DNA of 61,489 nt, from assembly GCA_002869695.1 (NCBI GenBank), contig PKUD01000210.1, positions 1-61,489 of the forward strand, in the 5' to 3' direction. Positions 1 to 61,489 of the stretch are shown one piece after another. This DNA comes from Desulfuromonas sp. Lineage in GTDB: Bacteria; Desulfobacterota; Desulfuromonadia; Desulfuromonadales; Geopsychrobacteraceae. A model generated the notes under the pieces. It was given only the letters and a program-made list of their open reading frames with translations, was not told where the DNA came from and did not search any database. Position numbers and translations under genes: made by a program. Within the stretch, counting starts at the first letter, position 1. Every line of letters starts with the position of its first letter.

Positions 1-826
1 CCGGAGCCGGCCCGCCGGTGAAGATCTCGAACTGCAGCACCGCCTGGTTGACAAACATCTCAACCCCGGAAACGGTTTTCAGACCGCGCGCTTCGGCATC
101 CTTCAGCAGTCTGGTCTTCAGCGGGTTGTAGACGATATCGAAGACCACCTGCCCCGGGCGGAACAGTTCCGCAGGAACCAGCGACGCGTCCACCTTGGGG
201 TGCATCCCGATCGGAGTACAGTTAATCACGACGTCAGCCTTTTTCATCGCGACGGCGAGCGACTCAGCGTTAGACAAATCGGCATTGATAGGCACTGCGG
301 TATGAGCCCGCAGATCTGTTACCAGCCCGTCCATGGTCGATTTGTCGACGTCTAGCAGCGTCAATTCGGCCAAACCGCCCTGCTGGGCCAGGGTGAAGGC
401 GATCGCCCGGGCCGCACCGCCGCAGCCGAGCATCAGGGTACTCTTGCCCGCCAAGTCAACACCTGCATCAGTCAGCGCTTTCATCGCTCCCGGCCCGTCA
501 GTGCCCATGCCGAGCAGCTTGCCGTCCTGTTTGACGACGGTATTGATCGAACCGATGATCCGGTCGACGTCGACCACCTCGTCGACATACTTCATCACCT
601 CGACCTTGTGCGGGATGGTCACGCTCAGGCCGCGGAAATTGTGCATGGCGCGCATTCCCCGGAGCATCCCCTCGACATCTTCGACTTCGCAGGGGATGTA
701 AGCATAATCGAGTCCGAGTTCGGCGTAACCGGCGTTATGGATCGCCGGTGACATGCTGTGCGAGACCGGGTTGCCGATCACCGCGCAGAGCTGGGTGTTG
801 AAATTGAGAGAAAGTCGATCCTTCAT
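1..826 (-). CDS. aroE: Shikimate dehydrogenase, C-terminus outside the window
   Basis: Reduces 3-dehydroshikimate to shikimate with NADPH in the cytoplasmic aromatic amino acid pathway. The frame is open from an ATG at 826 to the window edge, giving about 275 residues, so only the last few are missing. Near the N-terminus is the substrate-binding GNPVSHSMSP motif, then GLSVTIPHK with the catalytic Lys, GSINT, and a GCGGAARA nucleotide-binding glycine loop at about residue 125; a NCTPIGM motif follows. The start is fixed by GGAGG seven bases upstream of the ATG. It is leftward, and a terminator at 895-929 separates it from the next leftward gene, so it has its own promoter or belongs to a unit to the left. 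Recognition is by family motifs and is firm. Confidence 0.95.
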   Translation of the reverse strand, partial: MKDRLSLNFNTQLCAVIGNPVSHSMSPAIHNAGYAELGLDYAYIPCEVEDVEGMLRGMRAMHNFRGLSVTIPHKVEVMKYVDEVVDVDRIIGSINTVVKQDGKLLGMGTDGPGAMKALTDAGVDLAGKSTLMLGCGGAARAIAFTLAQQGGLAELTLLDVDKSTMDGLVTDLRAHTAVPINADLSNAESLAVAMKKADVVINCTPIGMHPKVDASLVPAELFRPGQVVFDIVYNPLKTRLLKDAEARGLKTVSGVEMFVNQAVLQFEIFTGGPAP

Positions 827-894
827 ATCACCTCCAGAGGATAAAATTTGAAGAAGTTATCTTAACCCAGTGGACCACAGGGCGAAAGAGGGAA

Positions 895-929
895 TAAAAA
901 AGGCCACCCTGATATTTCTAGGTGGCCTT
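895..929 (-). terminator. Intrinsic terminator after the poly-Gly lipoprotein gene
   Basis: On the minus strand AAGGCCACC (929-921) pairs with GGTGGCCTT (908-900) around a 12-base loop and runs into T residues. It lies 20 bases after the stop codon at 949, as expected for the lipoprotein gene. Confidence 0.85.
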
Positions 930-948
930 CAAGGAAGCAAATTCGCCC

Positions 949-2535
949 TTATTGGGGAACGTAATCAGGGCCGTTAAAGCCAAATTGATAATCTATGCCA
1001 CCCATTGCCACGTCGACCCTGATAAATGTTGGGGAAAGATGACCGACGACAGAAGCCCCTTCACTTCCAGGCAGGTACCATGGGATCGTTTCAGCGGAAA
1101 AATCGATAGCCGTTGTCCAAAGTCCATTCGACTGATGCGGATACGGGTTAGGTCCGTTTGGTCCACCGTAATCATTAGGGTCTCTCAGAAATACATTATA
1201 TGCTTCACTTGATGGATTCGGGCCATCTTCATCCTGAACTGTCACAACCGAACCACTGACCAGGGTATCAAGGGCTAAAGCGTTACTTCCGGAGAGTTTA
1301 AGGTATCCACCTGCTCTTGGACTGTAGACAAACCAGGATGTGTTGATAGCGGTAATTCTCCCATCGGGTTCAGAGATCACCTGTATTGCTGGAACCGGAA
1401 TCGTCAAGTTCCCTGCAGCGTCGTACGGCGAACCGACCGCCAGATCGAATTCTGCAATTGTGGTCTCACCCGACTTCAATTTCCAATGACCTTCAGGCAT
1501 GCCTGTCTTAGGGACTTGGAGCTGATCCGCTGCGGTCTTTATCCCCATAAAGACATGTCGTTGTGAACCGCCATCAGGGAAGGTGACACCCATATCACCG
1601 TCATAACAACCATCAGTCCAGGGACTGCCATCCAGTCCCATGTTGGAATCCCCTATCGCATCATTTACAATTCCGTTTTCAGAGTCATAGACCTTGCCAG
1701 CGGCATCGGCAATAATGCCCGGAGGATAAAGGCCAAAATCTCCAAGGCCTAAGCAGATATCCATTATCTTTTCAGGGGATTCAAGATCCCCAGTCTCAAG
1801 AAAAAAGGACAAACCTCCACCAGTGATCTGCGGTGTCGTGGGTTCACCAGTAAAATCGGAAATATTTCCAGCCTGAAAACCGAAAATCGGGGCGATCGCA
1901 TAGTTCCGACCGGTCGCCGGGTCATAATTCAGGTACGCATTGATCATATGTTTGTAGCCATTATCCGCCTGCGCAACAGCGGTCAGTTCCTCCAGGGTCA
2001 GGTTGAATGAGGCAGAGTTGTTAACCCCTTCAGCTTCTTCTCCATTGTTGACTAAGGTTCCCAGGTCCAGGTTGGACGTTAAGGACTTACCGGAATAGGC
2101 AATCAAGGTGTCTTCTTCTGTAACCTTTGCGGCCACATAAGAGACAACCTTTTCCTCTAAGGAGGCTGCTTCACTATTAATCAGAAGCAGCACCCACTCG
2201 TAAGAGCGGTCCAGGGTCAGGGAGAAACTGCCGTCACTCGCGATATCAGCAATGACCGTATTACTCATCATGTCTCCACCGAAGTGGCCTTCCCAACTGG
2301 GAACGGCAACAACCTGGTTCACAACGCCCGTTCCAAGCGCGTAGACCGGCTCACCCGCAAAAAAAGCGTACACCTTATCAAGCCAGTTCGGAATTGGAAT
2401 AACCGTATAGCCACTGCCCACAGAGGCACTGACAGTCACACTGCTCCCACCTCCTCCACCGCCGCCCCCGCAACCGAATAACAGGAAACTCAACAGGGCA
2501 ACAAGCAAAATGGCTTTGATCGATTCCAATCTCAT
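949..2535 (-). CDS. Large exported lipoprotein with poly-glycine linker, unknown function
   Basis: 528 residues, function not recognised. The N-terminus is a lipoprotein signal peptide with a lipobox ending in Phe-Gly-Cys (Cys22), directly followed by eight glycines and two serines, a linker common in Geobacter-type surface lipoproteins. The rest is a soluble, beta-rich, low-lysine domain with many Asp/Gly/Asn residues and a C-terminal aromatic end. I chose the ATG at 2535 because AAGGAG lies eight bases upstream; an in-frame start 14 codons earlier has no ribosome site and would bury the signal peptide. It has its own promoter (2616-2645) and terminator (895-929), so it is monocistronic. It could be an outer-surface carbohydrate- or metal-binding protein, but nothing in the sequence proves this. 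Confidence 0.8.
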   Translation of the reverse strand: MRLESIKAILLVALLSFLLFGCGGGGGGGGSSVTVSASVGSGYTVIPIPNWLDKVYAFFAGEPVYALGTGVVNQVVAVPSWEGHFGGDMMSNTVIADIASDGSFSLTLDRSYEWVLLLINSEAASLEEKVVSYVAAKVTEEDTLIAYSGKSLTSNLDLGTLVNNGEEAEGVNNSASFNLTLEELTAVAQADNGYKHMINAYLNYDPATGRNYAIAPIFGFQAGNISDFTGEPTTPQITGGGLSFFLETGDLESPEKIMDICLGLGDFGLYPPGIIADAAGKVYDSENGIVNDAIGDSNMGLDGSPWTDGCYDGDMGVTFPDGGSQRHVFMGIKTAADQLQVPKTGMPEGHWKLKSGETTIAEFDLAVGSPYDAAGNLTIPVPAIQVISEPDGRITAINTSWFVYSPRAGGYLKLSGSNALALDTLVSGSVVTVQDEDGPNPSSEAYNVFLRDPNDYGGPNGPNPYPHQSNGLWTTAIDFSAETIPWYLPGSEGASVVGHLSPTFIRVDVAMGGIDYQFGFNGPDYVPQ

Positions 2536-2615
2536 CCCAGGCTCCTTTGTCTTGAGAGAATATTCATACCGGCTCAATACCGCGGATAAATACCTGTAAA
2601 TTATTATCTTTTCCT

Positions 2616-2645
2616 TTTATAGCCCGTGCCCCAGAGTGTTGTCAA
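2616..2645 (-). promoter_or_regulatory. Sigma-70-type promoter for the poly-Gly lipoprotein
   Basis: Minus strand: TTGACA (2645-2640), 18-base spacer, TATAAA (2621-2616). The predicted start is about 70 bases upstream of the lipoprotein ATG at 2535. Confidence 0.6.
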
Positions 2646-2787
2646 TTAAATCGCTCGGCATTTAACGAGTCTTCCCCTACCTGGATAAGGATCCGAAGAA
2701 AATTTCCACTCACTGTTTTATCAATCGGGTTTCAGCGGTATAATAAAAATTAAGATACGTTGTATATAATCAGCGACAAGGAGTGGA

Positions 2788-2970
2788 ATGATGACTGAAT
2801 TCAGCTGCGACAACCACGAGGAACACTGCGATCTGCATGCCTGCCAGTTGACCGCCAGCATGAGGAATCCCGAGATCGACAAGATGTTTGAAAACCCGCG
2901 CTACGCCTGCACCAACTGCGGAGTCAAGGTTCATGACGCGGCCAATGTGTGTCGGCCGAAGGAGCTTTAA
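2788..2970 (+). CDS. Small Cys-rich protein, possible zinc-binding, unknown function
   Basis: 60 residues, not recognised. Six cysteines (7, 14, 19, 41, 44, 55) and several histidines, with a CTNC pair at 41-44, suggest a small metal-binding or redox fold rather than an enzyme. No signal peptide or membrane segment. The start has AAGGAG upstream; ATG ATG are tandem, so translation may begin at either. A rho-independent terminator follows at 2991-3026, making it a single-gene unit. Good ribosome site plus terminator argue that it is real. Confidence 0.7.
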   Translation: MMTEFSCDNHEEHCDLHACQLTASMRNPEIDKMFENPRYACTNCGVKVHDAANVCRPKEL

Positions 2971-2990
2971 GCAACAGCTCAATCTCCTCA

Positions 2991-3026
2991 AAGAGGCGGA
3001 TTGCCCGGTTGGCAGTCCGCCTCTTT
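2991..3026 (+). terminator. Intrinsic terminator after the Cys-rich protein
   Basis: AGAGGCGGA(T)TGCC pairs with GGCA(G)TCCGCCTCT around CGGTT and is followed by TTTTC, 20 bases past the stop at 2970. Confidence 0.85.
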
Positions 3027-3077
3027 TCCGTTGACCTGCTTAACAAAATTCCCTACGCTCCGCGCAAGGAGTGGAAC

Positions 3078-3692
3078 ATGTCTTGGGAAATTGCCTTCAC
3101 CTTTTTTGTTGCCGTGTTCATCTTCGGCATCACCCCCGGTCCGGGGGTCTTCGCCATCCTCGGCCGTGCGCTGATCTCCGGAACGTCTGCCTGCTTCCCC
3201 CTGGCGCTGGGGATGGTGATCAGTGATATTATCTACATGGTGCTGGCCTGTTACGGCCTCTCCGCGCTGGCTGAGCACTGGGGAGAAGCCTTCCTGGTGG
3301 TGCGGATTGTCGGGGCCGCCTACCTGATCTACCTCGGGGTAAAAATGTGGCGAGCAAGGTCTGAACATAGCCTCTCAGCAGATACCCCAGCCAGAGCCAA
3401 GACTCGCTGGAGTTTCCTGCAGGGGTTCATCATCTCGGCGTCCAACCCTAAGGTGATCCTGTTTTACATTGCCTTCCTGCCGACCTTCATGGACCTGACG
3501 GTGCTCAGCCATATGGATATTGCCTTGGCGGCGATGCTGACCCTTGTTGCCCTGATGGCTGGCCTGATGCTGATCGCTGCCGGTGCCACATCGGCGCGCT
3601 ACTATTTCCGTTCGCCGCGCGGGGCCAAAACCCTGAACCGTTCAGCGGGGGCGGTGATGATCGGTGCCGGAGCCTATCTCGTTTCAAGCTGA
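3078..3692 (+). CDS. LysE/RhtB-family amino-acid exporter
   Basis: 204 residues, inner-membrane exporter of the LysE/RhtB superfamily, which exports amino acids such as threonine, homoserine or lysine; the substrate here cannot be told. The family signature GITPGPGVF lies near residue 20 in the first membrane segment, and five to six hydrophobic segments follow, with the loop SNPKVILFY near residue 120. An in-frame start exists further upstream, but the ATG at 3078 has AAGGAG eight bases before it and puts the first helix at the N-terminus as in relatives. No partner gene. Confidence 0.9.
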   Translation: MSWEIAFTFFVAVFIFGITPGPGVFAILGRALISGTSACFPLALGMVISDIIYMVLACYGLSALAEHWGEAFLVVRIVGAAYLIYLGVKMWRARSEHSLSADTPARAKTRWSFLQGFIISASNPKVILFYIAFLPTFMDLTVLSHMDIALAAMLTLVALMAGLMLIAAGATSARYYFRSPRGAKTLNRSAGAVMIGAGAYLVSS

Positions 3693-3785
3693 ACCCCGTC
3701 CCACCCGGTTGTCATTTCAGTGACAGTTCTCAGTACGACGCGCATGCTATACTTTCTCTGACCCCTTCGGCGAAAGAGCAATCGC

Positions 3786-4469
3786 ATGACCGATTTCAAT
3801 GACATTTATCAGCGAGCCGTGGCGCGCAAGGGTGGAGAAGACTCCCTGCGCACGCTGCTGCCCAAGGACATCAAGTCTGCGCAAGAGCTTGCTGAGACTC
3901 CCGACCATCGCTACCTGGCGGAAATGACCAAGGCGATCTTCAAGGCCGGTTTCGTCTGGAAAGTCATCGATAACAAGTGGTCCGGTTTTGAAGAGGCCTT
4001 CTGGGGATTCGATATCGGTCGCTGCAGTTTCATGTCGCCGGAGGACGAAGACGCCCTGTGTAATGATACGCGTATCATTCGCAATCGGCAGAAGATTCTC
4101 ACCGTCCCGCAGAATGCCGTCATGATCAACGAGGTCGCCAGGCAGCAGGGCAGCTTCGCCCGCTTCATCGCTGACTGGCCAGGGACTGACTTCATCGGTC
4201 TGCTCGATTATCTGGCCAGCCAGGGTGCACGGCTCGGCGGCATGACCTGCCAGTATTTTTTGCGCTTTATCGGCAAGGACGGTTTCGTCCTGTCGCGTGA
4301 CGGCGTTTATGCCCTGATTGAGGCAGGGATCATCGAGAAATCCCCGAACAGCAAGGCCGCCAGGGTCAAAATCCAGCAGGCCTATAACCGCTGGCAGGAG
4401 GAATCCGGGTTCAGCCTGACGGAGATCAGTCGAATCCTGGCAATGTCAATTGACGCTCCGCGGGATTAA
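3786..4469 (+). CDS. DNA-3-methyladenine glycosylase I (Tag)-like protein, divergent
   Basis: 227 residues. Resembles the adenine-glycosylase (Tag) helix-hairpin-helix family, which removes 3-methyladenine from alkylated DNA. The segment around residues 50-75 (IFKAGFVWKVIDNKW, EAFWGFDI) matches the family core, and RLGGMTCQYFLRF near residue 150 fits the conserved late motif. It lacks the N-terminal Cys and His and the C-terminal His/Cys that bind structural zinc in E. coli Tag, and it is about 40 residues longer. It may belong to the zinc-free subgroup with other or weaker base specificity. Monocistronic; the shared terminator at 4504-4537 follows. Confidence 0.75.
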   Translation: MTDFNDIYQRAVARKGGEDSLRTLLPKDIKSAQELAETPDHRYLAEMTKAIFKAGFVWKVIDNKWSGFEEAFWGFDIGRCSFMSPEDEDALCNDTRIIRNRQKILTVPQNAVMINEVARQQGSFARFIADWPGTDFIGLLDYLASQGARLGGMTCQYFLRFIGKDGFVLSRDGVYALIEAGIIEKSPNSKAARVKIQQAYNRWQEESGFSLTEISRILAMSIDAPRD

Positions 4470-4503
4470 AAGATGTGAGGATTAACCGGCAGCCTCGCTC
4501 CTG

Positions 4504-4537
4504 AAAAAAAGAGCGGGAGATAATCCCGCTCTTTTTT
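4504..4537. terminator. Bidirectional terminator between convergent genes
   Basis: AAAAAAAGAGCGGGA pairs with TCCCGCTCTTTTTT around a short GATAA loop. A-tract and T-tract flank the stem, so it serves the rightward glycosylase gene and the leftward selenoprotein gene. Confidence 0.9.
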
Positions 4538-4568
4538 GACCAACGTATCGGCATTCCAACTCACTCGG

Positions 4569-4907
4569 TCACTTGACCCACTCCTGATACAGGTCGGCGT
4601 TGAACCCGATGAGGTAATCATCTCCGACCCGATATGTCGGTGCCCGCAGGTTGCCGCTGGGGCCCATCGCCTGCTGCATGACAGCTTCTTTTTCATCTGC
4701 CACTGCTGCGAATTTCTGAAACTTCTTGCCCTTGGCGACCGTCACTGATTTCGCATCCTTCAGCAGTGCCCAGGCCCCGTCTGCATTAATCCGGTTTTTT
4801 CGTGCATCAACGACTTCAGCTGTCGTCACCTGCTCTCTCTCAAGAAACTCTTGAGCATTCTTACAGGACGTTCAGCCCTTGCGCAGGTAAGCCCAATCGA
4901 TCTTCAT
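4569..4907 (-). CDS. ArsC-family selenoprotein, UGA-encoded Sec at residue 12
   Basis: 112 residues when the UGA at 4874-4872 is read as selenocysteine. The frame starts at ATG 4907 (AAGGAGG upstream) and reads MKIDWAYLRKG-Sec-TSCKNAQEFLE, a UxxC redox motif at the place where ArsC/Spx-type thioredoxin folds carry Cys-x-x-Cys. A 7-bp SECIS-like hairpin lies 16 bases after the UGA (4855-4839). Downstream are an Asp-rich helix and the cis-Pro region APTYRVGDDYLIGF. ArsC-family selenoproteins are known from anaerobic deltaproteobacteria; true arsenate reduction is not shown here and a thiol-redox role is as likely. Gene callers that stop at UGA would start at an internal GTG/ATG and lose the active site. 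Neighbour: a DCC thiol-oxidoreductase. Confidence 0.92.
4839..4855 (-). promoter_or_regulatory. Bacterial SECIS hairpin of the ArsC-family selenoprotein
   Basis: The mRNA sequence CUCAAGA-GUU-UCUUGAG forms a perfect 7-bp stem with G first in the apical loop. The apical loop begins 24 bases after the UGA. Both features match the known bacterial SECIS consensus read by SelB. Confidence 0.85.
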
Positions 4908-4990
4908 ACTTGCCTCCTTCCCTGGGAATATATTCTCGACCCGAAAGATAACATTTTTCGTCAGCACAACTCAATCAGGTCCTGCTTAAT

Positions 4991-5413
4991 TCAGCTGCGG
5001 GGATGCCTGAGGTGACAGGTACCGGATTCACAGTCATCGGACGCCTTCGGTAACAGGTGGCGGTAGCGGGCAAACAGTGCATAACCGAAGCGGGACGCCA
5101 GGTGCACCCCGGGCAGGGAAATCACCCCGCCGAGCAGACGATAAAGAGAGCCGGAAGGAAACGCGCGCCACAGAACCAGAAAGGCATCGACCCCGGTCGC
5201 GAACCGGCCGTCGGCATCCCGGACGTGCAGCTCAGCCATGAACTGCTTCTGGCTGCGACCGTAGTCCTCGGCACAAAAATCGGCGCTGCTGATATCTATA
5301 AAAACCAGGCGCTGCTGCGGATTACGGCGGCGATAGACACTCATTTCCCTGGAACAGACAAGACAGGATCCATCATAGAAGATTTCCAGCGGGTATGCTG
5401 TTTCTTTTGTCAT
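4991..5413 (-). CDS. DCC-family (DUF393) thiol-disulfide oxidoreductase-like protein
   Basis: 140 residues, cytoplasmic. The N-terminal motif FYDGSCLVC (about residues 12-20) is the Asp-x-x-Cys-x-x-Cys signature that names the DCC family, a thioredoxin-like group of mostly unknown substrate. A FVDISS strand and the late GVDAF/LWRAFP segment also fit. A second, C-terminal cysteine pair (CESGTC) lies near the end. I use ATG 5413, which has AGGAGAGG upstream. Monocistronic; the divergent barrel gene starts at 5600. Confidence 0.8.
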   Translation of the reverse strand: MTKETAYPLEIFYDGSCLVCSREMSVYRRRNPQQRLVFIDISSADFCAEDYGRSQKQFMAELHVRDADGRFATGVDAFLVLWRAFPSGSLYRLLGGVISLPGVHLASRFGYALFARYRHLLPKASDDCESGTCHLRHPRS

Positions 5414-5524
5414 CACACCTCTCCTCTTCTATCTATTCTGCCGAATACGCCTGCCTGGACGCAAGTGTGAGCCGGCTTTTTCAGTAAAAAATTGGCCCCC
5501 TTTCTGTCTTTAAGGGATTTTCTG

Positions 5525-5554
5525 GTAAACCTATTCTTAACAGGTTTCGTCTAA
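5525..5554 (+). promoter_or_regulatory. ECF-sigma-type promoter of the outer-membrane barrel gene
   Basis: GTAAAC (5525-5530), 17 bases, CGTCTAA (5548-5554). The same two elements with a 16-base spacer lie before the ECF sigma gene (9240-9268) and the Gln-rich protein gene (7262-7290). The predicted start is about 40 bases before the GTG start codon. Confidence 0.7.
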
Positions 5555-5599
5555 AGGAGAGGTTCGCCATCCCTATCATCAATTTTAGAGGAGTTTACC

Positions 5600-6457
5600 G
5601 TGCATCAGTGGATATCAGTATGTTTGTTAATTGTGTGCCTCTGCCTGCCTGCTCTAGGGTGGGCATCAGGTGATGAAAAACCGATCGAACCTGAGTATAT
5701 CAACCTCTCCATCGGAACCGGCATCAAATACGAATCCGGCGATTACGGCACGGATTCCACCTCGGAACTCTTGAGGGTGCCGCTGATTCTCGAATGGTCC
5801 CCCTCCGAGCGCTTTGGCTTTGCCCTGGAGATTCCCTTCCTCCGATTGGATTCCAGCGGAGAGACAGTGCTGATCGGCGGCACCCCGACGCCGACCGGAA
5901 ACGGCAAAGGGATGATGCACGCCAACGACTCGGGGGACACGGTGACCACGACCACGATCGAAACGTCACATTCCGAAAGCGGACTGGGAGATGTCACCCT
6001 GGACACTTACCTGACCCTGCTCAAAAGCAGTCAACAGAACCCGCAACTGAGCGCTCTGCTTTATGCCAAGTTTCCCACCGGCGACGAAAAGAAAGGGCTT
6101 GGCTCCGGTGAATTTGACTGGGGTGTCGGGATGGGGTTGAGGAAGCGGCTCACCGACTTCTCATTTTACGCCGAGGCAATGCATGTTGTCCCGGGGACTT
6201 CGACGAACTATGATCCAGACAGTTACTGGGACTGGCTGCTCTCACTCAGTTACCGGGTCCGCTCGAACCTGCGCCCCGGCATTTCTCTGTCCGGAGGGAC
6301 CGCTCCCTTCGATGGGGCCGACAGCCCGCTGGAAGTTAAAATCAAACTCAGCGGACTGACCGGTGACCACGCCAGATACAATCTCTACCTCTCCCGGGGA
6401 TTGAGCGACGCCAGTCCAGACTGGGGAGTCGGAATTTTCGGCTATCTCGATCTCTGA
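5600..6457 (+). CDS. Outer-membrane beta-barrel protein (phenol-pathway MetA/transporter-like)
   Basis: 285 residues. A cleavable signal peptide (about 22 residues ending ALGWAS) precedes alternating amphipathic strands and a C-terminal Leu after a hydrophobic strand, typical of an outer-membrane barrel; the pattern LYAKFPTGDEKKGLGSGEFDWGVG resembles the putative MetA/transporter barrel family. A Thr/Ser/His-rich stretch near residues 105-130 is probably an extracellular loop. Translation starts at GTG 5600, preceded by GAGGAG. Its promoter matches the nearby ECF sigma promoters, so it is probably a member of that envelope regulon. Ligand unknown. Confidence 0.8.
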   Translation: MHQWISVCLLIVCLCLPALGWASGDEKPIEPEYINLSIGTGIKYESGDYGTDSTSELLRVPLILEWSPSERFGFALEIPFLRLDSSGETVLIGGTPTPTGNGKGMMHANDSGDTVTTTTIETSHSESGLGDVTLDTYLTLLKSSQQNPQLSALLYAKFPTGDEKKGLGSGEFDWGVGMGLRKRLTDFSFYAEAMHVVPGTSTNYDPDSYWDWLLSLSYRVRSNLRPGISLSGGTAPFDGADSPLEVKIKLSGLTGDHARYNLYLSRGLSDASPDWGVGIFGYLDL

Positions 6458-6621
6458 GCAGAAGGACTCTGACAGTTCTTTCCGGCGCCCTTACTGAGCA
6501 GTTTGATTGAGGCATGCAGGTATTCGGCAGAAATTCTCAGATTTTTCAACTCCGACTGGGCGAGCAAGCATTGCGCGGCCTTGAGCAGGTCCAGGGCCTG
6601 TTTCATATCGGATTCCGGCAT
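6442..6621 (-). CDS. Small hypothetical protein
   Basis: 59 residues, not recognised: a mainly helical peptide (MPESDMKQALDLL...) with two cysteines and a basic C-terminus. ATG 6621 has GGAG upstream. The last 16 bases overlap the end of the convergent barrel gene. No signal peptide. It lies between two members of the ECF regulon, but has no promoter of that type. Moderate support only: good ribosome site and helical composition, no homologue I can name. Confidence 0.45.
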   Translation of the reverse strand: MPESDMKQALDLLKAAQCLLAQSELKNLRISAEYLHASIKLLSKGAGKNCQSPSAQRSR

Positions 6622-6731
6622 AAAATCTCCACTCTTTCAACAAGAACCCCGACGCCACCCCGGCACAAAGAGATTAAACGTTGTGCCGAGGGGAACCTCG
6701 CGGTGTGATCCAGGACACAAGAGGCAGTAAA

Positions 6732-7211
6732 TCAGTTCGCGGTTCCTTCATCAGGAGTATCAGTGACATGGCTCTCGGGGTCGCGGATCCGGTCACGAAT
6801 CTGGGTCTGGTCATCAAGGTGAATCCGCTGACGATCTTGCGTCTTATCCGATTCCACGGCAACTGAAGTCCCGGGTTCGACCATATCCCGTTTTTGCTCA
6901 CGCACCTGCTCACGAATCTGGTTCTGGTTTTCATGACGAAGCTGCTTGCGCTCCTGAGGGGTTTCCGGAACCACAGCACCCGGAGTCCCGGGCTCCACCA
7001 TCTCCTGATTCTGTTCCAGAACCTGGTTGCGATGCTGATTTTCATACTGATAGCGGTCGGCATTACGCTCCTGCCGATATTCCTGCCGATCGATCCGGTC
7101 AGTACTGAAGCCGCTGTCGGCGCCACGATTCCCCCTGGCGAAGCTCAGAGCCGGAAATACCAGGCAGCAGGCAATGACAAGAGTGATGACTAAAAATAGT
7201 GTGCGTTTCAT
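6732..7211 (-). CDS. Exported Gln/Arg/Glu-rich repeat protein of the ECF regulon
   Basis: 159 residues, not recognised. A signal peptide (MKRTLFLVITLVIACCLVFP, cleavage after SFA) is followed by a highly hydrophilic, Gln/Asn/Arg-rich mature part that is probably periplasmic and helical or disordered. It contains two imperfect tandem copies of a unit of about 39 residues, each starting Gln-x-x-x-MVEPGT and ending in a Gln-Ile-Arg-rich helix. ATG 7211 is fixed by AGGAGG upstream; the longer frame start would spoil the signal peptide. The promoter at 7262-7290 is the same type as that of the ECF sigma operon, so it is likely under that sigma factor. Confidence 0.75.
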   Translation of the reverse strand: MKRTLFLVITLVIACCLVFPALSFARGNRGADSGFSTDRIDRQEYRQERNADRYQYENQHRNQVLEQNQEMVEPGTPGAVVPETPQERKQLRHENQNQIREQVREQKRDMVEPGTSVAVESDKTQDRQRIHLDDQTQIRDRIRDPESHVTDTPDEGTAN

Positions 7212-7261
7212 GATGTCCTCCTGTGAAGTAAAGGGTTGAACTTTCCGCGTCTCCTGTTCTT

Positions 7262-7290
7262 TTAGACGCACACGCGGGGGAACGGTTTAC
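7262..7290 (-). promoter_or_regulatory. ECF-sigma-type promoter of the Gln-rich exported protein
   Basis: Minus strand: GTAAAC (7290-7285), 16 bases, CGTCTAA (7268-7262), identical in both elements and spacing to the promoter of the ECF sigma operon. About 50 bases separate it from the start at 7211. Confidence 0.8.
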
Positions 7291-7354
7291 AATCAGAGGA
7301 CTTAAAATTTCATTGCTAGCAAAGAATCAACTGTCTTCCTCCAGAGATGGCCGC

Positions 7355-7378
7355 AAAAAGGCCGGGACATGCCCGGCC
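7355..7378 (-). terminator. Intrinsic terminator after the DUF3106 gene
   Basis: Minus strand GGCCGGG-CATGT-CCCGGCC followed by TTTTT, about 30 bases past the DUF3106 stop. It ends the sigma/anti-sigma operon before the next unit begins. Confidence 0.85.
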
Positions 7379-7409
7379 AGATGCTAAAGGAAAACTGTGT
7401 GAGGCAGGA

Positions 7410-7916
7410 TCAGTTTCGTCCATGCCCCCCGCCCCCGCTGCCGTTGGTCCGATTGAAATAGCGCTCACGCATTTCGCTGCGCCTTTCAGCCCGCTCGTCC
7501 GCAGACAGCCCTCGCAGTTTCTCCATTTCTTCCCGCAGTCGCTGCTGCTCCTCGACAGAGAGTTGATTCATCTGTTGCTTGAGCATACGCAACTTCTGCT
7601 GTTGCTCAGGGGAGAGCTGCTGCCAGGTACGGAAACGCTCTTTCAATTGCTGCTGCTCTTCAGCTGAGAGTTGGCGGAACATCTCAAGCCTTTGCCGCAG
7701 CAATTGCTGTCTTTCAGGGGCCAATTGCTTGAATTGCTGGTAACGCTCGCGCATCAGTTGCTGCTGTGCCGGGGAGAGCTGCTGCCAGCGCTCCACTGCC
7801 GCTGAACTTGTAGCCTCAGCAGAGATTGATTGTTCCGCTGTTGAGTCAGTGGCACTGGCGGTCAAGGGCCAGGATATCAGCAAAAAGATTAAAAACAGCA
7901 GGATACGACTTTTCAT
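7410..7916 (-). CDS. Exported DUF3106 protein with six 18-residue repeats
   Basis: 168 residues. Signal peptide (MKSRILLFLIFLLISWPLTA, cleavage after ASA), then residues 44-151 form six tandem 18-residue repeats with the consensus [W/F]xQLSxEQQQxLRxRxxx, and a Gly-rich tail ending GGGGHGRN. This is DUF3106, a family often found beside ECF sigma genes; the regular amphipathic repeats suggest a periplasmic helical solenoid or coil somewhat like Spy/CpxP-type sensors, which is inference. Last gene of the operon; its ATG overlaps the stop of the upstream gene (ATGA), so it is translationally coupled. Confidence 0.85.
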   Translation of the reverse strand: MKSRILLFLIFLLISWPLTASATDSTAEQSISAEATSSAAVERWQQLSPAQQQLMRERYQQFKQLAPERQQLLRQRLEMFRQLSAEEQQQLKERFRTWQQLSPEQQQKLRMLKQQMNQLSVEEQQRLREEMEKLRGLSADERAERRSEMRERYFNRTNGSGGGGHGRN

Positions 7917-8110
7917 GAGTTTTCCTCCAGGACTTCAACGTTCTCCAGGTTATTCAGCAGCTCCATCAGCTCAAGCAATTCCAGCAGTTCAGCAACCTTG
8001 CGATCCTCTTCGCTGATCTGACCCGGTGGCGACTCCGGCTGTTCTTCCGCACCACTGATCGACAGTGTTGCAAACATAACCATGAGCAGTAAAACGACAA
8101 TTCGACTCAT
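7913..8110 (-). CDS. Small exported Leu/Glu-rich protein
   Basis: 65 residues, not recognised. A signal peptide (MSRIVVLLLMVMFATLSISG) is followed by about 45 residues, acidic, containing a run of Leu-Leu-Glu-Leu repeats (AELLELLELMELLNNLENVE) that would form an amphipathic helix. The periplasmic tail of the anti-sigma factor just upstream has a closely similar Leu/Glu/Asp pattern, so the two may pair. ATG 8110 overlaps the anti-sigma stop as ATGA; an upstream in-frame start two codons earlier is less likely. DUF3106 follows with another ATGA overlap. Confidence 0.75.
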   Translation of the reverse strand: MSRIVVLLLMVMFATLSISGAEEQPESPPGQISEEDRKVAELLELLELMELLNNLENVEVLEENS

Positions 8111-8556
8111 CCCCACTGCTCCATTTCCTGCAACAGTTCGAGATCCTTGAGCAGATCAAGGTCCTGCAGCAGTTCCAACTGTTCCAGCATCTCAAAATCA
8201 GCCATCGCAGGTTGGCCAGGCGCATTCGGCACCGTCAGATCGACAGGGCGTAACAACAGGATTGCCGCCACCATGGCCGCTGCAGCCAGCCCCCCGGCCC
8301 AGATCCCGGCTCGCGACTTCGATCTCTGCTGCGCTTGACTGGAAACCCTTTCGGCAAAACTGCGCCGCTGTGCCTGGCTGAGCTGCAGATGCGGTGTCGG
8401 AACGGCCGCCAGAACTTTCCGGATCTCTTTTAAGTCGTTCTGGCAGGCCGAGCAGTGCTGCAGGTGTAATTCCAGGTTTTGCGCTTCTGCCCCGGCCAGT
8501 TCGTCGTAATGATAGAGAGTCAACAGCTCTTTGTTGCATGGCTTATTCGGTTTCAT
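8107..8556 (-). CDS. Anti-sigma factor with zinc-finger domain and Leu-rich periplasmic tail
   Basis: 149 residues. The N-terminal cytoplasmic domain carries the zf-HC2 (anti-sigma) signature His-x3-Cys-x2-Cys (HLQHCSAC, about residues 30-37) that binds ECF sigma factors. One membrane segment (about 84-101, IWAGGLAAAAMVAAILLL) places the C-terminus in the periplasm. There residues 118-149 form a Leu/Asp/Glu helix (MLEQLELLQDLDLLKDLELL). It overlaps the sigma gene end by 14 bases and the next gene by ATGA. It should hold the sigma factor at the membrane until an envelope signal arrives. Confidence 0.88.
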   Translation of the reverse strand: MKPNKPCNKELLTLYHYDELAGAEAQNLELHLQHCSACQNDLKEIRKVLAAVPTPHLQLSQAQRRSFAERVSSQAQQRSKSRAGIWAGGLAAAAMVAAILLLRPVDLTVPNAPGQPAMADFEMLEQLELLQDLDLLKDLELLQEMEQWG

Positions 8557-9199
8557 AGTTCGCCTCCGCTGTTTCGCCGAATTCTTTGCGAAACTGGGTA
8601 ACTGCCCTGTGCAGGTGGGCCTTGACTGTCCCTTCCTTGAGCTCCAGTGTGGCCGCTATCTCCCGGATCGGCATACCCTCCATGTGGCGCAGCACAAAGA
8701 CAGTTTTCTGGCGCGCTGGCAATTTTTCCAGCACCTGTTGCATGCGCCGTCCGGCCTCCCTGGCCAAAAGTTGCTCCTGCGGTGAGGCCCGGTCATCAGC
8801 GACCAGATCTAGCGGATCCGGTTGTTCAGAGTTTTCGCTGCGGGAGAAAAAAAACTTTCTTCGCAACTTCTCCCTGCGTAAATGGTCAATCGCAAGGCGA
8901 CTCACGGTACGGTAAAGCCAGGTACCGATCCGGCTCTCACCGCGGAACCCGGGAAGTGATCGATAAAGACGGAGAAACGCTTCCTGGGCGATCTCCTCGG
9001 CGATCTCCCGCTGTCCGACAAGGCGCCAGGCCAGAGCAATGATTTTTTCGCTGTGCATTGCCACCAGTTGCGCAAACGCCTGCTCATGACCGCTGCGAGC
9101 CTGATCAAGCAGGATATCCTCAGTCACCGACTGGACCGGCAGAGAACAGCTATCGTCCATTGTCATCACGAGGGAACCCTTCAACTTGAACTCCGGCAT
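8543..9199 (-). CDS. ECF-type RNA polymerase sigma factor
   Basis: 218 residues. Region 2 (about residues 30-110) has the ECF pattern ending in RIGTWLYRTVSRLAIDHLRR, and region 4 (about 140-205) ends with LPARQKTVFVLRHMEGMPIREIAATLELKEGTVKAHLHRA, the -35-binding helix-turn-helix. A short acidic linker joins them. The start is uncertain: ATG 9199 has no clear ribosome site, and ATG 9166 is an alternative that keeps all of region 2. Its promoter pattern is repeated before two other nearby genes, which suggests autoregulation and defines a local regulon. First gene of a four-gene coupled operon with its anti-sigma factor. Confidence 0.92.
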   Translation of the reverse strand: MPEFKLKGSLVMTMDDSCSLPVQSVTEDILLDQARSGHEQAFAQLVAMHSEKIIALAWRLVGQREIAEEIAQEAFLRLYRSLPGFRGESRIGTWLYRTVSRLAIDHLRREKLRRKFFFSRSENSEQPDPLDLVADDRASPQEQLLAREAGRRMQQVLEKLPARQKTVFVLRHMEGMPIREIAATLELKEGTVKAHLHRAVTQFRKEFGETAEANYETE

Positions 9200-9239
9200 G
9201 TCGAGAAAATTAAACGGATATCCTTTTCGACTTGCCTAC

Positions 9240-9268
9240 TTAGACGGATAAACCTAAAGAAAGTTTAC
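9240..9268 (-). promoter_or_regulatory. ECF-sigma-type promoter of the sigma/anti-sigma operon
   Basis: Minus strand: GTAAAC (9268-9263), 16 bases, CGTCTAA (9246-9240). Resembles the sigma-E class layout (AACTT, 16 bases, TCTAA). The start of the sigma gene lies about 35 bases downstream. Confidence 0.8.
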
Positions 9269-9354
9269 CTGATCCTGACATTTATACCTCTGGGGGAGTT
9301 AAAAAGACCCCGTCAGGCATATTTCCGATTTTTTCTCCATCCTCACAAACAGAC

Positions 9355-9389
9355 AAAGGCCGCCCCCTGATGACAGGAGACGGCCTTTT
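9355..9389 (-). terminator. Intrinsic terminator after amt
   Basis: Minus strand AAAAGGCCG pairs with CGGCCTTT around a loop of about 18 bases that can pair partly on its own, followed by a T-rich run (GTCTGTTTGTG). It lies about 60 bases past the amt stop. Confidence 0.7.
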
Positions 9390-9450
9390 CAAGATCAATT
9401 TATAAGAGCTGGCGGGCCCTTTCGAACCCGCCATGGTCCGGGAGAAGAAC

Positions 9451-10836
9451 TCAGCTCTGTTTGACCGGTTTGCTGACAGCTGCATTCATAGCCTGAGCTG
9501 CTACATTGGAGGGCATGCCGGTACCGCCGCCGATGTGAATGGTCTGGAAGTCGGGATACGCTTCCATGCCGATCTCGGACAGGTCGAGGCCACGGTACTC
9601 GTCTTCTTCGCTAGCACGGATACCGATGGTGTACTTGAGAGCCAGCCAGACGATGGAAGAAGCGATCATCACATAGATACCGGTGGCGGCAACGCCGACG
9701 AACTGAACCCAGAAGCTGGTCTCTGGATCGGTGAAAGGAACCGCCATAGTGCCCCAGATACCGCAGACCAGGTGAACCGAGAGAGCACCAACCACGTCGT
9801 CAATCTTCAGCTTGTCGAACAGGGGAACGGCCAGAACAACCAGGATGCCACCAACGCCACCGATCAGGATGGCAGCACCAAGAGAAGGACTTGCAGGACC
9901 AGCAGTGATTGAGACCAGGCCGGCCAGAGCGCCGTTGAGGCCCATGGTCACGTCAACTTTTTTGTAGAGAACCTGAACCATGATCATTGCCGCGATCATA
10001 CCGCCGCAGGCAGCCAGATTGGTGTTGGCAATAACATTACCCATTTCGATGGCAGAAGCAGCATCGCCCAGAGCGAGAACCGAACCACCGTTAAAACCGT
10101 ACCAACCCATCCAGAGGATGAAGGTACCGAGGGTGGCCAGAGGGATGTTGGAACCAGGCATCGGCTTGACGCTGCCGTCCTTGCCGTACTTGCCTTTACG
10201 TGCGCCGAGGATGATGGCACCGGTAAAAGCAGCCCAGCCGCCGACCGAGTGAACGATAGTGGAACCGGCATAGTCAGCAAAACCCATCTCTGACAACCAG
10301 CCGCCACCCCAGCCCCAGGAGCCCTGGATCGGGTAGATAACACCGCAGAGGATGGCGCAGAAGAGCAGGAAGGACCAGAGCTTGATCCGCTCGGCAACAC
10401 AACCGGAAACAATCGAACAGGCCGCGCCGCAGAAGACCATCTGGAAGAACCAGTCGGATGAAGCGGAGTAACCAGCGGAGTAATCACCGGCCAGAGCAGC
10501 CGCATCATCAGCACCCCAGAGGCCGAGAGAACCGATGTAACCACCGTCAACACCGGCGTACATCAGGTTGTAGCCCATCAGGTAAAAGAGGATACCAGCG
10601 ATTCCGAACAGCGAGATGTTCTTCAGACAGATGGTGGCAACGTTCTTGGAACGAACCAGACCCGCTTCCAGCATACCGAAACCGGCGGCCATCCACATGA
10701 CCAGGATACCCATGATCAGGAACGAGAAGGTGTTAAGGATGTAGGACATTTCCGAAACCGGAGCGTCCTCGGCCAGGGCCAGAGTCGGCAAGGCGAGCAG
10801 CAGGCCCGCGACCATCAGGGAAATCGACTTTTTCAT
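9451..10836 (-). CDS. amt: Ammonium transporter (Amt/AmtB)
   Basis: 461 residues, inner-membrane trimeric ammonium channel. A cleavable N-terminal segment (MKKSISLMVAGLLLALPTLA, then AED) precedes eleven hydrophobic segments. The family signature DYAGSTIVHSVGGWAAFTGA (about residues 205-225) and the twin-histidine regions (HSVGG, HLVCGIWGTMAVPF) are present. The start at 10836 follows AAGGAG; a longer frame start 54 codons upstream lies within the glnK end and is not used. It is 40 bases after glnK, so both are one operon under the leader described at 11249-11340. GlnK blocks this channel when nitrogen is ample. Confidence 0.96.
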   Translation of the reverse strand: MKKSISLMVAGLLLALPTLALAEDAPVSEMSYILNTFSFLIMGILVMWMAAGFGMLEAGLVRSKNVATICLKNISLFGIAGILFYLMGYNLMYAGVDGGYIGSLGLWGADDAAALAGDYSAGYSASSDWFFQMVFCGAACSIVSGCVAERIKLWSFLLFCAILCGVIYPIQGSWGWGGGWLSEMGFADYAGSTIVHSVGGWAAFTGAIILGARKGKYGKDGSVKPMPGSNIPLATLGTFILWMGWYGFNGGSVLALGDAASAIEMGNVIANTNLAACGGMIAAMIMVQVLYKKVDVTMGLNGALAGLVSITAGPASPSLGAAILIGGVGGILVVLAVPLFDKLKIDDVVGALSVHLVCGIWGTMAVPFTDPETSFWVQFVGVAATGIYVMIASSIVWLALKYTIGIRASEEDEYRGLDLSEIGMEAYPDFQTIHIGGGTGMPSNVAAQAMNAAVSKPVKQS

Positions 10837-10876
10837 TGTTCTTCTCCTTATTTGGAATTTTCTTAAAATAATAGGT

Positions 10877-11368
<492 letters not shown>

Positions 11369-11411
11369 TTATGCCTCGCCTGCATCGTTGCCGGCGACAC
11401 GAAAGTATTCT

Positions 11412-11429
11412 TAGCAGACTCTGTGCCAA
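11412..11429 (-). promoter_or_regulatory. Sigma-54 promoter of glnK-amt
   Basis: Minus strand TTGGCAC-AGAGT-CTGC: GG at 11427-11426 and GC at 11415-11414, exactly 10 bases between them as sigma-54 requires. The leader to the glnK start is close to 190 bases. Confidence 0.75.
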
Positions 11430-11568
11430 AAGCTTAACTGGCTGATTTCACGTGCTCTTTTATTTTATCTGCTTATCTTTTGCACAATTTTTAAGCTATT
11501 CTGCTTTCTTCAGGGCAGTGCCGAGCCGCGAAAGTTGGCTGCACGTTGAAAGCGCAAAGTTTCTATTT

Positions 11569-13140
11569 TCAGCTTGCAGCCGGGAGCAGTATCTCGAAGC
11601 AGCACCCGGCGTCCACTTTCTTCTTCAGACGCAGGTCGCCGCCATGATCGGTGACGATTTTGCGGCAGATATAGAGTCCCAGGCCGGTCCCTTCGCCATC
11701 CTTGCGCGAGGTAAAGAACGGCTCAAAGATCTTATCTCTTAATCCCTCAGGGATTCCCGGCCCATTGTCGCTGATGCTCAACTTGACCCCGGCATCGGCG
11801 TAGGTCCGGCTACTCAAAGACAGCTCGCCCCCATTATCCATCGCCTGCACCGCATTCAGGATCAGGTTGATGAAAACCTGCTTGAAGGCGTTGCCATCCA
11901 CAGCGACCTCAGGCAGTTCTGAGTAGTTACGCACCAGATTGATCTGCTTGCGGTTGATCTCATAGCCGAGCAGCACCAGCACATCATCCATGACCTTGTT
12001 GAGGTCGGTCCCTTTCCGCTTGCCAGCCGAGTTGCCGGAAAATGAGAGAAGGCCGCTGGTCAGGGTCTTCAGTCGCGAGACCTCACTGTCAATCCGCTCA
12101 AGCAGTTCGCGCTGTTCGGCATCAAAACTCCCGTCGCGCAGCAAAAGCTGCCCGGCGTAACCGATGACCGCCAGCGGGTTGTTGATCTCGTGGGCGATCC
12201 CGGCGCTCATGCGACCGACCTCGGCCAGCTTTTCCGACTGGATGGTCTGTGCCAGCAGTTTTTCAAACTCGGTGATATCCTCGACGATAACAACCACGCC
12301 GATCGTTTCGCCGTTCTCTTTCAGTGGGGCCAGCCGACGCTTCTGCAGGCGGTTACCTCCCGCCCGGCCGCGATGCAGTATGCGCAGTTTTTCTGCTTCA
12401 CCGGTGGCAAGCACCCGCCGCAAGCGTTCGGCAATCCCTTCTTCTTCCAGCACCGGGAACAGCTCCAGAACCGACTTGCCCAGCGCCTGCTGGGCGCTGA
12501 TGCCACTCATCCGCCCCATCCGTTTGTTCCAGGAGGTGATACGCAGTTGGCGGTCCACCGTATAGATGCCAAGGCTGACACTCTGCAGAATCCGATCGTT
12601 AACCTGATGCAGTTCTTCATTGGCCCGAGACATGGCGCGCACGTCACGGTAGAGCCGGGCGTTTTCGATGGCAATCGCGGCCTGCCCGGCCATGGTCAAC
12701 AGGGCATCGCAATCGGTCTGGTTGAATGCGCCGGGACGCGGACTCTCAACGTTGAAAACGCCGATCACCCGGTCGCGGGAAATCAGCGGCACCGCCAGCT
12801 CCGAACGGGCATCGTCGATCCCCACCACGTAATCATCCAACTGAGTCAGGTCCTCGATCAGCATCGGCTCGCCGCTGCTGGCCACCCGTCCCATAACCCC
12901 TCGTCCGACCATCAAAAGCGGTTCGGTCGATTCGGCGCTGAACCCGAACGAGGCCACCGTGCGCAGCGATTGTCCATCCTCGGTCACCAGACGGATAATG
13001 GCATTCTCGAAACGGAAGACTTCCCGGGAAATCTCCAGAATCCGGTCGAGCAGATGATCCAGGTCGGTGATCGAGGCCAACTCCTTACCGATATCAATCA
13101 GCGCCTGGAATAATTTCTGTTGCTGGGTTTCCGGGCTCAT
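11569..13140 (-). CDS. Sensor histidine kinase (GAF-PAS-HisKA-HATPase), GnfK-like
   Basis: 523 residues, no membrane segments. Residues 1-165 are a GAF domain, 185-300 a PAS domain, then HisKA with His317 in [10 protein letters not shown], and a C-terminal HATPase with N (LNAVQAM), G1 (DNGPGIP) and G2 (GTGLGLY) boxes. It should phosphorylate the ANTAR response regulator encoded immediately upstream; the start ATG 13140 shares a base with that gene's stop codon. Geobacter sulfurreducens has a kinase/ANTAR pair (GnfK/GnfR) reported to control nitrogen-fixation genes by antitermination, and this pair with its glnK-amt neighbour fits that model. The input signal is not evident from sequence. Confidence 0.9.
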
Positions 13141-13703
13141 CAATCCGCCATCAACAAAATAGCCTCAGCCACTTCCTTCAATGACTTGCGCTTGTCCATT
13201 GCAAGCTTCTGCATCTTGCGGTAGGCCTCCGGCTCTGACAGCCCCTGGGCGATGAACACCCCCTTGGCCTTTTCAATCAGCTTGCGGGTCTCCAGCGTCT
13301 GCTTAAGCTCGTCCACTTCCTTGCGCAGCTCGTTCATGCTGATGAAGTGGTGAATCGACAGATCGACCGCGGGAGGCAGATCTTCGTTGCGGAAAGGTTT
13401 GAGCAGATAACTCATAACTCCCGCATCACGCGCCCGACCGACCGTCTCGGTATCGTGAGTTGCAGTCAACAGCACAATCGGCACCGGGCTATCCTTGCCT
13501 ATTTTTTCAGCAGCCGTGACTCCATCCATAACAGGCATCTGCACGTCCATTACAACCAGCAGTGGTTTTTCAAGGGCCACCAGATTCACAGCCTGGGCAC
13601 CGTCGGACGCTTCAATAATCCGCTCAAATCCGTAGGTATCAAGGGTTTCCATCACCTGACGACGCATCAAGGGCTCGTCGTCAACCACCAAAGCTGTTTT
13701 CAT
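13140..13703 (-). CDS. Response regulator with ANTAR RNA-binding domain, GnfR-like
   Basis: 187 residues. Residues 1-120 form a receiver domain with Asp53 (VVMDVQMPVMDG) and Lys in LLKPF. A coiled linker leads to an ANTAR domain (about 128-187: KLIEKAKGVFIAQGLSEPEA...), a three-helix RNA-binding fold that prevents transcription termination by stabilising paired hexaloop hairpins. ATG 13703 follows AGGAGAAG; the longer frame start is rejected. Coupled to the kinase gene. The likely target is the glnK leader 2 kb downstream (11249-11340), and related leaders elsewhere in the genome such as nif genes. Confidence 0.93.
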   Translation of the reverse strand: MKTALVVDDEPLMRRQVMETLDTYGFERIIEASDGAQAVNLVALEKPLLVVMDVQMPVMDGVTAAEKIGKDSPVPIVLLTATHDTETVGRARDAGVMSYLLKPFRNEDLPPAVDLSIHHFISMNELRKEVDELKQTLETRKLIEKAKGVFIAQGLSEPEAYRKMQKLAMDKRKSLKEVAEAILLMAD

Positions 13704-13849
13704 ATTCTCTTCTCCTAAGGAGTTATTAAAAAGTTCAGTTAAACAAGGAAATGCATAGAGGATGCCAGTAATCTCCTCTGAGGTGTATGCGAGCAGGGCA
13801 ATGAAGCTCCGCAATATTGCCCGGAGTACGGGTTCGGTTGTCCAAACGA

Positions 13850-13884
13850 CAAGAACCCACAGGATGTCGGCCTGTGGGTTCTTG
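13850..13884. repeat. Perfect 14-bp inverted repeat between the MOSC and ANTAR genes
   Basis: CAAGAACCCACAGG pairs perfectly with CCTGTGGGTTCTTG across a 7-base loop. No T-tract follows on either strand, so a classical terminator is not clear; it could still end the leftward MOSC transcript about 60 bases past its stop, as the stem is very stable. Confidence 0.6.
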
Positions 13885-13941
13885 ATTGTGTATCAGGGTC
13901 ATGTGGCAGTTGACGCTGCCGTGGGGGAACATGTCCCGGGA

Positions 13942-14394
13942 TTATCCTTCTCGCTCAATGTCTTGCGCCAGGAAGATGCCATCCCCGGTTGCGACCGAAC
14001 CACCGTTTAGCACCTTGGCAAAAATCCCCTCCTTCGGCATGACGCAGTCCCCGGCCTGATGATAAATGGCGCAGCGGGTATGACATTCCTTGCCGATCTG
14101 GGTCACCTCGAGCAGACAGTCATTGATTCTGAACTGGCTCCCCACAGGCAGATCAACCAGGGAAATCCCCTCAGTGGTTAAATTCTCGGCAAAATCACCG
14201 CTGTCGACATCCAGCCCAAGGGCACGCATTTTGTCGATACTCTCCCTGGCCAGCAAACTGACTTGGCGATGCCAGTCACCGGCATGGGCATCACCGATGA
14301 TCCCGTGGTTTTCCCGCAGGTCGACCTGTTCGACCGGGGTCTTACGCTCTCCCTTGTTACGGCTGATACAGGTTGCGACAATCTTTGCTGTCAT
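13942..14394 (-). CDS. MOSC-domain protein, molybdenum-cofactor related
   Basis: 150 residues, a single MOSC (Moco sulfurase C-terminal) domain. The central Cys in KECHTRCAIY (about residue 105) is the family cysteine, and GDAHAGDWHRQVSLL (about 35-50) and GDFAENLTTEG (about 70-80) are conserved. MOSC proteins handle Moco or its sulfur. It starts two bases after moaA ends, its GGAGG lying within the moaA end, so it is the last gene of the cofactor operon. Some annotations call such proteins MoaC-related or molybdenum cofactor sulfurase; substrate unknown. Confidence 0.85.
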   Translation of the reverse strand: MTAKIVATCISRNKGERKTPVEQVDLRENHGIIGDAHAGDWHRQVSLLARESIDKMRALGLDVDSGDFAENLTTEGISLVDLPVGSQFRINDCLLEVTQIGKECHTRCAIYHQAGDCVMPKEGIFAKVLNGGSVATGDGIFLAQDIEREG

Positions 14395-14395
14395 C

Positions 14396-15367
14396 CTATC
14401 CTCCTATTTTTGCCATACTGAATGCTGTTGAGGGATCCAGATCCTTGTCCAGCTGATGCCGCGGGGGCTTGGATTGAATGACCCGCTGCAGGGTCTTTTG
14501 CATGCACTCAATACCGGGGGCAGCCAGATCGGGTCTCAAGTCAACGGCACCCTGATCGAGCAGGCAGCTTTTAGCAAAGCCGGTCGAGGTAATGCGGATG
14601 CGATTACAGCTGCCACAAAAGTGATCACTCATCGGGCTGATGATGCCGATCGTGCCCGGAGCCCCGGCTATCCGGTAGGGTTTTGCCGGGCCGCTGAGCC
14701 GACCGCTGGAAAGTGGCTGCAGGTCGAACCGGTTTTGCAGTTGGGTCAAGATGTCCCGACTGGTGACAATTTTCTCTTTCCAGTCTGGTTCGCGAATGGT
14801 CGGCATGTACTCGATAAACCTGATGGACCAGTCTTTCTCTTGACTGAGTGACGCGAAAGGGATGATTTCATGATCATTGACGCCGCGCATGACAACCATG
14901 TTGAGCTTGATCTTCAGGCCAACGGCTTCAGCTTCCGCCAACCCCCGGAAGACCTTTGCCAGGTCACCCCCCCGGGTAATTGCTTTATAGTTCTCTTCCT
15001 GGAGGGAATCGATGCTGACGTTCAAACGCTGAGCCCCCGCACTCTTCAGGGCATGAGCCTGACCGCAAAGCAGCAGACCGTTGGTCGTGAGGGTCACTTC
15101 ATCAATGCCAGCTGTCTGAGCTACCTGCTGGATAAACCCAATCACGCCCTTGCGGACCAATGGTTCCCCGCCGGTGATGCGCACCTTGCGAACCCCAAGC
15201 GTGGTTGCCGCCTCGACAATGCGCAGAAAGTCCTCGAAGCGCAGAATGTCTTTGCAGCTGACCTGGTCGATGCCGTCGCTCGGCATACAATACTGGCAGC
15301 GCAGGTTGCACCGATCGGTTACCGAAAGACGCAAATAATTTATCGTCCGCCCCTGAGAGTCATTCAT
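14396..15367 (-). CDS. moaA: GTP 3',8-cyclase (MoaA)
   Basis: 323 residues, radical-SAM enzyme that starts molybdenum-cofactor synthesis by turning GTP into the 8-cyclodehydro intermediate. The N-terminal cluster motif CNLRCQYC (Cys20, Cys24, Cys27) and ITGGEP (about 69-74) are present, the second 4Fe-4S site is FCGSCNRIR, and the chain ends in the family C-terminus MAKIGG. The gene is the penultimate member of the leftward tup-moe-mob-moa run and its stop is followed after one base by the MOSC start. No moaC or moaB lies in the window. Confidence 0.96.
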   Translation of the reverse strand: MNDSQGRTINYLRLSVTDRCNLRCQYCMPSDGIDQVSCKDILRFEDFLRIVEAATTLGVRKVRITGGEPLVRKGVIGFIQQVAQTAGIDEVTLTTNGLLLCGQAHALKSAGAQRLNVSIDSLQEENYKAITRGGDLAKVFRGLAEAEAVGLKIKLNMVVMRGVNDHEIIPFASLSQEKDWSIRFIEYMPTIREPDWKEKIVTSRDILTQLQNRFDLQPLSSGRLSGPAKPYRIAGAPGTIGIISPMSDHFCGSCNRIRITSTGFAKSCLLDQGAVDLRPDLAAPGIECMQKTLQRVIQSKPPRHQLDKDLDPSTAFSMAKIGG

Positions 15368-15460
15368 TGAGATGCCGCTTCCTTCTTGCTTGAGCCTGAC
15401 TAGTTGCTGCGCCCGTCAAGTTCTTCGAATACGTGGCAGACGGATGCAAGCCGATGCGTG

Positions 15461-15976
15461 TCAAAGTTCGCAGGAGATCAGTAGAAAATCGACGATCGCT
15501 GCGGGGTTGTTCAGATCAAATTGCGGGACATCGATTTGCAGCTCGATATCAGTTGCCACAGCCAACAGATCGGGATCATGATGCTCTCCCCGGCAGAGGA
15601 GTGAGGAGTTACGCTCCTGTCGGTACACTTCAATTTTCGGCAGCCCGACCCGTTTGAACCCTTCGACCAGGATCAGATCAACATCCTTGAAATAGCGCTC
15701 GATCAGCTCCCCGATGTCCGGTGGCTGCCGGTGCTGTCTGACAAAAGCAAGTTTGCTGTCCGAACTGATCAGCATGCTGTCAGCACCGGAGGCAGTAAAC
15801 CGGTAGCTGTCCTTACCGGGATGGTCGATTTCAAATCTGTGAGCGTCATGCTTGATCGCGCCCACCCTGTAACCGCGCGTTTTCAGCTCACTGATCAGGG
15901 CCGTCACCAAGGTCGTTTTCCCGGTCCCGGAGCGGGCAACAAATGAGATTGCGGGTGGAGCGGATACTTCCCCCAT
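15461..15976 (-). CDS. mobB: Molybdopterin-guanine dinucleotide biosynthesis protein B (MobB)
   Basis: 171 residues. GTP-binding helper of MobA in making the guanine dinucleotide cofactor used by formate dehydrogenases. Walker A GTGKTT (about residues 18-23) and GAIKHDAHRF (about 40-50) match the family, as does ILVEGFKRVGLPKIEV. Start ATG 15976 lies one base after the moeA stop; the longer in-frame start inside moeA is rejected. MobA is carried elsewhere in the cluster as a fusion to FdhD. Confidence 0.93.
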   Translation of the reverse strand: MGEVSAPPAISFVARSGTGKTTLVTALISELKTRGYRVGAIKHDAHRFEIDHPGKDSYRFTASGADSMLISSDSKLAFVRQHRQPPDIGELIERYFKDVDLILVEGFKRVGLPKIEVYRQERNSSLLCRGEHHDPDLLAVATDIELQIDVPQFDLNNPAAIVDFLLISCEL

Positions 15977-15977
15977 G

Positions 15978-17195
15978 TCAGCTCCCCAGTGCCGTCGATG
16001 CTCCGAGCAGGTGCAGTTCGACCTCTTCTCCGGCAGCGAAATAATCCTTCTCCGCGGCAAGCAGGGCGACCCCCTGGGCGTTAACCAAGGTCCTCAGGAT
16101 ACCGGTGTTCTGATCCCCGGAGCTGCAGATTGTCATTTCTCCCTGCGCATCAAACTCTACCGCCACACGCATCAGCTGCAACCTTCCGGACTTTTTACTG
16201 ATCGGTTCCTGCAGCTTCGCCTTGAACAGCGGTTTGAGAACGGTCCGATGTCCCATCATCTTTAATAAAGCGGGCCGCACGAACTCCTCGAATGTCATCA
16301 TCGCAGACACCGGGTTCCCCGGCAGGGAAAAAACCGGCACCTTACCCTTCAGACCGAAAGCGGTCGGCTTACCCGGCTTGATGTTGACTTTCCAGAAATG
16401 CTGCTCGACCCCTAAGTCATCAAGCACTTCGCGCACGTAATCACGATCCCCTGCGGAGACTCCTGCCGACGTGATCAGAACGTCGGCCTCCAGCCCCTGG
16501 CTCATCTTTTCATACAGATTTTCTTTGCTGTCACGGGCAATACCGAGCATCACCGGGACTCCGCCAAGTTCACGCACCGCTGCCGCAAGAGCCCATGAAT
16601 TGCTGTTGACGATTGTCCCTTCGGCACCCTGCGCCCCCAGTTCCCGCAGCTCATCGCCGGTTGACAGGATGGCCACCCTGACCCGGCGCCCCACCCTCAC
16701 CTTCGGCAGGTCCATGCTCGCCAGCAAACTGATTTCGGCAGGGCGCAGCACAGTGCCGGCTTCGATGATCCGGTCACCCGGGCTGATGTCTTCACCCTGC
16801 CAACGGATATGAGCCCCGGGTTTCACCGTTCCCAGCATTGTCACCTGCTCAGGGGCCTCTTCGGTTTCTTCGAAGGGAACAACGGCATCGGCTCCGGGCG
16901 GGATCGGTGCTCCGGTCATAATCTTGACCGCAGTTCCCGGTTCGACCCGGCAGTTCAGTCCTCCCCCGGCAGGCAGGTACCCCGCCAGCGGCAGAACCGC
17001 GCCGGAAAAGCAATCAGCGGCTCGCAGCGCGTACCCGTCCATAGCCGAATTATCGAATGCCGGCAAAGGGAGCGGGGCGACGATATTTTCCGCCACGGCT
17101 CGACCTGCGGCATCAAGCAGCAGGGTATCTTCCGCTCCCAGAGGGGCAACGGAGGCGAGAATCTGATCCCGTGCCTGGTAAAAAGAGAGAACCAT
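15978..17195 (-). CDS. moeA: Molybdopterin molybdenumtransferase (MoeA)
   Basis: 405 residues, cytoplasmic. Inserts molybdate (or tungstate) into adenylated molybdopterin. N-terminal motif PAFDNSAMDGYALR (about 46-60), MTGAPIPPGADAVVPFE (about 93-110), ILSTGDEL (about 179-186) and SAGVSAGDRDYV (about 240) are all conserved, and PVFSLPGNPVSAM ends the core. Start ATG 17195 has AAGGAG upstream. It follows tupB by about 30 bases and precedes mobB by one base. In a tup operon it may favour tungsten, but that cannot be told from its sequence. Confidence 0.96.
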   Translation of the reverse strand: MVLSFYQARDQILASVAPLGAEDTLLLDAAGRAVAENIVAPLPLPAFDNSAMDGYALRAADCFSGAVLPLAGYLPAGGGLNCRVEPGTAVKIMTGAPIPPGADAVVPFEETEEAPEQVTMLGTVKPGAHIRWQGEDISPGDRIIEAGTVLRPAEISLLASMDLPKVRVGRRVRVAILSTGDELRELGAQGAEGTIVNSNSWALAAAVRELGGVPVMLGIARDSKENLYEKMSQGLEADVLITSAGVSAGDRDYVREVLDDLGVEQHFWKVNIKPGKPTAFGLKGKVPVFSLPGNPVSAMMTFEEFVRPALLKMMGHRTVLKPLFKAKLQEPISKKSGRLQLMRVAVEFDAQGEMTICSSGDQNTGILRTLVNAQGVALLAAEKDYFAAGEEVELHLLGASTALGS

Positions 17196-17222
17196 TTTAA
17201 GCTCCTTGAAAAGACAATCGCA

Positions 17223-17909
17223 TTAGCGCTGTTGAACCTGGTTGAGACCAAGGTTGACCAGCAGGGCCACTCCCAGCAGCACCAGTCCCAGTGCAAGGCC
17301 GAAAGCAAACTCCCCTTTACTCGTTTCCAGGGCGATGGCGGTCGTCATGGTCCGGGTAGTGCCACGGATGTTGCCGCCGAGCATCATCGCCACCCCGACT
17401 TCGGCGATCACCCGACCGAATCCGGCGATGACCGCGGCCATGACTCCGAAGCGGATCTCCCGCAGCAGTTGCAGGGCAGCCTGCAGACGTGTCGCGCCGA
17501 GGGTCAGTGCGGTATTGATGATCCGATCATCGGCACCGGCCACCGCGGCCAGCACGTAGTTGGCGACGATCGGCGTCGCCAGCACCATCTGGCCGGCAAT
17601 CATCGCCATCGGGGTAAACAACAAGCCAAAACTGCCGAGCGGTCCCTGACGGCTGAACAGGCCGAACAGGAGCAGCCCGACGACCACCGTCGGCAATGCC
17701 ATCAGGGTGTTGAGCAGGGTGATCAGCAGCCTGCGGCCACGAAAAAGGCTGATTCCCAGCCACAGGCCGATCGGCACCCCGAGCAGTGATGCTAGAACGA
17801 TGGCACAGCTGGAGGTGTAGAGGGAGGTCCAGGCGGTCATCCGGACCTCCACATCGAAACCGATGATCAACTCGATGGCTGTCAGCAGTGAATCGGTCAG
17901 GTAACCCAA
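17223..17909 (-). CDS. tupB: Tungstate ABC transporter permease (TupB)
   Basis: 228 residues, inner-membrane permease. Five to six hydrophobic segments and the EAA loop (NTALTLGATRLQAALQLL...FG) that contacts the ATPase are visible. Start is TTG 17909, preceded by AAGGAAT, 9 bases after the tupA stop. It works with TupA (binding protein) and TupC (ATPase) to import tungstate for the formate dehydrogenase cofactor. Confidence 0.93.
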   Translation of the reverse strand: MGYLTDSLLTAIELIIGFDVEVRMTAWTSLYTSSCAIVLASLLGVPIGLWLGISLFRGRRLLITLLNTLMALPTVVVGLLLFGLFSRQGPLGSFGLLFTPMAMIAGQMVLATPIVANYVLAAVAGADDRIINTALTLGATRLQAALQLLREIRFGVMAAVIAGFGRVIAEVGVAMMLGGNIRGTTRTMTTAIALETSKGEFAFGLALGLVLLGVALLVNLGLNQVQQR

Positions 17910-17918
17910 TTCAATTCC

Positions 17919-18719
17919 TTAATCAGCCACGTAGAAGAGCTGCTCGCCGCCCTTGCGGAAACCGGTGATCAGGGTACGGGCCCGGTCCGATGTCAGGTAA
18001 TCGAGAAACTTCCTGGCCAGGTCGACTTTGACATGCGGATGTCTCTCAGGGTTGACCATGATCACGCCGTAGGGATTGAAAAGACCGTTGTCCCCCTCGA
18101 CGGCAATCTGCAGTTCGGTCTTCGCCTTGAACGCGATATAGGTGCCGCGGTCGCTCAGGGTGTAGCCCTGACGTTCACCGGCCATGACGATCACCTCACC
18201 CATGCCGCGGCCAGCTTCCAGGTACCAGTCGCCGGTCGGTGCAACGGCGGCCTTCTTCCACAACTGTTTTTCGCGGGAATGGGTGCCTGAGTCGTCGCCC
18301 CGGGAGACAAAGGTGCTCCTGGTGGCGGCTATTTTAGCCATGGCGGCAACGGCGTCGCTCCCCCCCTTGATCCCTGCGGGGTCTGCTGCCGGGCCGAGAA
18401 TGACGAAGTCGTTGTACATGACATCGCGGCGATCGACGCCGAATCCGTCGGCGACGAACTTGTCTTCCTTGCCGCGGGCATGGACCATGACCACGTCAAC
18501 GTCGCCGCTTTCTCCCAGCTTGATCGCCTTGCCGGTGCCGACCGCGATGACGTCGACCTTGCAGTCGTTGGCCTGCTCAAACGGGGGCAGCAGTTCCGCC
18601 AGCAGACCGGAGTTTTCCGTCGAGGTGGTGGTGGCCAGACGCAGGTGTTCGGTGGCCAGTGCGGTCCCGGCCAGCAATACCAGGCATGTCAGCAGAGCCC
18701 CAATTCTCAGTGTTTTCAT
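17919..18719 (-). CDS. tupA: Tungstate-binding periplasmic protein (TupA)
   Basis: 266 residues. Signal peptide of about 22 residues ending ALA, then the TupA signature RLATTTSTENSGLL at the mature N-terminus (tungstate-binding TTTS) and FVSRGDDSGTH near residue 138. Binds tungstate with high affinity outside the inner membrane. It is the first gene of tupA-tupB-moeA-mobB-moaA-MOSC and sits behind a Moco/W-cofactor riboswitch-like leader with its own terminator (18744-18877), so cofactor level probably sets its expression. Confidence 0.95.
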   Translation of the reverse strand: MKTLRIGALLTCLVLLAGTALATEHLRLATTTSTENSGLLAELLPPFEQANDCKVDVIAVGTGKAIKLGESGDVDVVMVHARGKEDKFVADGFGVDRRDVMYNDFVILGPAADPAGIKGGSDAVAAMAKIAATRSTFVSRGDDSGTHSREKQLWKKAAVAPTGDWYLEAGRGMGEVIVMAGERQGYTLSDRGTYIAFKAKTELQIAVEGDNGLFNPYGVIMVNPERHPHVKVDLARKFLDYLTSDRARTLITGFRKGGEQLFYVAD

Positions 18720-18743
18720 TTTTTCTGTCTCCTTGAAATGAAA

Positions 18744-18877
18744 TAAAAAACGCCTTCCGCGTGAAAGACGTAAACAGCCGCACCCATCGTGCGCCCGCAG
18801 GTCTCCTTTCCAAACGGGAGGCCCGGTCGTTTCCCACCGAACCCAACGGTTCCAAATCCACGACTCGCGCCGGAAGG
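18744..18877 (-). promoter_or_regulatory. Moco/W-cofactor riboswitch-like leader before tupA
   Basis: The leader RNA contains GGAAACG, the 20-mer at 18824-18805 (GGGCCTCCCGTTTGGAAAGG) and a long-range stem CCTTCCG(G)CGCG (18877-18866) with CGCGGAAGG (18761-18753). The 3' strand of that stem also forms a terminator: ACGUCUUU-CACGCG-GAAGGCGU plus U-tract (18771-18744). The two folds exclude each other, as in a riboswitch. The same core occurs before tupC (19664-19800). Class assignment to the Moco family rests on the core and the tungstate context. Confidence 0.7.
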
Positions 18878-18934
18878 ATATGGAACTCGGAGAATAACAA
18901 TACGTTAACCTATTGAACCTCTCTGCTTAACTCC

Positions 18935-19651
18935 TTATAAGAGCTGAGAGCAACTCCTTATCTGATTCAAGGGCCGATAATCCCTTTTACCGTCAAATAT
19001 TCCTGTCTTCAGTTCTCCGTTCGACAGGGTGATGGTTTCGCCTCCGAGGCGTTCCGGCTGCCGGGCATCGTGGGTGGCGATCACCACTGTAATGCCTTGT
19101 TGCGGCAGGCTGACCAGGAGGCGTTCCAGGCCCGCCACCTGCCCAGCGTCAAGGTTTGCGGTCGGTTCATCAAGCAACAAAAGTTTCGGCTGCAGGGCTA
19201 AAGCGCGGGCCAATGCGACCCGGCGGGACTCCCCACCGGAAAGTTCCCTGGCAGGGCGATGGGCAAAACCCTGCAGACCGCAAGCCGCCAGGGCATCTGC
19301 GATGCGTTGCCGCTGTTCGCTGCCATGGACCCCGCGCAGTTTGAGACCGAACGCCAGATTCTGCCTCACGCTGCCGGAAAACAGGTATGGATTCTGCTCC
19401 AGGAGAGTAATCTGCCGGCGGAGTCCCTGCAGGCTTGACGGCATAAATGAAACCGGCAGGCCATCAAAGATAAGGCTACCGCACTGCGGTGGTTGCAGCA
19501 GGGCCAGCAATTGAAGAAGGGTGCTTTTGCCGGCCCCGTTCTCCCCTTCCAGGGCATAGAGATACCCACTAGCCAGACTCAGCTGCTTCACCCGCAGGCA
19601 GAAAGCGCCGCGGTGCAGCTGGACGTTGTGCATCTCCATAACAGTGGCCAT
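18935..19651 (-). CDS. tupC: Tungstate ABC transporter ATP-binding protein (TupC)
   Basis: 238 residues. Walker A GENGAGKST (about 36-44), Q-loop LLEQNPYLF (about 80-90), signature LSGGESRRVALARAL (about 134-148), Walker B LLLLDEP and the switch His (IATHD). It powers TupB. I chose ATG 19651; a second ATG four codons in is also possible, and the longer frame start lies upstream of the leader terminator and is rejected. tupC is transcribed before tupA, behind its own copy of the cofactor leader RNA (19664-19800). Confidence 0.92.
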   Translation of the reverse strand: MATVMEMHNVQLHRGAFCLRVKQLSLASGYLYALEGENGAGKSTLLQLLALLQPPQCGSLIFDGLPVSFMPSSLQGLRRQITLLEQNPYLFSGSVRQNLAFGLKLRGVHGSEQRQRIADALAACGLQGFAHRPARELSGGESRRVALARALALQPKLLLLDEPTANLDAGQVAGLERLLVSLPQQGITVVIATHDARQPERLGGETITLSNGELKTGIFDGKRDYRPLNQIRSCSQLL

Positions 19652-19663
19652 CAGGCATACCCC

Positions 19664-19693
19664 AAAAAAAAGCTCCTTCCGCCTGGAAGGAGC
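19664..19693 (-). terminator. Terminator of the tupC leader
   Basis: Minus strand GCTCCTTCC-AGGC-GGAAGGAGC followed by eight T residues, 13 bases before the tupC start: a strong attenuator in the leader RNA. Confidence 0.9.
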
Positions 19694-19800
19694 CCTGATA
19701 GCCGCAAACAACAGAATCCTGCTGGAACGGCGGTATTCAGGATCCCCTTTCCAAACGGGAGGCCCGCCCGTTTCCAGACGCACCCATCGACCGGATCGCC
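19694..19800 (-). promoter_or_regulatory. Moco/W-cofactor riboswitch-like leader before tupC
   Basis: Contains the same 20-base core (19765-19746) as the tupA leader, preceded by TGGGTGCG and GGAAACG in the same order and spacing. A stem GATCCTG/CAGGATT follows, and then the terminator at 19664-19693. Second copy of the element, upstream of the ATPase gene. Confidence 0.7.
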
Positions 19801-19852
19801 ATAAGAGTTCATTCTTTTAGGCGAAACGATTCGGAGAACCGATATTTATGAA

Positions 19853-21265
19853 TTAACTGCTGTAACGTTGGTGCGACAGCTCGGGCGGAAGCCCTTCACC
19901 GCTGCCGAAATTCCCCCGCAGGCGGAAATAGTCCTGCGGGGTGTTGATGTTCTGAAAACTTTTTTCTTCGGGATCAAGTTCTATCACATCATGGTGGGAA
20001 ATTTCCACCACTTTCACCTGATCGAAAAAAAGCACGATCCGCCGCTGCCCGGCATCCAGGATTCTTTCCATGGCGGGCAGACAGCTCTTGCTGTAGAGGG
20101 CGTGGAGCGGTTCGTGCCCCCCCCTGCTGTTGGGAATGACCAGATCGCCGCGATCGGCCTGTGCACAGATATGTCGCACGACGCGGGCCGAGATAAAGGG
20201 CATGTCACAGCCGACGACAAAAATCTGCTCATGTTTGGCGTGCAACAGCCCGGAATGGACCCCGGCCAAGGCACCCTGCGCATAATAGAGGTCGGGAACC
20301 TTGCGGCAGTCGATATCCCCGTAGAGTTCAGGCGAATTGGTGACAATAACGACTTCATCGAAGAGCGACGCCATCCGGGTGTAGACATGGTCGATGAATC
20401 TGGCGCCCTTGATCGGCAACAACGATTTGTCGCTCCCCATTCGGCGGCTCTCACCGCCGGCAAGGATAACCCCGGTGATGCCGGGAATCCGGCTTTTTTC
20501 ATCCGCTATCAGCAACTGCTGAGGATGACTGAATACCTCCAGCCCGCTCCCGCGCAGATAACCGACCAGAGTTATCCCGGCCTGATTACAGAGTTGGATC
20601 GCCCTGTCGGTAGGAGAGGTGCGGGACGCGATCAAACCGACACCCAGGCGGGCCGCCTTGGCGACCATTTCAGTGGAGATACGCCCCGAAGTGACCAGCA
20701 TCTTGTCCCGCAGGTCGATCTGCCGGAACAGCGCCTCCCCGGCTAGTCGATCAAGGGCATTGTGCCGACCGATATCCTCGGCGACCAGGAGCAGTCCCGT
20801 CGCATCGCCGACCGCCGCCGAGTGGATTCCACCATGGCTGCGATACTGTTCTGCACGGCGGTTCAACTCCTTCAGCAATCGGAACAGATCGTCGCTGCGG
20901 TATGTCCGTTGACGCTCTGTTCCGGCGAACAGGCTTTGCGGCAGGTTGTAGGCAATGCCGGTCCCGCAACCGGAGGTCAGGGTCGGCTGCAACTGTGCAG
21001 GCAGTTCCCCCCGGATACGCACCTCCGCCAGGCCGAACTCCCGGCAGATACCCAGTGAAAGGATATCATCGAGAGATTCGACAAAGCCCTGCAGGCGGAA
21101 AAAGCCGGCCAGCAGGAAGTTCAGCTGATGTGGAGAACAGACCAGGGTCGCCAGTTCCCGACCATTGACACGCAAGCGTAACGGATATTCCTCGACAACC
21201 CGCCTCTCGGTCTGTTCGCTCCGCCCTTGAGCGACACGGACAATTTTTTGTGTCATCTTTTCCAT
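19853..21265 (-). CDS. FdhD-MobA fusion protein
   Basis: 470 residues, two enzymes in one chain. Residues 1 to about 255 are FdhD, which delivers sulfur to the Mo/W of formate dehydrogenase; its cysteine loop reads TSGCGTG (Cys100), so the usual Cys-x-x-Cys has only the first cysteine. Residues 263-470 are MobA, which adds GMP to the pterin: AGGESRRMGSDK (269-280), TNSPELY, QGALAGVHSGL, CDMPF and a late INTPQDY. ATG 21265 lacks a strong ribosome site. It comes after fdnGH and the membrane subunit and before tupC, so formate dehydrogenase maturation is coupled to its synthesis. Confidence 0.93.
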   Translation of the reverse strand: MEKMTQKIVRVAQGRSEQTERRVVEEYPLRLRVNGRELATLVCSPHQLNFLLAGFFRLQGFVESLDDILSLGICREFGLAEVRIRGELPAQLQPTLTSGCGTGIAYNLPQSLFAGTERQRTYRSDDLFRLLKELNRRAEQYRSHGGIHSAAVGDATGLLLVAEDIGRHNALDRLAGEALFRQIDLRDKMLVTSGRISTEMVAKAARLGVGLIASRTSPTDRAIQLCNQAGITLVGYLRGSGLEVFSHPQQLLIADEKSRIPGITGVILAGGESRRMGSDKSLLPIKGARFIDHVYTRMASLFDEVVIVTNSPELYGDIDCRKVPDLYYAQGALAGVHSGLLHAKHEQIFVVGCDMPFISARVVRHICAQADRGDLVIPNSRGGHEPLHALYSKSCLPAMERILDAGQRRIVLFFDQVKVVEISHHDVIELDPEEKSFQNINTPQDYFRLRGNFGSGEGLPPELSHQRYSS

Positions 21266-21403
21266 CGTATAATCCCCAACCTCCAGATCACCGGCAGAAA
21301 TAACCTTTGGCAGCCGTCACTGAAGCGTCTTTGTTAAGATTACCGCCTCTGCGCGTCCGCTTCAATCTTTTTGCGGCGCAGATTTCTGCGTCAACACTTC
21401 TTT

Positions 21404-22639
21404 TCAGCGGGCCCCTGTCACCGTTTCCCCTTCGGGGAAAGTTCCGGTTTCAAGCGACTTCTCCCCTGAGTCTATCTTGCGGAATTGATCGGGGAGCGAG
21501 TAATCGACCGTTTCCGGATGGTGCTCGAAGATCGGGAAGTAGCGGGCGATCAAAACGAAGAACAGGATGTGTCCGGCGATGATGCCGATCGTCACCAGTG
21601 TCTCGATCAGTGAAGGATAGTAGATCTGGTTGGGATCCATCATCCCGAACATCGAAACATTGAAACGGTTCAGCACCAGACCGAAAACCACAAGACAGGC
21701 AGCGATCACGCGGCGACGGTCATTTTTACGGATCGATTTCTGGGCAAACATGAAAAACGGCAGGATAAAACCGAATCCAAGCTCGATAAAAAACAGCAGA
21801 GTCAACACCGGTCGGTCGAAAAACGGACCGTCCGACAGGGCAAACAAGCTGAACAGGCGGACGAAGATATAGAGGCCCAGAGTCCAGGGCATAATCTTCG
21901 CAAGGGTGCGCAGCAGGGTCCCTTCGTTCGGTTGCCCCATCCATTTATGACAGGCACTCGCCTCGATGATGATAATACACATCCCGGTACAGATGGCACT
22001 GATCCAGAACAGCAACGGCAGCAGCGGGTTGTACCAGAGGTTATGCAGCTTGTCGACGGCGATGAGGAAGAAGGTGCCGAGGGTCGACTGGTGCAGGGTA
22101 GAGATCGCTGCCGCCGCCACCACCAGGGGCATCTCGATCCAGCGCAGTAACCTCAATGGAAGGTGCAGGCCGAATTTTTCGCAGACCGGCGAGAGGAACT
22201 CGAGGAACAGGACGGTGGTATACGCCGCCACGCACATGGAAACCTCGAACATCGGCGAGTGAACATTCCAGTAACGGAACACGTGCCAACCCCGCTGCGG
22301 CTGGCCCAGGTCGAGAAGCAGGCCGATGGATACCAGGGAATACCCGAGAAACCCGGTGACAATAGCTGGCCGGACCAGAGGTTCGAGCTTCTTGATGCCG
22401 AAACAGTGGACGATGGCGCCCAGAGTAAAAGCGCCGGCCGCCAAGGGGACGGCGGTGACAACATCGAAGGAAATCCACAGGCCCCAGGGATAGGTGTCAT
22501 TAAGGTTGGTGGTCGCTCCCAGGCCGTAGACGAAGCGCAGCAGTGAAGCAACCACGCCGACCCCGACCAGCAGCATCAGCAGTTTGATGAACGGGTGAAA
22601 ACTTTTGACTTCATTGGTAATACGGCGTGCAGCGGTCAT
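21404..22639 (-). CDS. NrfD/HybB-type membrane subunit of formate dehydrogenase
   Basis: 411 residues with nine to ten hydrophobic segments, member of the NrfD/PsrC/HybB family of quinone-reactive membrane anchors. It contains the conserved early NLNDTYPWGLWISFD segment (about 45-60) and a central His/Glu-rich helix pair (LHQSTLG..., CIIIIEASACHKW). It passes electrons from the FeS subunit to the menaquinone pool and replaces the haem-b FdnI subunit of E. coli. It begins at an ATGA overlap with fdnH, so the three structural genes are coupled. Confidence 0.9.
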   Translation of the reverse strand: MTAARRITNEVKSFHPFIKLLMLLVGVGVVASLLRFVYGLGATTNLNDTYPWGLWISFDVVTAVPLAAGAFTLGAIVHCFGIKKLEPLVRPAIVTGFLGYSLVSIGLLLDLGQPQRGWHVFRYWNVHSPMFEVSMCVAAYTTVLFLEFLSPVCEKFGLHLPLRLLRWIEMPLVVAAAAISTLHQSTLGTFFLIAVDKLHNLWYNPLLPLLFWISAICTGMCIIIIEASACHKWMGQPNEGTLLRTLAKIMPWTLGLYIFVRLFSLFALSDGPFFDRPVLTLLFFIELGFGFILPFFMFAQKSIRKNDRRRVIAACLVVFGLVLNRFNVSMFGMMDPNQIYYPSLIETLVTIGIIAGHILFFVLIARYFPIFEHHPETVDYSLPDQFRKIDSGEKSLETGTFPEGETVTGAR

Positions 22640-23481
22640 TCTTGCTCCTCCTTTGACGGGACAGAGCCCTGCTCTGCCAGCTCAGCTTGTTTCTCGTTCT
22701 TGAGGCGATCGCGCCGATGGGTAATCCAGGAAAAGGCGGACAGACCGCCACCCACCGAAAGGAACACTCCCGGCACCAGGCGCAGCGCCTGCCAGGTGTA
22801 ACCGGGTAACGGCCGCAGTGTCACCGCCTTGAAGCCAAGCTCGTCGAAAGGCAGTGAGGTCAGATAGATCACACTGGTTCCCCCCGCTTCCTCCTTGCCG
22901 TAGACCTTGTTGATATAGCGATCGGGATAACGGGCCAGCCGCTGTTCGGCCAGCTTGATCATCTCGTCGCGGGGACCGTAACCGATCGCCATCGCACAAG
23001 CGGTGGCGCAGGCAGGCTGCAGTCCCTCCTTGATCCGGCTGTAACAACCGGTGCATTTTTTGACCAGAGGCAACCCCTTGCTCCATTCGTACTTGGGGAC
23101 ACCAAAGGGACAGGCGATCATACAGAAGCGACAACCGATACAGCGCTCAGCTTTATAGATGACCGGACCTTCAGCGGTCTTTTCGAAAGCCCCGACAGGA
23201 CAGACCGATGCGCAGGCCGGCTCGTTGCAGTGCATGCACATCTCTTTGTAGAAGGCGAACTCATTCTGTCCATTCTTCTGGTAGTCGCGGAACTTGATCC
23301 GGGTAAAGGTGTATTCCGACATGGCGGGCGGGTTCTGATACCCCTCGCCGCTGAAAAATTCGGTCTCTTCCGCCTCCAGCTGATTCCACTGTTTGCAGGC
23401 CACCTGACAACCACGGCAACCGGTGCACTTGGTCATGTCGATCAGGAAGGCATTATTTTTCGAGGTATCTGCCTTGCTCAT
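22636..23481 (-). CDS. fdnH: Formate dehydrogenase iron-sulfur subunit
   Basis: 281 residues. Four ferredoxin-type clusters: CTGCRGCQVACKQW near the N-terminus, CMHCNEPACASVCPVGAF, CIGCRFCMIACPFGVP and a later CTGC..CATACAMAIG. A single hydrophobic segment (about 235-257) anchors it, as in FdnH of the E. coli formate dehydrogenase N type. It transfers electrons between FdnG and the membrane subunit. Overlaps fdnG by ATGA and the HybB-like gene by ATGA. Confidence 0.95.
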   Translation of the reverse strand: MSKADTSKNNAFLIDMTKCTGCRGCQVACKQWNQLEAEETEFFSGEGYQNPPAMSEYTFTRIKFRDYQKNGQNEFAFYKEMCMHCNEPACASVCPVGAFEKTAEGPVIYKAERCIGCRFCMIACPFGVPKYEWSKGLPLVKKCTGCYSRIKEGLQPACATACAMAIGYGPRDEMIKLAEQRLARYPDRYINKVYGKEEAGGTSVIYLTSLPFDELGFKAVTLRPLPGYTWQALRLVPGVFLSVGGGLSAFSWITHRRDRLKNEKQAELAEQGSVPSKEEQE

Positions 23482-26400
23482 GATTGAATGCCCCCTTTCT
23501 CGATATTACAGAGGAATGCCTTGTACTCCGGGATCGTGGTATTGGCGCACCCCACCGCGGTGGTCAGCATGTTGGCGCTGCCGCCGGTGGCCAGCCCGTT
23601 GAAACCGAAATGCCAGGGCAACCCGACCTGTTCGACCAGCTTGCCGCTGACCCGCAACGGTTTGATCCGCGCGGTGACCAGGGCTCGGGCTTCGATGGAG
23701 CCACGCTCAGAAGAGACCGTGACCAGGTCGCCGTTCTTCAGCCCCTTCCACGCGGCCATCTCCTCGCTAATTTCGACAAACATGTCGGGCACCAGCTCCA
23801 CCAGCCAGGGCAGGTTGCGGGTCATCGCCCCGGCCTGCCAGTGCTCGGAAACCCGGTAGGTGGTGCCGACGTAGGGATACCTGCCACTGTTGTCGATCTT
23901 GCCGGGGATGGCGACTGCCGGGTTGCTTTGCTGAGAGGTCATGGCGTTGGCGACCGGACTCTCCATCGGCTCGTAGTGTTCCGGCAGAGGACCGTCGGCG
24001 AGCCCGGCAGCAAACAGCCTGCCGTAGCCTTCAGCGATCATGATGAAGGGAGATTTCGTACCGTCTTCGCTCATCGGCACCCAGCCACCGTCGGGGACAT
24101 CCCCTTCCCACTTGCGGGTCAATTTGTTCCAGCTGATGACCGGCTTCTTCGGATTCCACGGCCTGCCATTCAGATCGACCGAGGCGCGGTTATACAGCAC
24201 CCGCCGGTTGACCGGCCAGCACCAGGACCAGTTGTGATAAAAGCCCATGCCGCTGGGGTCATCCAACCCGCGGCGCTGCATCATGTTGCCTTTTTCCGTA
24301 TAGGAGTTACAGTAGAGCCAGTTTCCGCTGGTGGTCGATCCATCGGCCTGCAGGTAGGCAAAGCTCGGCACCTGCTGCCCCTTCTTGAACGCCTTGCCCT
24401 TGATCACGACATCGCGGGTGAACTGACCATTGCACTCGCGGGCGACCAGGTCGATGTCCGGCTCGTGTCCGTCGCCATAATTCCAGGCCAGGTCGGTAAG
24501 CGGAGCGGGGAAAACCCCTTCTTTGGCGTAGAGCTGCTTCAGATTTTTCACCCACTGATCGACGATGAAGGCATCACTTTCGGCATCTCCGGGCGGAGCG
24601 ACCGCCTTGTAGCGCCACTGTGCCCAGCGGCCGGAGTTGGAAATACTCCCCTCCTTCTCCACCGATGAAGCCGCCGGGAGCAGGAAAACTTCGGTGGAGA
24701 TATTTTGCGGATCGACGCCGGGCCGTCTCCAGAACACTGAGGTCTCGGTTTCCCACAGGTCGGCAGCGACCATCCACTTGAGGTTGTCGAGGCCGTTGGC
24801 GATGGCGCCGGCATCGGGGCCGCCGACAATCGGGTTGGTGCCCATGCAGACCAGCCCTTCGAAACCGCCGCCCTGCAGGCGCTCCATCAACTTGATGAAG
24901 GAATAGTTGCCGCTCCGCTTCGGCAGGTAGTCGTAACAGAAGTCGTTCTTTTCGGTGGCCGCGTCGCCCCAGTAAGCCTTCAGCAGACTGGCCATATACT
25001 TGGGAGTATTGCTCCACCAGTTGGCGCTTTGCTGGTCGTTAGTCTGCGGGGTCCACTTGGCGTTATAGGTCGCCAGGTCCTTGTTGTCGAAGGTTGGCAC
25101 CTTCAGGTATCCGGGCAGGATATGGTAGAGGATCGCATAGTCGGTCGAGCCCTGCACGTTCGACTCGCCTCGCAGCGCGTTGATCCCGCCACCGGCGAGC
25201 CCGATATTGCCGAGCAGCAATTGCAGCATGGCGTAGGACCGCACGTTCTGGGTCCCGTGGGTGTGCTGGGTTGTCCCCATGGCGTACATGATGGTAGCAA
25301 CCTTGCCCGGCTTTCCTGTCGCGGCGAAAGTTCGGGCCACCGCCATGAAGTCCTGAATTGCTGTTCCGGTGATTTCGCAGACTTTTTCCGGCGTGTAACG
25401 GGCGTAGTGCTGTTTCATCAGCTGATAGACGCTACGCGGATGTTCCAGTCTGTCGTCGCGCAAGGGAAGACCATCGGCGCCAATCTGATAGGCCCAGGTA
25501 TCTTTCCCGTAACGGAAGTTCTCGGCATCGTAACCGGAGAATATCCCGTCGTTAAAATCGAAATCTTCACTGACCAGAAACGCGGCATTGGTATAGTTGA
25601 CCACATACTCCCGGTGGAACAGCCCGTTCTTCAAAACATAATTGATCAGGCCGCCGATAAATGCGATGTCGGTCCCAGGACGCAGCTGGGCATAGGTGTC
25701 TGCCTTGGACGAAGTCCGGGTGTAACGCGGATCGACGGAGATCAGCTTGGCGCCGTTGTCCATTGCCTGTTCCACGTACTTGAAAGAGATCGGGTGGTTC
25801 TCTGCGGGATTTGAACCGATGCACATGATGACATCGGCATGCTGGATATCAATCCAGTGGTTGGTCATTGCTCCGCGACCGAATGAGGCTGCCAGACCGG
25901 CAACTGTGGCGCTGTGTCATATTCGCGCCTGGTGTTCAAGGTAACCCACCCCCATGGCGCGAGCAAATTTTCCGAGCAGGTAACACTCCTCGTTATCGAG
26001 AGCAGCAGCGCCGATCATTGCCATGCCGTCATTGCGATTGACAGTGTACATCTCGCCGTTGATTTTTTCCTGTTTGACGAAATTTCGGTCGCGGGTCTCC
26101 TTCATCAACTGGGCGATTCGTTTCATTGCCCAGTCCCAGGATTTCTCTTCCCACTTGCCGCTCTTCGGTGCGCGGTACTGAACCTTGGTCAGGCGCCTCT
26201 CGTTATTGGCCACCTGGAACAGAGCGCTCCCTTTCGAGCAAAGCGATCCCTGGTTGATCGGATGCTCCGGATCACCCTCGATGTTGACCACCTTGCCGTT
26301 CTTGGTGTGAACGATCATCCCGCACCCGACGGCGCAATAGGGACAGACCGTGGTGCTGGTCTGCAGTCCCTTGGTCCGCAGTGCCGGTATATCGACACCG

Positions 26401-26483
26401 GCCTTGGCCGGGGTCCCGGTCAGCGCCACTGCCCCGGCGGCAAATCCACCACCCTTGAGAAAATTTCTTCTGGAAATCCCCAT
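23478..26483 (-). CDS. fdnG: Formate dehydrogenase catalytic subunit, selenocysteine at residue 189
   Basis: 1001 residues when the UGA at 25919-25917 is read as Sec189. Oxidises formate to CO2 with a Mo/W bis-pterin guanine dinucleotide. N-terminus: Tat signal SRRNFLKGGGFAAGAVAL; then the 4Fe-4S motif CPYCAVGCGMIV (about residues 43-54). Sec sits in QARI-Sec-HSATVAGLA, followed by RGAMTNHWIDI, exactly as in the E. coli enzyme. A SECIS hairpin follows (25904-25888). The gene appears split to callers that do not know Sec; both halves are in the same frame and nothing is missing. ATG 26483 has AGGAGAG upstream. A sigma-54 promoter at 26561-26575 drives it. Confidence 0.97.
25888..25904 (-). promoter_or_regulatory. 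SECIS hairpin of fdnG
   Basis: The mRNA GUUGCC-GGUCU-GGCAGC forms a 6-bp stem (one G-U pair) with the GGUCU loop also found in E. coli formate dehydrogenase SECIS elements; it begins 13 bases after the UGA. Confidence 0.85.
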
Positions 26484-26560
26484 CTGCTTCTCTCTCCTTT
26501 GCTATTCATTGACCAGGCCGGCAATGTCGCCGACCATAACAAGCTGGATCGCAACAAGTT

Positions 26561-26575
26561 GCAACAGTTGTGCCA
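26561..26575 (-). promoter_or_regulatory. Sigma-54 promoter of the fdn operon
   Basis: Minus strand TGGCAC-AACTG-TTGC: GG at 26574-26573 and GC at 26562-26561, 10 bases apart, a near-perfect match to the sigma-54 consensus. The start is about 65 bases upstream of the fdnG ATG. Confidence 0.88.
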
Positions 26576-26674
26576 AGCCACCCACGCGAGCAAACAGAAC
26601 TCTGTTTCCCCTATTAAAACAAGATGATGGAATTGGCCTGGCGTAAACGGAAAAGTCATCTTTGCCGGCACGGA

Positions 26675-26712
26675 GTGGGTCATTTCTTCCCAGGTGTGGA
26701 AAAATGACCCAC
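26675..26712. promoter_or_regulatory. Inverted repeat, probable enhancer for the sigma-54 activator
   Basis: GTGGGTCATTT (26675-26685) and AAATGACCCAC (26702-26712) are perfect 11-base inverted arms 16 bases apart. They lie about 125-160 bases upstream of the fdn sigma-54 start and about 90 bases before the NtrC-type regulator gene, the expected position for its binding sites. No other structure seen in the 314-base intergenic region. Confidence 0.7.
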
Positions 26713-26797
26713 TTTTCCAGCGTCACGAAAACGACTTTCAAAAAAGCACTTTTTCTGTTTACATAATCGGGACAAGGAATCTTGACAGGGGCTGGCA

Positions 26798-28168
26798 ATG
26801 GAAGAAAAAATTCTGATCTGTGACGACGAAGAGGGTATGCGCCTCTATCTCGGGAAAATACTCCGCAACTGGAACTACCAGGTGGAAAGCTTCGCCGAAC
26901 CGGAGATGCTACTCCGCTGGGCCAACGAAATGGAGAGCGTGAGCAGCTTGCTGCTGCTCGATATCAAAATGGCACAGATGGACGGAATCGAAGTTCTGCG
27001 GCGCATCAAGCAACTGCGCCCCACCCTGCCGGTGGTCATGATGACCGGTCACGGGACCATCGAATCCGCGGTGGAGGCGATGAAGCTGGGGGCCTACGAT
27101 TACCTGACCAAACCCTTTCCCCAGGAAAAACTGCTGGCGATGGTCCGGCACTGCCTGGAAGCACAACGCCTGCGCGAAGAGAACAACATTCTGAAACGGG
27201 AGATCCGGGAGCACCACATCCCCGCGCCCCCGGTTTTCCAAAGCAGCCGCTTCGGCGAAGTCCTGCAGATGGCCCAGGATGTGGCCGACAGCGACGCTGC
27301 AATTCTTATCCTGGGAGAGAGCGGCACCGGCAAAGAGCTGATTGCCAGCACGATCAATTACGCCAGTCACCGGGCCGAGCAAAGGTTCCTGACCGTCAAC
27401 TGCGCGGCCCTCTCGGAAAACCTGCTGGAAAGCCAGTTGTTCGGTCACCTCAAGGGAGCATTTACCGGGGCAACCCAGACCCAGAAGGGCCTGCTCGAAG
27501 AGGCAGATGGGGGCACCCTCTTCCTGGATGAGATCGGGGAACTCAGCCCCGCGCTCCAGGCCAAGCTGCTTCGCGTGCTGCAGTTCGGTGAGCTCCTGCC
27601 GGTTGGTTCGACCAAACCCCGCCAGGTCGATGTCCGCTTTCTCGCGGCCACCAATAAAAACCTGGAACAGGAGATCGTCAAGGGGAACTTCCGGGAGGAC
27701 CTATACTACCGAATCAACGTCATCAGCCTCGAACTCCCCCCGCTGCGCGAAAGGGTGGAAGATATTGAGCCGTTGGCCAGGCACTTTCTCGACCTGATGG
27801 CCCCCAAACTCCGCTATCCTCTGCCGTCCATCCAACCCGCTGCGATGACGGCAATGCAGCACTATCATTGGCCGGGCAATGTACGCGAACTGGAGAACGT
27901 TATCTCCCGCTGCGTCATTCTCTCTCGCGGGAAGCCGATTGGTGTTGAGCTGCTGCCATTCAACACTGATTTATCCAGTCAATTGCAGTTACCAGCCGAC
28001 TCACCCTTCACCCTGCGTGAGGCGGAAAAGATCCAGGTAATTCGAGCTCTTGAGCAGACCGCATGGAACAAGAGGCGGGCCGCACAGCTGCTCGAAACCT
28101 CAAGAAAAACCCTTGACCGCAAGATTAAAGAATACGACCTCACCCAGGAATCGACAGCGGAAAGATGA
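26798..28168 (+). CDS. Sigma-54-dependent response regulator (NtrC family)
   Basis: 456 residues. Receiver domain 1-120 with Asp55 and Lys in TKPF; AAA+ domain with Walker A GESGTGKE (173-180), GAFTGA (220-225, the sigma-54 contact loop), Walker B GGTLFLDEIG, and a C-terminal Fis-type helix-turn-helix (AAQLLETSRKTLDRKIKEY). It should bind the inverted repeat 26675-26712 and activate the divergent fdn operon, and perhaps itself. The kinase gene follows with an ATGA overlap. The signal is unknown; formate or a cofactor state would make sense but is inference. Confidence 0.95.
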   Translation: MEEKILICDDEEGMRLYLGKILRNWNYQVESFAEPEMLLRWANEMESVSSLLLLDIKMAQMDGIEVLRRIKQLRPTLPVVMMTGHGTIESAVEAMKLGAYDYLTKPFPQEKLLAMVRHCLEAQRLREENNILKREIREHHIPAPPVFQSSRFGEVLQMAQDVADSDAAILILGESGTGKELIASTINYASHRAEQRFLTVNCAALSENLLESQLFGHLKGAFTGATQTQKGLLEEADGGTLFLDEIGELSPALQAKLLRVLQFGELLPVGSTKPRQVDVRFLAATNKNLEQEIVKGNFREDLYYRINVISLELPPLRERVEDIEPLARHFLDLMAPKLRYPLPSIQPAAMTAMQHYHWPGNVRELENVISRCVILSRGKPIGVELLPFNTDLSSQLQLPADSPFTLREAEKIQVIRALEQTAWNKRRAAQLLETSRKTLDRKIKEYDLTQESTAER

Positions 28169-30132
28169 AATCCGTTGCGGAAAAAGGCATATCGATCCGG
28201 GGCAAAATGACCCTGGCGGCCCTCGTCCCCCTGGTAACGATCCTGTTACTGGTCTCCTTCGCCGCTTTTTACCTGATCAACGGGTGGATCGTCGGTAACA
28301 CCCAGCAGCAGATCCGCAATGACTTAAGCGCAGCGCACGAGGTCCTGCATCACGAGGAGCTGCGCATCAACAATATCGTGCGCTTTACCGTCAGTATGGA
28401 CAGACTGACCGAGGCCCTGACCGCAGGCGATATACAGTTTATCAGCGAAGAGCTCGATACTATTCGCCAACGCGAAGGGCTCGACCTGCTGACGCTGACC
28501 GATAAAACCGGCAAAATTTTCCGGGCTGAAGACGTTGACGACGCGGGCTCTCCTCTCTCCTTCACCTGGCAGGTTCTGCGCGGCGATGAGTTCTCCGGGA
28601 CGGTCCTGTTAACTCCCGCTGAAATGCTCCGCGAAGCTCCTGACCTCGCGGAACGGGCAGTGATCCGGCATAATGAGAGACCCGGCACCGCTGAGCAGCG
28701 GGGCATGGTCCTGATCGGTGCTGCTCCGCTGCGCAACCGACAGCAGGAGGTTATCGGCTGCCTTTACGGGGGCATTTTGTTAAATGGAAACCTGCCGCTG
28801 ATAGATCGGATCAAAGATGTTGTCTATGGAGAGAAACGTTACCAAGGAACCGAGGTCGGCAGTGCCACAATATTTCTTGAAGGGCTGAGAATTGCCACCA
28901 CTATCCGCCTGAAAAACGGCGACAGAGCGCTGGGCACGCAGATCTCGCAGGAAGTGGCCGACGCCGTTCTCGAACAAAAACAGACCTGGCTGGCGCGCGC
29001 CAGGGTCGTCGACGAATGGTATTTGACCGCCTATGAACCGATCCTAGGCCCGGGAGGACAGGCGGTCGGAGTCCTTTACGTGGGTCAGCTCGAAGAGCCA
29101 TTCAACGCGCTGAAGCGGAAAATTGCACTGCTGTTAGTGGGACTGCTGTTGCTCGGCGGCACCCTAGGCCTGCTGATCAGCCTTGCCATCGCCCGCCGCC
29201 TGTCCCGCCCTCTGCTGGAGCTGGCGGCCTCCGCAAAACGGGTTGCCGCCGGAGACACGGAAATTCTCCTGCCAATCACCAGCCGGGACGAGGTCGGCCA
29301 CCTCACTAAAACCTTCAACCAGATGACCGCGACACTGCGCGAAAGAGACCAGCGTCTGCTTGGCCTGAACCGTGAGTTGGAAGAAAAAGTTCGCCAACGC
29401 ACTACCGAACTTGAAGAGAAGGGGTTGCAACTCATAAAGGCCCAGGAGAAATTGCTGCGCAACGAAAAGCTGGCCGCCATCGGCTCCCTTGCCGCAGGGG
29501 TGGCCCACGAAATCAACAACCCGACGGCTATTATCCGCGGGAATGTCGAACTGCTGCAGATGATCCTAGCTGACGGAGCCCCCGGCCGCGAAGAATCCGA
29601 CGAAATCTTGAAACAGACGGAACGGGTTTCGATGATCACGCGAAACCTGCTCAGCTTTGCCCACGAACAGATGGTCACCCCGGAGCAGGTCCACCTGAAT
29701 GACCTTGTGGATGAGATCTTAAGCCAGCTCAGCCATCAGGTCAGCTTGAGTGAAATTCAGATCGAGAAGGAGTTTTCTCCATCCCTGCCGCCAATCGAAG
29801 GAGACCGGGAACGTTTGCGCCAGGTATTTACCAACGTGCTGCTAAATGCAGTTCAGGCGATGAATGGCCGGGGAACCCTGTCCCTCGGCAGTCACGCTGA
29901 TCATCGTGATGTGTGCATCACAATTCAAGACAACGGCCCCGGTCTTGCTGATGATGTGAAGGAAAAAATCTTTAATCCCTTTTTCACCACCAAGAGCAAC
30001 GGCACCGGACTGGGGTTATCGGTCTCCTACGGAATTGTGCAGGCTCATGGCGGCTCCATTGACGTCTCTTCCCGCGAAGGGCAAGGGGCTGTTTTTCAGG
30101 TCCGCCTACCGCTACCGAACGCGTTTTCCTGA
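28165..30132 (+). CDS. Membrane sensor histidine kinase, partner of the NtrC-type regulator
   Basis: 655 residues. Two membrane segments (about 18-42 and 320-344) bracket a periplasmic domain of about 275 residues with a Cache-like pattern. HAMP follows (345-397), then a coiled segment, HisKA with His448 (AGVAHEINNP), and HATPase (DNGPGLADD, GTGLGLSVSYG). It phosphorylates the regulator at 26798-28168, whose stop it overlaps by ATGA. The periplasmic ligand cannot be read from the sequence. Confidence 0.93.
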   Translation: MKSVAEKGISIRGKMTLAALVPLVTILLLVSFAAFYLINGWIVGNTQQQIRNDLSAAHEVLHHEELRINNIVRFTVSMDRLTEALTAGDIQFISEELDTIRQREGLDLLTLTDKTGKIFRAEDVDDAGSPLSFTWQVLRGDEFSGTVLLTPAEMLREAPDLAERAVIRHNERPGTAEQRGMVLIGAAPLRNRQQEVIGCLYGGILLNGNLPLIDRIKDVVYGEKRYQGTEVGSATIFLEGLRIATTIRLKNGDRALGTQISQEVADAVLEQKQTWLARARVVDEWYLTAYEPILGPGGQAVGVLYVGQLEEPFNALKRKIALLLVGLLLLGGTLGLLISLAIARRLSRPLLELAASAKRVAAGDTEILLPITSRDEVGHLTKTFNQMTATLRERDQRLLGLNRELEEKVRQRTTELEEKGLQLIKAQEKLLRNEKLAAIGSLAAGVAHEINNPTAIIRGNVELLQMILADGAPGREESDEILKQTERVSMITRNLLSFAHEQMVTPEQVHLNDLVDEILSQLSHQVSLSEIQIEKEFSPSLPPIEGDRERLRQVFTNVLLNAVQAMNGRGTLSLGSHADHRDVCITIQDNGPGLADDVKEKIFNPFFTTKSNGTGLGLSVSYGIVQAHGGSIDVSSREGQGAVFQVRLPLPNAFS

Positions 30133-30190
30133 AATTCACGACACCAGTCACCCGCTCAGAACGTATCAACAGCCAGGAAAGGGTAATCCA

Positions 30191-30385
30191 TTGAAAAAGA
30201 ATAAAAAACAGGACAGCGTGGTCAAGGAAGCCTGGGACAACATGTCCAACGACATGTCAAGGCTACTGCCGCAAAAACTGCAGAAGCGTGAAGGAAAGAA
30301 AAAGTTTTTCATTCTCCTCGCCATTATTGAATTGCTGGTCCTTGGCGCGGTGGGGAAGTTTCTCTATGACTGGCTTCTGGGTTAA
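30191..30385 (+). CDS. Small tail-anchored membrane protein
   Basis: 64 residues, not recognised. Lys-rich cytoplasmic N-terminus with KREGKKK before a single C-terminal hydrophobic segment (about 41-62, FFILLAIIELLVLGAVGKFLY), giving a tail-anchored layout. The start is TTG 30191 behind AAAGG; an ATG 17 codons later is an alternative that keeps the helix. It lies 58 bases after the kinase and could be its accessory protein. Support is modest. Confidence 0.5.
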   Translation: MKKNKKQDSVVKEAWDNMSNDMSRLLPQKLQKREGKKKFFILLAIIELLVLGAVGKFLYDWLLG

Positions 30386-30567
30386 CTCCTCCCGCCAATA
30401 AAAACGTAAACGATCTGCAAACAGGGGCGCAGCAGAGAAAAAAGAGTTAAAAATCCTCATTCCGGAGTTCATCCCACCCCTCACCTTATTCCTGTTTAAA
30501 TCAGATTTTCCCACCACTTATCTTGACGATCGCTCCCATAGTGATAAGAGTTGGTAAGGAGCACGCG

Positions 30568-31248
30568 ATGCGTCATGGCAGAATCGAAAACATGCTGCGG
30601 ACCATCGAATCGGAGACCGAATTCACCAAAGACCTGACCGGTCGTACCTGACTCGATCCGCGCGTGATGGAGGCGATGAAACATGTCCCCAGGGACGAGT
30701 TTGTCCCCCGCGCGATGAAATTCAAAGCCTTCAGCAATAACGCTCTGCCGATCGGTGAAGGACAGACCATCTCCCAGCCGTTCATCGTCGCCCTGATGAC
30801 CGATCTGCTCGAAACGCAACAAGATCACCGTATCCTCGAAATTGGCACCGGTTCGGGCTACCAGGCCGCCATCCTGTCCCGACTGGTCAAGCATGTTTAC
30901 AGTCTGGAGATCGTCCCCGCTCTGGCAGAGCAAGCAAGGCAAAAGCTGAGCAAGTTGGGGTACGACAATGTCGAGGTGAAGATCGGCGATGGTCATAGCG
31001 GCTGGCCTGCGCAGGCCCCTTATGACGGGATCATCATCACCGCCGCCGCCAGCCACCTGCCGCCGAAACTTCTGGAGCAGTTGAAACCGGGCGGCCGATT
31101 GGTTATCCCGCTCGGCATGCCCTACATGCACCAGGAGTTGCTGCTGGTTAGCAAGGACCTGAATGGGCAGTGCCACACCAGGGATATCCTCGGGGTGGTT
31201 TTCGTACCGATGATCGGGGGCTCCGAAGAGACACTGCCCGAACACTGA
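30568..31248 (+). CDS. pcm: Protein-L-isoaspartate O-methyltransferase with an in-frame UGA at codon 28
   Basis: 226 codons if the UGA at 30649-30651 is read through. Repairs isoaspartyl residues using SAM. The frame MRHGRIENMLRTIESETEF runs into ...DLTGRT-UGA-LDPRVMEAMKHVPRDEFVP, a well-conserved start of this subfamily, then GQTISQPFIVALMTDLL, EIGTGSGYQ (SAM motif I) and the late KPGGRLVIPLG. The UGA falls at a variable position in a segment that is not catalytic, and I find no SECIS meeting the usual rules. So it is a nonsense mutation (for example CGA to TGA) with possible restart at GTG 30664 or ATG 30667, a sequencing error, or a rare Sec. The part after the UGA lacks only the N-terminal helix. 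Confidence 0.8.
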
Positions 31249-31276
31249 ACACTAGAGATTCCCTAAGGAGGTACAG

Positions 31277-31726
31277 ATGTTTGTAGGTGAATATTGCAAC
31301 CGCGAAGTGATTATTACCGATCGAGAGACCTCCATTCTCGAAGCGACGCAGCTGATGCGCCGGCATCATGTCGGCTCATTGGTTGTCGTCGATGAGAAAG
31401 AAGGCAAAAGGTTTCCGGTCGGGATCATCACTGATCGGGACATCGTGGTAGAACTGCTGGCTGCGGAAATCGACCTGCAGAGCGTCTCCATCGGCGATGC
31501 CATGAGCTATGAGTTGATTACCGTGACCGAGCAGGACGACATTATGGAGACGGTGGAGAAGATGCGCGGCTGGGGCGTACGACGACTTCCGGTGGTCAAT
31601 AGTGAGGGCGCCATCGTCGGAATTTTCGCTGCAGACGACATGATCGAACTGATCGCAGAGCTATTGGCCAGTGTGGCGAAACTTGTCAGTGTCGAGCGGC
31701 TTCGCGAACAAGCCCGAAGGAGCTAA
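31277..31726 (+). CDS. Two-CBS-domain protein
   Basis: 149 residues consisting of a CBS pair: residues about 7-65 (VIITDRETSILEATQLM, GIITDRDIV) and 76-130 (SYELITVTEQDDIMETV, GIFAADDM). CBS pairs bind adenosyl nucleotides and regulate partner proteins or act as energy sensors. No other domain is fused, so the partner is unknown. AAGGAGG precedes the ATG. It ends with no gap to the convergent cation transporter gene (its stop ends at 31726, the other stop begins at 31727). Confidence 0.85.
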   Translation: MFVGEYCNREVIITDRETSILEATQLMRRHHVGSLVVVDEKEGKRFPVGIITDRDIVVELLAAEIDLQSVSIGDAMSYELITVTEQDDIMETVEKMRGWGVRRLPVVNSEGAIVGIFAADDMIELIAELLASVAKLVSVERLREQARRS

Positions 31727-32677
31727 TCAGGAAAGCGAAGATTGAGGCGCGCCAGCCGCTGCCGGAGGTTGCGTCCGACGCGCCTCGGCTTCAATAAAAA
31801 CCCGCTTTACGCTTGGCCAGTTTTTTTTGATCTGTGCATCAAGTTCGACGATGTTTTTCTCCATTTCGCTCGTCGCGATCCGGTCCGAAAAATCTACGCT
31901 CAGGTTGACCAAAATAAATTGCGGTCCCATGTGCATGGTCAGAACTTCGTTGACATGCTCGACCTGCGGGAAGCCTGAGACTATTTCACGGATACCGGCA
32001 ACAACTTTGAGATTGGCACTTTCGCCGATCAGCAGACCCTTGGTTTCATAAGCCAGCCAGATAGCGGTCCCACCGAGGATCAGACCGATGACAATTGACG
32101 CGAGGCCGTCATAGATGAGATTTCCGGTTATCTCGGAAAGGAAGACGCCAAAGAACGCGACCAGCAGACCGAGCATCGCCGCCGAGTCTTCAAACAGCAC
32201 GACAAAGGTGGTCGGATCCTTCCCTTTTTGGACAGCTTCGAGATATCCCCATTTCCCCTTGGCGCGGGAAAACTCAGTCAGCGCGAAATAGAGCGCTGCA
32301 CCCTCAAACAGCATCGCCAGTCCGAGTACGACATAGTTGATGTAGGGATTCTGAATCGGGGTCGGCTGGGCCAGCTGGTGGAGCCCTTCATAAACGGATA
32401 CACCTGCGCCGACGGCAAAAATCAGCAGGGCAACCACAAAGCTCCAGAAATAGACCTCCTTGCCATACCCAAAAGGAAACCCCTCGTCCGCCGGTTTTTT
32501 CGCCCGGTGCAGGCCGAGCAGCAGGAGCAGCTGATTTCCGGTGTCGACCACCGAGTGGATGCCCTCCGAGAGCATCGCCGAACTACCGGTCATAACGGCT
32601 GCGATAAATTTGGTGATCGCGACCAGGGCATTGCCGATCAGGGCGGCATAGATGATTTTTTTCGATGAGCCGGCCAC
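31727..32677 (-). CDS. Cation diffusion facilitator (CDF) family transporter
   Basis: 316 residues, inner-membrane metal/proton antiporter. Five to six membrane segments with the metal motifs SEGIHSVVDTGNQ (about 35-48) and FEDSAAMLGLLVA (about 157-169), and a C-terminal cytoplasmic domain (residues about 205-300). Members export Zn, Fe, Mn or Co; the site here does not tell which. I chose GTG 32677 because GGAGG lies five bases upstream and relatives start MAGSSKK; an ATG four codons earlier lacks a ribosome site. Monocistronic. Confidence 0.88.
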   Translation of the reverse strand: MAGSSKKIIYAALIGNALVAITKFIAAVMTGSSAMLSEGIHSVVDTGNQLLLLLGLHRAKKPADEGFPFGYGKEVYFWSFVVALLIFAVGAGVSVYEGLHQLAQPTPIQNPYINYVVLGLAMLFEGAALYFALTEFSRAKGKWGYLEAVQKGKDPTTFVVLFEDSAAMLGLLVAFFGVFLSEITGNLIYDGLASIVIGLILGGTAIWLAYETKGLLIGESANLKVVAGIREIVSGFPQVEHVNEVLTMHMGPQFILVNLSVDFSDRIATSEMEKNIVELDAQIKKNWPSVKRVFIEAEARRTQPPAAAGAPQSSLS

Positions 32678-32817
32678 GCAGACCTCCATGCTTAGATCAT
32701 TTATCCCGAGGAAACCACAACGAAAAGGTTCCTGAACAGGAAGGTAACATAGTTACTCCCCTTGCCAAATATTTTCACCATTGAGCAGCATTTTTACATA
32801 TCTTCACAGGGCAGAGC

Positions 32818-32846
32818 TTGACAATGTTTTAAACGAATGTTTTAAA
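32818..32846 (+). promoter_or_regulatory. TetR-gene promoter with overlapping 11-bp direct repeat operator
   Basis: TTGACA (32818-32823), 17 bases, TTTAAA (32841-32846). The 11-base direct repeat AATGTTTTAAA occurs at 32823-32833 and 32836-32846 inside this promoter, placing an operator for the TetR protein across it. Predicted target: the TetR-RND operon. Confidence 0.6.
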
Positions 32847-32877
32847 TGACCGTATAACCTTCAACTCAGGACGGACC

Positions 32878-33513
32878 ATGTCTCAATCAGACACTAAAAT
32901 CCGCATCCTCGATGCGGCAGAGCACCTGTTCGCCAGGCACGGCTTTCATAACACCTCTATGCGTGCCATCACCAGCGAGGCTGAGGCAAACCTGGCCGCG
33001 GCAAACTATCACTTCGGCTCGAAAGAAGCCCTTTTACAGGCAGTTTTCGAACGCCGCCTGGTGCCTCTGAACCAGCAGCGCACTGAGCGACTGCGACATA
33101 TTGTGGGGCAGGCCGAGCAGGCGGGAATACTGCCAGACGTCAGAGACCTGATGCGGGCCTTTATCGAACCGACCCTGACGTTCCGTAACCAGGATCACGG
33201 CACCCGCGCGTTTGTCTCGCTGATCGGCAGATCAATGGTGGAAATGGACTCGACAAGTCGCGACTGCTTCATCCCCCTGATCGAACCTTTGTTCAAACTG
33301 CTGTTCACCAGCCTGCAACGCGCGCTGCCACACCTGCCACCGGCCATCCTGCTGACCCGGTTGCAATTCGCCATGGGCGCCATGGGACGCACCTTGTGCG
33401 CTCCGGATCAGACGCCGCTGCAGGTCGATGTCGAGTCTTCTCCCTCCAATTCCGAAGCGGTCGCCGAAGCCCTGATCGGGTTTGTCAGTGCCGGACTGGA
33501 GGCGCCATGCTGA
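32878..33513 (+). CDS. TetR/AcrR-family transcriptional regulator
   Basis: 211 residues. N-terminal helix-turn-helix (residues about 8-52: RILDAAEHLFARHGFHNTSMRAI..., NYHFGSKEALL) is the TetR signature; the C-terminal ligand domain resembles those of efflux regulators and is not alike to any named ligand class. Stop overlaps the start of the outer-membrane gene, so it heads the efflux operon and very probably represses it, de-repressed by a drug, detergent or metabolite. Confidence 0.92.
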   Translation: MSQSDTKIRILDAAEHLFARHGFHNTSMRAITSEAEANLAAANYHFGSKEALLQAVFERRLVPLNQQRTERLRHIVGQAEQAGILPDVRDLMRAFIEPTLTFRNQDHGTRAFVSLIGRSMVEMDSTSRDCFIPLIEPLFKLLFTSLQRALPHLPPAILLTRLQFAMGAMGRTLCAPDQTPLQVDVESSPSNSEAVAEALIGFVSAGLEAPC

Positions 33514-34928
33514 AATTCATTCCTCTCCTGATCGGCGTCCTGCTGCTGACCGGCTGCAGCATGCACCAGCCACAAGAGGTCGGGCTACCGGCCGAGCTCC
33601 CTGAACAGTACCTGGAACAGCCCTCTGCAGTAAATAAAACTGCCAGCCCGGAACGCTGGTGGCTGAGCTTCAACGATCCCCAGCTTGATCTGCTGATGAA
33701 TGAACTGTTTGCCGAAAACCTGCAGTTGGCGCAGGCCTTTGCCCGCCTTGAACAGTCCCGTGCGGTGCTCGGCTCTGTGAACAGCAACCGCTATCCGTCC
33801 CTCAATCTCGAAGGCCAAGCGGGTCGTTCCCGGCGACCTCAGCTGAGTGGTGACTTTACCGGCGACAACTGGCAGCTGGCGGCTTCGGCCGCCTTTGAAG
33901 TCGACCTGTGGAACCGGTTGAAATCACAAAGGGCCGCCGCGGAAAAAGACTTCGCTGCCGTGCTTGAAGACCTGAACACCCTCTACCTGGGCCTGTCGGC
34001 GCAACTGGCCGATCTTTATTACCAGGCGGTGGCCCTGCGCGCTCAGCTCGAACTAACCGATCGGACCATCAGATCTTCCAGGGAGACGCTGGCTCTGGTC
34101 GAGCGGCGTTATCAGAAAGGGCTGGTCCAGTCCATCGATGTCTACCAGGCTCGCCAGAGCCTGACCGGGGCGCGCGCCATCCGTCACCTCAATGAAGCGA
34201 ATCTGGCCGTCATGGAACATGCCATCTCAGTTCTGCTCGGCCGTTACCCGGACCGGGACAGCAGCGGCAAGTTGGCTCTTATTCCTTCCACGCCAGAGGC
34301 TTTTCCGGCCGGCTTACCCGCCGAACTGATTGCCAAACGCCCCGACCTACAGGCGGCTTTACGCCGCATCGAAGCGGCTGACGCCAGAATTGCGACAGCA
34401 ATCACCGAACGTTTCCCGCGCATCAACCTGATCGGCAGCTACGGCCGCAGCAGCCAGGATGTCTCAGCCGGTCTGATTGAAGGAAATTTCTGGAGCTTCC
34501 TTGGCCAGTTGACCATGCCGGTTCTCGATGCAGGCCGCCGCAAAGCCGAGGTCGAGCGCAGTCGTGCCGTGCTGGAACAAGCGGTAGCCGCTTACCAACA
34601 GCAGGTTCTGGTTGCGTTCCGTGAGGTTGAGGATGCGCTAGCGCGCAACCGGACGACCGAATTGCGCATTGAGCAACTGGTTGCCACCGAGTCGTCGACC
34701 GCGGCCACCTTAAGACTTGCCACCAATCGTTATCGGTCCGGACTGACCGACTACCTGCCGGTACTGAACGCCCAGCGCACCCATTTCGAGGTTCAGAGTC
34801 GCCTGCTCTCCGCCCGTCAGCAGCTGCTGACGGAAAGGATCAGCCTGGCCCGCGCGCTCGGCGGCAACTGGATGCCTGCTGAAATAGCGAATCGCCTCAA
34901 CCCTGAAAAGGCAGAAAATCATGAGTAA
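33507..34928 (+). CDS. RND efflux outer-membrane factor (NodT/OprM family lipoprotein)
   Basis: 473 residues. Signal peptide with lipobox LLTGC (Cys17), then two OEP repeats with long helices (residues about 60-270 and 280-465). TolC-like trimeric channel partner of the adaptor and pump encoded next. ATG 33507 overlaps the TetR stop, and the longer frame start is inside that gene and rejected. Confidence 0.92.
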   Translation: MLKFIPLLIGVLLLTGCSMHQPQEVGLPAELPEQYLEQPSAVNKTASPERWWLSFNDPQLDLLMNELFAENLQLAQAFARLEQSRAVLGSVNSNRYPSLNLEGQAGRSRRPQLSGDFTGDNWQLAASAAFEVDLWNRLKSQRAAAEKDFAAVLEDLNTLYLGLSAQLADLYYQAVALRAQLELTDRTIRSSRETLALVERRYQKGLVQSIDVYQARQSLTGARAIRHLNEANLAVMEHAISVLLGRYPDRDSSGKLALIPSTPEAFPAGLPAELIAKRPDLQAALRRIEAADARIATAITERFPRINLIGSYGRSSQDVSAGLIEGNFWSFLGQLTMPVLDAGRRKAEVERSRAVLEQAVAAYQQQVLVAFREVEDALARNRTTELRIEQLVATESSTAATLRLATNRYRSGLTDYLPVLNAQRTHFEVQSRLLSARQQLLTERISLARALGGNWMPAEIANRLNPEKAENHE

Positions 34929-36096
34929 ACGAAGCCTGTTCCTGAAAATTATTCTCCCCCTGCTGATTATTGCCGTCGGCGTGGCCGGTTTTAAAATACT
35001 GATGACTATGCAGGCCCCGCCAAAGAAGCAATCTGCACCGGAAAAAGGTTTGCTGGTCGATGTGATCCAGGTGGCGAGCGAACCCCATCTGGTCAACGTC
35101 CATGCCACCGGCACGGTACAGCCAAGCATGGAAATCTCACTGGTTCCGGAAGTCAGCGGCAAGGTGACCTGGCTGTCGCCGAACCTTGTCAGCGGTGGAT
35201 TCCTGCGTCAAGGTGAGAAAATTCTGGTCATCGACCAACGTGATTATCAGCTGGCGCTCGATCAAGCCCAGGCAGACCTTGCCCGTGTCGAGGTTTCTCT
35301 GCAGACCGAACAGCAGCAGGCGCAGATCGCCCTGGAAGAATGGCAACTCCTGGAGCTGGCCGACAAGGGCGAGCCGAGCCCGCTGGTCCTGCGTGAACCA
35401 CAACTGCAACGGGAGCAGGCCAACCGTGCCGCAGCGCAGGCCGGGCTGGAAAAAGCCAGGCTCAACTTGCAGCGCACCGTATTGTATGCACCCTTCAATT
35501 GTCGGGTCCGAACCGAACAGGTCGATCCTGGTCAGTATCTGCGCGCTGGTACCGCAATTGCGACGCTGGCGGGCACCGACCGGGTGGAAATCAATGTCCC
35601 CCTGCCGCTGAATGAACTGCAATGGCTGGACATCCCGCGGGCCGGCCAGAATATTTCAGGCGCAGCGGCGACAATATCACTACAGTCTGCCAAGCAGACT
35701 TACCGCTGGAACGGACGCATCGTCCGCTCACTGGGCGAGGTCGATATGAACAGTCAAATGGCAACCGTTGTGGTGGCGGTAGATGACCCCTACCGGCAAC
35801 AGGGCTCCGAAAGCGTGCCGTTCGACCTGGCGGTGGGACTGTTCGTCGATATCTCCCTGCACGGTAAGCGGTTGCCGGACATCGTTACCATCCCGCGCCG
35901 GGCGTTGCGAGAAAACAACAGCGTCTGGATTGCCGACCAGGAAGATCGACTTCAGATTCGGCCGGTCAATATTCTCCGCCGTGAGCGGGACATGCTGCTG
36001 ATCGATGCCGGCGTGGTTGCTGGAGAAAGATTGATCCTGACCACTCTTGACGGTGCGGCGAATGGCCTGCAGCTTCGCCCGGTAGAGCAGGAGTAG
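34921..36096 (+). CDS. RND efflux periplasmic adaptor (HlyD/AcrA family)
   Basis: 391 residues. An N-terminal signal anchor (about 8-25), then lipoyl-type and beta-barrel parts: VEVSLQTEQQQAQIALEEW helical hairpin (about 120-190), RTVLYAPFNCRVRTEQVDPGQYLRAGT (about 188-215). Joins the outer-membrane channel to the pump. Its ATG overlaps the previous gene by eight bases. Confidence 0.92.
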   Translation: MSKRSLFLKIILPLLIIAVGVAGFKILMTMQAPPKKQSAPEKGLLVDVIQVASEPHLVNVHATGTVQPSMEISLVPEVSGKVTWLSPNLVSGGFLRQGEKILVIDQRDYQLALDQAQADLARVEVSLQTEQQQAQIALEEWQLLELADKGEPSPLVLREPQLQREQANRAAAQAGLEKARLNLQRTVLYAPFNCRVRTEQVDPGQYLRAGTAIATLAGTDRVEINVPLPLNELQWLDIPRAGQNISGAAATISLQSAKQTYRWNGRIVRSLGEVDMNSQMATVVVAVDDPYRQQGSESVPFDLAVGLFVDISLHGKRLPDIVTIPRRALRENNSVWIADQEDRLQIRPVNILRRERDMLLIDAGVVAGERLILTTLDGAANGLQLRPVEQE

Positions 36097-36100
36097 CGCG

Positions 36101-39100
36101 ATGATGGGAGCAATCCGCTGGATGGCCAAAAACCATGTGGCCGCCAACCTGCTGATGATGGTGCTGATTCTCGGTGGCCTGATCAAGGGCCCGAAGATCA
36201 TCCAGGAAATTTTTCCCGAAGTCTCTTTGGACCGGATTCAGGTCTCGGTCGCCTATCCGGGTGCAGGCCCTGAAGAGGTAGAAGATGGCATTCTGCTGAA
36301 GATCGAAGAGAGCCTGACCGGCGTCGACGGCATCCAGCAGCTCAAAGCCTCAGCCGTTGAGGGGGCCGGATCAGTGACTGCGGAGATCTATGCAGACCAG
36401 AATCCTGACCTGATCCTGCAGGACATCAAAAGCGAAATCGATCGCATCACCACGTTCCCCGAAGATGCAGAAAAACCTGTCGTCAGCAAACTGCTCAACC
36501 GCCGCGAAGTTGTCTCGGTGGTCGTCTATGGAGATGCCTCGGAACGGAGTCTGCGGGAGCAAGCGGAAGCCATCCGCGACGAACTACTGGAATTGCCGAA
36601 CATTACTCAGGTCGATCTGGGCGGGGTACGTGAATTCGAAATATCGGTGGATATCCCGGAAGAGAACCTGAGGCGCTATAACCTGACCCTCGAGCAGGTC
36701 GCCGCAAAGATTCGACAGGCGTCTCTCGATCTCCCCGGAGGTTCGGTCAAAGCGGCAGGTGGAGAGATTCTGCTGCGCACTAAAGAGCGCCGCTATTGGG
36801 GTCCCGAATATGCCGACATCATCATTCTTAGTCATCCGGACGGCTCCCAGGTTGCCCTGAGCGATATTGCCGAAGTACGTGACGCCTTTGAAGACGCCGA
36901 CCAATATGCCCTGTTTGACGGAAAACCAGCGGCCATGATCAAGGTGTTCCGCATTGGCGACCAGAAACCGATCGAGATCTCCGAGCAGATCCTTGCATAT
37001 ATTGAGGCCAAGCAGCAGGACATGCCGGACAGCCTGAAACTGGCAATCTGGAACGACACCTCGGAAATATTTGAAAGCCGCATGAGCCTGTTGGAAAAGA
37101 ACGCCTTTATCGGGCTCTCGCTGGTCATCCTGATTCTCGGGCTGTTCCTCGAAATACGACTGGCGCTGTGGGTCATGCTCGGGATCCCGATCTCCTTCTT
37201 CGGCACTCTGTTTTTGATGCCGGTGCTCGGTGTTTCGATCAACATGATCTCCCTGTTCGCTTTTATCCTCGCCCTGGGGATTGTCGTCGATGATGCCATC
37301 GTTGTCGGAGAAAATATCTACGAGCAGCGACAGCTCGGAAAACCCTATCTGCAGGCAGCGATCGACGGTGCCCTCGAGGTCGCCATCCCGGTCACATTTT
37401 CGATCATGACGACGGTCGCGGCCTTTCTGCCGCTGGTCTTCGTCGCCGGCATGATGGGGAAATTCCTCAAGGTCATCCCGATCATCGTCATTACCCTGCT
37501 GCTGGTCTCGCTGGTCGAATCTCTGCTGGTCCTCCCCGCCCACCTGGCCCTCGGCAAACCGACCAGAAATCCCGGTCGACTGCTAAGGACGATCGAAAAG
37601 GTTCGCGGCTTTGTCTCCAACGGGCTGGACGTCCTGATCAATGGGCCGTACCGCAAACTTCTGCAACTGAACCTGACCTATCGTTACGCCTCGCTGGCCG
37701 TCGGCCTTGCTGCCCTGATGCTGACCGTCGGGATCATAAAAGGCGGGATTATCAAATTCACCTTCATGCCTGAGGTCGATGGCGATCGCATCACCGCATC
37801 ACTGCAAATGAATCGCGGCGTCTCCATTGACGAGACGGCCAAGGTCCAAGAATTGATTCTTGCCAAAGCGATGGAAACAGTCGCCGAATACGACGCCGAA
37901 AGCCCCGCAGGAGATTCGATTCTGCGCAACATTTATTCAGTCAACGGCGGGACAATTGCCGGGATGGGCCCAGATGGGGGGAGCACCAACAGCGGTTCCC
38001 ACCTGGGGAATATCGCCCTGTTTCTGACCAAGAGCGAGGAGCGCGGCGTTCCTGCCGCAGAAATTTCCGCCCGCTGGCGGGAGAAAGTCGGCGAGATCCC
38101 GGGTGTCGATTCCCTGGCCTTCGCGTCCAGTTTGATCCACCTGGGGGCCAACATCGATATCCGCCTGGCCCATGAAGACTTTTCGATTCTCGACAATGCC
38201 TCCCGCAGAATTCGTGACGCGCTGCGGCAATATCCCGGCGTCGGGGACATAGAAGATACCTACTCTCAGGGCAAACAGGAGATCAAGCTGCACTTGACCC
38301 CGCAGGGAAGGGCTCTGGGCATCACCGAACAGGACCTCGGCCGGCAGGTTCGCGCCGCGTTCCATGGTGCCGAAGCACTGCGCCTGCAGCGAGGGCGTAA
38401 TGAAGTCCGGGTGATGGTGCGCTACCCTGAAGCAGACCGGGAAAAACTCTGGAACCTTGAAAACATGCGCATCCGGACACCTTCGGGCAATGAGGTTCCG
38501 CTGTTGCAGGCGGCAGTTGCCCAGGAGAGTCGCGGCTTTTCATCTATCAACCGCACAGATCGCAAACGGGTCATTAACGTCACAGCCAGCGTCGACAGTC
38601 AGCGGGCCAACGCGGGAGAGATTCTCGCCGACCTGAAGAAGAATCTGCTGCCGCAATTGGCTGCTGATTTTCCCGGCATAAGCTTCGACATGGAGGGGGA
38701 AGAAAAGGAGCGGAAGGATTCCCTGGGCAGCATGCTGGAGGGCTTCAAACTGGCCCTGGTGGCAATTTTTGTCCTGCTGGCGATCCCTTTCCGCAGTTAC
38801 AGCCAACCACTTCTGATCATGTCCGCTATCCCCTTCGGCATTATCGGAGCAGTTCTCGGACACCTGCTGATGGGCTTCAACCTGAGTATCCTCAGTATGT
38901 TCGGTATGGTGGCCCTGTCAGGCGTAGTGGTCAACGATTCGCTGCTGCTGATCGACCGGGCCAACAGAAATCGACGCTACGGCATGTCCATGCACGAGGC
39001 CCTGATGGAAGCTGGAACCAGGCGATTCCGACCGATTCTGCTCACCTCTCTGACCACGTTTTTCGGTCTGATGCCGATGATACTGGAAACCAGCGTTCAG

Positions 39101-39259
39101 GCCCAGTTCCTGATCCCGATGGCGATCAGTCTCGGGTTCGGCATCCTCTTCGCCACCGGCATCACCCTGCTGCTGATCCCGGCTCTCTATATGATCCTGG
39201 AGGATATCCGGCGGATGTTCGGATTACGGGAGCACCACGCACACCACGACGCCGGATGA
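36101..39259 (+). CDS. RND efflux pump permease (AcrB/MexF-like)
   Basis: 1052 residues with twelve membrane segments and two large periplasmic domains. TM4 motif GIVVDDAIVVGEN carries the proton-relay aspartates, and the first helix is preceded by an N-terminal cytoplasmic segment (MMGAIRWMAKNHVAANLL). Substrates in this family range from drugs to metals; the lack of the Asp/Met pattern of CusA argues for small organic compounds. Last gene of the TetR-led operon, followed by a terminator at 39305-39340. Confidence 0.93.
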   Translation: MMGAIRWMAKNHVAANLLMMVLILGGLIKGPKIIQEIFPEVSLDRIQVSVAYPGAGPEEVEDGILLKIEESLTGVDGIQQLKASAVEGAGSVTAEIYADQNPDLILQDIKSEIDRITTFPEDAEKPVVSKLLNRREVVSVVVYGDASERSLREQAEAIRDELLELPNITQVDLGGVREFEISVDIPEENLRRYNLTLEQVAAKIRQASLDLPGGSVKAAGGEILLRTKERRYWGPEYADIIILSHPDGSQVALSDIAEVRDAFEDADQYALFDGKPAAMIKVFRIGDQKPIEISEQILAYIEAKQQDMPDSLKLAIWNDTSEIFESRMSLLEKNAFIGLSLVILILGLFLEIRLALWVMLGIPISFFGTLFLMPVLGVSINMISLFAFILALGIVVDDAIVVGENIYEQRQLGKPYLQAAIDGALEVAIPVTFSIMTTVAAFLPLVFVAGMMGKFLKVIPIIVITLLLVSLVESLLVLPAHLALGKPTRNPGRLLRTIEKVRGFVSNGLDVLINGPYRKLLQLNLTYRYASLAVGLAALMLTVGIIKGGIIKFTFMPEVDGDRITASLQMNRGVSIDETAKVQELILAKAMETVAEYDAESPAGDSILRNIYSVNGGTIAGMGPDGGSTNSGSHLGNIALFLTKSEERGVPAAEISARWREKVGEIPGVDSLAFASSLIHLGANIDIRLAHEDFSILDNASRRIRDALRQYPGVGDIEDTYSQGKQEIKLHLTPQGRALGITEQDLGRQVRAAFHGAEALRLQRGRNEVRVMVRYPEADREKLWNLENMRIRTPSGNEVPLLQAAVAQESRGFSSINRTDRKRVINVTASVDSQRANAGEILADLKKNLLPQLAADFPGISFDMEGEEKERKDSLGSMLEGFKLALVAIFVLLAIPFRSYSQPLLIMSAIPFGIIGAVLGHLLMGFNLSILSMFGMVALSGVVVNDSLLLIDRANRNRRYGMSMHEALMEAGTRRFRPILLTSLTTFFGLMPMILETSVQAQFLIPMAISLGFGILFATGITLLLIPALYMILEDIRRMFGLREHHAHHDAG

Positions 39260-39260
39260 T

Positions 39261-39290
39261 AAAAAAGCCGCCGGGAAACCCCGGCGGCTT
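39261..39290 (-). terminator. Intrinsic terminator after the five-haem cytochrome gene
   Basis: Minus strand AAGCCGCCGGG-GTTT-CCCGGCGGCTT followed by TTTT, about 50 bases past the leftward cytochrome stop at 39339. Confidence 0.85.
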
Positions 39291-39304
39291 GATGACATGA
39301 TCTC

Positions 39305-39340
39305 AAGGGTGAATATCTGTCAGGTATTCACCCTTTGTTT
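39305..39340 (+). terminator. Intrinsic terminator of the RND operon
   Basis: AAGGGTGAATA pairs with TATTCACCCTT across TCTGTCAGG, followed by TGTTT. It lies about 45 bases after the pump stop and just reaches the end of the convergent cytochrome gene. Confidence 0.8.
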
Positions 39341-42125
39341 ATAGCAGGGTAAAGGGAATACTGTTGGCCGCACCATCCCAGGTGTAGCCGGTCGCTACCA
39401 CATCGGCAGTACTGGCGGTGTAGCTGCCGGGAGTGGTCCCGCCGTTGCCTTTCTTGTTCGGCGCCTGGGTGTTCCAGGTCGCTTCAGCGAGACCATTCAC
39501 ATCGCTCGGCCCGGTCGTCAGCGTGGCTGTCTCCGGCCCGCCAATAACGATAGTCACGGTGGCACTCGGCACCGGCAGTCCGGTCGAACCATCAGTGACC
39601 GTGGCACGTACCGTGATTTCGTCACCGGCAGCAAAGCTGGTCTGTTCAACAAACACTGTCACCTGGTTTTTACCCTTGCCGGAGGTCTCGTAAAGACCGG
39701 TGAGCAGGGACGCCCCGACGAACTGCGTCTGCCCCGGGGCATCAGGAGTCGCACAGAGGATATTACTGAATCCAGACTCACAGGTCCCGTCGCTGGAGGT
39801 CACCTTGTAACAATACTCCAGACCGTTGGTCAGGCCGGTATCGGAATGGGACGTCAGATCTGTGGACGTAATGAACTGTGCTTTTCCGGCCTGGTCATAG
39901 TAGAGGTTGTAGCTGATCGCTCCAGCGCCGGACTCGTCCGACCAGCTCAGCTCAACCTGACTGCTGCTCGGGGTTGCACTCAGCAGGGTCGGTGTCGGTG
40001 CATTGCAAGACGGAACACCACCGACGGATGCCGACGCCATTACATACGGCGCCGCTGTGGTGACATTCATGTTGTTAAGCCAGAGCTGCCAGATGGTGTC
40101 GCCCCAGGCCTTGAGCCCACTGAAGAAGGGGTCGGTCTGAACCAGATAGGGGGCATCGCCGCCGGCACCGGTTTCGCCGAACAGGGTCGGCTGCTTGGGG
40201 GTATTATTCTGGTAACCGTTGATCTCCTCTCGCAGGAACTCGATGTATTCGCGGCTGGTGGTCTGATAGTTGAGAGTCACATCCACCTGCGCCAGTCCGG
40301 TAGGAATCACGATGCTGACATCGTCATAACCGCCAGCATATTCCGCTGAGCTGTAAAGATTCGGTGCGTCGACTCCGTGGTCGACCGGAACCGAGATCCG
40401 GGCAGCAGCATCAGCAATCCGGAAACCCTTGGGCGGAATGCGGTTGTCCTTGTAACGCCCGGTCGCCAGCGCGAAATGAAAGGTCTTGTCTTCGCCGGTC
40501 AAAGCGCTGGTCGGCTTCATTTCGTAAACCAGCGCATCGTCATAAACTTCGTTACCAACCACCAAAGCAGTCGGATCGGGCAGGCCTTTGCCATCATAAA
40601 TAATGTCACTCAGACCTTTGAGGGTGCCGGCAGCATAGTCGTAGGGGTTGACCTCGAAGACCAGCCCGCCGCCGGAATCATAGCCCTTGATATTGAGGAA
40701 CATGCGCCGGCCTTCAGGGAAACCGGAGATCAGCTTGTGACCGGTCTGGTTCTGCACCTGAAAGCTCAGAGTCCCGTTGCTGGCATTGTAGTTGAGGTTG
40801 TTGATGCTGGCGGCCAGTTCCAGCTGCTGCATGGCCCGATCCGCTCCCGCCAGCAGGGCTTCGGCATCGATCCCCAGTCCCTGCCCCATGTCGAGGGTCA
40901 GAACCGCGGCGCCCTGGTTCAGCAGGTTGTCGTTGGTGGCATTGTAGTTGGGCGAACCGTTGACGGCACTGGCGAGCACCGTGGAGACCCAGGCGTTGCC
41001 GCCGGTCAGGTCATGAATCGGCTGACCGCTGTTCGGATGATCGGTACTCTCGGTTGGGCGGAACACCGCATCGCGCTGGCTGGCACCGGGGCCGACGCCG
41101 TCACGCATGTGGCAGTCCTGGCAGGCGGCGATCGCATTCCCGGGCTGAGAGGTATTGAAAACATCGGGAGAGAAAGGTCCTATACCGAGGGCTCCCCCCT
41201 GTTGGCCATAATCCGAGAGCATGAACTCGGAGAAGGTACGCTCGACGTGGTAGTAGGAGTAAGCCGCATCGGTCTCGGTCGTCAGCGCTGCCGTCCCGTC
41301 CTGCCCCAGGTTGGCAAGGACCGGGTTGGAGACATCGTGACAGGTCGAACACATGTATTTACTTTTGTGATAGCGGCTGTAAAACATATCGTGGCGGGCA
41401 CTGGCATCGGCAAAACTGGCCCGCTTGCCCCGCACATCATCAAGGAACATCTGCCCGGAACCGCTTTCATCATAATTCGACGATGCGGCTTGATTGTTGA
41501 TGAAGAAAGGCTGGTCGTTGAACTGCTTGACGCCAGCCGCCAGTCGCTCATCTTCAAGATATGTCGCCAGGGCAGCATCAGCAGACAGCAGGGTCGCCTC
41601 ATCCCAGTAGCCGGTCCAATCGCTCCCCTCGCGGGTTCCTGCAAATGTCGACTCAAAGAAGGGATCGTACATGCTGTGGCAGACATCGCAATGGACGCCA
41701 TCAAAATCGGCACCCGTCATCAGCGACGCGTTGGTCGGATCGGAACGGCCCTCGATCCAGCCTTTGGGGAAATGGCAGCGTTCGCAGATGTCTGTGGCGT
41801 TGGGGTTGCCGACCGCCCAGATCGAATCCTGCGCGGCGGTGGTCATGCAGGCCCAGAACAGAAAGTCCCGTGAGGCCTGGGCCATCATCGAGCCCTGCCA
41901 GTTGAAGGCCGGCTCAACCGCCGGGTTAAAACCGCCATGGCAGTTGGTGCAGCGGGTGGGAGACTCGATATCATTGTCATTCTCAGGGGCCGGCTGGGTG
42001 CCGGGCATCCTGACATGGGGGTCCTGTTTGACCGGAACCGGGGTCCAGCCATACGCGGTTGAAAATGCTAACAGCAGACAAAGAACTGTCAACAGGCCAT
42101 AGAGACACCTCCGCGATACTCTCAT
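39339..42125 (-). CDS. Five-haem c-type cytochrome with Fn3 and Ig-like C-terminus
   Basis: 928 residues. Signal peptide (about 26 residues, no lipobox). Five CxxCH haem motifs at about 59-63, 114-118, 146-150, 259-263 and 335-339; many histidines between may be distal ligands. The C-terminal third is beta-rich: a fibronectin III domain (roughly 725-815) and an Ig-like Big domain with invasin-type pattern (roughly 835-925). Secreted or cell-surface electron-transfer protein; not one of the named Omc cytochromes I can place. ATG 42125 follows GAGGGAGG; the 39-codon longer frame lacks a ribosome site and spoils the signal. Expression is probably gated by the riboswitch at 42194-42292. Confidence 0.85.
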   Translation of the reverse strand: MRVSRRCLYGLLTVLCLLLAFSTAYGWTPVPVKQDPHVRMPGTQPAPENDNDIESPTRCTNCHGGFNPAVEPAFNWQGSMMAQASRDFLFWACMTTAAQDSIWAVGNPNATDICERCHFPKGWIEGRSDPTNASLMTGADFDGVHCDVCHSMYDPFFESTFAGTREGSDWTGYWDEATLLSADAALATYLEDERLAAGVKQFNDQPFFINNQAASSNYDESGSGQMFLDDVRGKRASFADASARHDMFYSRYHKSKYMCSTCHDVSNPVLANLGQDGTAALTTETDAAYSYYHVERTFSEFMLSDYGQQGGALGIGPFSPDVFNTSQPGNAIAACQDCHMRDGVGPGASQRDAVFRPTESTDHPNSGQPIHDLTGGNAWVSTVLASAVNGSPNYNATNDNLLNQGAAVLTLDMGQGLGIDAEALLAGADRAMQQLELAASINNLNYNASNGTLSFQVQNQTGHKLISGFPEGRRMFLNIKGYDSGGGLVFEVNPYDYAAGTLKGLSDIIYDGKGLPDPTALVVGNEVYDDALVYEMKPTSALTGEDKTFHFALATGRYKDNRIPPKGFRIADAAARISVPVDHGVDAPNLYSSAEYAGGYDDVSIVIPTGLAQVDVTLNYQTTSREYIEFLREEINGYQNNTPKQPTLFGETGAGGDAPYLVQTDPFFSGLKAWGDTIWQLWLNNMNVTTAAPYVMASASVGGVPSCNAPTPTLLSATPSSSQVELSWSDESGAGAISYNLYYDQAGKAQFITSTDLTSHSDTGLTNGLEYCYKVTSSDGTCESGFSNILCATPDAPGQTQFVGASLLTGLYETSGKGKNQVTVFVEQTSFAAGDEITVRATVTDGSTGLPVPSATVTIVIGGPETATLTTGPSDVNGLAEATWNTQAPNKKGNGGTTPGSYTASTADVVATGYTWDGAANSIPFTLL

Positions 42126-42193
42126 TATTACCTCCCTCTCTTCTCCGTTCGTGTGGCAGTGACTTTGTGGAAAAGCGCAACAACGCACTAAAG

Positions 42194-42292
42194 AAAAAAC
42201 CGGGCTGCAACCCTCAGGTGCAGCCCGGCCATCTTCTGTCATTGGAAGATCCGAAACTTTCTGCCCCCACCTCGCGGTGGGTTTAGCCTTGA
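42194..42292 (-). promoter_or_regulatory. GEMM-I (cyclic dinucleotide) riboswitch with terminator before the cytochrome gene
   Basis: RNA reads GGCUAAACC, a 6-bp stem capped by a GCGA tetraloop (CCCACC/GGUGGG, 42281-42266), GGCAGAAAG, UCGGAUCUUCC, a stem AUCUUC/GAAGAU and GGCCGGGCUGC. This follows the c-di-GMP-I consensus block by block, with an extra U after GGC and GUU where GCC is usual. The terminal CCGGGCUGCA also opens the terminator CCGGGCUGCA/UGCAGCCCGG plus six U (42228-42194). Ligand (c-di-GMP or cGAMP) is not settled by sequence. Confidence 0.72.
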
Positions 42293-42349
42293 TTCATTTA
42301 TTTTTTTATACAGAGATACTACAGTAAATCTATAACCGCATAAGTTATC

Positions 42350-42378
42350 TTTAAAACATGAAAAACACAGCTTGTCAA
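42350..42378 (-). promoter_or_regulatory. Sigma-70-type promoter of the cytochrome gene
   Basis: Minus strand TTGACA (42378-42373), 17 bases, TTTAAA (42355-42350). The leader to the ATG is about 215 bases and holds the riboswitch. Confidence 0.65.
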
Positions 42379-42494
42379 TCAAACACACCCTGTTCTAATT
42401 TGATTTTAATTCAGATATTTCTCTCCAGCGGCTTGCTTTTTGGTTGGCATTCCCTTATTACTTCCCTGAAAAATGACTGACTGGAGACATTTGC

Positions 42495-43355
42495 GTGGTG
42501 AACGAAAAAGAGCGAAAGCGGCAGCTGAAGTCGACATTTCTTAAATTGACCAGGGCCGCTGGCAAAGCGATCGGGGATTTCAGACTGATCGAAGAAGGGG
42601 ACCGCATAGCGGTCGGCATGTCGGGGGGCAAAGACTCCTATACCCTGCGTGAAGTCCTCGAGGACCTGCGCCGGAAAGCCCCGGTCAACTTTGAGCTGAT
42701 TCCGGTCAACATTGATTCGGGTTTTCCCGGCTACCGCAAAGAGGTCATAGTTGAGTTCCTGCGCAAGGAGGGTTTCTCCTGCCATAGCGAAACAACCAAC
42801 GCCTATGAGATCATCGAGCAGAAGCTGCGCGCCGGGTCTTCTTACTGTGCTTTCTGTGCTCGCTTGCGCCGCGGATCGCTTTACACCCTGGCCGACAGGC
42901 TGAACTGCAACAAGATTGCTCTCGGGCATCACCTTGACGACCTGATTGAAACCCTGCTGCTGAACCAGTTTTATGGAGGCACACTGGGGTCGATGAGCCC
43001 GAAACTCCAGGCAGACAATGGCAGACACACGGTCATTCGACCGCTGGTTTACGTAGAAGAGTCATTGATCGCTGAATACAGTCGTCTGCGTGGACATGAC
43101 ATAATCCACTGTTCCTGTCCGGTCGAGGGGACGACGGATCAGAACCGGCAGAAGATGAAACAGCTGGTCAAAAACCTTGAGGGGGATATTCCCGAACTGC
43201 GTCGCAGCTTGCTCGGCGCGCTGGGGAATGTCCAGCCGCACCGACTGCTCGATCAGGAACTTCAGCTTAGCTTGGGGCACCCACGACCTTTACAGGCAGG
43301 GCACACAGGGCAGGCAGCCACCGAGAAACGGCAACAGGGCCAGCAGCAACAGTAA
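42495..43355 (+). CDS. ttcA: tRNA 2-thiocytidine synthetase (TtcA)-type ATP-pyrophosphatase
   Basis: 286 residues. PP-loop SGGKDS (about residues 44-49), the cysteine pair CAFCARLRRGSLY (about 117-130) and CSCPVEG (about 205-211) match TtcA, a 4Fe-4S protein that thiolates cytidine 32 of tRNA. Start GTG 42495 follows GGAGAC. The final 30 residues (HPRPLQAG... rich in Gln) are low complexity, and a small lipopeptide ORF lies antisense to them. Related Geobacter proteins can be shorter, so the tail may be dispensable. Confidence 0.88.
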   Translation: MVNEKERKRQLKSTFLKLTRAAGKAIGDFRLIEEGDRIAVGMSGGKDSYTLREVLEDLRRKAPVNFELIPVNIDSGFPGYRKEVIVEFLRKEGFSCHSETTNAYEIIEQKLRAGSSYCAFCARLRRGSLYTLADRLNCNKIALGHHLDDLIETLLLNQFYGGTLGSMSPKLQADNGRHTVIRPLVYVEESLIAEYSRLRGHDIIHCSCPVEGTTDQNRQKMKQLVKNLEGDIPELRRSLLGALGNVQPHRLLDQELQLSLGHPRPLQAGHTGQAATEKRQQGQQQQ

Positions 43356-43367
43356 AAATTTAAACAT
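43290..43367 (-). CDS. Tiny lipopeptide-like ORF antisense to the ttcA end
   Basis: 25 residues: MFKFLLLLLALLPFLGGCLPCVPCL. It has a positive start, hydrophobic core and lipobox LGGC, then only seven residues with the pattern C-LP-C-VP-C. GGAGG precedes the ATG at a good distance. It lies on the opposite strand to the last 66 bases of ttcA. Such small Cys-Pro lipopeptides are often missed. No homologue known to me; moderate support. Confidence 0.5.
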   Translation of the reverse strand: MFKFLLLLLALLPFLGGCLPCVPCL

Positions 43368-43399
43368 CCAAACCTCCATTTACTAAAAGCTATCAGAAT

Positions 43400-45301
43400 T
43401 CAATCTTTTTTCCTACCCAGGAACTTCTTCAATAGCCCACCTTCACCCGACTGTTCTTTGCGCAGGTTGATCAGCCGCAGCTCCCGTAGCGCCTCTGTGC
43501 AGCGCGGATTGATCTGCACTGCAAGTTCGAACGATTTTTCCGACTGGCGGTTCTTGTTCAGGGCTCGGTACACGTGACCAAGGTAGAGATAGGTCTCTTC
43601 CAGGCGGGGGTTGATTTCGCGGGAACTGACCAGAAGCTTCAATGCCTGCTGCTGCATGTCGTACTGGGTCGGGTCAGATTTGTAGAGCGCCCAGGCGTAC
43701 TGGGTCAGATACTCAGGCTCTTTTGCGCTCAGTTCGACCGCTTTTTTCAAATATTCAGCGGCATCTTTATAGCGCCTGACCTTTATCAGGGTTCGACCAC
43801 GCTGGTAGGCCGTTTCCGCTTCGATAACCTGGCTGACATTGATAGTCTTTTTCGGGCCGTTTACCAGTTCGTCCAGGTAACTGGCACTGGCATCCTTGTC
43901 GCTGAGCACCGTGTAGGCGTGCGTCAGATATTGAAAGATCTCGTTAACCTTTTCTTCCATCTCCTGCGACAGCCCGAAACCGAGAAACCGGTCGGGGTGG
44001 CACTCTTTTGCCATCCGGTAGTAAGCGCGCCGCACCTCGTCTGCGCTGCACTGCCGGGTGAGGCCGAGCGCCTGGTAATAATCCGCCTGCAGAATCCGAT
44101 TGTAATAGTCGAGAATCTTCTTTCTGAGCTGCTCGTCCTGAGGCTGTTCTCTGCGCCTTTTCTCCTGGCCCCTCGCATCTAGCGTCGCTGCTGCTGCTGA
44201 ACTGGCCGTCACCATCCCCGACAGAAGTAGCGCGGCAAGCACCTGCTGCACCTCGGTCCGTGATAAGGGATATCGGTGCAGCACCTGCTCCAGGGTCAGG
44301 TCGCCCAGGCATTCCTCGAAGATCTCTTCTCCACGCCTGTTCAGACCCATTTCCTGAAACCTGAACAGCGGATTTTTGGCCTGGTCCAGGAACTCGCTGC
44401 TGTATGGCGCAAGATAACGATTGATCCGCTCGGCAGACCAGTAGCGGCTGACCCCCTGTAAAATCAGGGCGGCCGGGGACAGCTCAATTTCGGTGACGCT
44501 TTTCTTGAAGTTCTTGGCGGCGGAGAACTGATAATGGCCGGATTGCCAGGCAAATACGGAGAGCAACTTTTCCGTTACCTGCCGGGTCAACGCCTCATGC
44601 AGCTCCTCAGGAGTCAGCAGACCCATCTCAATCAGGGCCGTCCCCTGCAGACGCTTGCTTTTCCTGCTCTGCTCAATGGAGCGGTCGCAATCCTCCTGAG
44701 TGATTATCTTGTCTTTAACGAGCATCTGGCCAAGGCATTCATTGAGAATGTTGGAGCGGGCAAAGATAGGGTAGCCGCCCTTAAAATAGATGACCTTTTT
44801 GGTCTCCTCCCTCTGCAGGGTCAAAATCCCGGTAGTTTTCTTGCTGTAGAGCTGATTCAGCAGAACCGGCAGAGCATGTTCCGAAAGCTGACCGCTCAGC
44901 GTTTTTTTCTCTGCGTCCTCCATTCCGGGGCGTGCAAAGAAAGTGTCCAGCAGCCAGTACAGGTCCTCCACCTTGAAAGGTTTGAGGAGGAACTCAGTCG
45001 CCCCGTATTCCTGCTTCGCTTGCTCAATCTGTTCGGTGCTGTGAAACATGGCGGTCATCATCACCACCGGCAAATCGCGGGTTTTGTCCTGTTGGCGCAG
45101 TGCGCTGCAGATCGCCGGCCCAGATATCTCCGGCATATTGATGTCAATCAATGCCAGGTCATAATCACCCTTGAGCAGCTGCTGCAGTCCGACCGCCCCA
45201 CGGTCAGCAACGTCGACCTGCATATCCCTGGCGCTCAGCGCTCTATCCAGAAAGGAGCGAATCCCCCGGTCATCATCTATGACCATCACCCTTTTACTCA
45301 T
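43400..45301 (-). CDS. Response regulator with DUF4388, DnaJ and TPR domains
   Basis: 633 residues, a rare fusion. Receiver 1-120 with Asp53 and Lys in LLKPF; DUF4388 (PatA-type) about 135-260; J domain about 408-470 with HPD at 435-437; C-terminal TPR-like helices (about 500-620). The J domain should call an Hsp70 (DnaK) partner and the receiver should be switched by a kinase not in the window. It starts within the glnE stop (ATGA), so both are cotranslated. Function unknown; chaperone recruitment to a signalling complex is inference. Confidence 0.85.
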   Translation of the reverse strand: MSKRVMVIDDDRGIRSFLDRALSARDMQVDVADRGAVGLQQLLKGDYDLALIDINMPEISGPAICSALRQQDKTRDLPVVMMTAMFHSTEQIEQAKQEYGATEFLLKPFKVEDLYWLLDTFFARPGMEDAEKKTLSGQLSEHALPVLLNQLYSKKTTGILTLQREETKKVIYFKGGYPIFARSNILNECLGQMLVKDKIITQEDCDRSIEQSRKSKRLQGTALIEMGLLTPEELHEALTRQVTEKLLSVFAWQSGHYQFSAAKNFKKSVTEIELSPAALILQGVSRYWSAERINRYLAPYSSEFLDQAKNPLFRFQEMGLNRRGEEIFEECLGDLTLEQVLHRYPLSRTEVQQVLAALLLSGMVTASSAAAATLDARGQEKRRREQPQDEQLRKKILDYYNRILQADYYQALGLTRQCSADEVRRAYYRMAKECHPDRFLGFGLSQEMEEKVNEIFQYLTHAYTVLSDKDASASYLDELVNGPKKTINVSQVIEAETAYQRGRTLIKVRRYKDAAEYLKKAVELSAKEPEYLTQYAWALYKSDPTQYDMQQQALKLLVSSREINPRLEETYLYLGHVYRALNKNRQSEKSFELAVQINPRCTEALRELRLINLRKEQSGEGGLLKKFLGRKKD

Positions 45302-48300
45302 TTATGACCCCTCTCGACACAGGACTCATCCAGATAGCGCTCAAACAGGGCTCGGATTGATTCCGTGGTCTGACGATATTCGTCCAGAAACTTGCTTTCC
45401 GGGGCTACCGGTTTCGGCTGGTAGCCCAGGCTCAGTGCCACCCGCCGCATGCTGCCCTGATCTCCTGAGAGCTGGCTGATCGACTGGTCATGGATCAGAC
45501 GCAGTTTATTTTCCACCCTGCGCAGGAATTTATAACCCTTGATCAGGGTATTGCTCTCCTGCTGCGGGATCAGTTCAAGGTGGGCAAGCTGCTTCAGAAT
45601 CCTCAGCGTATTCTGGTTGCGCAACTCAGGATACCGGCCCCCATACACCAGCTGCATATACTGGGTCAGAAACTCGATATCAACGAGGCCACCCCGCCCC
45701 GTCTTGATATTGAATCGATCATGCTCTTCGCGGGCAATCTCTTTCTCCATCCGGCCCCGCAGCCGATATATTTCCGACTTCAGATTGTCCGGCAAAGGGC
45801 GTTCAAACGTCAACTGCTCAATCAGCTTCTGGCAGCGGCGACAGAACGCTTCAGGCCCGCTGACCAGCAGGGCCTTGGTCATCGCCTGCCGTTCCCAGGG
45901 CTGCGCAGATTCCTGATGGTAGTTCTCGAAAGCGCTCAAGTTCGTCACCAGAGGACCCTGATTTCCGGATGGCCGCAGACGGGTGTCGATCTTATACACA
46001 TAACCTTCCCGGGTCACCAGGGTCAGCGCGGTAATAATTCGCTGGGCCAGGCGAGCAAAATAATCCCGGTTGTTGATGCTGCGAAATCGCTCAGGATCCG
46101 TCCCCGCACAGGGCCGGGTCTGTCCTTCTCCGGCATAGATGAAAATGATATCGAGGTCGGAATGATAGGTCAACTCCAGGCCGCCCAGTTTTCCCATCCC
46201 GACTATCGCAAAAGGGGCCTCGGTATTCGTCTCCGCAACAGTCGGTATTCCATAGCGGGGCGCGAGTTCATGCTTGCCCATCTGCACCGCCTGATCGAGG
46301 CAGACACTGGCCAGCCATGACATCTGCACGGTCCCCTCAGTCTGGCCGATCTGCCCCTGCAGATCGTTCAGGGCAATCCGCAGAAACTCTTCATTCCGGT
46401 AACGGCGCAGGATATCGAGCTGATTCTCGTAATCGACTGCGGCCGCCATCTGCTCCGCCAGTTCTTCGGCCATGGTCTCCTGGGTTTTGAAGGAGAGGGC
46501 ATAAGAACTGGGGACCATGGTATCGAGCAATTCCGGTCGCTGGATGAAAATCCGCGAGAGCAGCTTGCTCGAACCAAACAGGGTAACCAGCAGCTTGACA
46601 GTCTTGGGGTTCTCCGCCAGCAGGGCAAAAAATGAGGTTTTAGCTCGTAAAATCCGCAGGAAATTTTCCAGATTGTTGAGTGCCTGATCAGGGCTGGGGG
46701 AATTGAGCAATTCGTTCATCATCTGCGGAGCCAGACGCTTGAGACAGCGGCCACCCCTCTCGGTAAGCCGATAATCAGGGCTACCACCACGTAATATCTG
46801 AAGTGACTCGTAGGCTCCGTCGACATTCTTGAAGCCGTTTGCTTCGAGGGCATCCTTGACCAGATCGGGGTCCGAATCCGCATCGAGAATAAGACCGACC
46901 TCAGGCCGAACGGTCTCCTGCTCTTCCTCGGTGGAATGGAACAGATCGTTAAAGATTCCATTGACCCCGGCCCGATGTTTTTCAAGCTCCTCGAGGAAAG
47001 CCGGTTCGTCGGCAAAGCCACAGCGCCGCGCAAGGGTCCGCATCTCTTCCGATTTTTTCGGCAGCGAGTGAGTCTGACGTTCCTGGACAATCTGGATTCT
47101 GTGCTCGACGGTCCGCAGCAATCGGTAGGCATCGCTCAACAAGCGCTCTTCAACGTCACTGATCAGGCCTTCCTGAAGTAACAAATGCAGCGACAAAAGA
47201 GAGTTTTTCTCACGCAGGTGGGGCTTCTGCCCCGCATTGATAAGCTGCAAGGCCTGGATAAAGAACTCTATTTCCCGAATTCCGCCCCGACCCAGCTTCA
47301 GATTGAATTCGCCTTCCTGCTTGCGATTGAGACTGGCGTTGATCTTCTTCTTCATCACCTGGATGTCCTCGATCATGCCGAAATCGAGGTACCGCCGGTA
47401 AATAAAGGGCTCCAGTCGTGCCAGCAATTCTTCTCCCAGGCTCAGGTCCCCGGCCACCGGACGGGCCTTGAGCATCGCCGCCCGTTCCCAACTCTGTCCC
47501 CAGGACTCATAATAGAGTTCGGCAGCGCTGACAGAAACCGCCAGGTCGCCATTGTTCCCATCGGGACGCAACCTGGTATCCACCCTGAACACAAAACCAT
47601 CTTCGGTCACCTGGCCAAGCGCTCTGGTCAGCAGCTCCGCCAGTTTAACAAAATAACGATGCAGTTCGATTCCGGAGGCCTCTTTCGAGCCGCCAGCGGT
47701 TATGCCCTTGGGCGAGGAATAGCAGTAGATCAGATCAATATCGGAGGAAAAGTTCAGCTCACGCCCACCGAACTTGCCCATCCCGAGGACACAGAAGGTG
47801 GCAGGCTGCACACCCTCTTCCGTCTCTTCCAGTGGCTCGCCATACTCCTCCTGCAATTGCAGCGAACAGATCTCGAAGGAACGCTGCAAGCTCGCCGCCG
47901 CCAGCGCGGACAGCTCTGCAGTCGTCTCTTCGAGGCCCGCCAGGCCGCAGAGGTCGCGACTGCCGATGCGCAGGATCTGCTCATTTTTGAAGCGCCTCAG
48001 TTCCCGTTTCAGATCGGCAAACCCACTCTGGTCCGGAACGCGCCCACGCAGCTCCATCAGCATCTGTGCTTCATCGCAGGAGGTATCGATTTTTTCCTCA
48101 AGGAATAACCGGCTGAAGCAATCCCCCTCGCGACAGAAGAGTCCAGCCAGAAACGGTGAGCCGCCAAGCACCTTTAGAAGCTGATCGCGGCGCAAATGCG
48201 AGCGGATAACTGAGCGGAACTGCTGCGGATCAGCGACTTCCATGCAGCGTTCCAGCAGGTTCAGCGCCAGATCAGGATCGGCACTGCGTAATGAAGCGTC

Positions 48301-48477
48301 GAGGATATCGCCCAGCAGATCCAGGTCCGCCAGTTCTTCATGAATCAGGCGCAGGTTGGTCGCGCTGCGCTCCACCACCGTCAGCTGCAGTTTTTTGAGC
48401 AGGGAGACCAGGTTCGCGTTGGTCTCCTGCGCCAGCGCAGCCGCTAATTCCTCTCGTTCAACCGTCCTTACGCTCAT
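45298..48477 (-). CDS. glnE: Glutamine synthetase adenylyltransferase/deadenylyltransferase (GlnE)
   Basis: 1059 residues. Two nucleotidyltransferase halves, each with a Gly-Ser-like pocket (GKFGGRELNFSSDIDLIYCYS about residue 245 and GKLGGLELTYHSDLDIIFIYA about 790), and two HD-type bundles following. Adenylates or deadenylates glutamine synthetase in response to PII; the glnK above would be a natural partner. ATG 48477 is preferred over TTG 48486; both lack a strong ribosome site. Confidence 0.95.
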   Translation of the reverse strand: MSVRTVEREELAAALAQETNANLVSLLKKLQLTVVERSATNLRLIHEELADLDLLGDILDASLRSADPDLALNLLERCMEVADPQQFRSVIRSHLRRDQLLKVLGGSPFLAGLFCREGDCFSRLFLEEKIDTSCDEAQMLMELRGRVPDQSGFADLKRELRRFKNEQILRIGSRDLCGLAGLEETTAELSALAAASLQRSFEICSLQLQEEYGEPLEETEEGVQPATFCVLGMGKFGGRELNFSSDIDLIYCYSSPKGITAGGSKEASGIELHRYFVKLAELLTRALGQVTEDGFVFRVDTRLRPDGNNGDLAVSVSAAELYYESWGQSWERAAMLKARPVAGDLSLGEELLARLEPFIYRRYLDFGMIEDIQVMKKKINASLNRKQEGEFNLKLGRGGIREIEFFIQALQLINAGQKPHLREKNSLLSLHLLLQEGLISDVEERLLSDAYRLLRTVEHRIQIVQERQTHSLPKKSEEMRTLARRCGFADEPAFLEELEKHRAGVNGIFNDLFHSTEEEQETVRPEVGLILDADSDPDLVKDALEANGFKNVDGAYESLQILRGGSPDYRLTERGGRCLKRLAPQMMNELLNSPSPDQALNNLENFLRILRAKTSFFALLAENPKTVKLLVTLFGSSKLLSRIFIQRPELLDTMVPSSYALSFKTQETMAEELAEQMAAAVDYENQLDILRRYRNEEFLRIALNDLQGQIGQTEGTVQMSWLASVCLDQAVQMGKHELAPRYGIPTVAETNTEAPFAIVGMGKLGGLELTYHSDLDIIFIYAGEGQTRPCAGTDPERFRSINNRDYFARLAQRIITALTLVTREGYVYKIDTRLRPSGNQGPLVTNLSAFENYHQESAQPWERQAMTKALLVSGPEAFCRRCQKLIEQLTFERPLPDNLKSEIYRLRGRMEKEIAREEHDRFNIKTGRGGLVDIEFLTQYMQLVYGGRYPELRNQNTLRILKQLAHLELIPQQESNTLIKGYKFLRRVENKLRLIHDQSISQLSGDQGSMRRVALSLGYQPKPVAPESKFLDEYRQTTESIRALFERYLDESCVERGHK

Positions 48478-48489
48478 GCGTAGCAACCT

Positions 48490-49563
48490 TTATCCTGTTC
48501 GGCTATCGGCCAGCTTCTTAAGTTGCTGGAGGTAATCACCCTGAGCGACCCCCCGTTCCGTGACAATCGCCGTCACCAGCCGGTTCGGCGTCACATCGAA
48601 AGCCGGGTTCCGCACCGCAACCCCCTCCGGGGCCAGTTGCTGTTCGCCGAGGTGGGTAATCTCCCGCGCGTCCCGCTCCTCGATCGGAATCTGCGAACCA
48701 TCGTCGAGGCTCAGATCGATGGTCGATATCGGCGCGGCGACATAGAAGGGAATGTTGTGCTCCCGGGCCAGAATCGCCACGGTGTAGGTGCCGATCTTAT
48801 TGGCCACATCGCCATTGGCGGCAATCCGGTCGGCACCGACGATCACGCAATCGATCTCACCCTTGCTCATCAGGTAACCGGCCATGTTATCGCAAATGAG
48901 AGTCACCGGGATTTTATCCCGTTGCAGTTCCCAGGCGGTCAACCGGGCACCCTGCAGAAACGGCCGGGTTTCATCGGCAATCACCGAGATTTTTTTTCCG
49001 GCGGCCACCGCCGCCCGGATCACGCCGAGCGCGGTTCCGTAGCCTGCGGTGGCCAGAGCCCCGGCGTTGCAGTGGGTCAGGACCCTCGCACCATCGGCGA
49101 TCAGATGCTGACCCTGACGCCCCAGCTTGATGCAGAGTTGTTCATCTTCCTGGGTAATTGCCAGAGCCTCGTATTCCAGACCTATTTTCAGCTCCAGAAC
49201 ACTCCGATCCAGGTTGGCACGGGCAAACGACTGCATCCGCTCCAGCGCCCAGAACAGGTTGACCGCCGTTGGCCGCGTGGCAGCCAGCACAGCGCAAACT
49301 TTTTCAAATTCGGCGAAAAAGGCCTCGCTCGATTCGGTTTCGATATCGCGGGCACCGAACCAGGCGCCGATCGCCGCGGCGACCCCGATGGCCGGCGCAC
49401 CGCGCACCACCATGCTGCGAATCGCTTCCGCAACCCCCTGGTAGTCTTGGTAGTCATGCCAGACCTCTTCAGCCGGCAACAGCCGCTGGTCGAGCATCTG
49501 GCAGACCCCATTGAAAAAACGGATCGGACGAATGGCACTGTTATCGATCTGACAACCGGACAT
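48490..49563 (-). CDS. mtnA: Methylthioribose-1-phosphate isomerase (MtnA)
   Basis: 357 residues, aldose-ketose isomerase of the methionine salvage pathway, in the eIF2B-alpha-like fold. [13 protein letters not shown] near residue 55, the catalytic Cys in [19 protein letters not shown] and [19 protein letters not shown] are conserved. It starts 12 bases after gatB ends. No other mtn gene lies here. Confidence 0.95.
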
Positions 49564-49574
49564 GCAGCTCTCCC

Positions 49575-51014
49575 TTACTCGGCAGATAGTTTCTTTTGTA
49601 ACAGTTGGTTCACCATACCGGGGTTGGCCTTCCCTTTGCTGGCCTTCATCACCTGACCGACGAAGAAACCGACCAGCTTCTCCTTGCCCCCCTTCAGTTC
49701 TTCGAACTGGCCCTGGTTGGCCGCTATCACCTCGTCGAGAATCGCTTCAATAGCCCCGGTATCGGAAACCTGCTTCAGCCCTTTCTCGTCGATCACCTGG
49801 TCGGCCGTCTTGCCGGTCTGCCAGATCTCGTCGAAAACCGTCTTGGCAATCTTCCCCGAGATGGTGTTGTCATCGATCCGTCGCAGCACCCCGGCAAGCT
49901 GCTCCGGAGAAACCGGGCACTCAGTGACCGGGATAGCCTTCTCATTCAGGGATCGCAGTACATCACCCATCACCCAGTTGGCGCAAAGTTTGGCATTGCC
50001 GTGCAGCGCGACCAGCGCTTCAAAATATTCCGCGACCTCCCGCTCGGCGGAGATGACCCCGGCGTCGTAGGCCGGCAGCCCCAGCTCTTCCTGATAACGG
50101 GCCAGCTTGGCGGCCGGCAGCTCTGGCAAGCCGTCACGTACTGCAGCAATCCAGTCATCGGAGACCACCAGCGGAACCAGGTCAGGATCGGGGAAATAGC
50201 GGTAATCGTGCGCTTCTTCCTTGCCGCGCATGGAACGGGTAGTCCCGCTGTCGGCATCGAACAAGCGGGTTTCCTGAACCACCTTGCCCCCCTCATCGAT
50301 CAGGTCCGCCTGGCGCTCAACCTCGTATTCGATCGCCTGCTTGATTAAACGGAACGAATTCAGATTTTTCAACTCGGCGCGGGTCCCGAGCTCAACCTGC
50401 CCCCAGGGCCGTATCGACACATTGGCATCGCAACGGAAACTGCCTTCCTCCATATTGCCGTCGCAAACCCCCAGGTAGACCACGGTCTGGTGCAGTTGCT
50501 TGAGGTAGGCGATTGCATCATCGGCACTGCGCATATCCGGTTCGGATACGATTTCGAGCAGCGGAGTGCAGGCCCGGTTGAGATCAACGGAGGAGCTGCT
50601 CCCGTCACTGTGGAGCAGCTTTCCAGCATCCTCCTCCATATGTATCCGGGTGATGCCGATTTTTTTTAGCCCATCCTCTTCGGTTTCAATCTTCAGGCAG
50701 CCATGTTCACAGATCGGCAGCTCAAACTGCGAGATCTGATATCCCTTGGGCAGATCAGGATAGAAATAGTTCTTGCGGGCAAAGATCGAACGGGGAGCGA
50801 TCTGGCAATTGGTCGCCAGCCCAGCCTTGATTGCGTCCTCAACCACCTGCTTATTCAGCACCGGCAAGGCCCCTGGCAAGCCGAGGCATACCGGACAGGT
50901 CTGGCTGTTAGGCTGCTGGCCGAAATCCTTGGAGCAGCTACAGAAAATCTTGGTTTTTGTCGTCAGTTGGACATGCACTTCCAGCCCGATGACCACTTCA
51001 TATCTGGGATTCAT
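49575..51014 (-). CDS. gatB: Aspartyl/glutamyl-tRNA amidotransferase subunit B (GatB)
   Basis: 479 residues. Part of the GatCAB complex that turns Glu-tRNA(Gln) or Asp-tRNA(Asn) into the amide form. N-terminal [40 protein letters not shown] and [11 protein letters not shown] segments are conserved; a tail YqeY-like domain ends at KLSAE. Starts 18 bases after gatA ends. Confidence 0.97.
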
Positions 51015-51031
51015 ATCAGCTTACTCCACTC

Positions 51032-52498
51032 TCAATCCGCAGCCAGTTCGGGGAACCGGCCGTTCCAATCCGTTGCATTCTCGAAGGCCCAGGCAGCCTG
51101 CAGGATCTCACTTTCCGCAAACGGTTTACCGATCAACTGCAGACCGATCGGCAATCCCTCACGACTTATCCCGCATGGCAGACTGAGGCCACAGGTACCC
51201 GCCAGGTTGACCGGAATGGTAAAAATGTCAGAGAGGTACATCTGCAACGGATCGTCCACCTTCTCACCGATTTTGAATGCCGGAGTCGGCGCCACCGGGG
51301 TTAAAAGCAGGTCCACCTGCTCGAAGGCATCGAGAAAGTCCTGACGGATCAGGGTCCGGACCTTCTGTGCCTTAAGATAATAGGCATCATAATAGCCGGA
51401 GGAGAGCGCGTAGGTGCCGAGCATGATCCGTCGTTTGACCTCGTCACCGAAGCCGGCGGCGCGGGTCCTCTGGTACATGCCGATCAACCCTTCGCCCTCA
51501 TCCTTGCGCACCCCGAAGCGTACGCCGTCATAACGGGCCAAATTGCTTGACGCCTCGGCAGTCGCGATCAGGTAATAGCAGGCGACCGCATAATCGGTGT
51601 GCGGCAGGCTGACTTCGACAATCTCTGCACCAAGGGCTTTATAGGATTCGATGGCCGCATCGATGGCGTGCTTGACGGCCGGGTCGAGACCGTCGATAAA
51701 ATATTCTTTCGGCAGACCGATCTTCTTCCCTGTTATTCCATCTTTCATCGTGGCCCGGTAATCGGGCACCGGAGTATTGACCGAGGTCGAGTCTGCCGGA
51801 TCGTAACCCGCAACAGAGCCGAGCATAATCGCGCAGTCCTCGACATCGCGACCAACCGGCCCGACCTGGTAGAGGGACGAAGCATAGGCGATCACACCGT
51901 AACGGGAAACCCGGCCGTATGTCGGTTTGAGGCCGACGACACCGCAGTGTGAAGCCGGTTGACGAATTGAACCACCGGTATCGGTGCCGAGGGTCGCCAC
52001 CGCCTGCCGAGAGGCCACCGCGGCGGCGCTCCCCCCCGATGAGCCCCCCGGAACCCGCCCATTGTCCCAGGGGTTACGGACCGGCCCGGCGGCGCTGTTT
52101 TCGTTGGAACTGCCCATGGCAAATTCGTCCATATTCAGCTTGCCGAGGATAACCGCGCCGCGCTGCTTCAGCTTCGCCACCACTGTTGCATCATAAGGAG
52201 CGATATAGTTGTCGAGAATTTTCGACCCGCAGGTGGTCCGCAGTCCTTCGCTGTTGAATATATCCTTCAGCGCCAGGGGTATTCCGGTCAACAGCTCTCC
52301 AGTGCCTTCGGCCAACCTTTTATCGGCTGCGGCTGCATCGACCAGAGCCTCGTCTGGACAGATGCTAATATAGCTGTTGATCTCTTGATTGGTCATTTCA
52401 ATCCGCTGCAGAAACGCCTCTGTCAATTCAACAGAGGTGATCTCTCCGCTCGCCAGGCGCTGCGCCAGCTGATGAATGGTCTGATCAGTCAGTTGCAT
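51032..52498 (-). CDS. gatA: Aspartyl/glutamyl-tRNA amidotransferase subunit A (GatA)
   Basis: 488 residues, amidase-signature enzyme supplying ammonia to GatB. The Ser-cisSer-Lys triad lies in ALKDIF (Lys near residue 77) and [12 protein letters not shown], with [12 protein letters not shown] (about 172-183). Second gene of gatCAB, thirteen bases after gatC. Confidence 0.97.
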
Positions 52499-52511
52499 AT
52501 TAACTCCACAT

Positions 52512-52799
52512 TTATTCGATAACTTTGGGCACTTTGAAGCAGTCTCCGGAGGGCTCCGGGGCGTTCTGTAATGCCCAGGCTACTCCCCGAGATGGTCTCA
52601 CTTCATCGGGACGGAAGGCATTTTCCATCGGAACGGCATGGGACGTCGGCACTATCCCTTCTGTATCCAGTTCATTCAATTTCTCCACGTAGCCGAGGAC
52701 AGCGTCCATCTGCTCCGTCAACGCATCCAGTTCCTGCGGCTCCAGGGCCAGCCTCGCCAGCCGGGCAACATGCTCGACTTCCTGACGACTTATCTTCAT
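52512..52799 (-). CDS. gatC: Aspartyl/glutamyl-tRNA amidotransferase subunit C (GatC)
   Basis: 95 residues. [13 protein letters not shown] at the start and the [20 protein letters not shown] belt region match GatC, the small stabiliser of the complex. ATG 52799 follows AAAGGAG; a longer in-frame start reaching into the previous gene is rejected. Confidence 0.95.
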
Positions 52800-52906
52800 A
52801 GCAACTCCTTTACTCTTCTCCAGATTAAATCCAGATTTTTCGGGCACCCCAATGGCAGCATCACTTGTCATTCGCAGCGCCAAAATCAGCCACGCAATCC
52901 TGCTGC

Positions 52907-55900
52907 TCAAAACTGCCTGGCATCACACTCAAGCGCCTGTACTATTTCGCTGGCGTCAGCCGCAGAATAATCATCTGCGAGCAGCGCCTGATAGTAGAAC
53001 TCCAAAATCTTTTTCGCCTGAACCGACTTTCTGCGGCCGGAGTGATAACCGTAGAGTCTCCGCACCAGCGGCTCACGGGTCGGTTCAAGACGAATCCCTT
53101 CCTGCAGCAACGCCGCCGCTTCTTCTCCGGCATCGTCACGCAGCAACAGGTCACTCCAGGACTCAACCATGTCCAGCCGCAGTTCGGTTAGCCTCTGCTG
53201 CTCAACGAACAGTTCATCGGGTAAATCCTGCCCGGCCAGAAACGTTCCCTGCCAGAAATGGTTCGCGGTCCTGAACGCAAGCCCCGCCTGCCATAATTCC
53301 TGGCGACGCAGATGCAACTGGCCTTTTTTTACCGAGTCGTCGAACTGTTGGCAATCAGCACAAATATTGCGCAGGATCAGTACTCCCCTCTCGAGAACCA
53401 GATAATCGCGAATCGACCCGCACAGCAGTGCAGCATCAAGGGTCTTACGCAAACGCGAAAAGTTACTGTCAAAACTGGCTCTCGCCCTGGTGCTGGAACT
53501 TTCAGGCCAGAGCAGTCCCAACAGATGGTCGAGTCCGAGTCTGTGGTTGGGCGCCATAAGCAGGAGGATCAGAAGTTGACGTGAGAGACTGCCCAATTCG
53601 CTGCAATCGAGAATCTTCTTCCCCTGCTGATATATTTCAGAGCGGCCCAGGGTCTTGATTTCAAGCAGCGGCAGCAAGGCGCCGTCAGCCTGGACGGTAC
53701 AGGTCAAATGATGCTGTGCCATTCTTTCGGCCCAGTCCGGAGTCACCTGCTGCTGCACCGCGAGCGGCAAAAGGCGCCGCAGCAGCGCCGGGGTCAACAG
53801 AAAGAAATGCTGCTGCTTTTTCTGTTCCAGCAGTTCAAGCAGCTGCTGCAATGGCGCCAGTGCAGCCTGCTCCAGTTGCCGACACAAACAGAGCGCGGCC
53901 TGCTGGGCGAAAATCGCGGGGCGCAAAAGTACTTCATCCTGGGCAACAGAGAGCTCCAGCGCCTGCTGCAAAAGCTGCTCTGCCCGGAGATAGTCACCCG
54001 TTTGGGTAAAACAGCTCGCTGCAATTATTTTGCTCTGCAGAACGTGGCGCAATCCACCCTGTTTATCAAGCAACTCTAGCGATCTCTGCAGGTCGGAACG
54101 AATGCTGTGGTGTTTTTCACTCTCCCCGCACCAGAGCAGAGCCCGATACTGGAGCATCATCCCCTGCAGGTGAGGATTGCACACCACAAAATCTTCTTCG
54201 GCACAAACGTCCAATCGATCTCGGACCAAGTGCTGCTGCCCCTCTGCCAGCAGCACCTCCACCAGGAACCGACAGAGAATCGGACCGATGGTGTTCTGCT
54301 GCAGATATGACCGGCCCAGGGCAAGCTCCAACCGCTGGTGCAACTCATGGAAATTTGCATAATCCCCCGTGCGGAGCAACAGATCACAGCTCATCACCTG
54401 TTGCAACACGCGACATGGATCTGCCTGCGGAAGCTCAGCGATCAGCGCGTGACTCGCTTCCAACTCGGCAACAGCCAGTGGATAGCGGGCCTGCAATAAT
54501 CCCAAGTAGGCCAAGAACAACCGCAAAGGCACCTGCAGTTCAACAGATGAGGACTTGATAGCAAATTGTAGCCCCTCCCGCACATGCAGGTCAGCAGAGG
54601 CCAGATCCTGATTGAAAAAAATCGCCCCGATGGCCAGGGCGCCATGTCCGCTGGCCTGATAGAAGCTGTCAAGCTGCTCCTGATACTGGCTGAGAATTTC
54701 TTCAATACGGAGCACTGCCTCCGCCCCCAGGCTGAAATTTGCGCCAGCGATCAGGCATTGCACGACCTGAAAAGTCAGCGCCAGCAGTTCACCATGCACC
54801 TCCCGGGTCGCGACAAAACGGGTCCGCGCCAGCTCCAGCCATTCATGCGCCTCCTGCGGTTGCCGCTGCTGCTTGCTGATTCCGCTAAACAGTGCCAGCC
54901 AGCCACGCTTGGCCGCCATCTCCTGCGGAATCCGCTCCATGACATCGGCCAGTCCCGGCAACCACTTTCCGGCAACCAGAGCGATGCCATACTGACTGAG
55001 CAGCAATTCAGCCTCGGAGAAGAGTCCGGCAGTCTGCAGATAGTTCAGAGCAATCAAAGGTTGGCCCTGCTGCAGATACCAGTCAGCAGCCATACCATGA
55101 ACCTCACCACGTTCCTGCTCGGTCAGAGCTAATTCGGCCTGCCTGCGGAACCTTTCTCGGAGGGTCTCCTGCAGCCGGAACCGGTCAGCCGCATGATCCT
55201 GATCGAGGAAAAAATTATGCCGCCAGAGATAATCGAGAGCCCCCTCGATATCGGAAATCTCCGCCAGCCGTTCTGCCAGCCCCAGCGGAATCTCTTCCAG
55301 CAAAGCCAGCTTCAGAACCGTACGGCGCCAGCGCAATGGCATTTCCTGAAACAGCTGACCGCTGAACTGTTCAATGTTGAACTGGCTGTCCTCGGGCAAG
55401 CGACTGCTCAGTTTAAGTGCGAGCTCGCGGTCTTCTTCGGCAACGGCGTCGCCACCAGCCAGAAGAAGTCCGCTCAGCCAGCGCAAGTTGGAGGTTTTCA
55501 CCGCGACCTGTCGGCGCAGTTCGGTGTTGCTCTTGATCAGCTGTTTTTCGTTCTGCCGCAGACGCAGCATCACCCTGATCCGGGCCAGCATCTCCACATT
55601 GCTGATTGGCTGTGATATGAAATCATAGGCGCCCGCCTCCAACCCCTCGGCCCTCAGTTGGGCCGTCGCGATATGTGCTGTCATCAGCACTACGGGAGTC
55701 TGGCACAGGCGCGGATCCTCCTTGAGCTGACGACACAGTTCCAGGCCGCTGGTCACCGGCATCTGGACATCGACAAAGGCTCCGTCGATCTCGTTCTGCT
55801 GTGCCAGCTCAAGCGCTGCGGCGGCGCTCTCTGCGGTCAATACCCGAACCTGAGGCAGATCCATCTCGACAATCTGCGCCAGCAGCGAAAGATTGGTCGG

Positions 55901-55948
55901 ATTATCATCAACCAGCAGCAAGTTAAACAGTTGGTTTCCCTCTTTCAT
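52907..55948 (-). CDS. Receiver-MalT/SARP-like transcriptional regulator, 1013 residues
   Basis: N-terminal receiver (1-125) with Asp60 in GAFVDVQMPVTSG and Ser-Gln-Pro instead of the usual Lys-Pro at the switch. A long alpha-helical TPR-type core (about 220-780) resembles MalT/LuxR-type repeat domains. A C-terminal winged helix (about 790-880, LEIKTLGRSEIYQQGKKI...) and a BTAD-like segment (about 890-1000) are the SARP arrangement. I see no NB-ARC Walker site, so it is not a typical STAND ATPase. A regulator controlled by a kinase elsewhere; targets unknown. Just before gatC in the same direction. Confidence 0.8.
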   Translation of the reverse strand: MKEGNQLFNLLLVDDNPTNLSLLAQIVEMDLPQVRVLTAESAAAALELAQQNEIDGAFVDVQMPVTSGLELCRQLKEDPRLCQTPVVLMTAHIATAQLRAEGLEAGAYDFISQPISNVEMLARIRVMLRLRQNEKQLIKSNTELRRQVAVKTSNLRWLSGLLLAGGDAVAEEDRELALKLSSRLPEDSQFNIEQFSGQLFQEMPLRWRRTVLKLALLEEIPLGLAERLAEISDIEGALDYLWRHNFFLDQDHAADRFRLQETLRERFRRQAELALTEQERGEVHGMAADWYLQQGQPLIALNYLQTAGLFSEAELLLSQYGIALVAGKWLPGLADVMERIPQEMAAKRGWLALFSGISKQQRQPQEAHEWLELARTRFVATREVHGELLALTFQVVQCLIAGANFSLGAEAVLRIEEILSQYQEQLDSFYQASGHGALAIGAIFFNQDLASADLHVREGLQFAIKSSSVELQVPLRLFLAYLGLLQARYPLAVAELEASHALIAELPQADPCRVLQQVMSCDLLLRTGDYANFHELHQRLELALGRSYLQQNTIGPILCRFLVEVLLAEGQQHLVRDRLDVCAEEDFVVCNPHLQGMMLQYRALLWCGESEKHHSIRSDLQRSLELLDKQGGLRHVLQSKIIAASCFTQTGDYLRAEQLLQQALELSVAQDEVLLRPAIFAQQAALCLCRQLEQAALAPLQQLLELLEQKKQQHFFLLTPALLRRLLPLAVQQQVTPDWAERMAQHHLTCTVQADGALLPLLEIKTLGRSEIYQQGKKILDCSELGSLSRQLLILLLMAPNHRLGLDHLLGLLWPESSSTRARASFDSNFSRLRKTLDAALLCGSIRDYLVLERGVLILRNICADCQQFDDSVKKGQLHLRRQELWQAGLAFRTANHFWQGTFLAGQDLPDELFVEQQRLTELRLDMVESWSDLLLRDDAGEEAAALLQEGIRLEPTREPLVRRLYGYHSGRRKSVQAKKILEFYYQALLADDYSAADASEIVQALECDARQF

Positions 55949-55973
55949 CTCATCCCCTCACCCAGAAAGCACG

Positions 55974-58166
55974 CTAGGCCGGCTCCAGACCGGCAAATTT
56001 CAACAGCAGCTTCTTCGACCCGACACTGTTGAAATAGATTGTCACCTTCTGATTTTCCCCGCTTCCCTCCAGTCGACAGACCTTACCGACCCCGAACTTT
56101 ACATGCCGGACCCGCATCCCCAGCTGCAGACCTTCCTCAGCGTCGGGAACCACCTCAACCTCGGCAAACGGCTTCTCCGCTTCCTCGGCGATCGTTTCTT
56201 CAATGGCCAGCTCAAACAGTCCAGCGAGGTTATGCTGACTGGCTGCGACTTTGTTGACCACCGGCTCCTCGTCAAACAGGTGCGTCGGGATTTCCGCCAG
56301 AAAACGGCTCGGCGGATTGAACTGGTAGGTACCATAGATCCGACGTCTTCTCGCCCTGGTGAGGTAGAGCTTTTCCATTGCCCGGGTCATGCCGACGTAA
56401 CAGAGACGACGTTCCTCTTCGAGTGCATCGCCATCGTCAACAGTGCGGGAGTGGGGAAACAGTCCCTCTTCCATCCCCGCCATGAAAACAACGGGAAATT
56501 CGAGACCCTTGGCGGCGTGCAGGGTCATAAGGGTAATTCGCTCGTCGGACCGGTCATAGGCATCCAGGTCGGTCACCAGCGCCACCTGCTCCAGGTAATC
56601 CTGCAACGACCCGGCAATCACCTGATGCTCCTCCATTCCGGCCTTGAGCTCTTCCAGGTTCTGCAGCCGATCCCTGGCGTCCTCTGTCGCCTCTGCCCGC
56701 AGCGATGGTCCGTAACCGGTCTTCTCGATAATTTCAGCCGTCACTTCGGGATAGTCCATATGCTGCAGCATCTCTCTAAACGACTGCATCAGAGCGACGA
56801 ATCCGGCCACCTTTTTAGCTGTTGCCGCGGCCAGCACGCCCCGCTCCAAAGCCAACGAGCAGGCGGGATAAAAGCCCCCGGCTTCAGCTTCAAACAGAGC
56901 TATTTTCTCCACCGTCGCATTGCCGATACCCCGCGGCGGCACATTGATAATCCGGCGCGTCGCCAGACTGTCGGTCGGGTTCGCCAGGGTTCGCAGATAG
57001 GCCAGGATGTCCTTGATCTCCATCCGGGAGAAAAATTTTACCCCGCCCACCATTATATAGGGGATACCTTCCCGAACCAGCGCCTCTTCAAAGGAGCGGG
57101 ACTGGGCATTGGTCCGGTAAAAGACCGCGATCTCCTGTGCCCGTCGTCCGGCCTGTTTCAACCGGCCGATCTCAGCGGCAACGAAACGCGCTTCCTCCAG
57201 ATCGTCGGTCAGCTCTTCCAGGGTCACAGGATCCCCCGCTGGGTTTTCAGTCCAGAGGGTTTTACCCTTTCGTCCCCGGTTCTGCGCCACCACCTCGCCG
57301 GCCGCCGCCAAAATGGTCTCGGTTGACCGATAATTCTGCTCCAGTCGAATGATCCGGGCATCCGGGAAATCACGTTCAAAGCCAAGGATATTGCCGATAT
57401 CGGCGCCGCGCCAGGCATAGATCGACTGGTCATCATCCCCAACGACACAGAGGTTCGCGCCATCCCCCGCCAACAGCCGAATCAACCGATACTGGACCTG
57501 GTTGGTATACTGAAATTCGTCGATCAGGATATGTTGAAACCGCTGCCGATACGTCTCCAACACCTGCGGATGCTGTTCAAACAACTGGACAGTGTACAGC
57601 AGCAGGTCGCCAAAATCGAAAGCATTCGCCTGCCGTAAACGCTCCTGGTAACGGGCATATATCCTGACCGGGATTTCATCCTGGAAGCCTGCCGTTGCCA
57701 GCTCCTCGGGGAACTCGCCACGGTTCTTGGCATTGTCGATATAGACAGCGGCCGCCCGTGGCTTCAAGGTTTTTTCGCTGATTCCAAGCTCCTTGAGCAC
57801 ATCCTTGAGCAGGCGGAGCTGGTCACTGTCATCATAGATGGTAAACGATCCGCTGAAACCGATCGCTTCCGCCTCGCGGCGCAGAATTCGAACGCAACTG
57901 GCATGGAATGTCGCAACCCAGGGGGAGTCCCCCCCACCCAGCAACTGTTCGACCCGCTCGCGCATCTCCGCAGCAGCCTTGTTGGTGAAGGTCACCGCGA
58001 GAATCTGCCAGGGGGGCACCCCCCGTTCACGAATCAGGTGGGCAATCCGGTGGGTCAGAGCCCGGGTCTTGCCCGAGCCGGCCCCGGCCAACAGAAGCAA
58101 GGGCCCCTGGTCATGAAGAACCGCCTGCACCTGCGGCTGATTCAACCCGGTCAGCAGATCAGTCAT
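55974..58166 (-). CDS. uvrD: UvrD/PcrA-family DNA helicase
   Basis: 730 residues, SF1A 3'-5' helicase. Walker A GAGSGKT (about 28-34), Ia/Ic, DEFQYTNQVQ (motif II, DEFQ), GDDDQSIYAWRGAD (III), QNYRST (IV), TMHAAKGLEFPVVF (V) and GMTRAMEKLYLTRA (VI). A C-terminal Tudor-like part ends the chain. Role in mismatch and excision repair or replication restart. Its start overlaps the ClC gene end by eight bases. Confidence 0.95.
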   Translation of the reverse strand: MTDLLTGLNQPQVQAVLHDQGPLLLLAGAGSGKTRALTHRIAHLIRERGVPPWQILAVTFTNKAAAEMRERVEQLLGGGDSPWVATFHASCVRILRREAEAIGFSGSFTIYDDSDQLRLLKDVLKELGISEKTLKPRAAAVYIDNAKNRGEFPEELATAGFQDEIPVRIYARYQERLRQANAFDFGDLLLYTVQLFEQHPQVLETYRQRFQHILIDEFQYTNQVQYRLIRLLAGDGANLCVVGDDDQSIYAWRGADIGNILGFERDFPDARIIRLEQNYRSTETILAAAGEVVAQNRGRKGKTLWTENPAGDPVTLEELTDDLEEARFVAAEIGRLKQAGRRAQEIAVFYRTNAQSRSFEEALVREGIPYIMVGGVKFFSRMEIKDILAYLRTLANPTDSLATRRIINVPPRGIGNATVEKIALFEAEAGGFYPACSLALERGVLAAATAKKVAGFVALMQSFREMLQHMDYPEVTAEIIEKTGYGPSLRAEATEDARDRLQNLEELKAGMEEHQVIAGSLQDYLEQVALVTDLDAYDRSDERITLMTLHAAKGLEFPVVFMAGMEEGLFPHSRTVDDGDALEEERRLCYVGMTRAMEKLYLTRARRRRIYGTYQFNPPSRFLAEIPTHLFDEEPVVNKVAASQHNLAGLFELAIEETIAEEAEKPFAEVEVVPDAEEGLQLGMRVRHVKFGVGKVCRLEGSGENQKVTIYFNSVGSKKLLLKFAGLEPA

Positions 58167-59946
58167 CGCTGTCCCCCAGGGTCTTGCTCATCAGCTCCCG
58201 GTTATAGGCAGAGACCATATCGCGTCGCGAGATAATACCGTGGAGTTTGCGGTGGGTCTCCCGGTCAACCACCGGCAACTGCTCAATATTGCGGTAACCG
58301 ATCCGGCGCATGGCGGTATCCAGGTCCTCCTCGGCGTGCACGGTAATGACATCGGTTGTCGCCAGCTCCTTGACCACCACCAGATCCATCAGATCCTTCT
58401 CAAAAACAACCCCCATGAAGTCCTGGACCGAAATGATCCCGGTCAACTCACCAGCGGCATTGACCAGCGGGAAATTGGTGTGGTGGGTCCGTTCGATGAA
58501 ACGGGCGAAGTCACCCAGCGGCATATTCTCCGGAACCGTCTCAACCCGGTGCGACATCACCTCGCCGACCGCCAGCCCCTTCATGATGTTACGTTCCTTA
58601 CCCGCTTCCAGGTCAATACCGGCGCGGGTCAGCTCGACGGTCTCCAGGCTGTCCTTTTTCAGGTGCCGGGCAATTGCCGTACCGATCACGCAAGCCAGCA
58701 TAATCGGCACGATGACCTCGTAACTGTCGGTGATTTCGAAAAGCAGAAAAATAGCGGTCATCGGCGAATGGGTTGCTGCAGCGAGAAATGCACCCATCCC
58801 GACCAGGGCATAAGCACCGGGGAACAGGCCGAAGGTTGGAAACAGCAGGTCCATCAGATGGCCAAAGGCCCCTCCGGAGACGGCACCCAGGAACAGACAG
58901 GGGGCAAACATCCCCCCCGGCAACCCGGAGCCGAGGGTGATCGACGTAGCGATCATCTTGGCCGCCACCAACAGGCCGAGCAGGTACCAGGTATGGTCTC
59001 CGTACAGCACCTCGGTCATGAACTCGTAGCCGTTGCCGAACACCTGTGGCAACGCAATACCGATTATCCCGACACAGAGGCCTCCAAGCACCGGCTTGGC
59101 CAGTTTCGGCAGTTTGATCGCATCGATCCGATCCTTGATCCGGAAATGAACATCAATGAACCCGGCCGCCAGCCCGCCGATGATGATGCCGAGCAGCAGA
59201 TAGAGCAGCAGCTCCCAGAAGCTGCCCATCAGGTAGGGGGGCGCCACCAGTTCCGAGGTATTACCGAGCAATGCCCGCGAAACCACCGTCGCCATGGCAC
59301 TGGAAATGACGATCGAGGTGAAACTGGCCAACTCAAAGGATGACAGCAGAACGATTTCCGTTGCGAAGAACACGCCGGCGATCGGCGCGTTGAAGGTTGC
59401 CGCTACGCCGGCCGCGGCGCCGCAGGCAACCAGCACCTTGAGACGGTCCCCGCTCATCTTGAAGCGCTTGCCGAACTGGCTGCCGATGGTACCGCCGATA
59501 ATCGCAATCGGTCCTTCCTGACCAGCGCTGCCACCGGTTCCCAGGGTGATCGCCGCCCCGAGTCCGCGGGTAAAGAGCGGTCGCATCGGCAGCTTGGCCC
59601 CCTTCAGGTTCACCCTGACCAGAAATCCGGCAAACCCGCCTTTCAGATCCTTGTTAAAAAAGACCCAAAGCGGGACCACCAGCAAACCACCGACGGCCGG
59701 TAGAAACATCACCAGAATCCGCTGAGGAGACCAATGCTCCAGGGAAATCTGGAACAGTGCGAGGCTCTGTTCCACCACCAGCCAGTGGATCAGGTCAATG
59801 GTCTGCCGGAACAGATAATTACCCAGCCCACCGAGCATGCCGATCAGCACGGCCAGGACAATCAGGAAGGTGTTGTCACTGATGCGGAAACGGTTCAACA
59901 GCTGCAGGACACCTTTCTGCAGCTGTTGAGCTACGGAAAAATTCAA
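58159..59946 (-). CDS. ClC-family chloride channel/antiporter with CBS pair
   Basis: 595 residues. Channel part (about 30-440) with GTGGSAGQEGP (about 116-126), GSGLPGGMFAP and MGAFLAAATHSP, then two CBS domains (about 465-585). The selectivity Glu of GxEGP is present (GQEGP), so coupled antiport is possible. Start TTG 59946 lies seven bases before the end of glmS. Confidence 0.9.
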   Translation of the reverse strand: MNFSVAQQLQKGVLQLLNRFRISDNTFLIVLAVLIGMLGGLGNYLFRQTIDLIHWLVVEQSLALFQISLEHWSPQRILVMFLPAVGGLLVVPLWVFFNKDLKGGFAGFLVRVNLKGAKLPMRPLFTRGLGAAITLGTGGSAGQEGPIAIIGGTIGSQFGKRFKMSGDRLKVLVACGAAAGVAATFNAPIAGVFFATEIVLLSSFELASFTSIVISSAMATVVSRALLGNTSELVAPPYLMGSFWELLLYLLLGIIIGGLAAGFIDVHFRIKDRIDAIKLPKLAKPVLGGLCVGIIGIALPQVFGNGYEFMTEVLYGDHTWYLLGLLVAAKMIATSITLGSGLPGGMFAPCLFLGAVSGGAFGHLMDLLFPTFGLFPGAYALVGMGAFLAAATHSPMTAIFLLFEITDSYEVIVPIMLACVIGTAIARHLKKDSLETVELTRAGIDLEAGKERNIMKGLAVGEVMSHRVETVPENMPLGDFARFIERTHHTNFPLVNAAGELTGIISVQDFMGVVFEKDLMDLVVVKELATTDVITVHAEEDLDTAMRRIGYRNIEQLPVVDRETHRKLHGIISRRDMVSAYNRELMSKTLGDSDD

Positions 59947-59952
59947 AAGAAG

Positions 59953-61489
59953 TTACTCCACGGTCACGCTTTTAGCCAGGTTACGCGGCTGATCCACATC
60001 GGTCACCTTGAGCACGGCGACATGGTAAGCCAGCAGTTGCATCGGCACCGAAGTCAGGATCGGCATCAGGTCATCCGTCGTCTCCGGCAGTTCAATCAGG
60101 GCGTCACACTGGTCAACAAGACCCGGTTCGGCGGCAGTCGCCACGGCGATGACCCGGCCACCCCGGGCGCGCACCTCTTCCATGTTGGAAACGACTTTTT
60201 CATAGGTCGCATTGCGCGGCAGCAGGACCACCACCGGCATGTGCTCGTCGATCAGGGCAATCGGGCCATGCTTCATCTCACCGGCCGGGTAGCCTTCAGC
60301 ATGAATATAGGAAATTTCCTTCAGCTTCAAAGCCCCTTCCAGGGCGATCGGATACTGGTTGCCGCGGCCGAGGTAGAGAAAGTCCCGCGCCATCATGAAC
60401 TGGCGGGCGATCTCCTCGGTATGAGCATCAACCTCCAGGGCCTCTTCAAGCTTGCGCGGCAGGGTCACCAGCTCCCCGATCAGCTCACGGCACTGCTCAA
60501 CCGGAAGGATATTGCGGGCGCGACCGATCCGCAGCGCCAGCAGGTAAAGCGCAACCAGTTGAGTGGTGAACGCCTTGGTCGAGGCGACACCGATCTCCGG
60601 CCCTGCGTGGGTATAGATCACCCCGTCACTCTCCCGGGCAATCGAGGAATCAACCACGTTACAGATACAGACCGCCCGACCACCCTTGCCCCGCGCTTCG
60701 CGCAGCGCCGCCAGGGTGTCAGCGGTCTCGCCGCTCTGACTGATCAGCACGGTCAGACTACTGGCGGAGATGATCGGGTCGCGGTAACGGAACTCGCTGG
60801 CAATATCGACCTCGACGGGAATTCGGCAGAGCTTTTCCAGATAGAATTTCCCCACCAGCGCCGCATGCCAGGAGGTGCCGCAGGCGACAACGAATATTTT
60901 TTCCAACCGATTCAGGTCCGCATCATCCAGCCCCAGGTCTTCGAGGTAGACATCCCCCTCATCGTTGCGCAAGCGCCCGGCAATGGTGTCGGCCAGCGCA
61001 CGCGGCTGCTCATAGATCTCTTTGAGCATGAAGTGCTTGTAACCACCCTTCTCCGCCATCAGCGGACTCCAGGTGATGGTCTTCGACGCCCGCTCGATCG
61101 GAGACCCGGCCAGATCACTGAGCTGCATACCGGCGGGGGTAAAAACGACGATCTCGCCATCTTCCAGGAAAACCATTTCGCGGGTGTGAGAAAGCATCGC
61201 CGGGATATCGGAAGCGACGAAATATTCGCCCTCACCCTGGCCGACCACCAGCGGTGAACCGAGCTTGGCGGCAATCAGCTTGTCCGGCTCCTGTTCACAG
61301 ATGATCGCCACCGCGTAGGCCCCCTCGACCTCCTTCAACCCCCTGCGCACTGCGGCCTCAAAGTCGCCACACTCCTGATAGTGCCTTTCGATCAGGTGGG
61401 CGATAATCTCGGTATCGGTATCCGAACTGAAGCTGTGCCCCATCCCGATGAGGAACTTCTTGAGGCTCAGATAGTTCTCGATGATACCG
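59953..61489 (-). CDS. glmS: Glucosamine-6-phosphate synthase (GlmS), N-terminus outside the window
   Basis: At least 511 residues; the frame stays open to the window edge, so the initial Cys2 glutaminase start is outside. Visible: [13 protein letters not shown] and the [13 protein letters not shown] glutaminase part, two SIS isomerase domains (about 160-480 of the visible part, with [27 protein letters not shown]) and the C-terminal LAKSVTVE. Makes glucosamine-6-phosphate from fructose-6-phosphate and glutamine for the cell wall and LPS. Last in reading order of the leftward run. Confidence 0.95.

What the first reader, a model, noticed from the sequence alone, without database searches (positions are those of the whole stretch)
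5525..9268. Three units share one ECF promoter pattern: GTAAAC-N16/17-CGTCTAA
The sigma/anti-sigma operon (9240-9268), the Gln-rich exported protein (7262-7290) and the outer-membrane barrel gene (5525-5554) carry the same 6+7 bases; spacing is 16, 16 and 17. Two are on the minus strand and one on the plus strand. I found no further copy in the window. The simplest reading is that the ECF sigma factor drives its own operon plus two envelope genes, forming a compact regulon.
Basis: partly seen in the sequence, partly recalled or inferred. Interest (0 to 1): 0.85.

Follow-up and report, generated by a model that had tools for sequence, protein, structure and literature searches.

The report
Self-activating envelope-stress sigma-factor regulon
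Three genes in this stretch carry the same two-part start signal, which very probably belongs to one stress-type sigma factor that switches on its own operon and a scattered set of cell-envelope genes in many related bacteria; the operon also encodes an unusual small exported protein that resembles part of the sigma factor's own inhibitor.

Summary
In detail: GTAAAC-N16/17-CGTCTAA occurs exactly three times in the window, at the stated places, strands and spacings. It is not chance: the 3.29-Mb genome holds 7 exact copies and none of the reversed control pattern. The four extra copies precede two small exported Gln- or Asp/Arg-rich proteins, a DUF4382 lipoprotein and a gene cut by a contig end. 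A close orthologue of the sigma gene is found in 46 of 136 genomes of the order, and in all 46 the motif lies upstream of it (20 exact, 26 with 1-3 mismatches). Sigma-bearing genomes hold 71 exact sites against 8 control sites; the 90 others hold 16 against 23. No expression data exist here. The operon is sigma, zinc-finger anti-sigma, a small exported acidic leucine-rich protein (in 19 genomes), and DUF3106. The small protein matches the anti-sigma factor's predicted periplasmic tail beyond composition, suggesting a secreted decoy; this is a hypothesis.

The parts
9240..9268 (-). Predicted ECF promoter of the sigma operon: -35 GTAAAC (9263-9268), spacing 16, -10 CGTCTAA (9240-9246)
   Evidence: motif (0-3 mismatches) upstream of the sigma orthologue in 46 of 46 genomes
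7262..7290 (-). Predicted ECF promoter of the Gln-rich exported protein, spacing 16, 50 bases before ATG 7211
   Evidence: sites before similarly placed small exported genes in G020 (exact) and G106 (1 mismatch)
5525..5554 (+). Predicted ECF promoter of the outer-membrane barrel gene, spacing 17, 45 bases before GTG 5600
   Evidence: sites before barrel-like genes in G020, G040, G108 (exact) and G106 (1 mismatch)
8543..9199 (-). ECF sigma factor (Sigma70_r2 and Sigma70_r4_2); real start may be GTG 9169, ATG 9166 or ATG 9160
8107..8556 (-). Zinc-finger anti-sigma factor (zf-HC2, HxxxCxxC), hydrophobic segment read as membrane-spanning, C-terminal acidic leucine-rich tail taken to be periplasmic
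7913..8110 (-). Small exported acidic leucine-rich protein (65 aa) resembling the anti-sigma tail; start overlaps the anti-sigma stop
7410..7916 (-). Exported DUF3106 protein, basic/Gln-rich helical repeats; start overlaps the previous stop
6732..7211 (-). Gln/Arg-rich exported protein, no Pfam family; C-terminal RDP shared with six promoter-linked small proteins; predicted regulon member
5600..6457 (+). Predicted outer-membrane barrel (Phenol_MetA_deg); predicted regulon member

Best explanation
The motif is the promoter recognised by the ECF sigma factor at 8543-9199. Held by the zinc-finger anti-sigma factor, the sigma factor is released by an envelope signal (unknown) and then transcribes its own four-gene operon (positive feedback) and a scattered set of genes for exported proteins: a barrel, Gln/Asn/Asp/Arg-rich small exported proteins and lipoproteins; in relatives also 17-kDa/glycine-zipper lipoproteins, OmpA-type lipoproteins and a DUF3300 protein. 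Shown by sequence: sites, positions, conservation, co-occurrence, operon layout. Inferred: that this sigma factor binds there, autoactivation, co-transcription, and the envelope signal.
For: 7 exact genome sites vs 0 control. Upstream of sigma in 46 of 46 orthologue-bearing genomes: 44 tabulated, one promoter per genome (18 exact, 17 one, 8 two, 1 three mismatches), plus G075 and G115 exact by coordinates; 60 permuted motifs reached <=2 mismatches in 0.18 of 44 loci on average, at most 2. G, T, A, C at -35 positions 1, 2, 4, 6 and CGTC of the -10 invariant in 44 of 44. Exact motif in 32 of 46 sigma+ and 12 of 90 sigma- genomes of the order, Fisher P 6e-11 uncorrected for kinship; sites/control 71 vs 8 and 16 vs 23. 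Same class, other orders: 0 of 141 genomes with the sigma at E<=1e-30, 7 sites vs 45 control (totals counted by hand). Spacing in sigma+ genomes 62x16, 8x17, 1x15. Of 51 non-sigma exact sites in sigma+ genomes I read 36; 30 precede a gene with a signal-peptide-like or lipoprotein start, judged by eye.
Against: No transcription data. Of the 36 sites read, 2 precede genes not clearly exported (G020:C59; G005:C1:3708718, a large protein with a hydrophobic N terminus), 2 no convincing gene (G115:C1:2813368, G064:C63), 2 a contig end. 14 of 46 sigma+ genomes have no exact copy, only sites with mismatches. 12 genomes carry an exact site without a found sigma orthologue; G022 and G114 have a DUF3106 hit and may be incomplete, G026 has one beside another ECF gene, the rest are unexplained. 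Own genome has two further PF08281 matches over cut-off that could in principle share the promoter. Picking the best match upstream favours the motif, though the permuted control was treated alike.
Confidence: 0.9

Rival explanations
1. The motif is the promoter of a different ECF sigma factor of the same cell, and the window sigma gene is merely one of its targets.
For: Two other PF08281 matches over the cut-off in the genome; 12 genomes have sites without this sigma.
Against: Sites track this sigma across 136 genomes and sit upstream of its orthologue in 46 of 46; in other orders of the class sites fall below control.
Confidence: 0.06
2. The two boxes are a binding site for an ordinary transcription factor, not a promoter.
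For: Sequence conservation alone cannot tell operator from promoter.
Against: Non-palindromic boxes of ECF form at 16/17 spacing, pointing at an exported-protein gene in 30 of 36 non-sigma sites read, and linked to a sigma gene.
Confidence: 0.02
3. Chance recurrence of a 13-base pattern.
For: Relaxed versions of the pattern occur near or below control level.
Against: 7 vs 0 in the genome, 71 vs 8 across sigma+ genomes, permuted-motif control.
Confidence: 0.005

Closest known systems
Classical autoregulated ECF sigma factors with zinc-finger anti-sigma factors (RpoE/SigW-like)
   Same: sigma2+sigma4 domains, AAC/CGT promoter, adjacent anti-sigma with HxxxCxxC, promoter upstream of own operon; best solved-structure match by sequence is a SigW (5wuq)
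   Different: Scores far below the SigW and RpoE equivalog cut-offs; extended -35 GTAAACCTTT; extra operon genes (acidic Leu-rich small protein, DUF3106)
RpoE-RseA-RseB and CnrH-CnrY-CnrX type systems (recalled, not compared here)
   Same: An envelope protein encoded beside the anti-sigma factor and expected to act on its periplasmic part
   Different: DUF3106 model has no significant match in the PDB; no direct sequence comparison made
TonB-dependent transducers that protect an anti-sigma factor from proteolysis (PMC11637429; title and start of abstract seen in the listing)
   Same: Precedent for a partner protein shielding an anti-sigma factor
   Different: No TonB-dependent receptor among the four operon genes

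Membership tests
ECF sigma factor (features as given in passages of PMC8103513, which adds that later definitions kept only the domain make-up) | Only sigma2 and sigma4 domains, linker under 50 residues | tested here: met
   Sigma70_r2 at 45-111 and Sigma70_r4_2 at 152-200; linker about 40
ECF sigma factor (as above) | Target promoters with AAC in -35 and CGT in -10 | tested here: met
   GTAAAC / CGTCTAA; that they are its targets is inferred
ECF sigma factor (as above) | Co-transcribed with cognate anti-sigma factor | tested here: inconclusive
   Overlapping genes on one strand; no transcript data
ECF sigma factor (as above) | Positive autoregulation | tested here: inconclusive
   Motif upstream of the operon in 46 of 46 genomes; activity not measurable here
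Zinc-finger anti-sigma (ZAS) | HxxxCxxC motif near the N terminus | tested here: met
   H31, C35, C38 invariant in 11 of 11 aligned; zf-HC2 over cut-off
SigW (TIGR02948) or RpoE (TIGR02939) equivalog | Score over the curated cut-off | tested here: not met
   117.9 of 243.1 and 100.8 of 236.15 bits
Numbered ECF groups of the current classification | Group HMM and group neighbourhood | not testable with these tools
   No ECF-group models on hand; the classification paper I asked for is not held
DUF3106 (PF11304) | Score over Pfam cut-off | tested here: met
   91 vs 24.3 bits
CpxP/Spy/CnrX-like periplasmic sensors | Same fold | tested here: inconclusive
   No PDB match with E up to 0.001 for the DUF3106 model, mean pLDDT 78.6

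The most novel reading that the evidence does not exclude
The operon encodes a secreted decoy of its own anti-sigma factor. The acidic leucine-rich tail of the anti-sigma factor, assumed to reach the periplasm, is the sensing element, bound by the basic helical-repeat protein DUF3106 (which shields it from a protease or holds it inactive). The small exported protein mimics that tail and competes for DUF3106, so that induction of the operon itself tunes or resets the sigma factor's release.
Probability: 0.22. Interest if true: 0.75.

Novelty: new variant of a known kind. Interest (0 to 1): 0.55.

Why it matters
It gives a predicted, testable promoter and target list for a stress sigma factor in a group (probably Desulfuromonadales) where the open-access listings I searched showed no described regulon of this kind (listings only, 20 of 66, 1 of 1 and 5 of 5 papers shown). 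It ties families of unknown function (DUF3106, DUF4382, DUF2202, DUF3300, low-complexity exported proteins) to one predicted circuit. If the decoy idea holds, it would be a form of anti-sigma control that I did not see in the listings (no paper on DUF3106; 10 of 161 papers shown).

Tried and rejected
Relaxed motif (GTAAAC-N14-19-CGTC, or 2 mismatches) in the own genome: near or below control, so not used to name members. The three 1-mismatch sites at spacings 16 and 17 (other spacings not searched with mismatches): C154 precedes a DUF2202 exported protein (likely member); C173 lies 170 bases before an exported protein, with a short frame between (uncertain); C48 looks to lie inside coding sequence (rejected). 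DUF3106 as a solved fold: best PDB sequence match E 0.0048, to a 44-residue chain, and no significant Foldseek match. Anti-sigma model: mean pLDDT 64.2; the tail is drawn as a helix but mostly at pLDDT below 50, so not used as evidence. Paper searches: DUF3106 in 0 papers of the library; a motif-letter search listed 15 of 108 papers, unrelated by title; the SbrI/SbrR search (10 of 15 listed) showed no paper centred on that system and was dropped; a search pairing anti-sigma with the other families listed 5 papers, none on such a regulon by title. Passages of the Geobacter metallireducens genome paper (PMC2700814) list a putative RpoE but, in what I saw, no promoter or regulon.
Full report
The observation. 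In the window's own genome (219 contigs, 3.29 Mb) it occurs seven times and the same pattern read backwards never. The base-composition expectation is 0.23. Looser versions fall to or below control level, so the exact form carries the signal in a single genome.

The other four sites of the genome. C67:17884 lies 50 bases before a 107-aa Gln-rich exported protein; C121:4437 lies 77 bases before an exported Asp/Gln/Arg-rich protein; C102:8841 about 75 bases before a lipoprotein with DUF4382; C52:19471 37 bases before a gene cut by the contig end after MAIKKILL. A one-mismatch site (C154:9973) lies 45 bases before an exported DUF2202 protein. These distances rest on the start codons I chose; for the sigma gene itself it is 40 bases to ATG 9199, or 70-79 to the later starts. 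Export was judged by eye from the N termini.

Conservation. Among 136 genomes of the order, 46 hold a close orthologue of the sigma factor (E up to 1e-30). In 44 of these I read the upstream region and tabulated the best site, one per genome: 18 exact, 17 with one, 8 with two, 1 with three mismatches; 37 with spacing 16 and 7 with 17; CGTC invariant in 44 of 44; C, T, T, T in the four positions after GTAAAC in 36, 31, 37 and 32 of 44. The remaining two, G075 and G115, have exact sites just upstream by coordinates. Sixty permuted motifs reached 2 mismatches or fewer in 0.18 of 44 loci on average, 2 at most. In G109 and G108 the site lies unusually far (175 and 223 bases) before the first in-frame start; for this reason the automatic count, limited to 360 bases before the aligned region, misses one locus (G108). 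The best site was picked per locus, which favours the motif; the permuted control was treated alike.

Co-occurrence. Exact sites occur in 32 of 46 sigma-bearing and 12 of 90 other genomes of the order (Fisher P 6e-11, not corrected for kinship); site totals are 71 against 8 control and 16 against 23 control. In 141 genomes of the same class but other orders there is no orthologue at E up to 1e-30, and 7 sites against 45 control (counted by hand from its table); one of the 7 (G269, GTAAACCTTT, spacing 16) looks like a genuine copy and was not followed. Spacing among the 71 sites is 62x16, 8x17, 1x15, although 15-18 were allowed. The genus-mate G001 has neither sigma nor motif. Of the 12 exceptions, G022 and G114 carry DUF3106, so their sigma gene may be missing for lack of completeness, and G026 has DUF3106 beside another ECF gene; the other nine are unexplained.

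What the sites control elsewhere. Of the 71 exact sites in sigma-bearing genomes 20 precede the sigma gene and 51 do not. I read 36 of the 51: 30 precede a gene with a signal-peptide or lipoprotein start, judged by eye; 2 precede genes not clearly exported; 2 no convincing gene; 2 a contig end. Recurrent kinds: barrel-like proteins (G020, G040, G108 exact; G106 one mismatch; recognised by eye, and the G108 protein, the only one of these four scanned, hit no Pfam family), and small Gln/Asn/Asp/Arg-rich exported proteins. A 17-kDa/glycine-zipper-like lipoprotein follows a one-mismatch site in G005, G036, G024, G071 and G108 (Pfam scanned for G108 only), divergent from the sigma operon in G005, G036 and G071. 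An OmpA-type glycine-zipper lipoprotein (242 bases away) and a DUF3300 protein follow exact sites in G070, a similar OmpA-type one in G120 (by eye). Seven of the small proteins, the window's own included, align to a shared C-terminal RDP (7 of 7).

The operon. Each gene start overlaps the end of the gene before: sigma, zinc-finger anti-sigma, small exported protein, DUF3106. The anti-sigma HxxxCxxC is invariant in 11 of 11 aligned. In 41 of the 44 loci the C terminus of the anti-sigma factor could be read, and in all 41 it ends in an acidic leucine-rich stretch, mostly in six-residue steps such as ELLQDL-DLLKDL-ELLQEM. The small protein is found in 19 of the 44 genomes; I did not find it in the f4 operons or in most f12 operons, where DUF3106 seems to follow the anti-sigma gene directly, and three loci (G002, G036, G080) are cut too short to tell. 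My pattern search for it missed some true cases that I found by eye, so absence is provisional. Its mature part aligns with the anti-sigma tail with an hhalign score of 37.2, against a maximum of 21.7 in two sets of 100 column shuffles and 13.9 for the reversed alignment (18 small proteins, 14 tails). The tails are acidic (-6 to -10 in 11), the small proteins acidic (-2 to -15 in 18), DUF3106 basic (+5 to +32 in 14). DUF3106 is modelled as successive helices (mean pLDDT 78.6) without a significant counterpart among solved structures. From this I propose, as inference, that DUF3106 binds the anti-sigma tail and that the small protein competes for it. Nothing here shows binding, and similar amphipathic helices could have another cause, for example a shared membrane or chaperone surface. 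That many operons seem to lack the small protein means that the core circuit can work without it.

Organism and history. In the sigma tree (43 rows) the rows of the window's family are scattered and the window's sigma groups with G106 of family f5 and two g5 genomes, which suggests transfer between families, or old paralogues with losses; I did not test between these.

Verdict. It is a new ECF regulon of ordinary logic with an unusual sensing module; whether that module works as a decoy is open.

Noticed in passing
G003:C11, G010:C1, G028:C514, G014:C29, G023:C150, G009:C27, G026:C18: A second ECF lineage (28-33% identical to the window's) also lies about 1 kb from a DUF3106 gene, so DUF3106 may be a wider partner of ECF systems.
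   Followed up: no
L148 and L149 (G005): One genome carries two copies of the sigma operon with the same one-mismatch promoter, each with a divergent 17-kDa-type lipoprotein.
   Followed up: partly
window 4991-5416 (-): DCC1-like thiol-disulfide oxidoreductase gene divergent from the barrel gene.
   Followed up: no
window 6442-6621 (-): Small 59-aa open frame between the barrel and the Gln-rich gene, possibly a gene; no family searched.
   Followed up: no
G070:C64:215216, G068:C53:354, G074:C7:110390: The whole 29-base promoter, spacer included (GTAAACCTCCAAGGCTTGATCTCGTCTAA), is identical in three genomes of family f12; in G070 it lies 242 bases before an OmpA-type lipoprotein gene.
   Followed up: partly
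G269:C226:5165-5193: A motif copy with the extended -35 and spacing 16 in a genome of another order where no close sigma orthologue was found.
   Followed up: no
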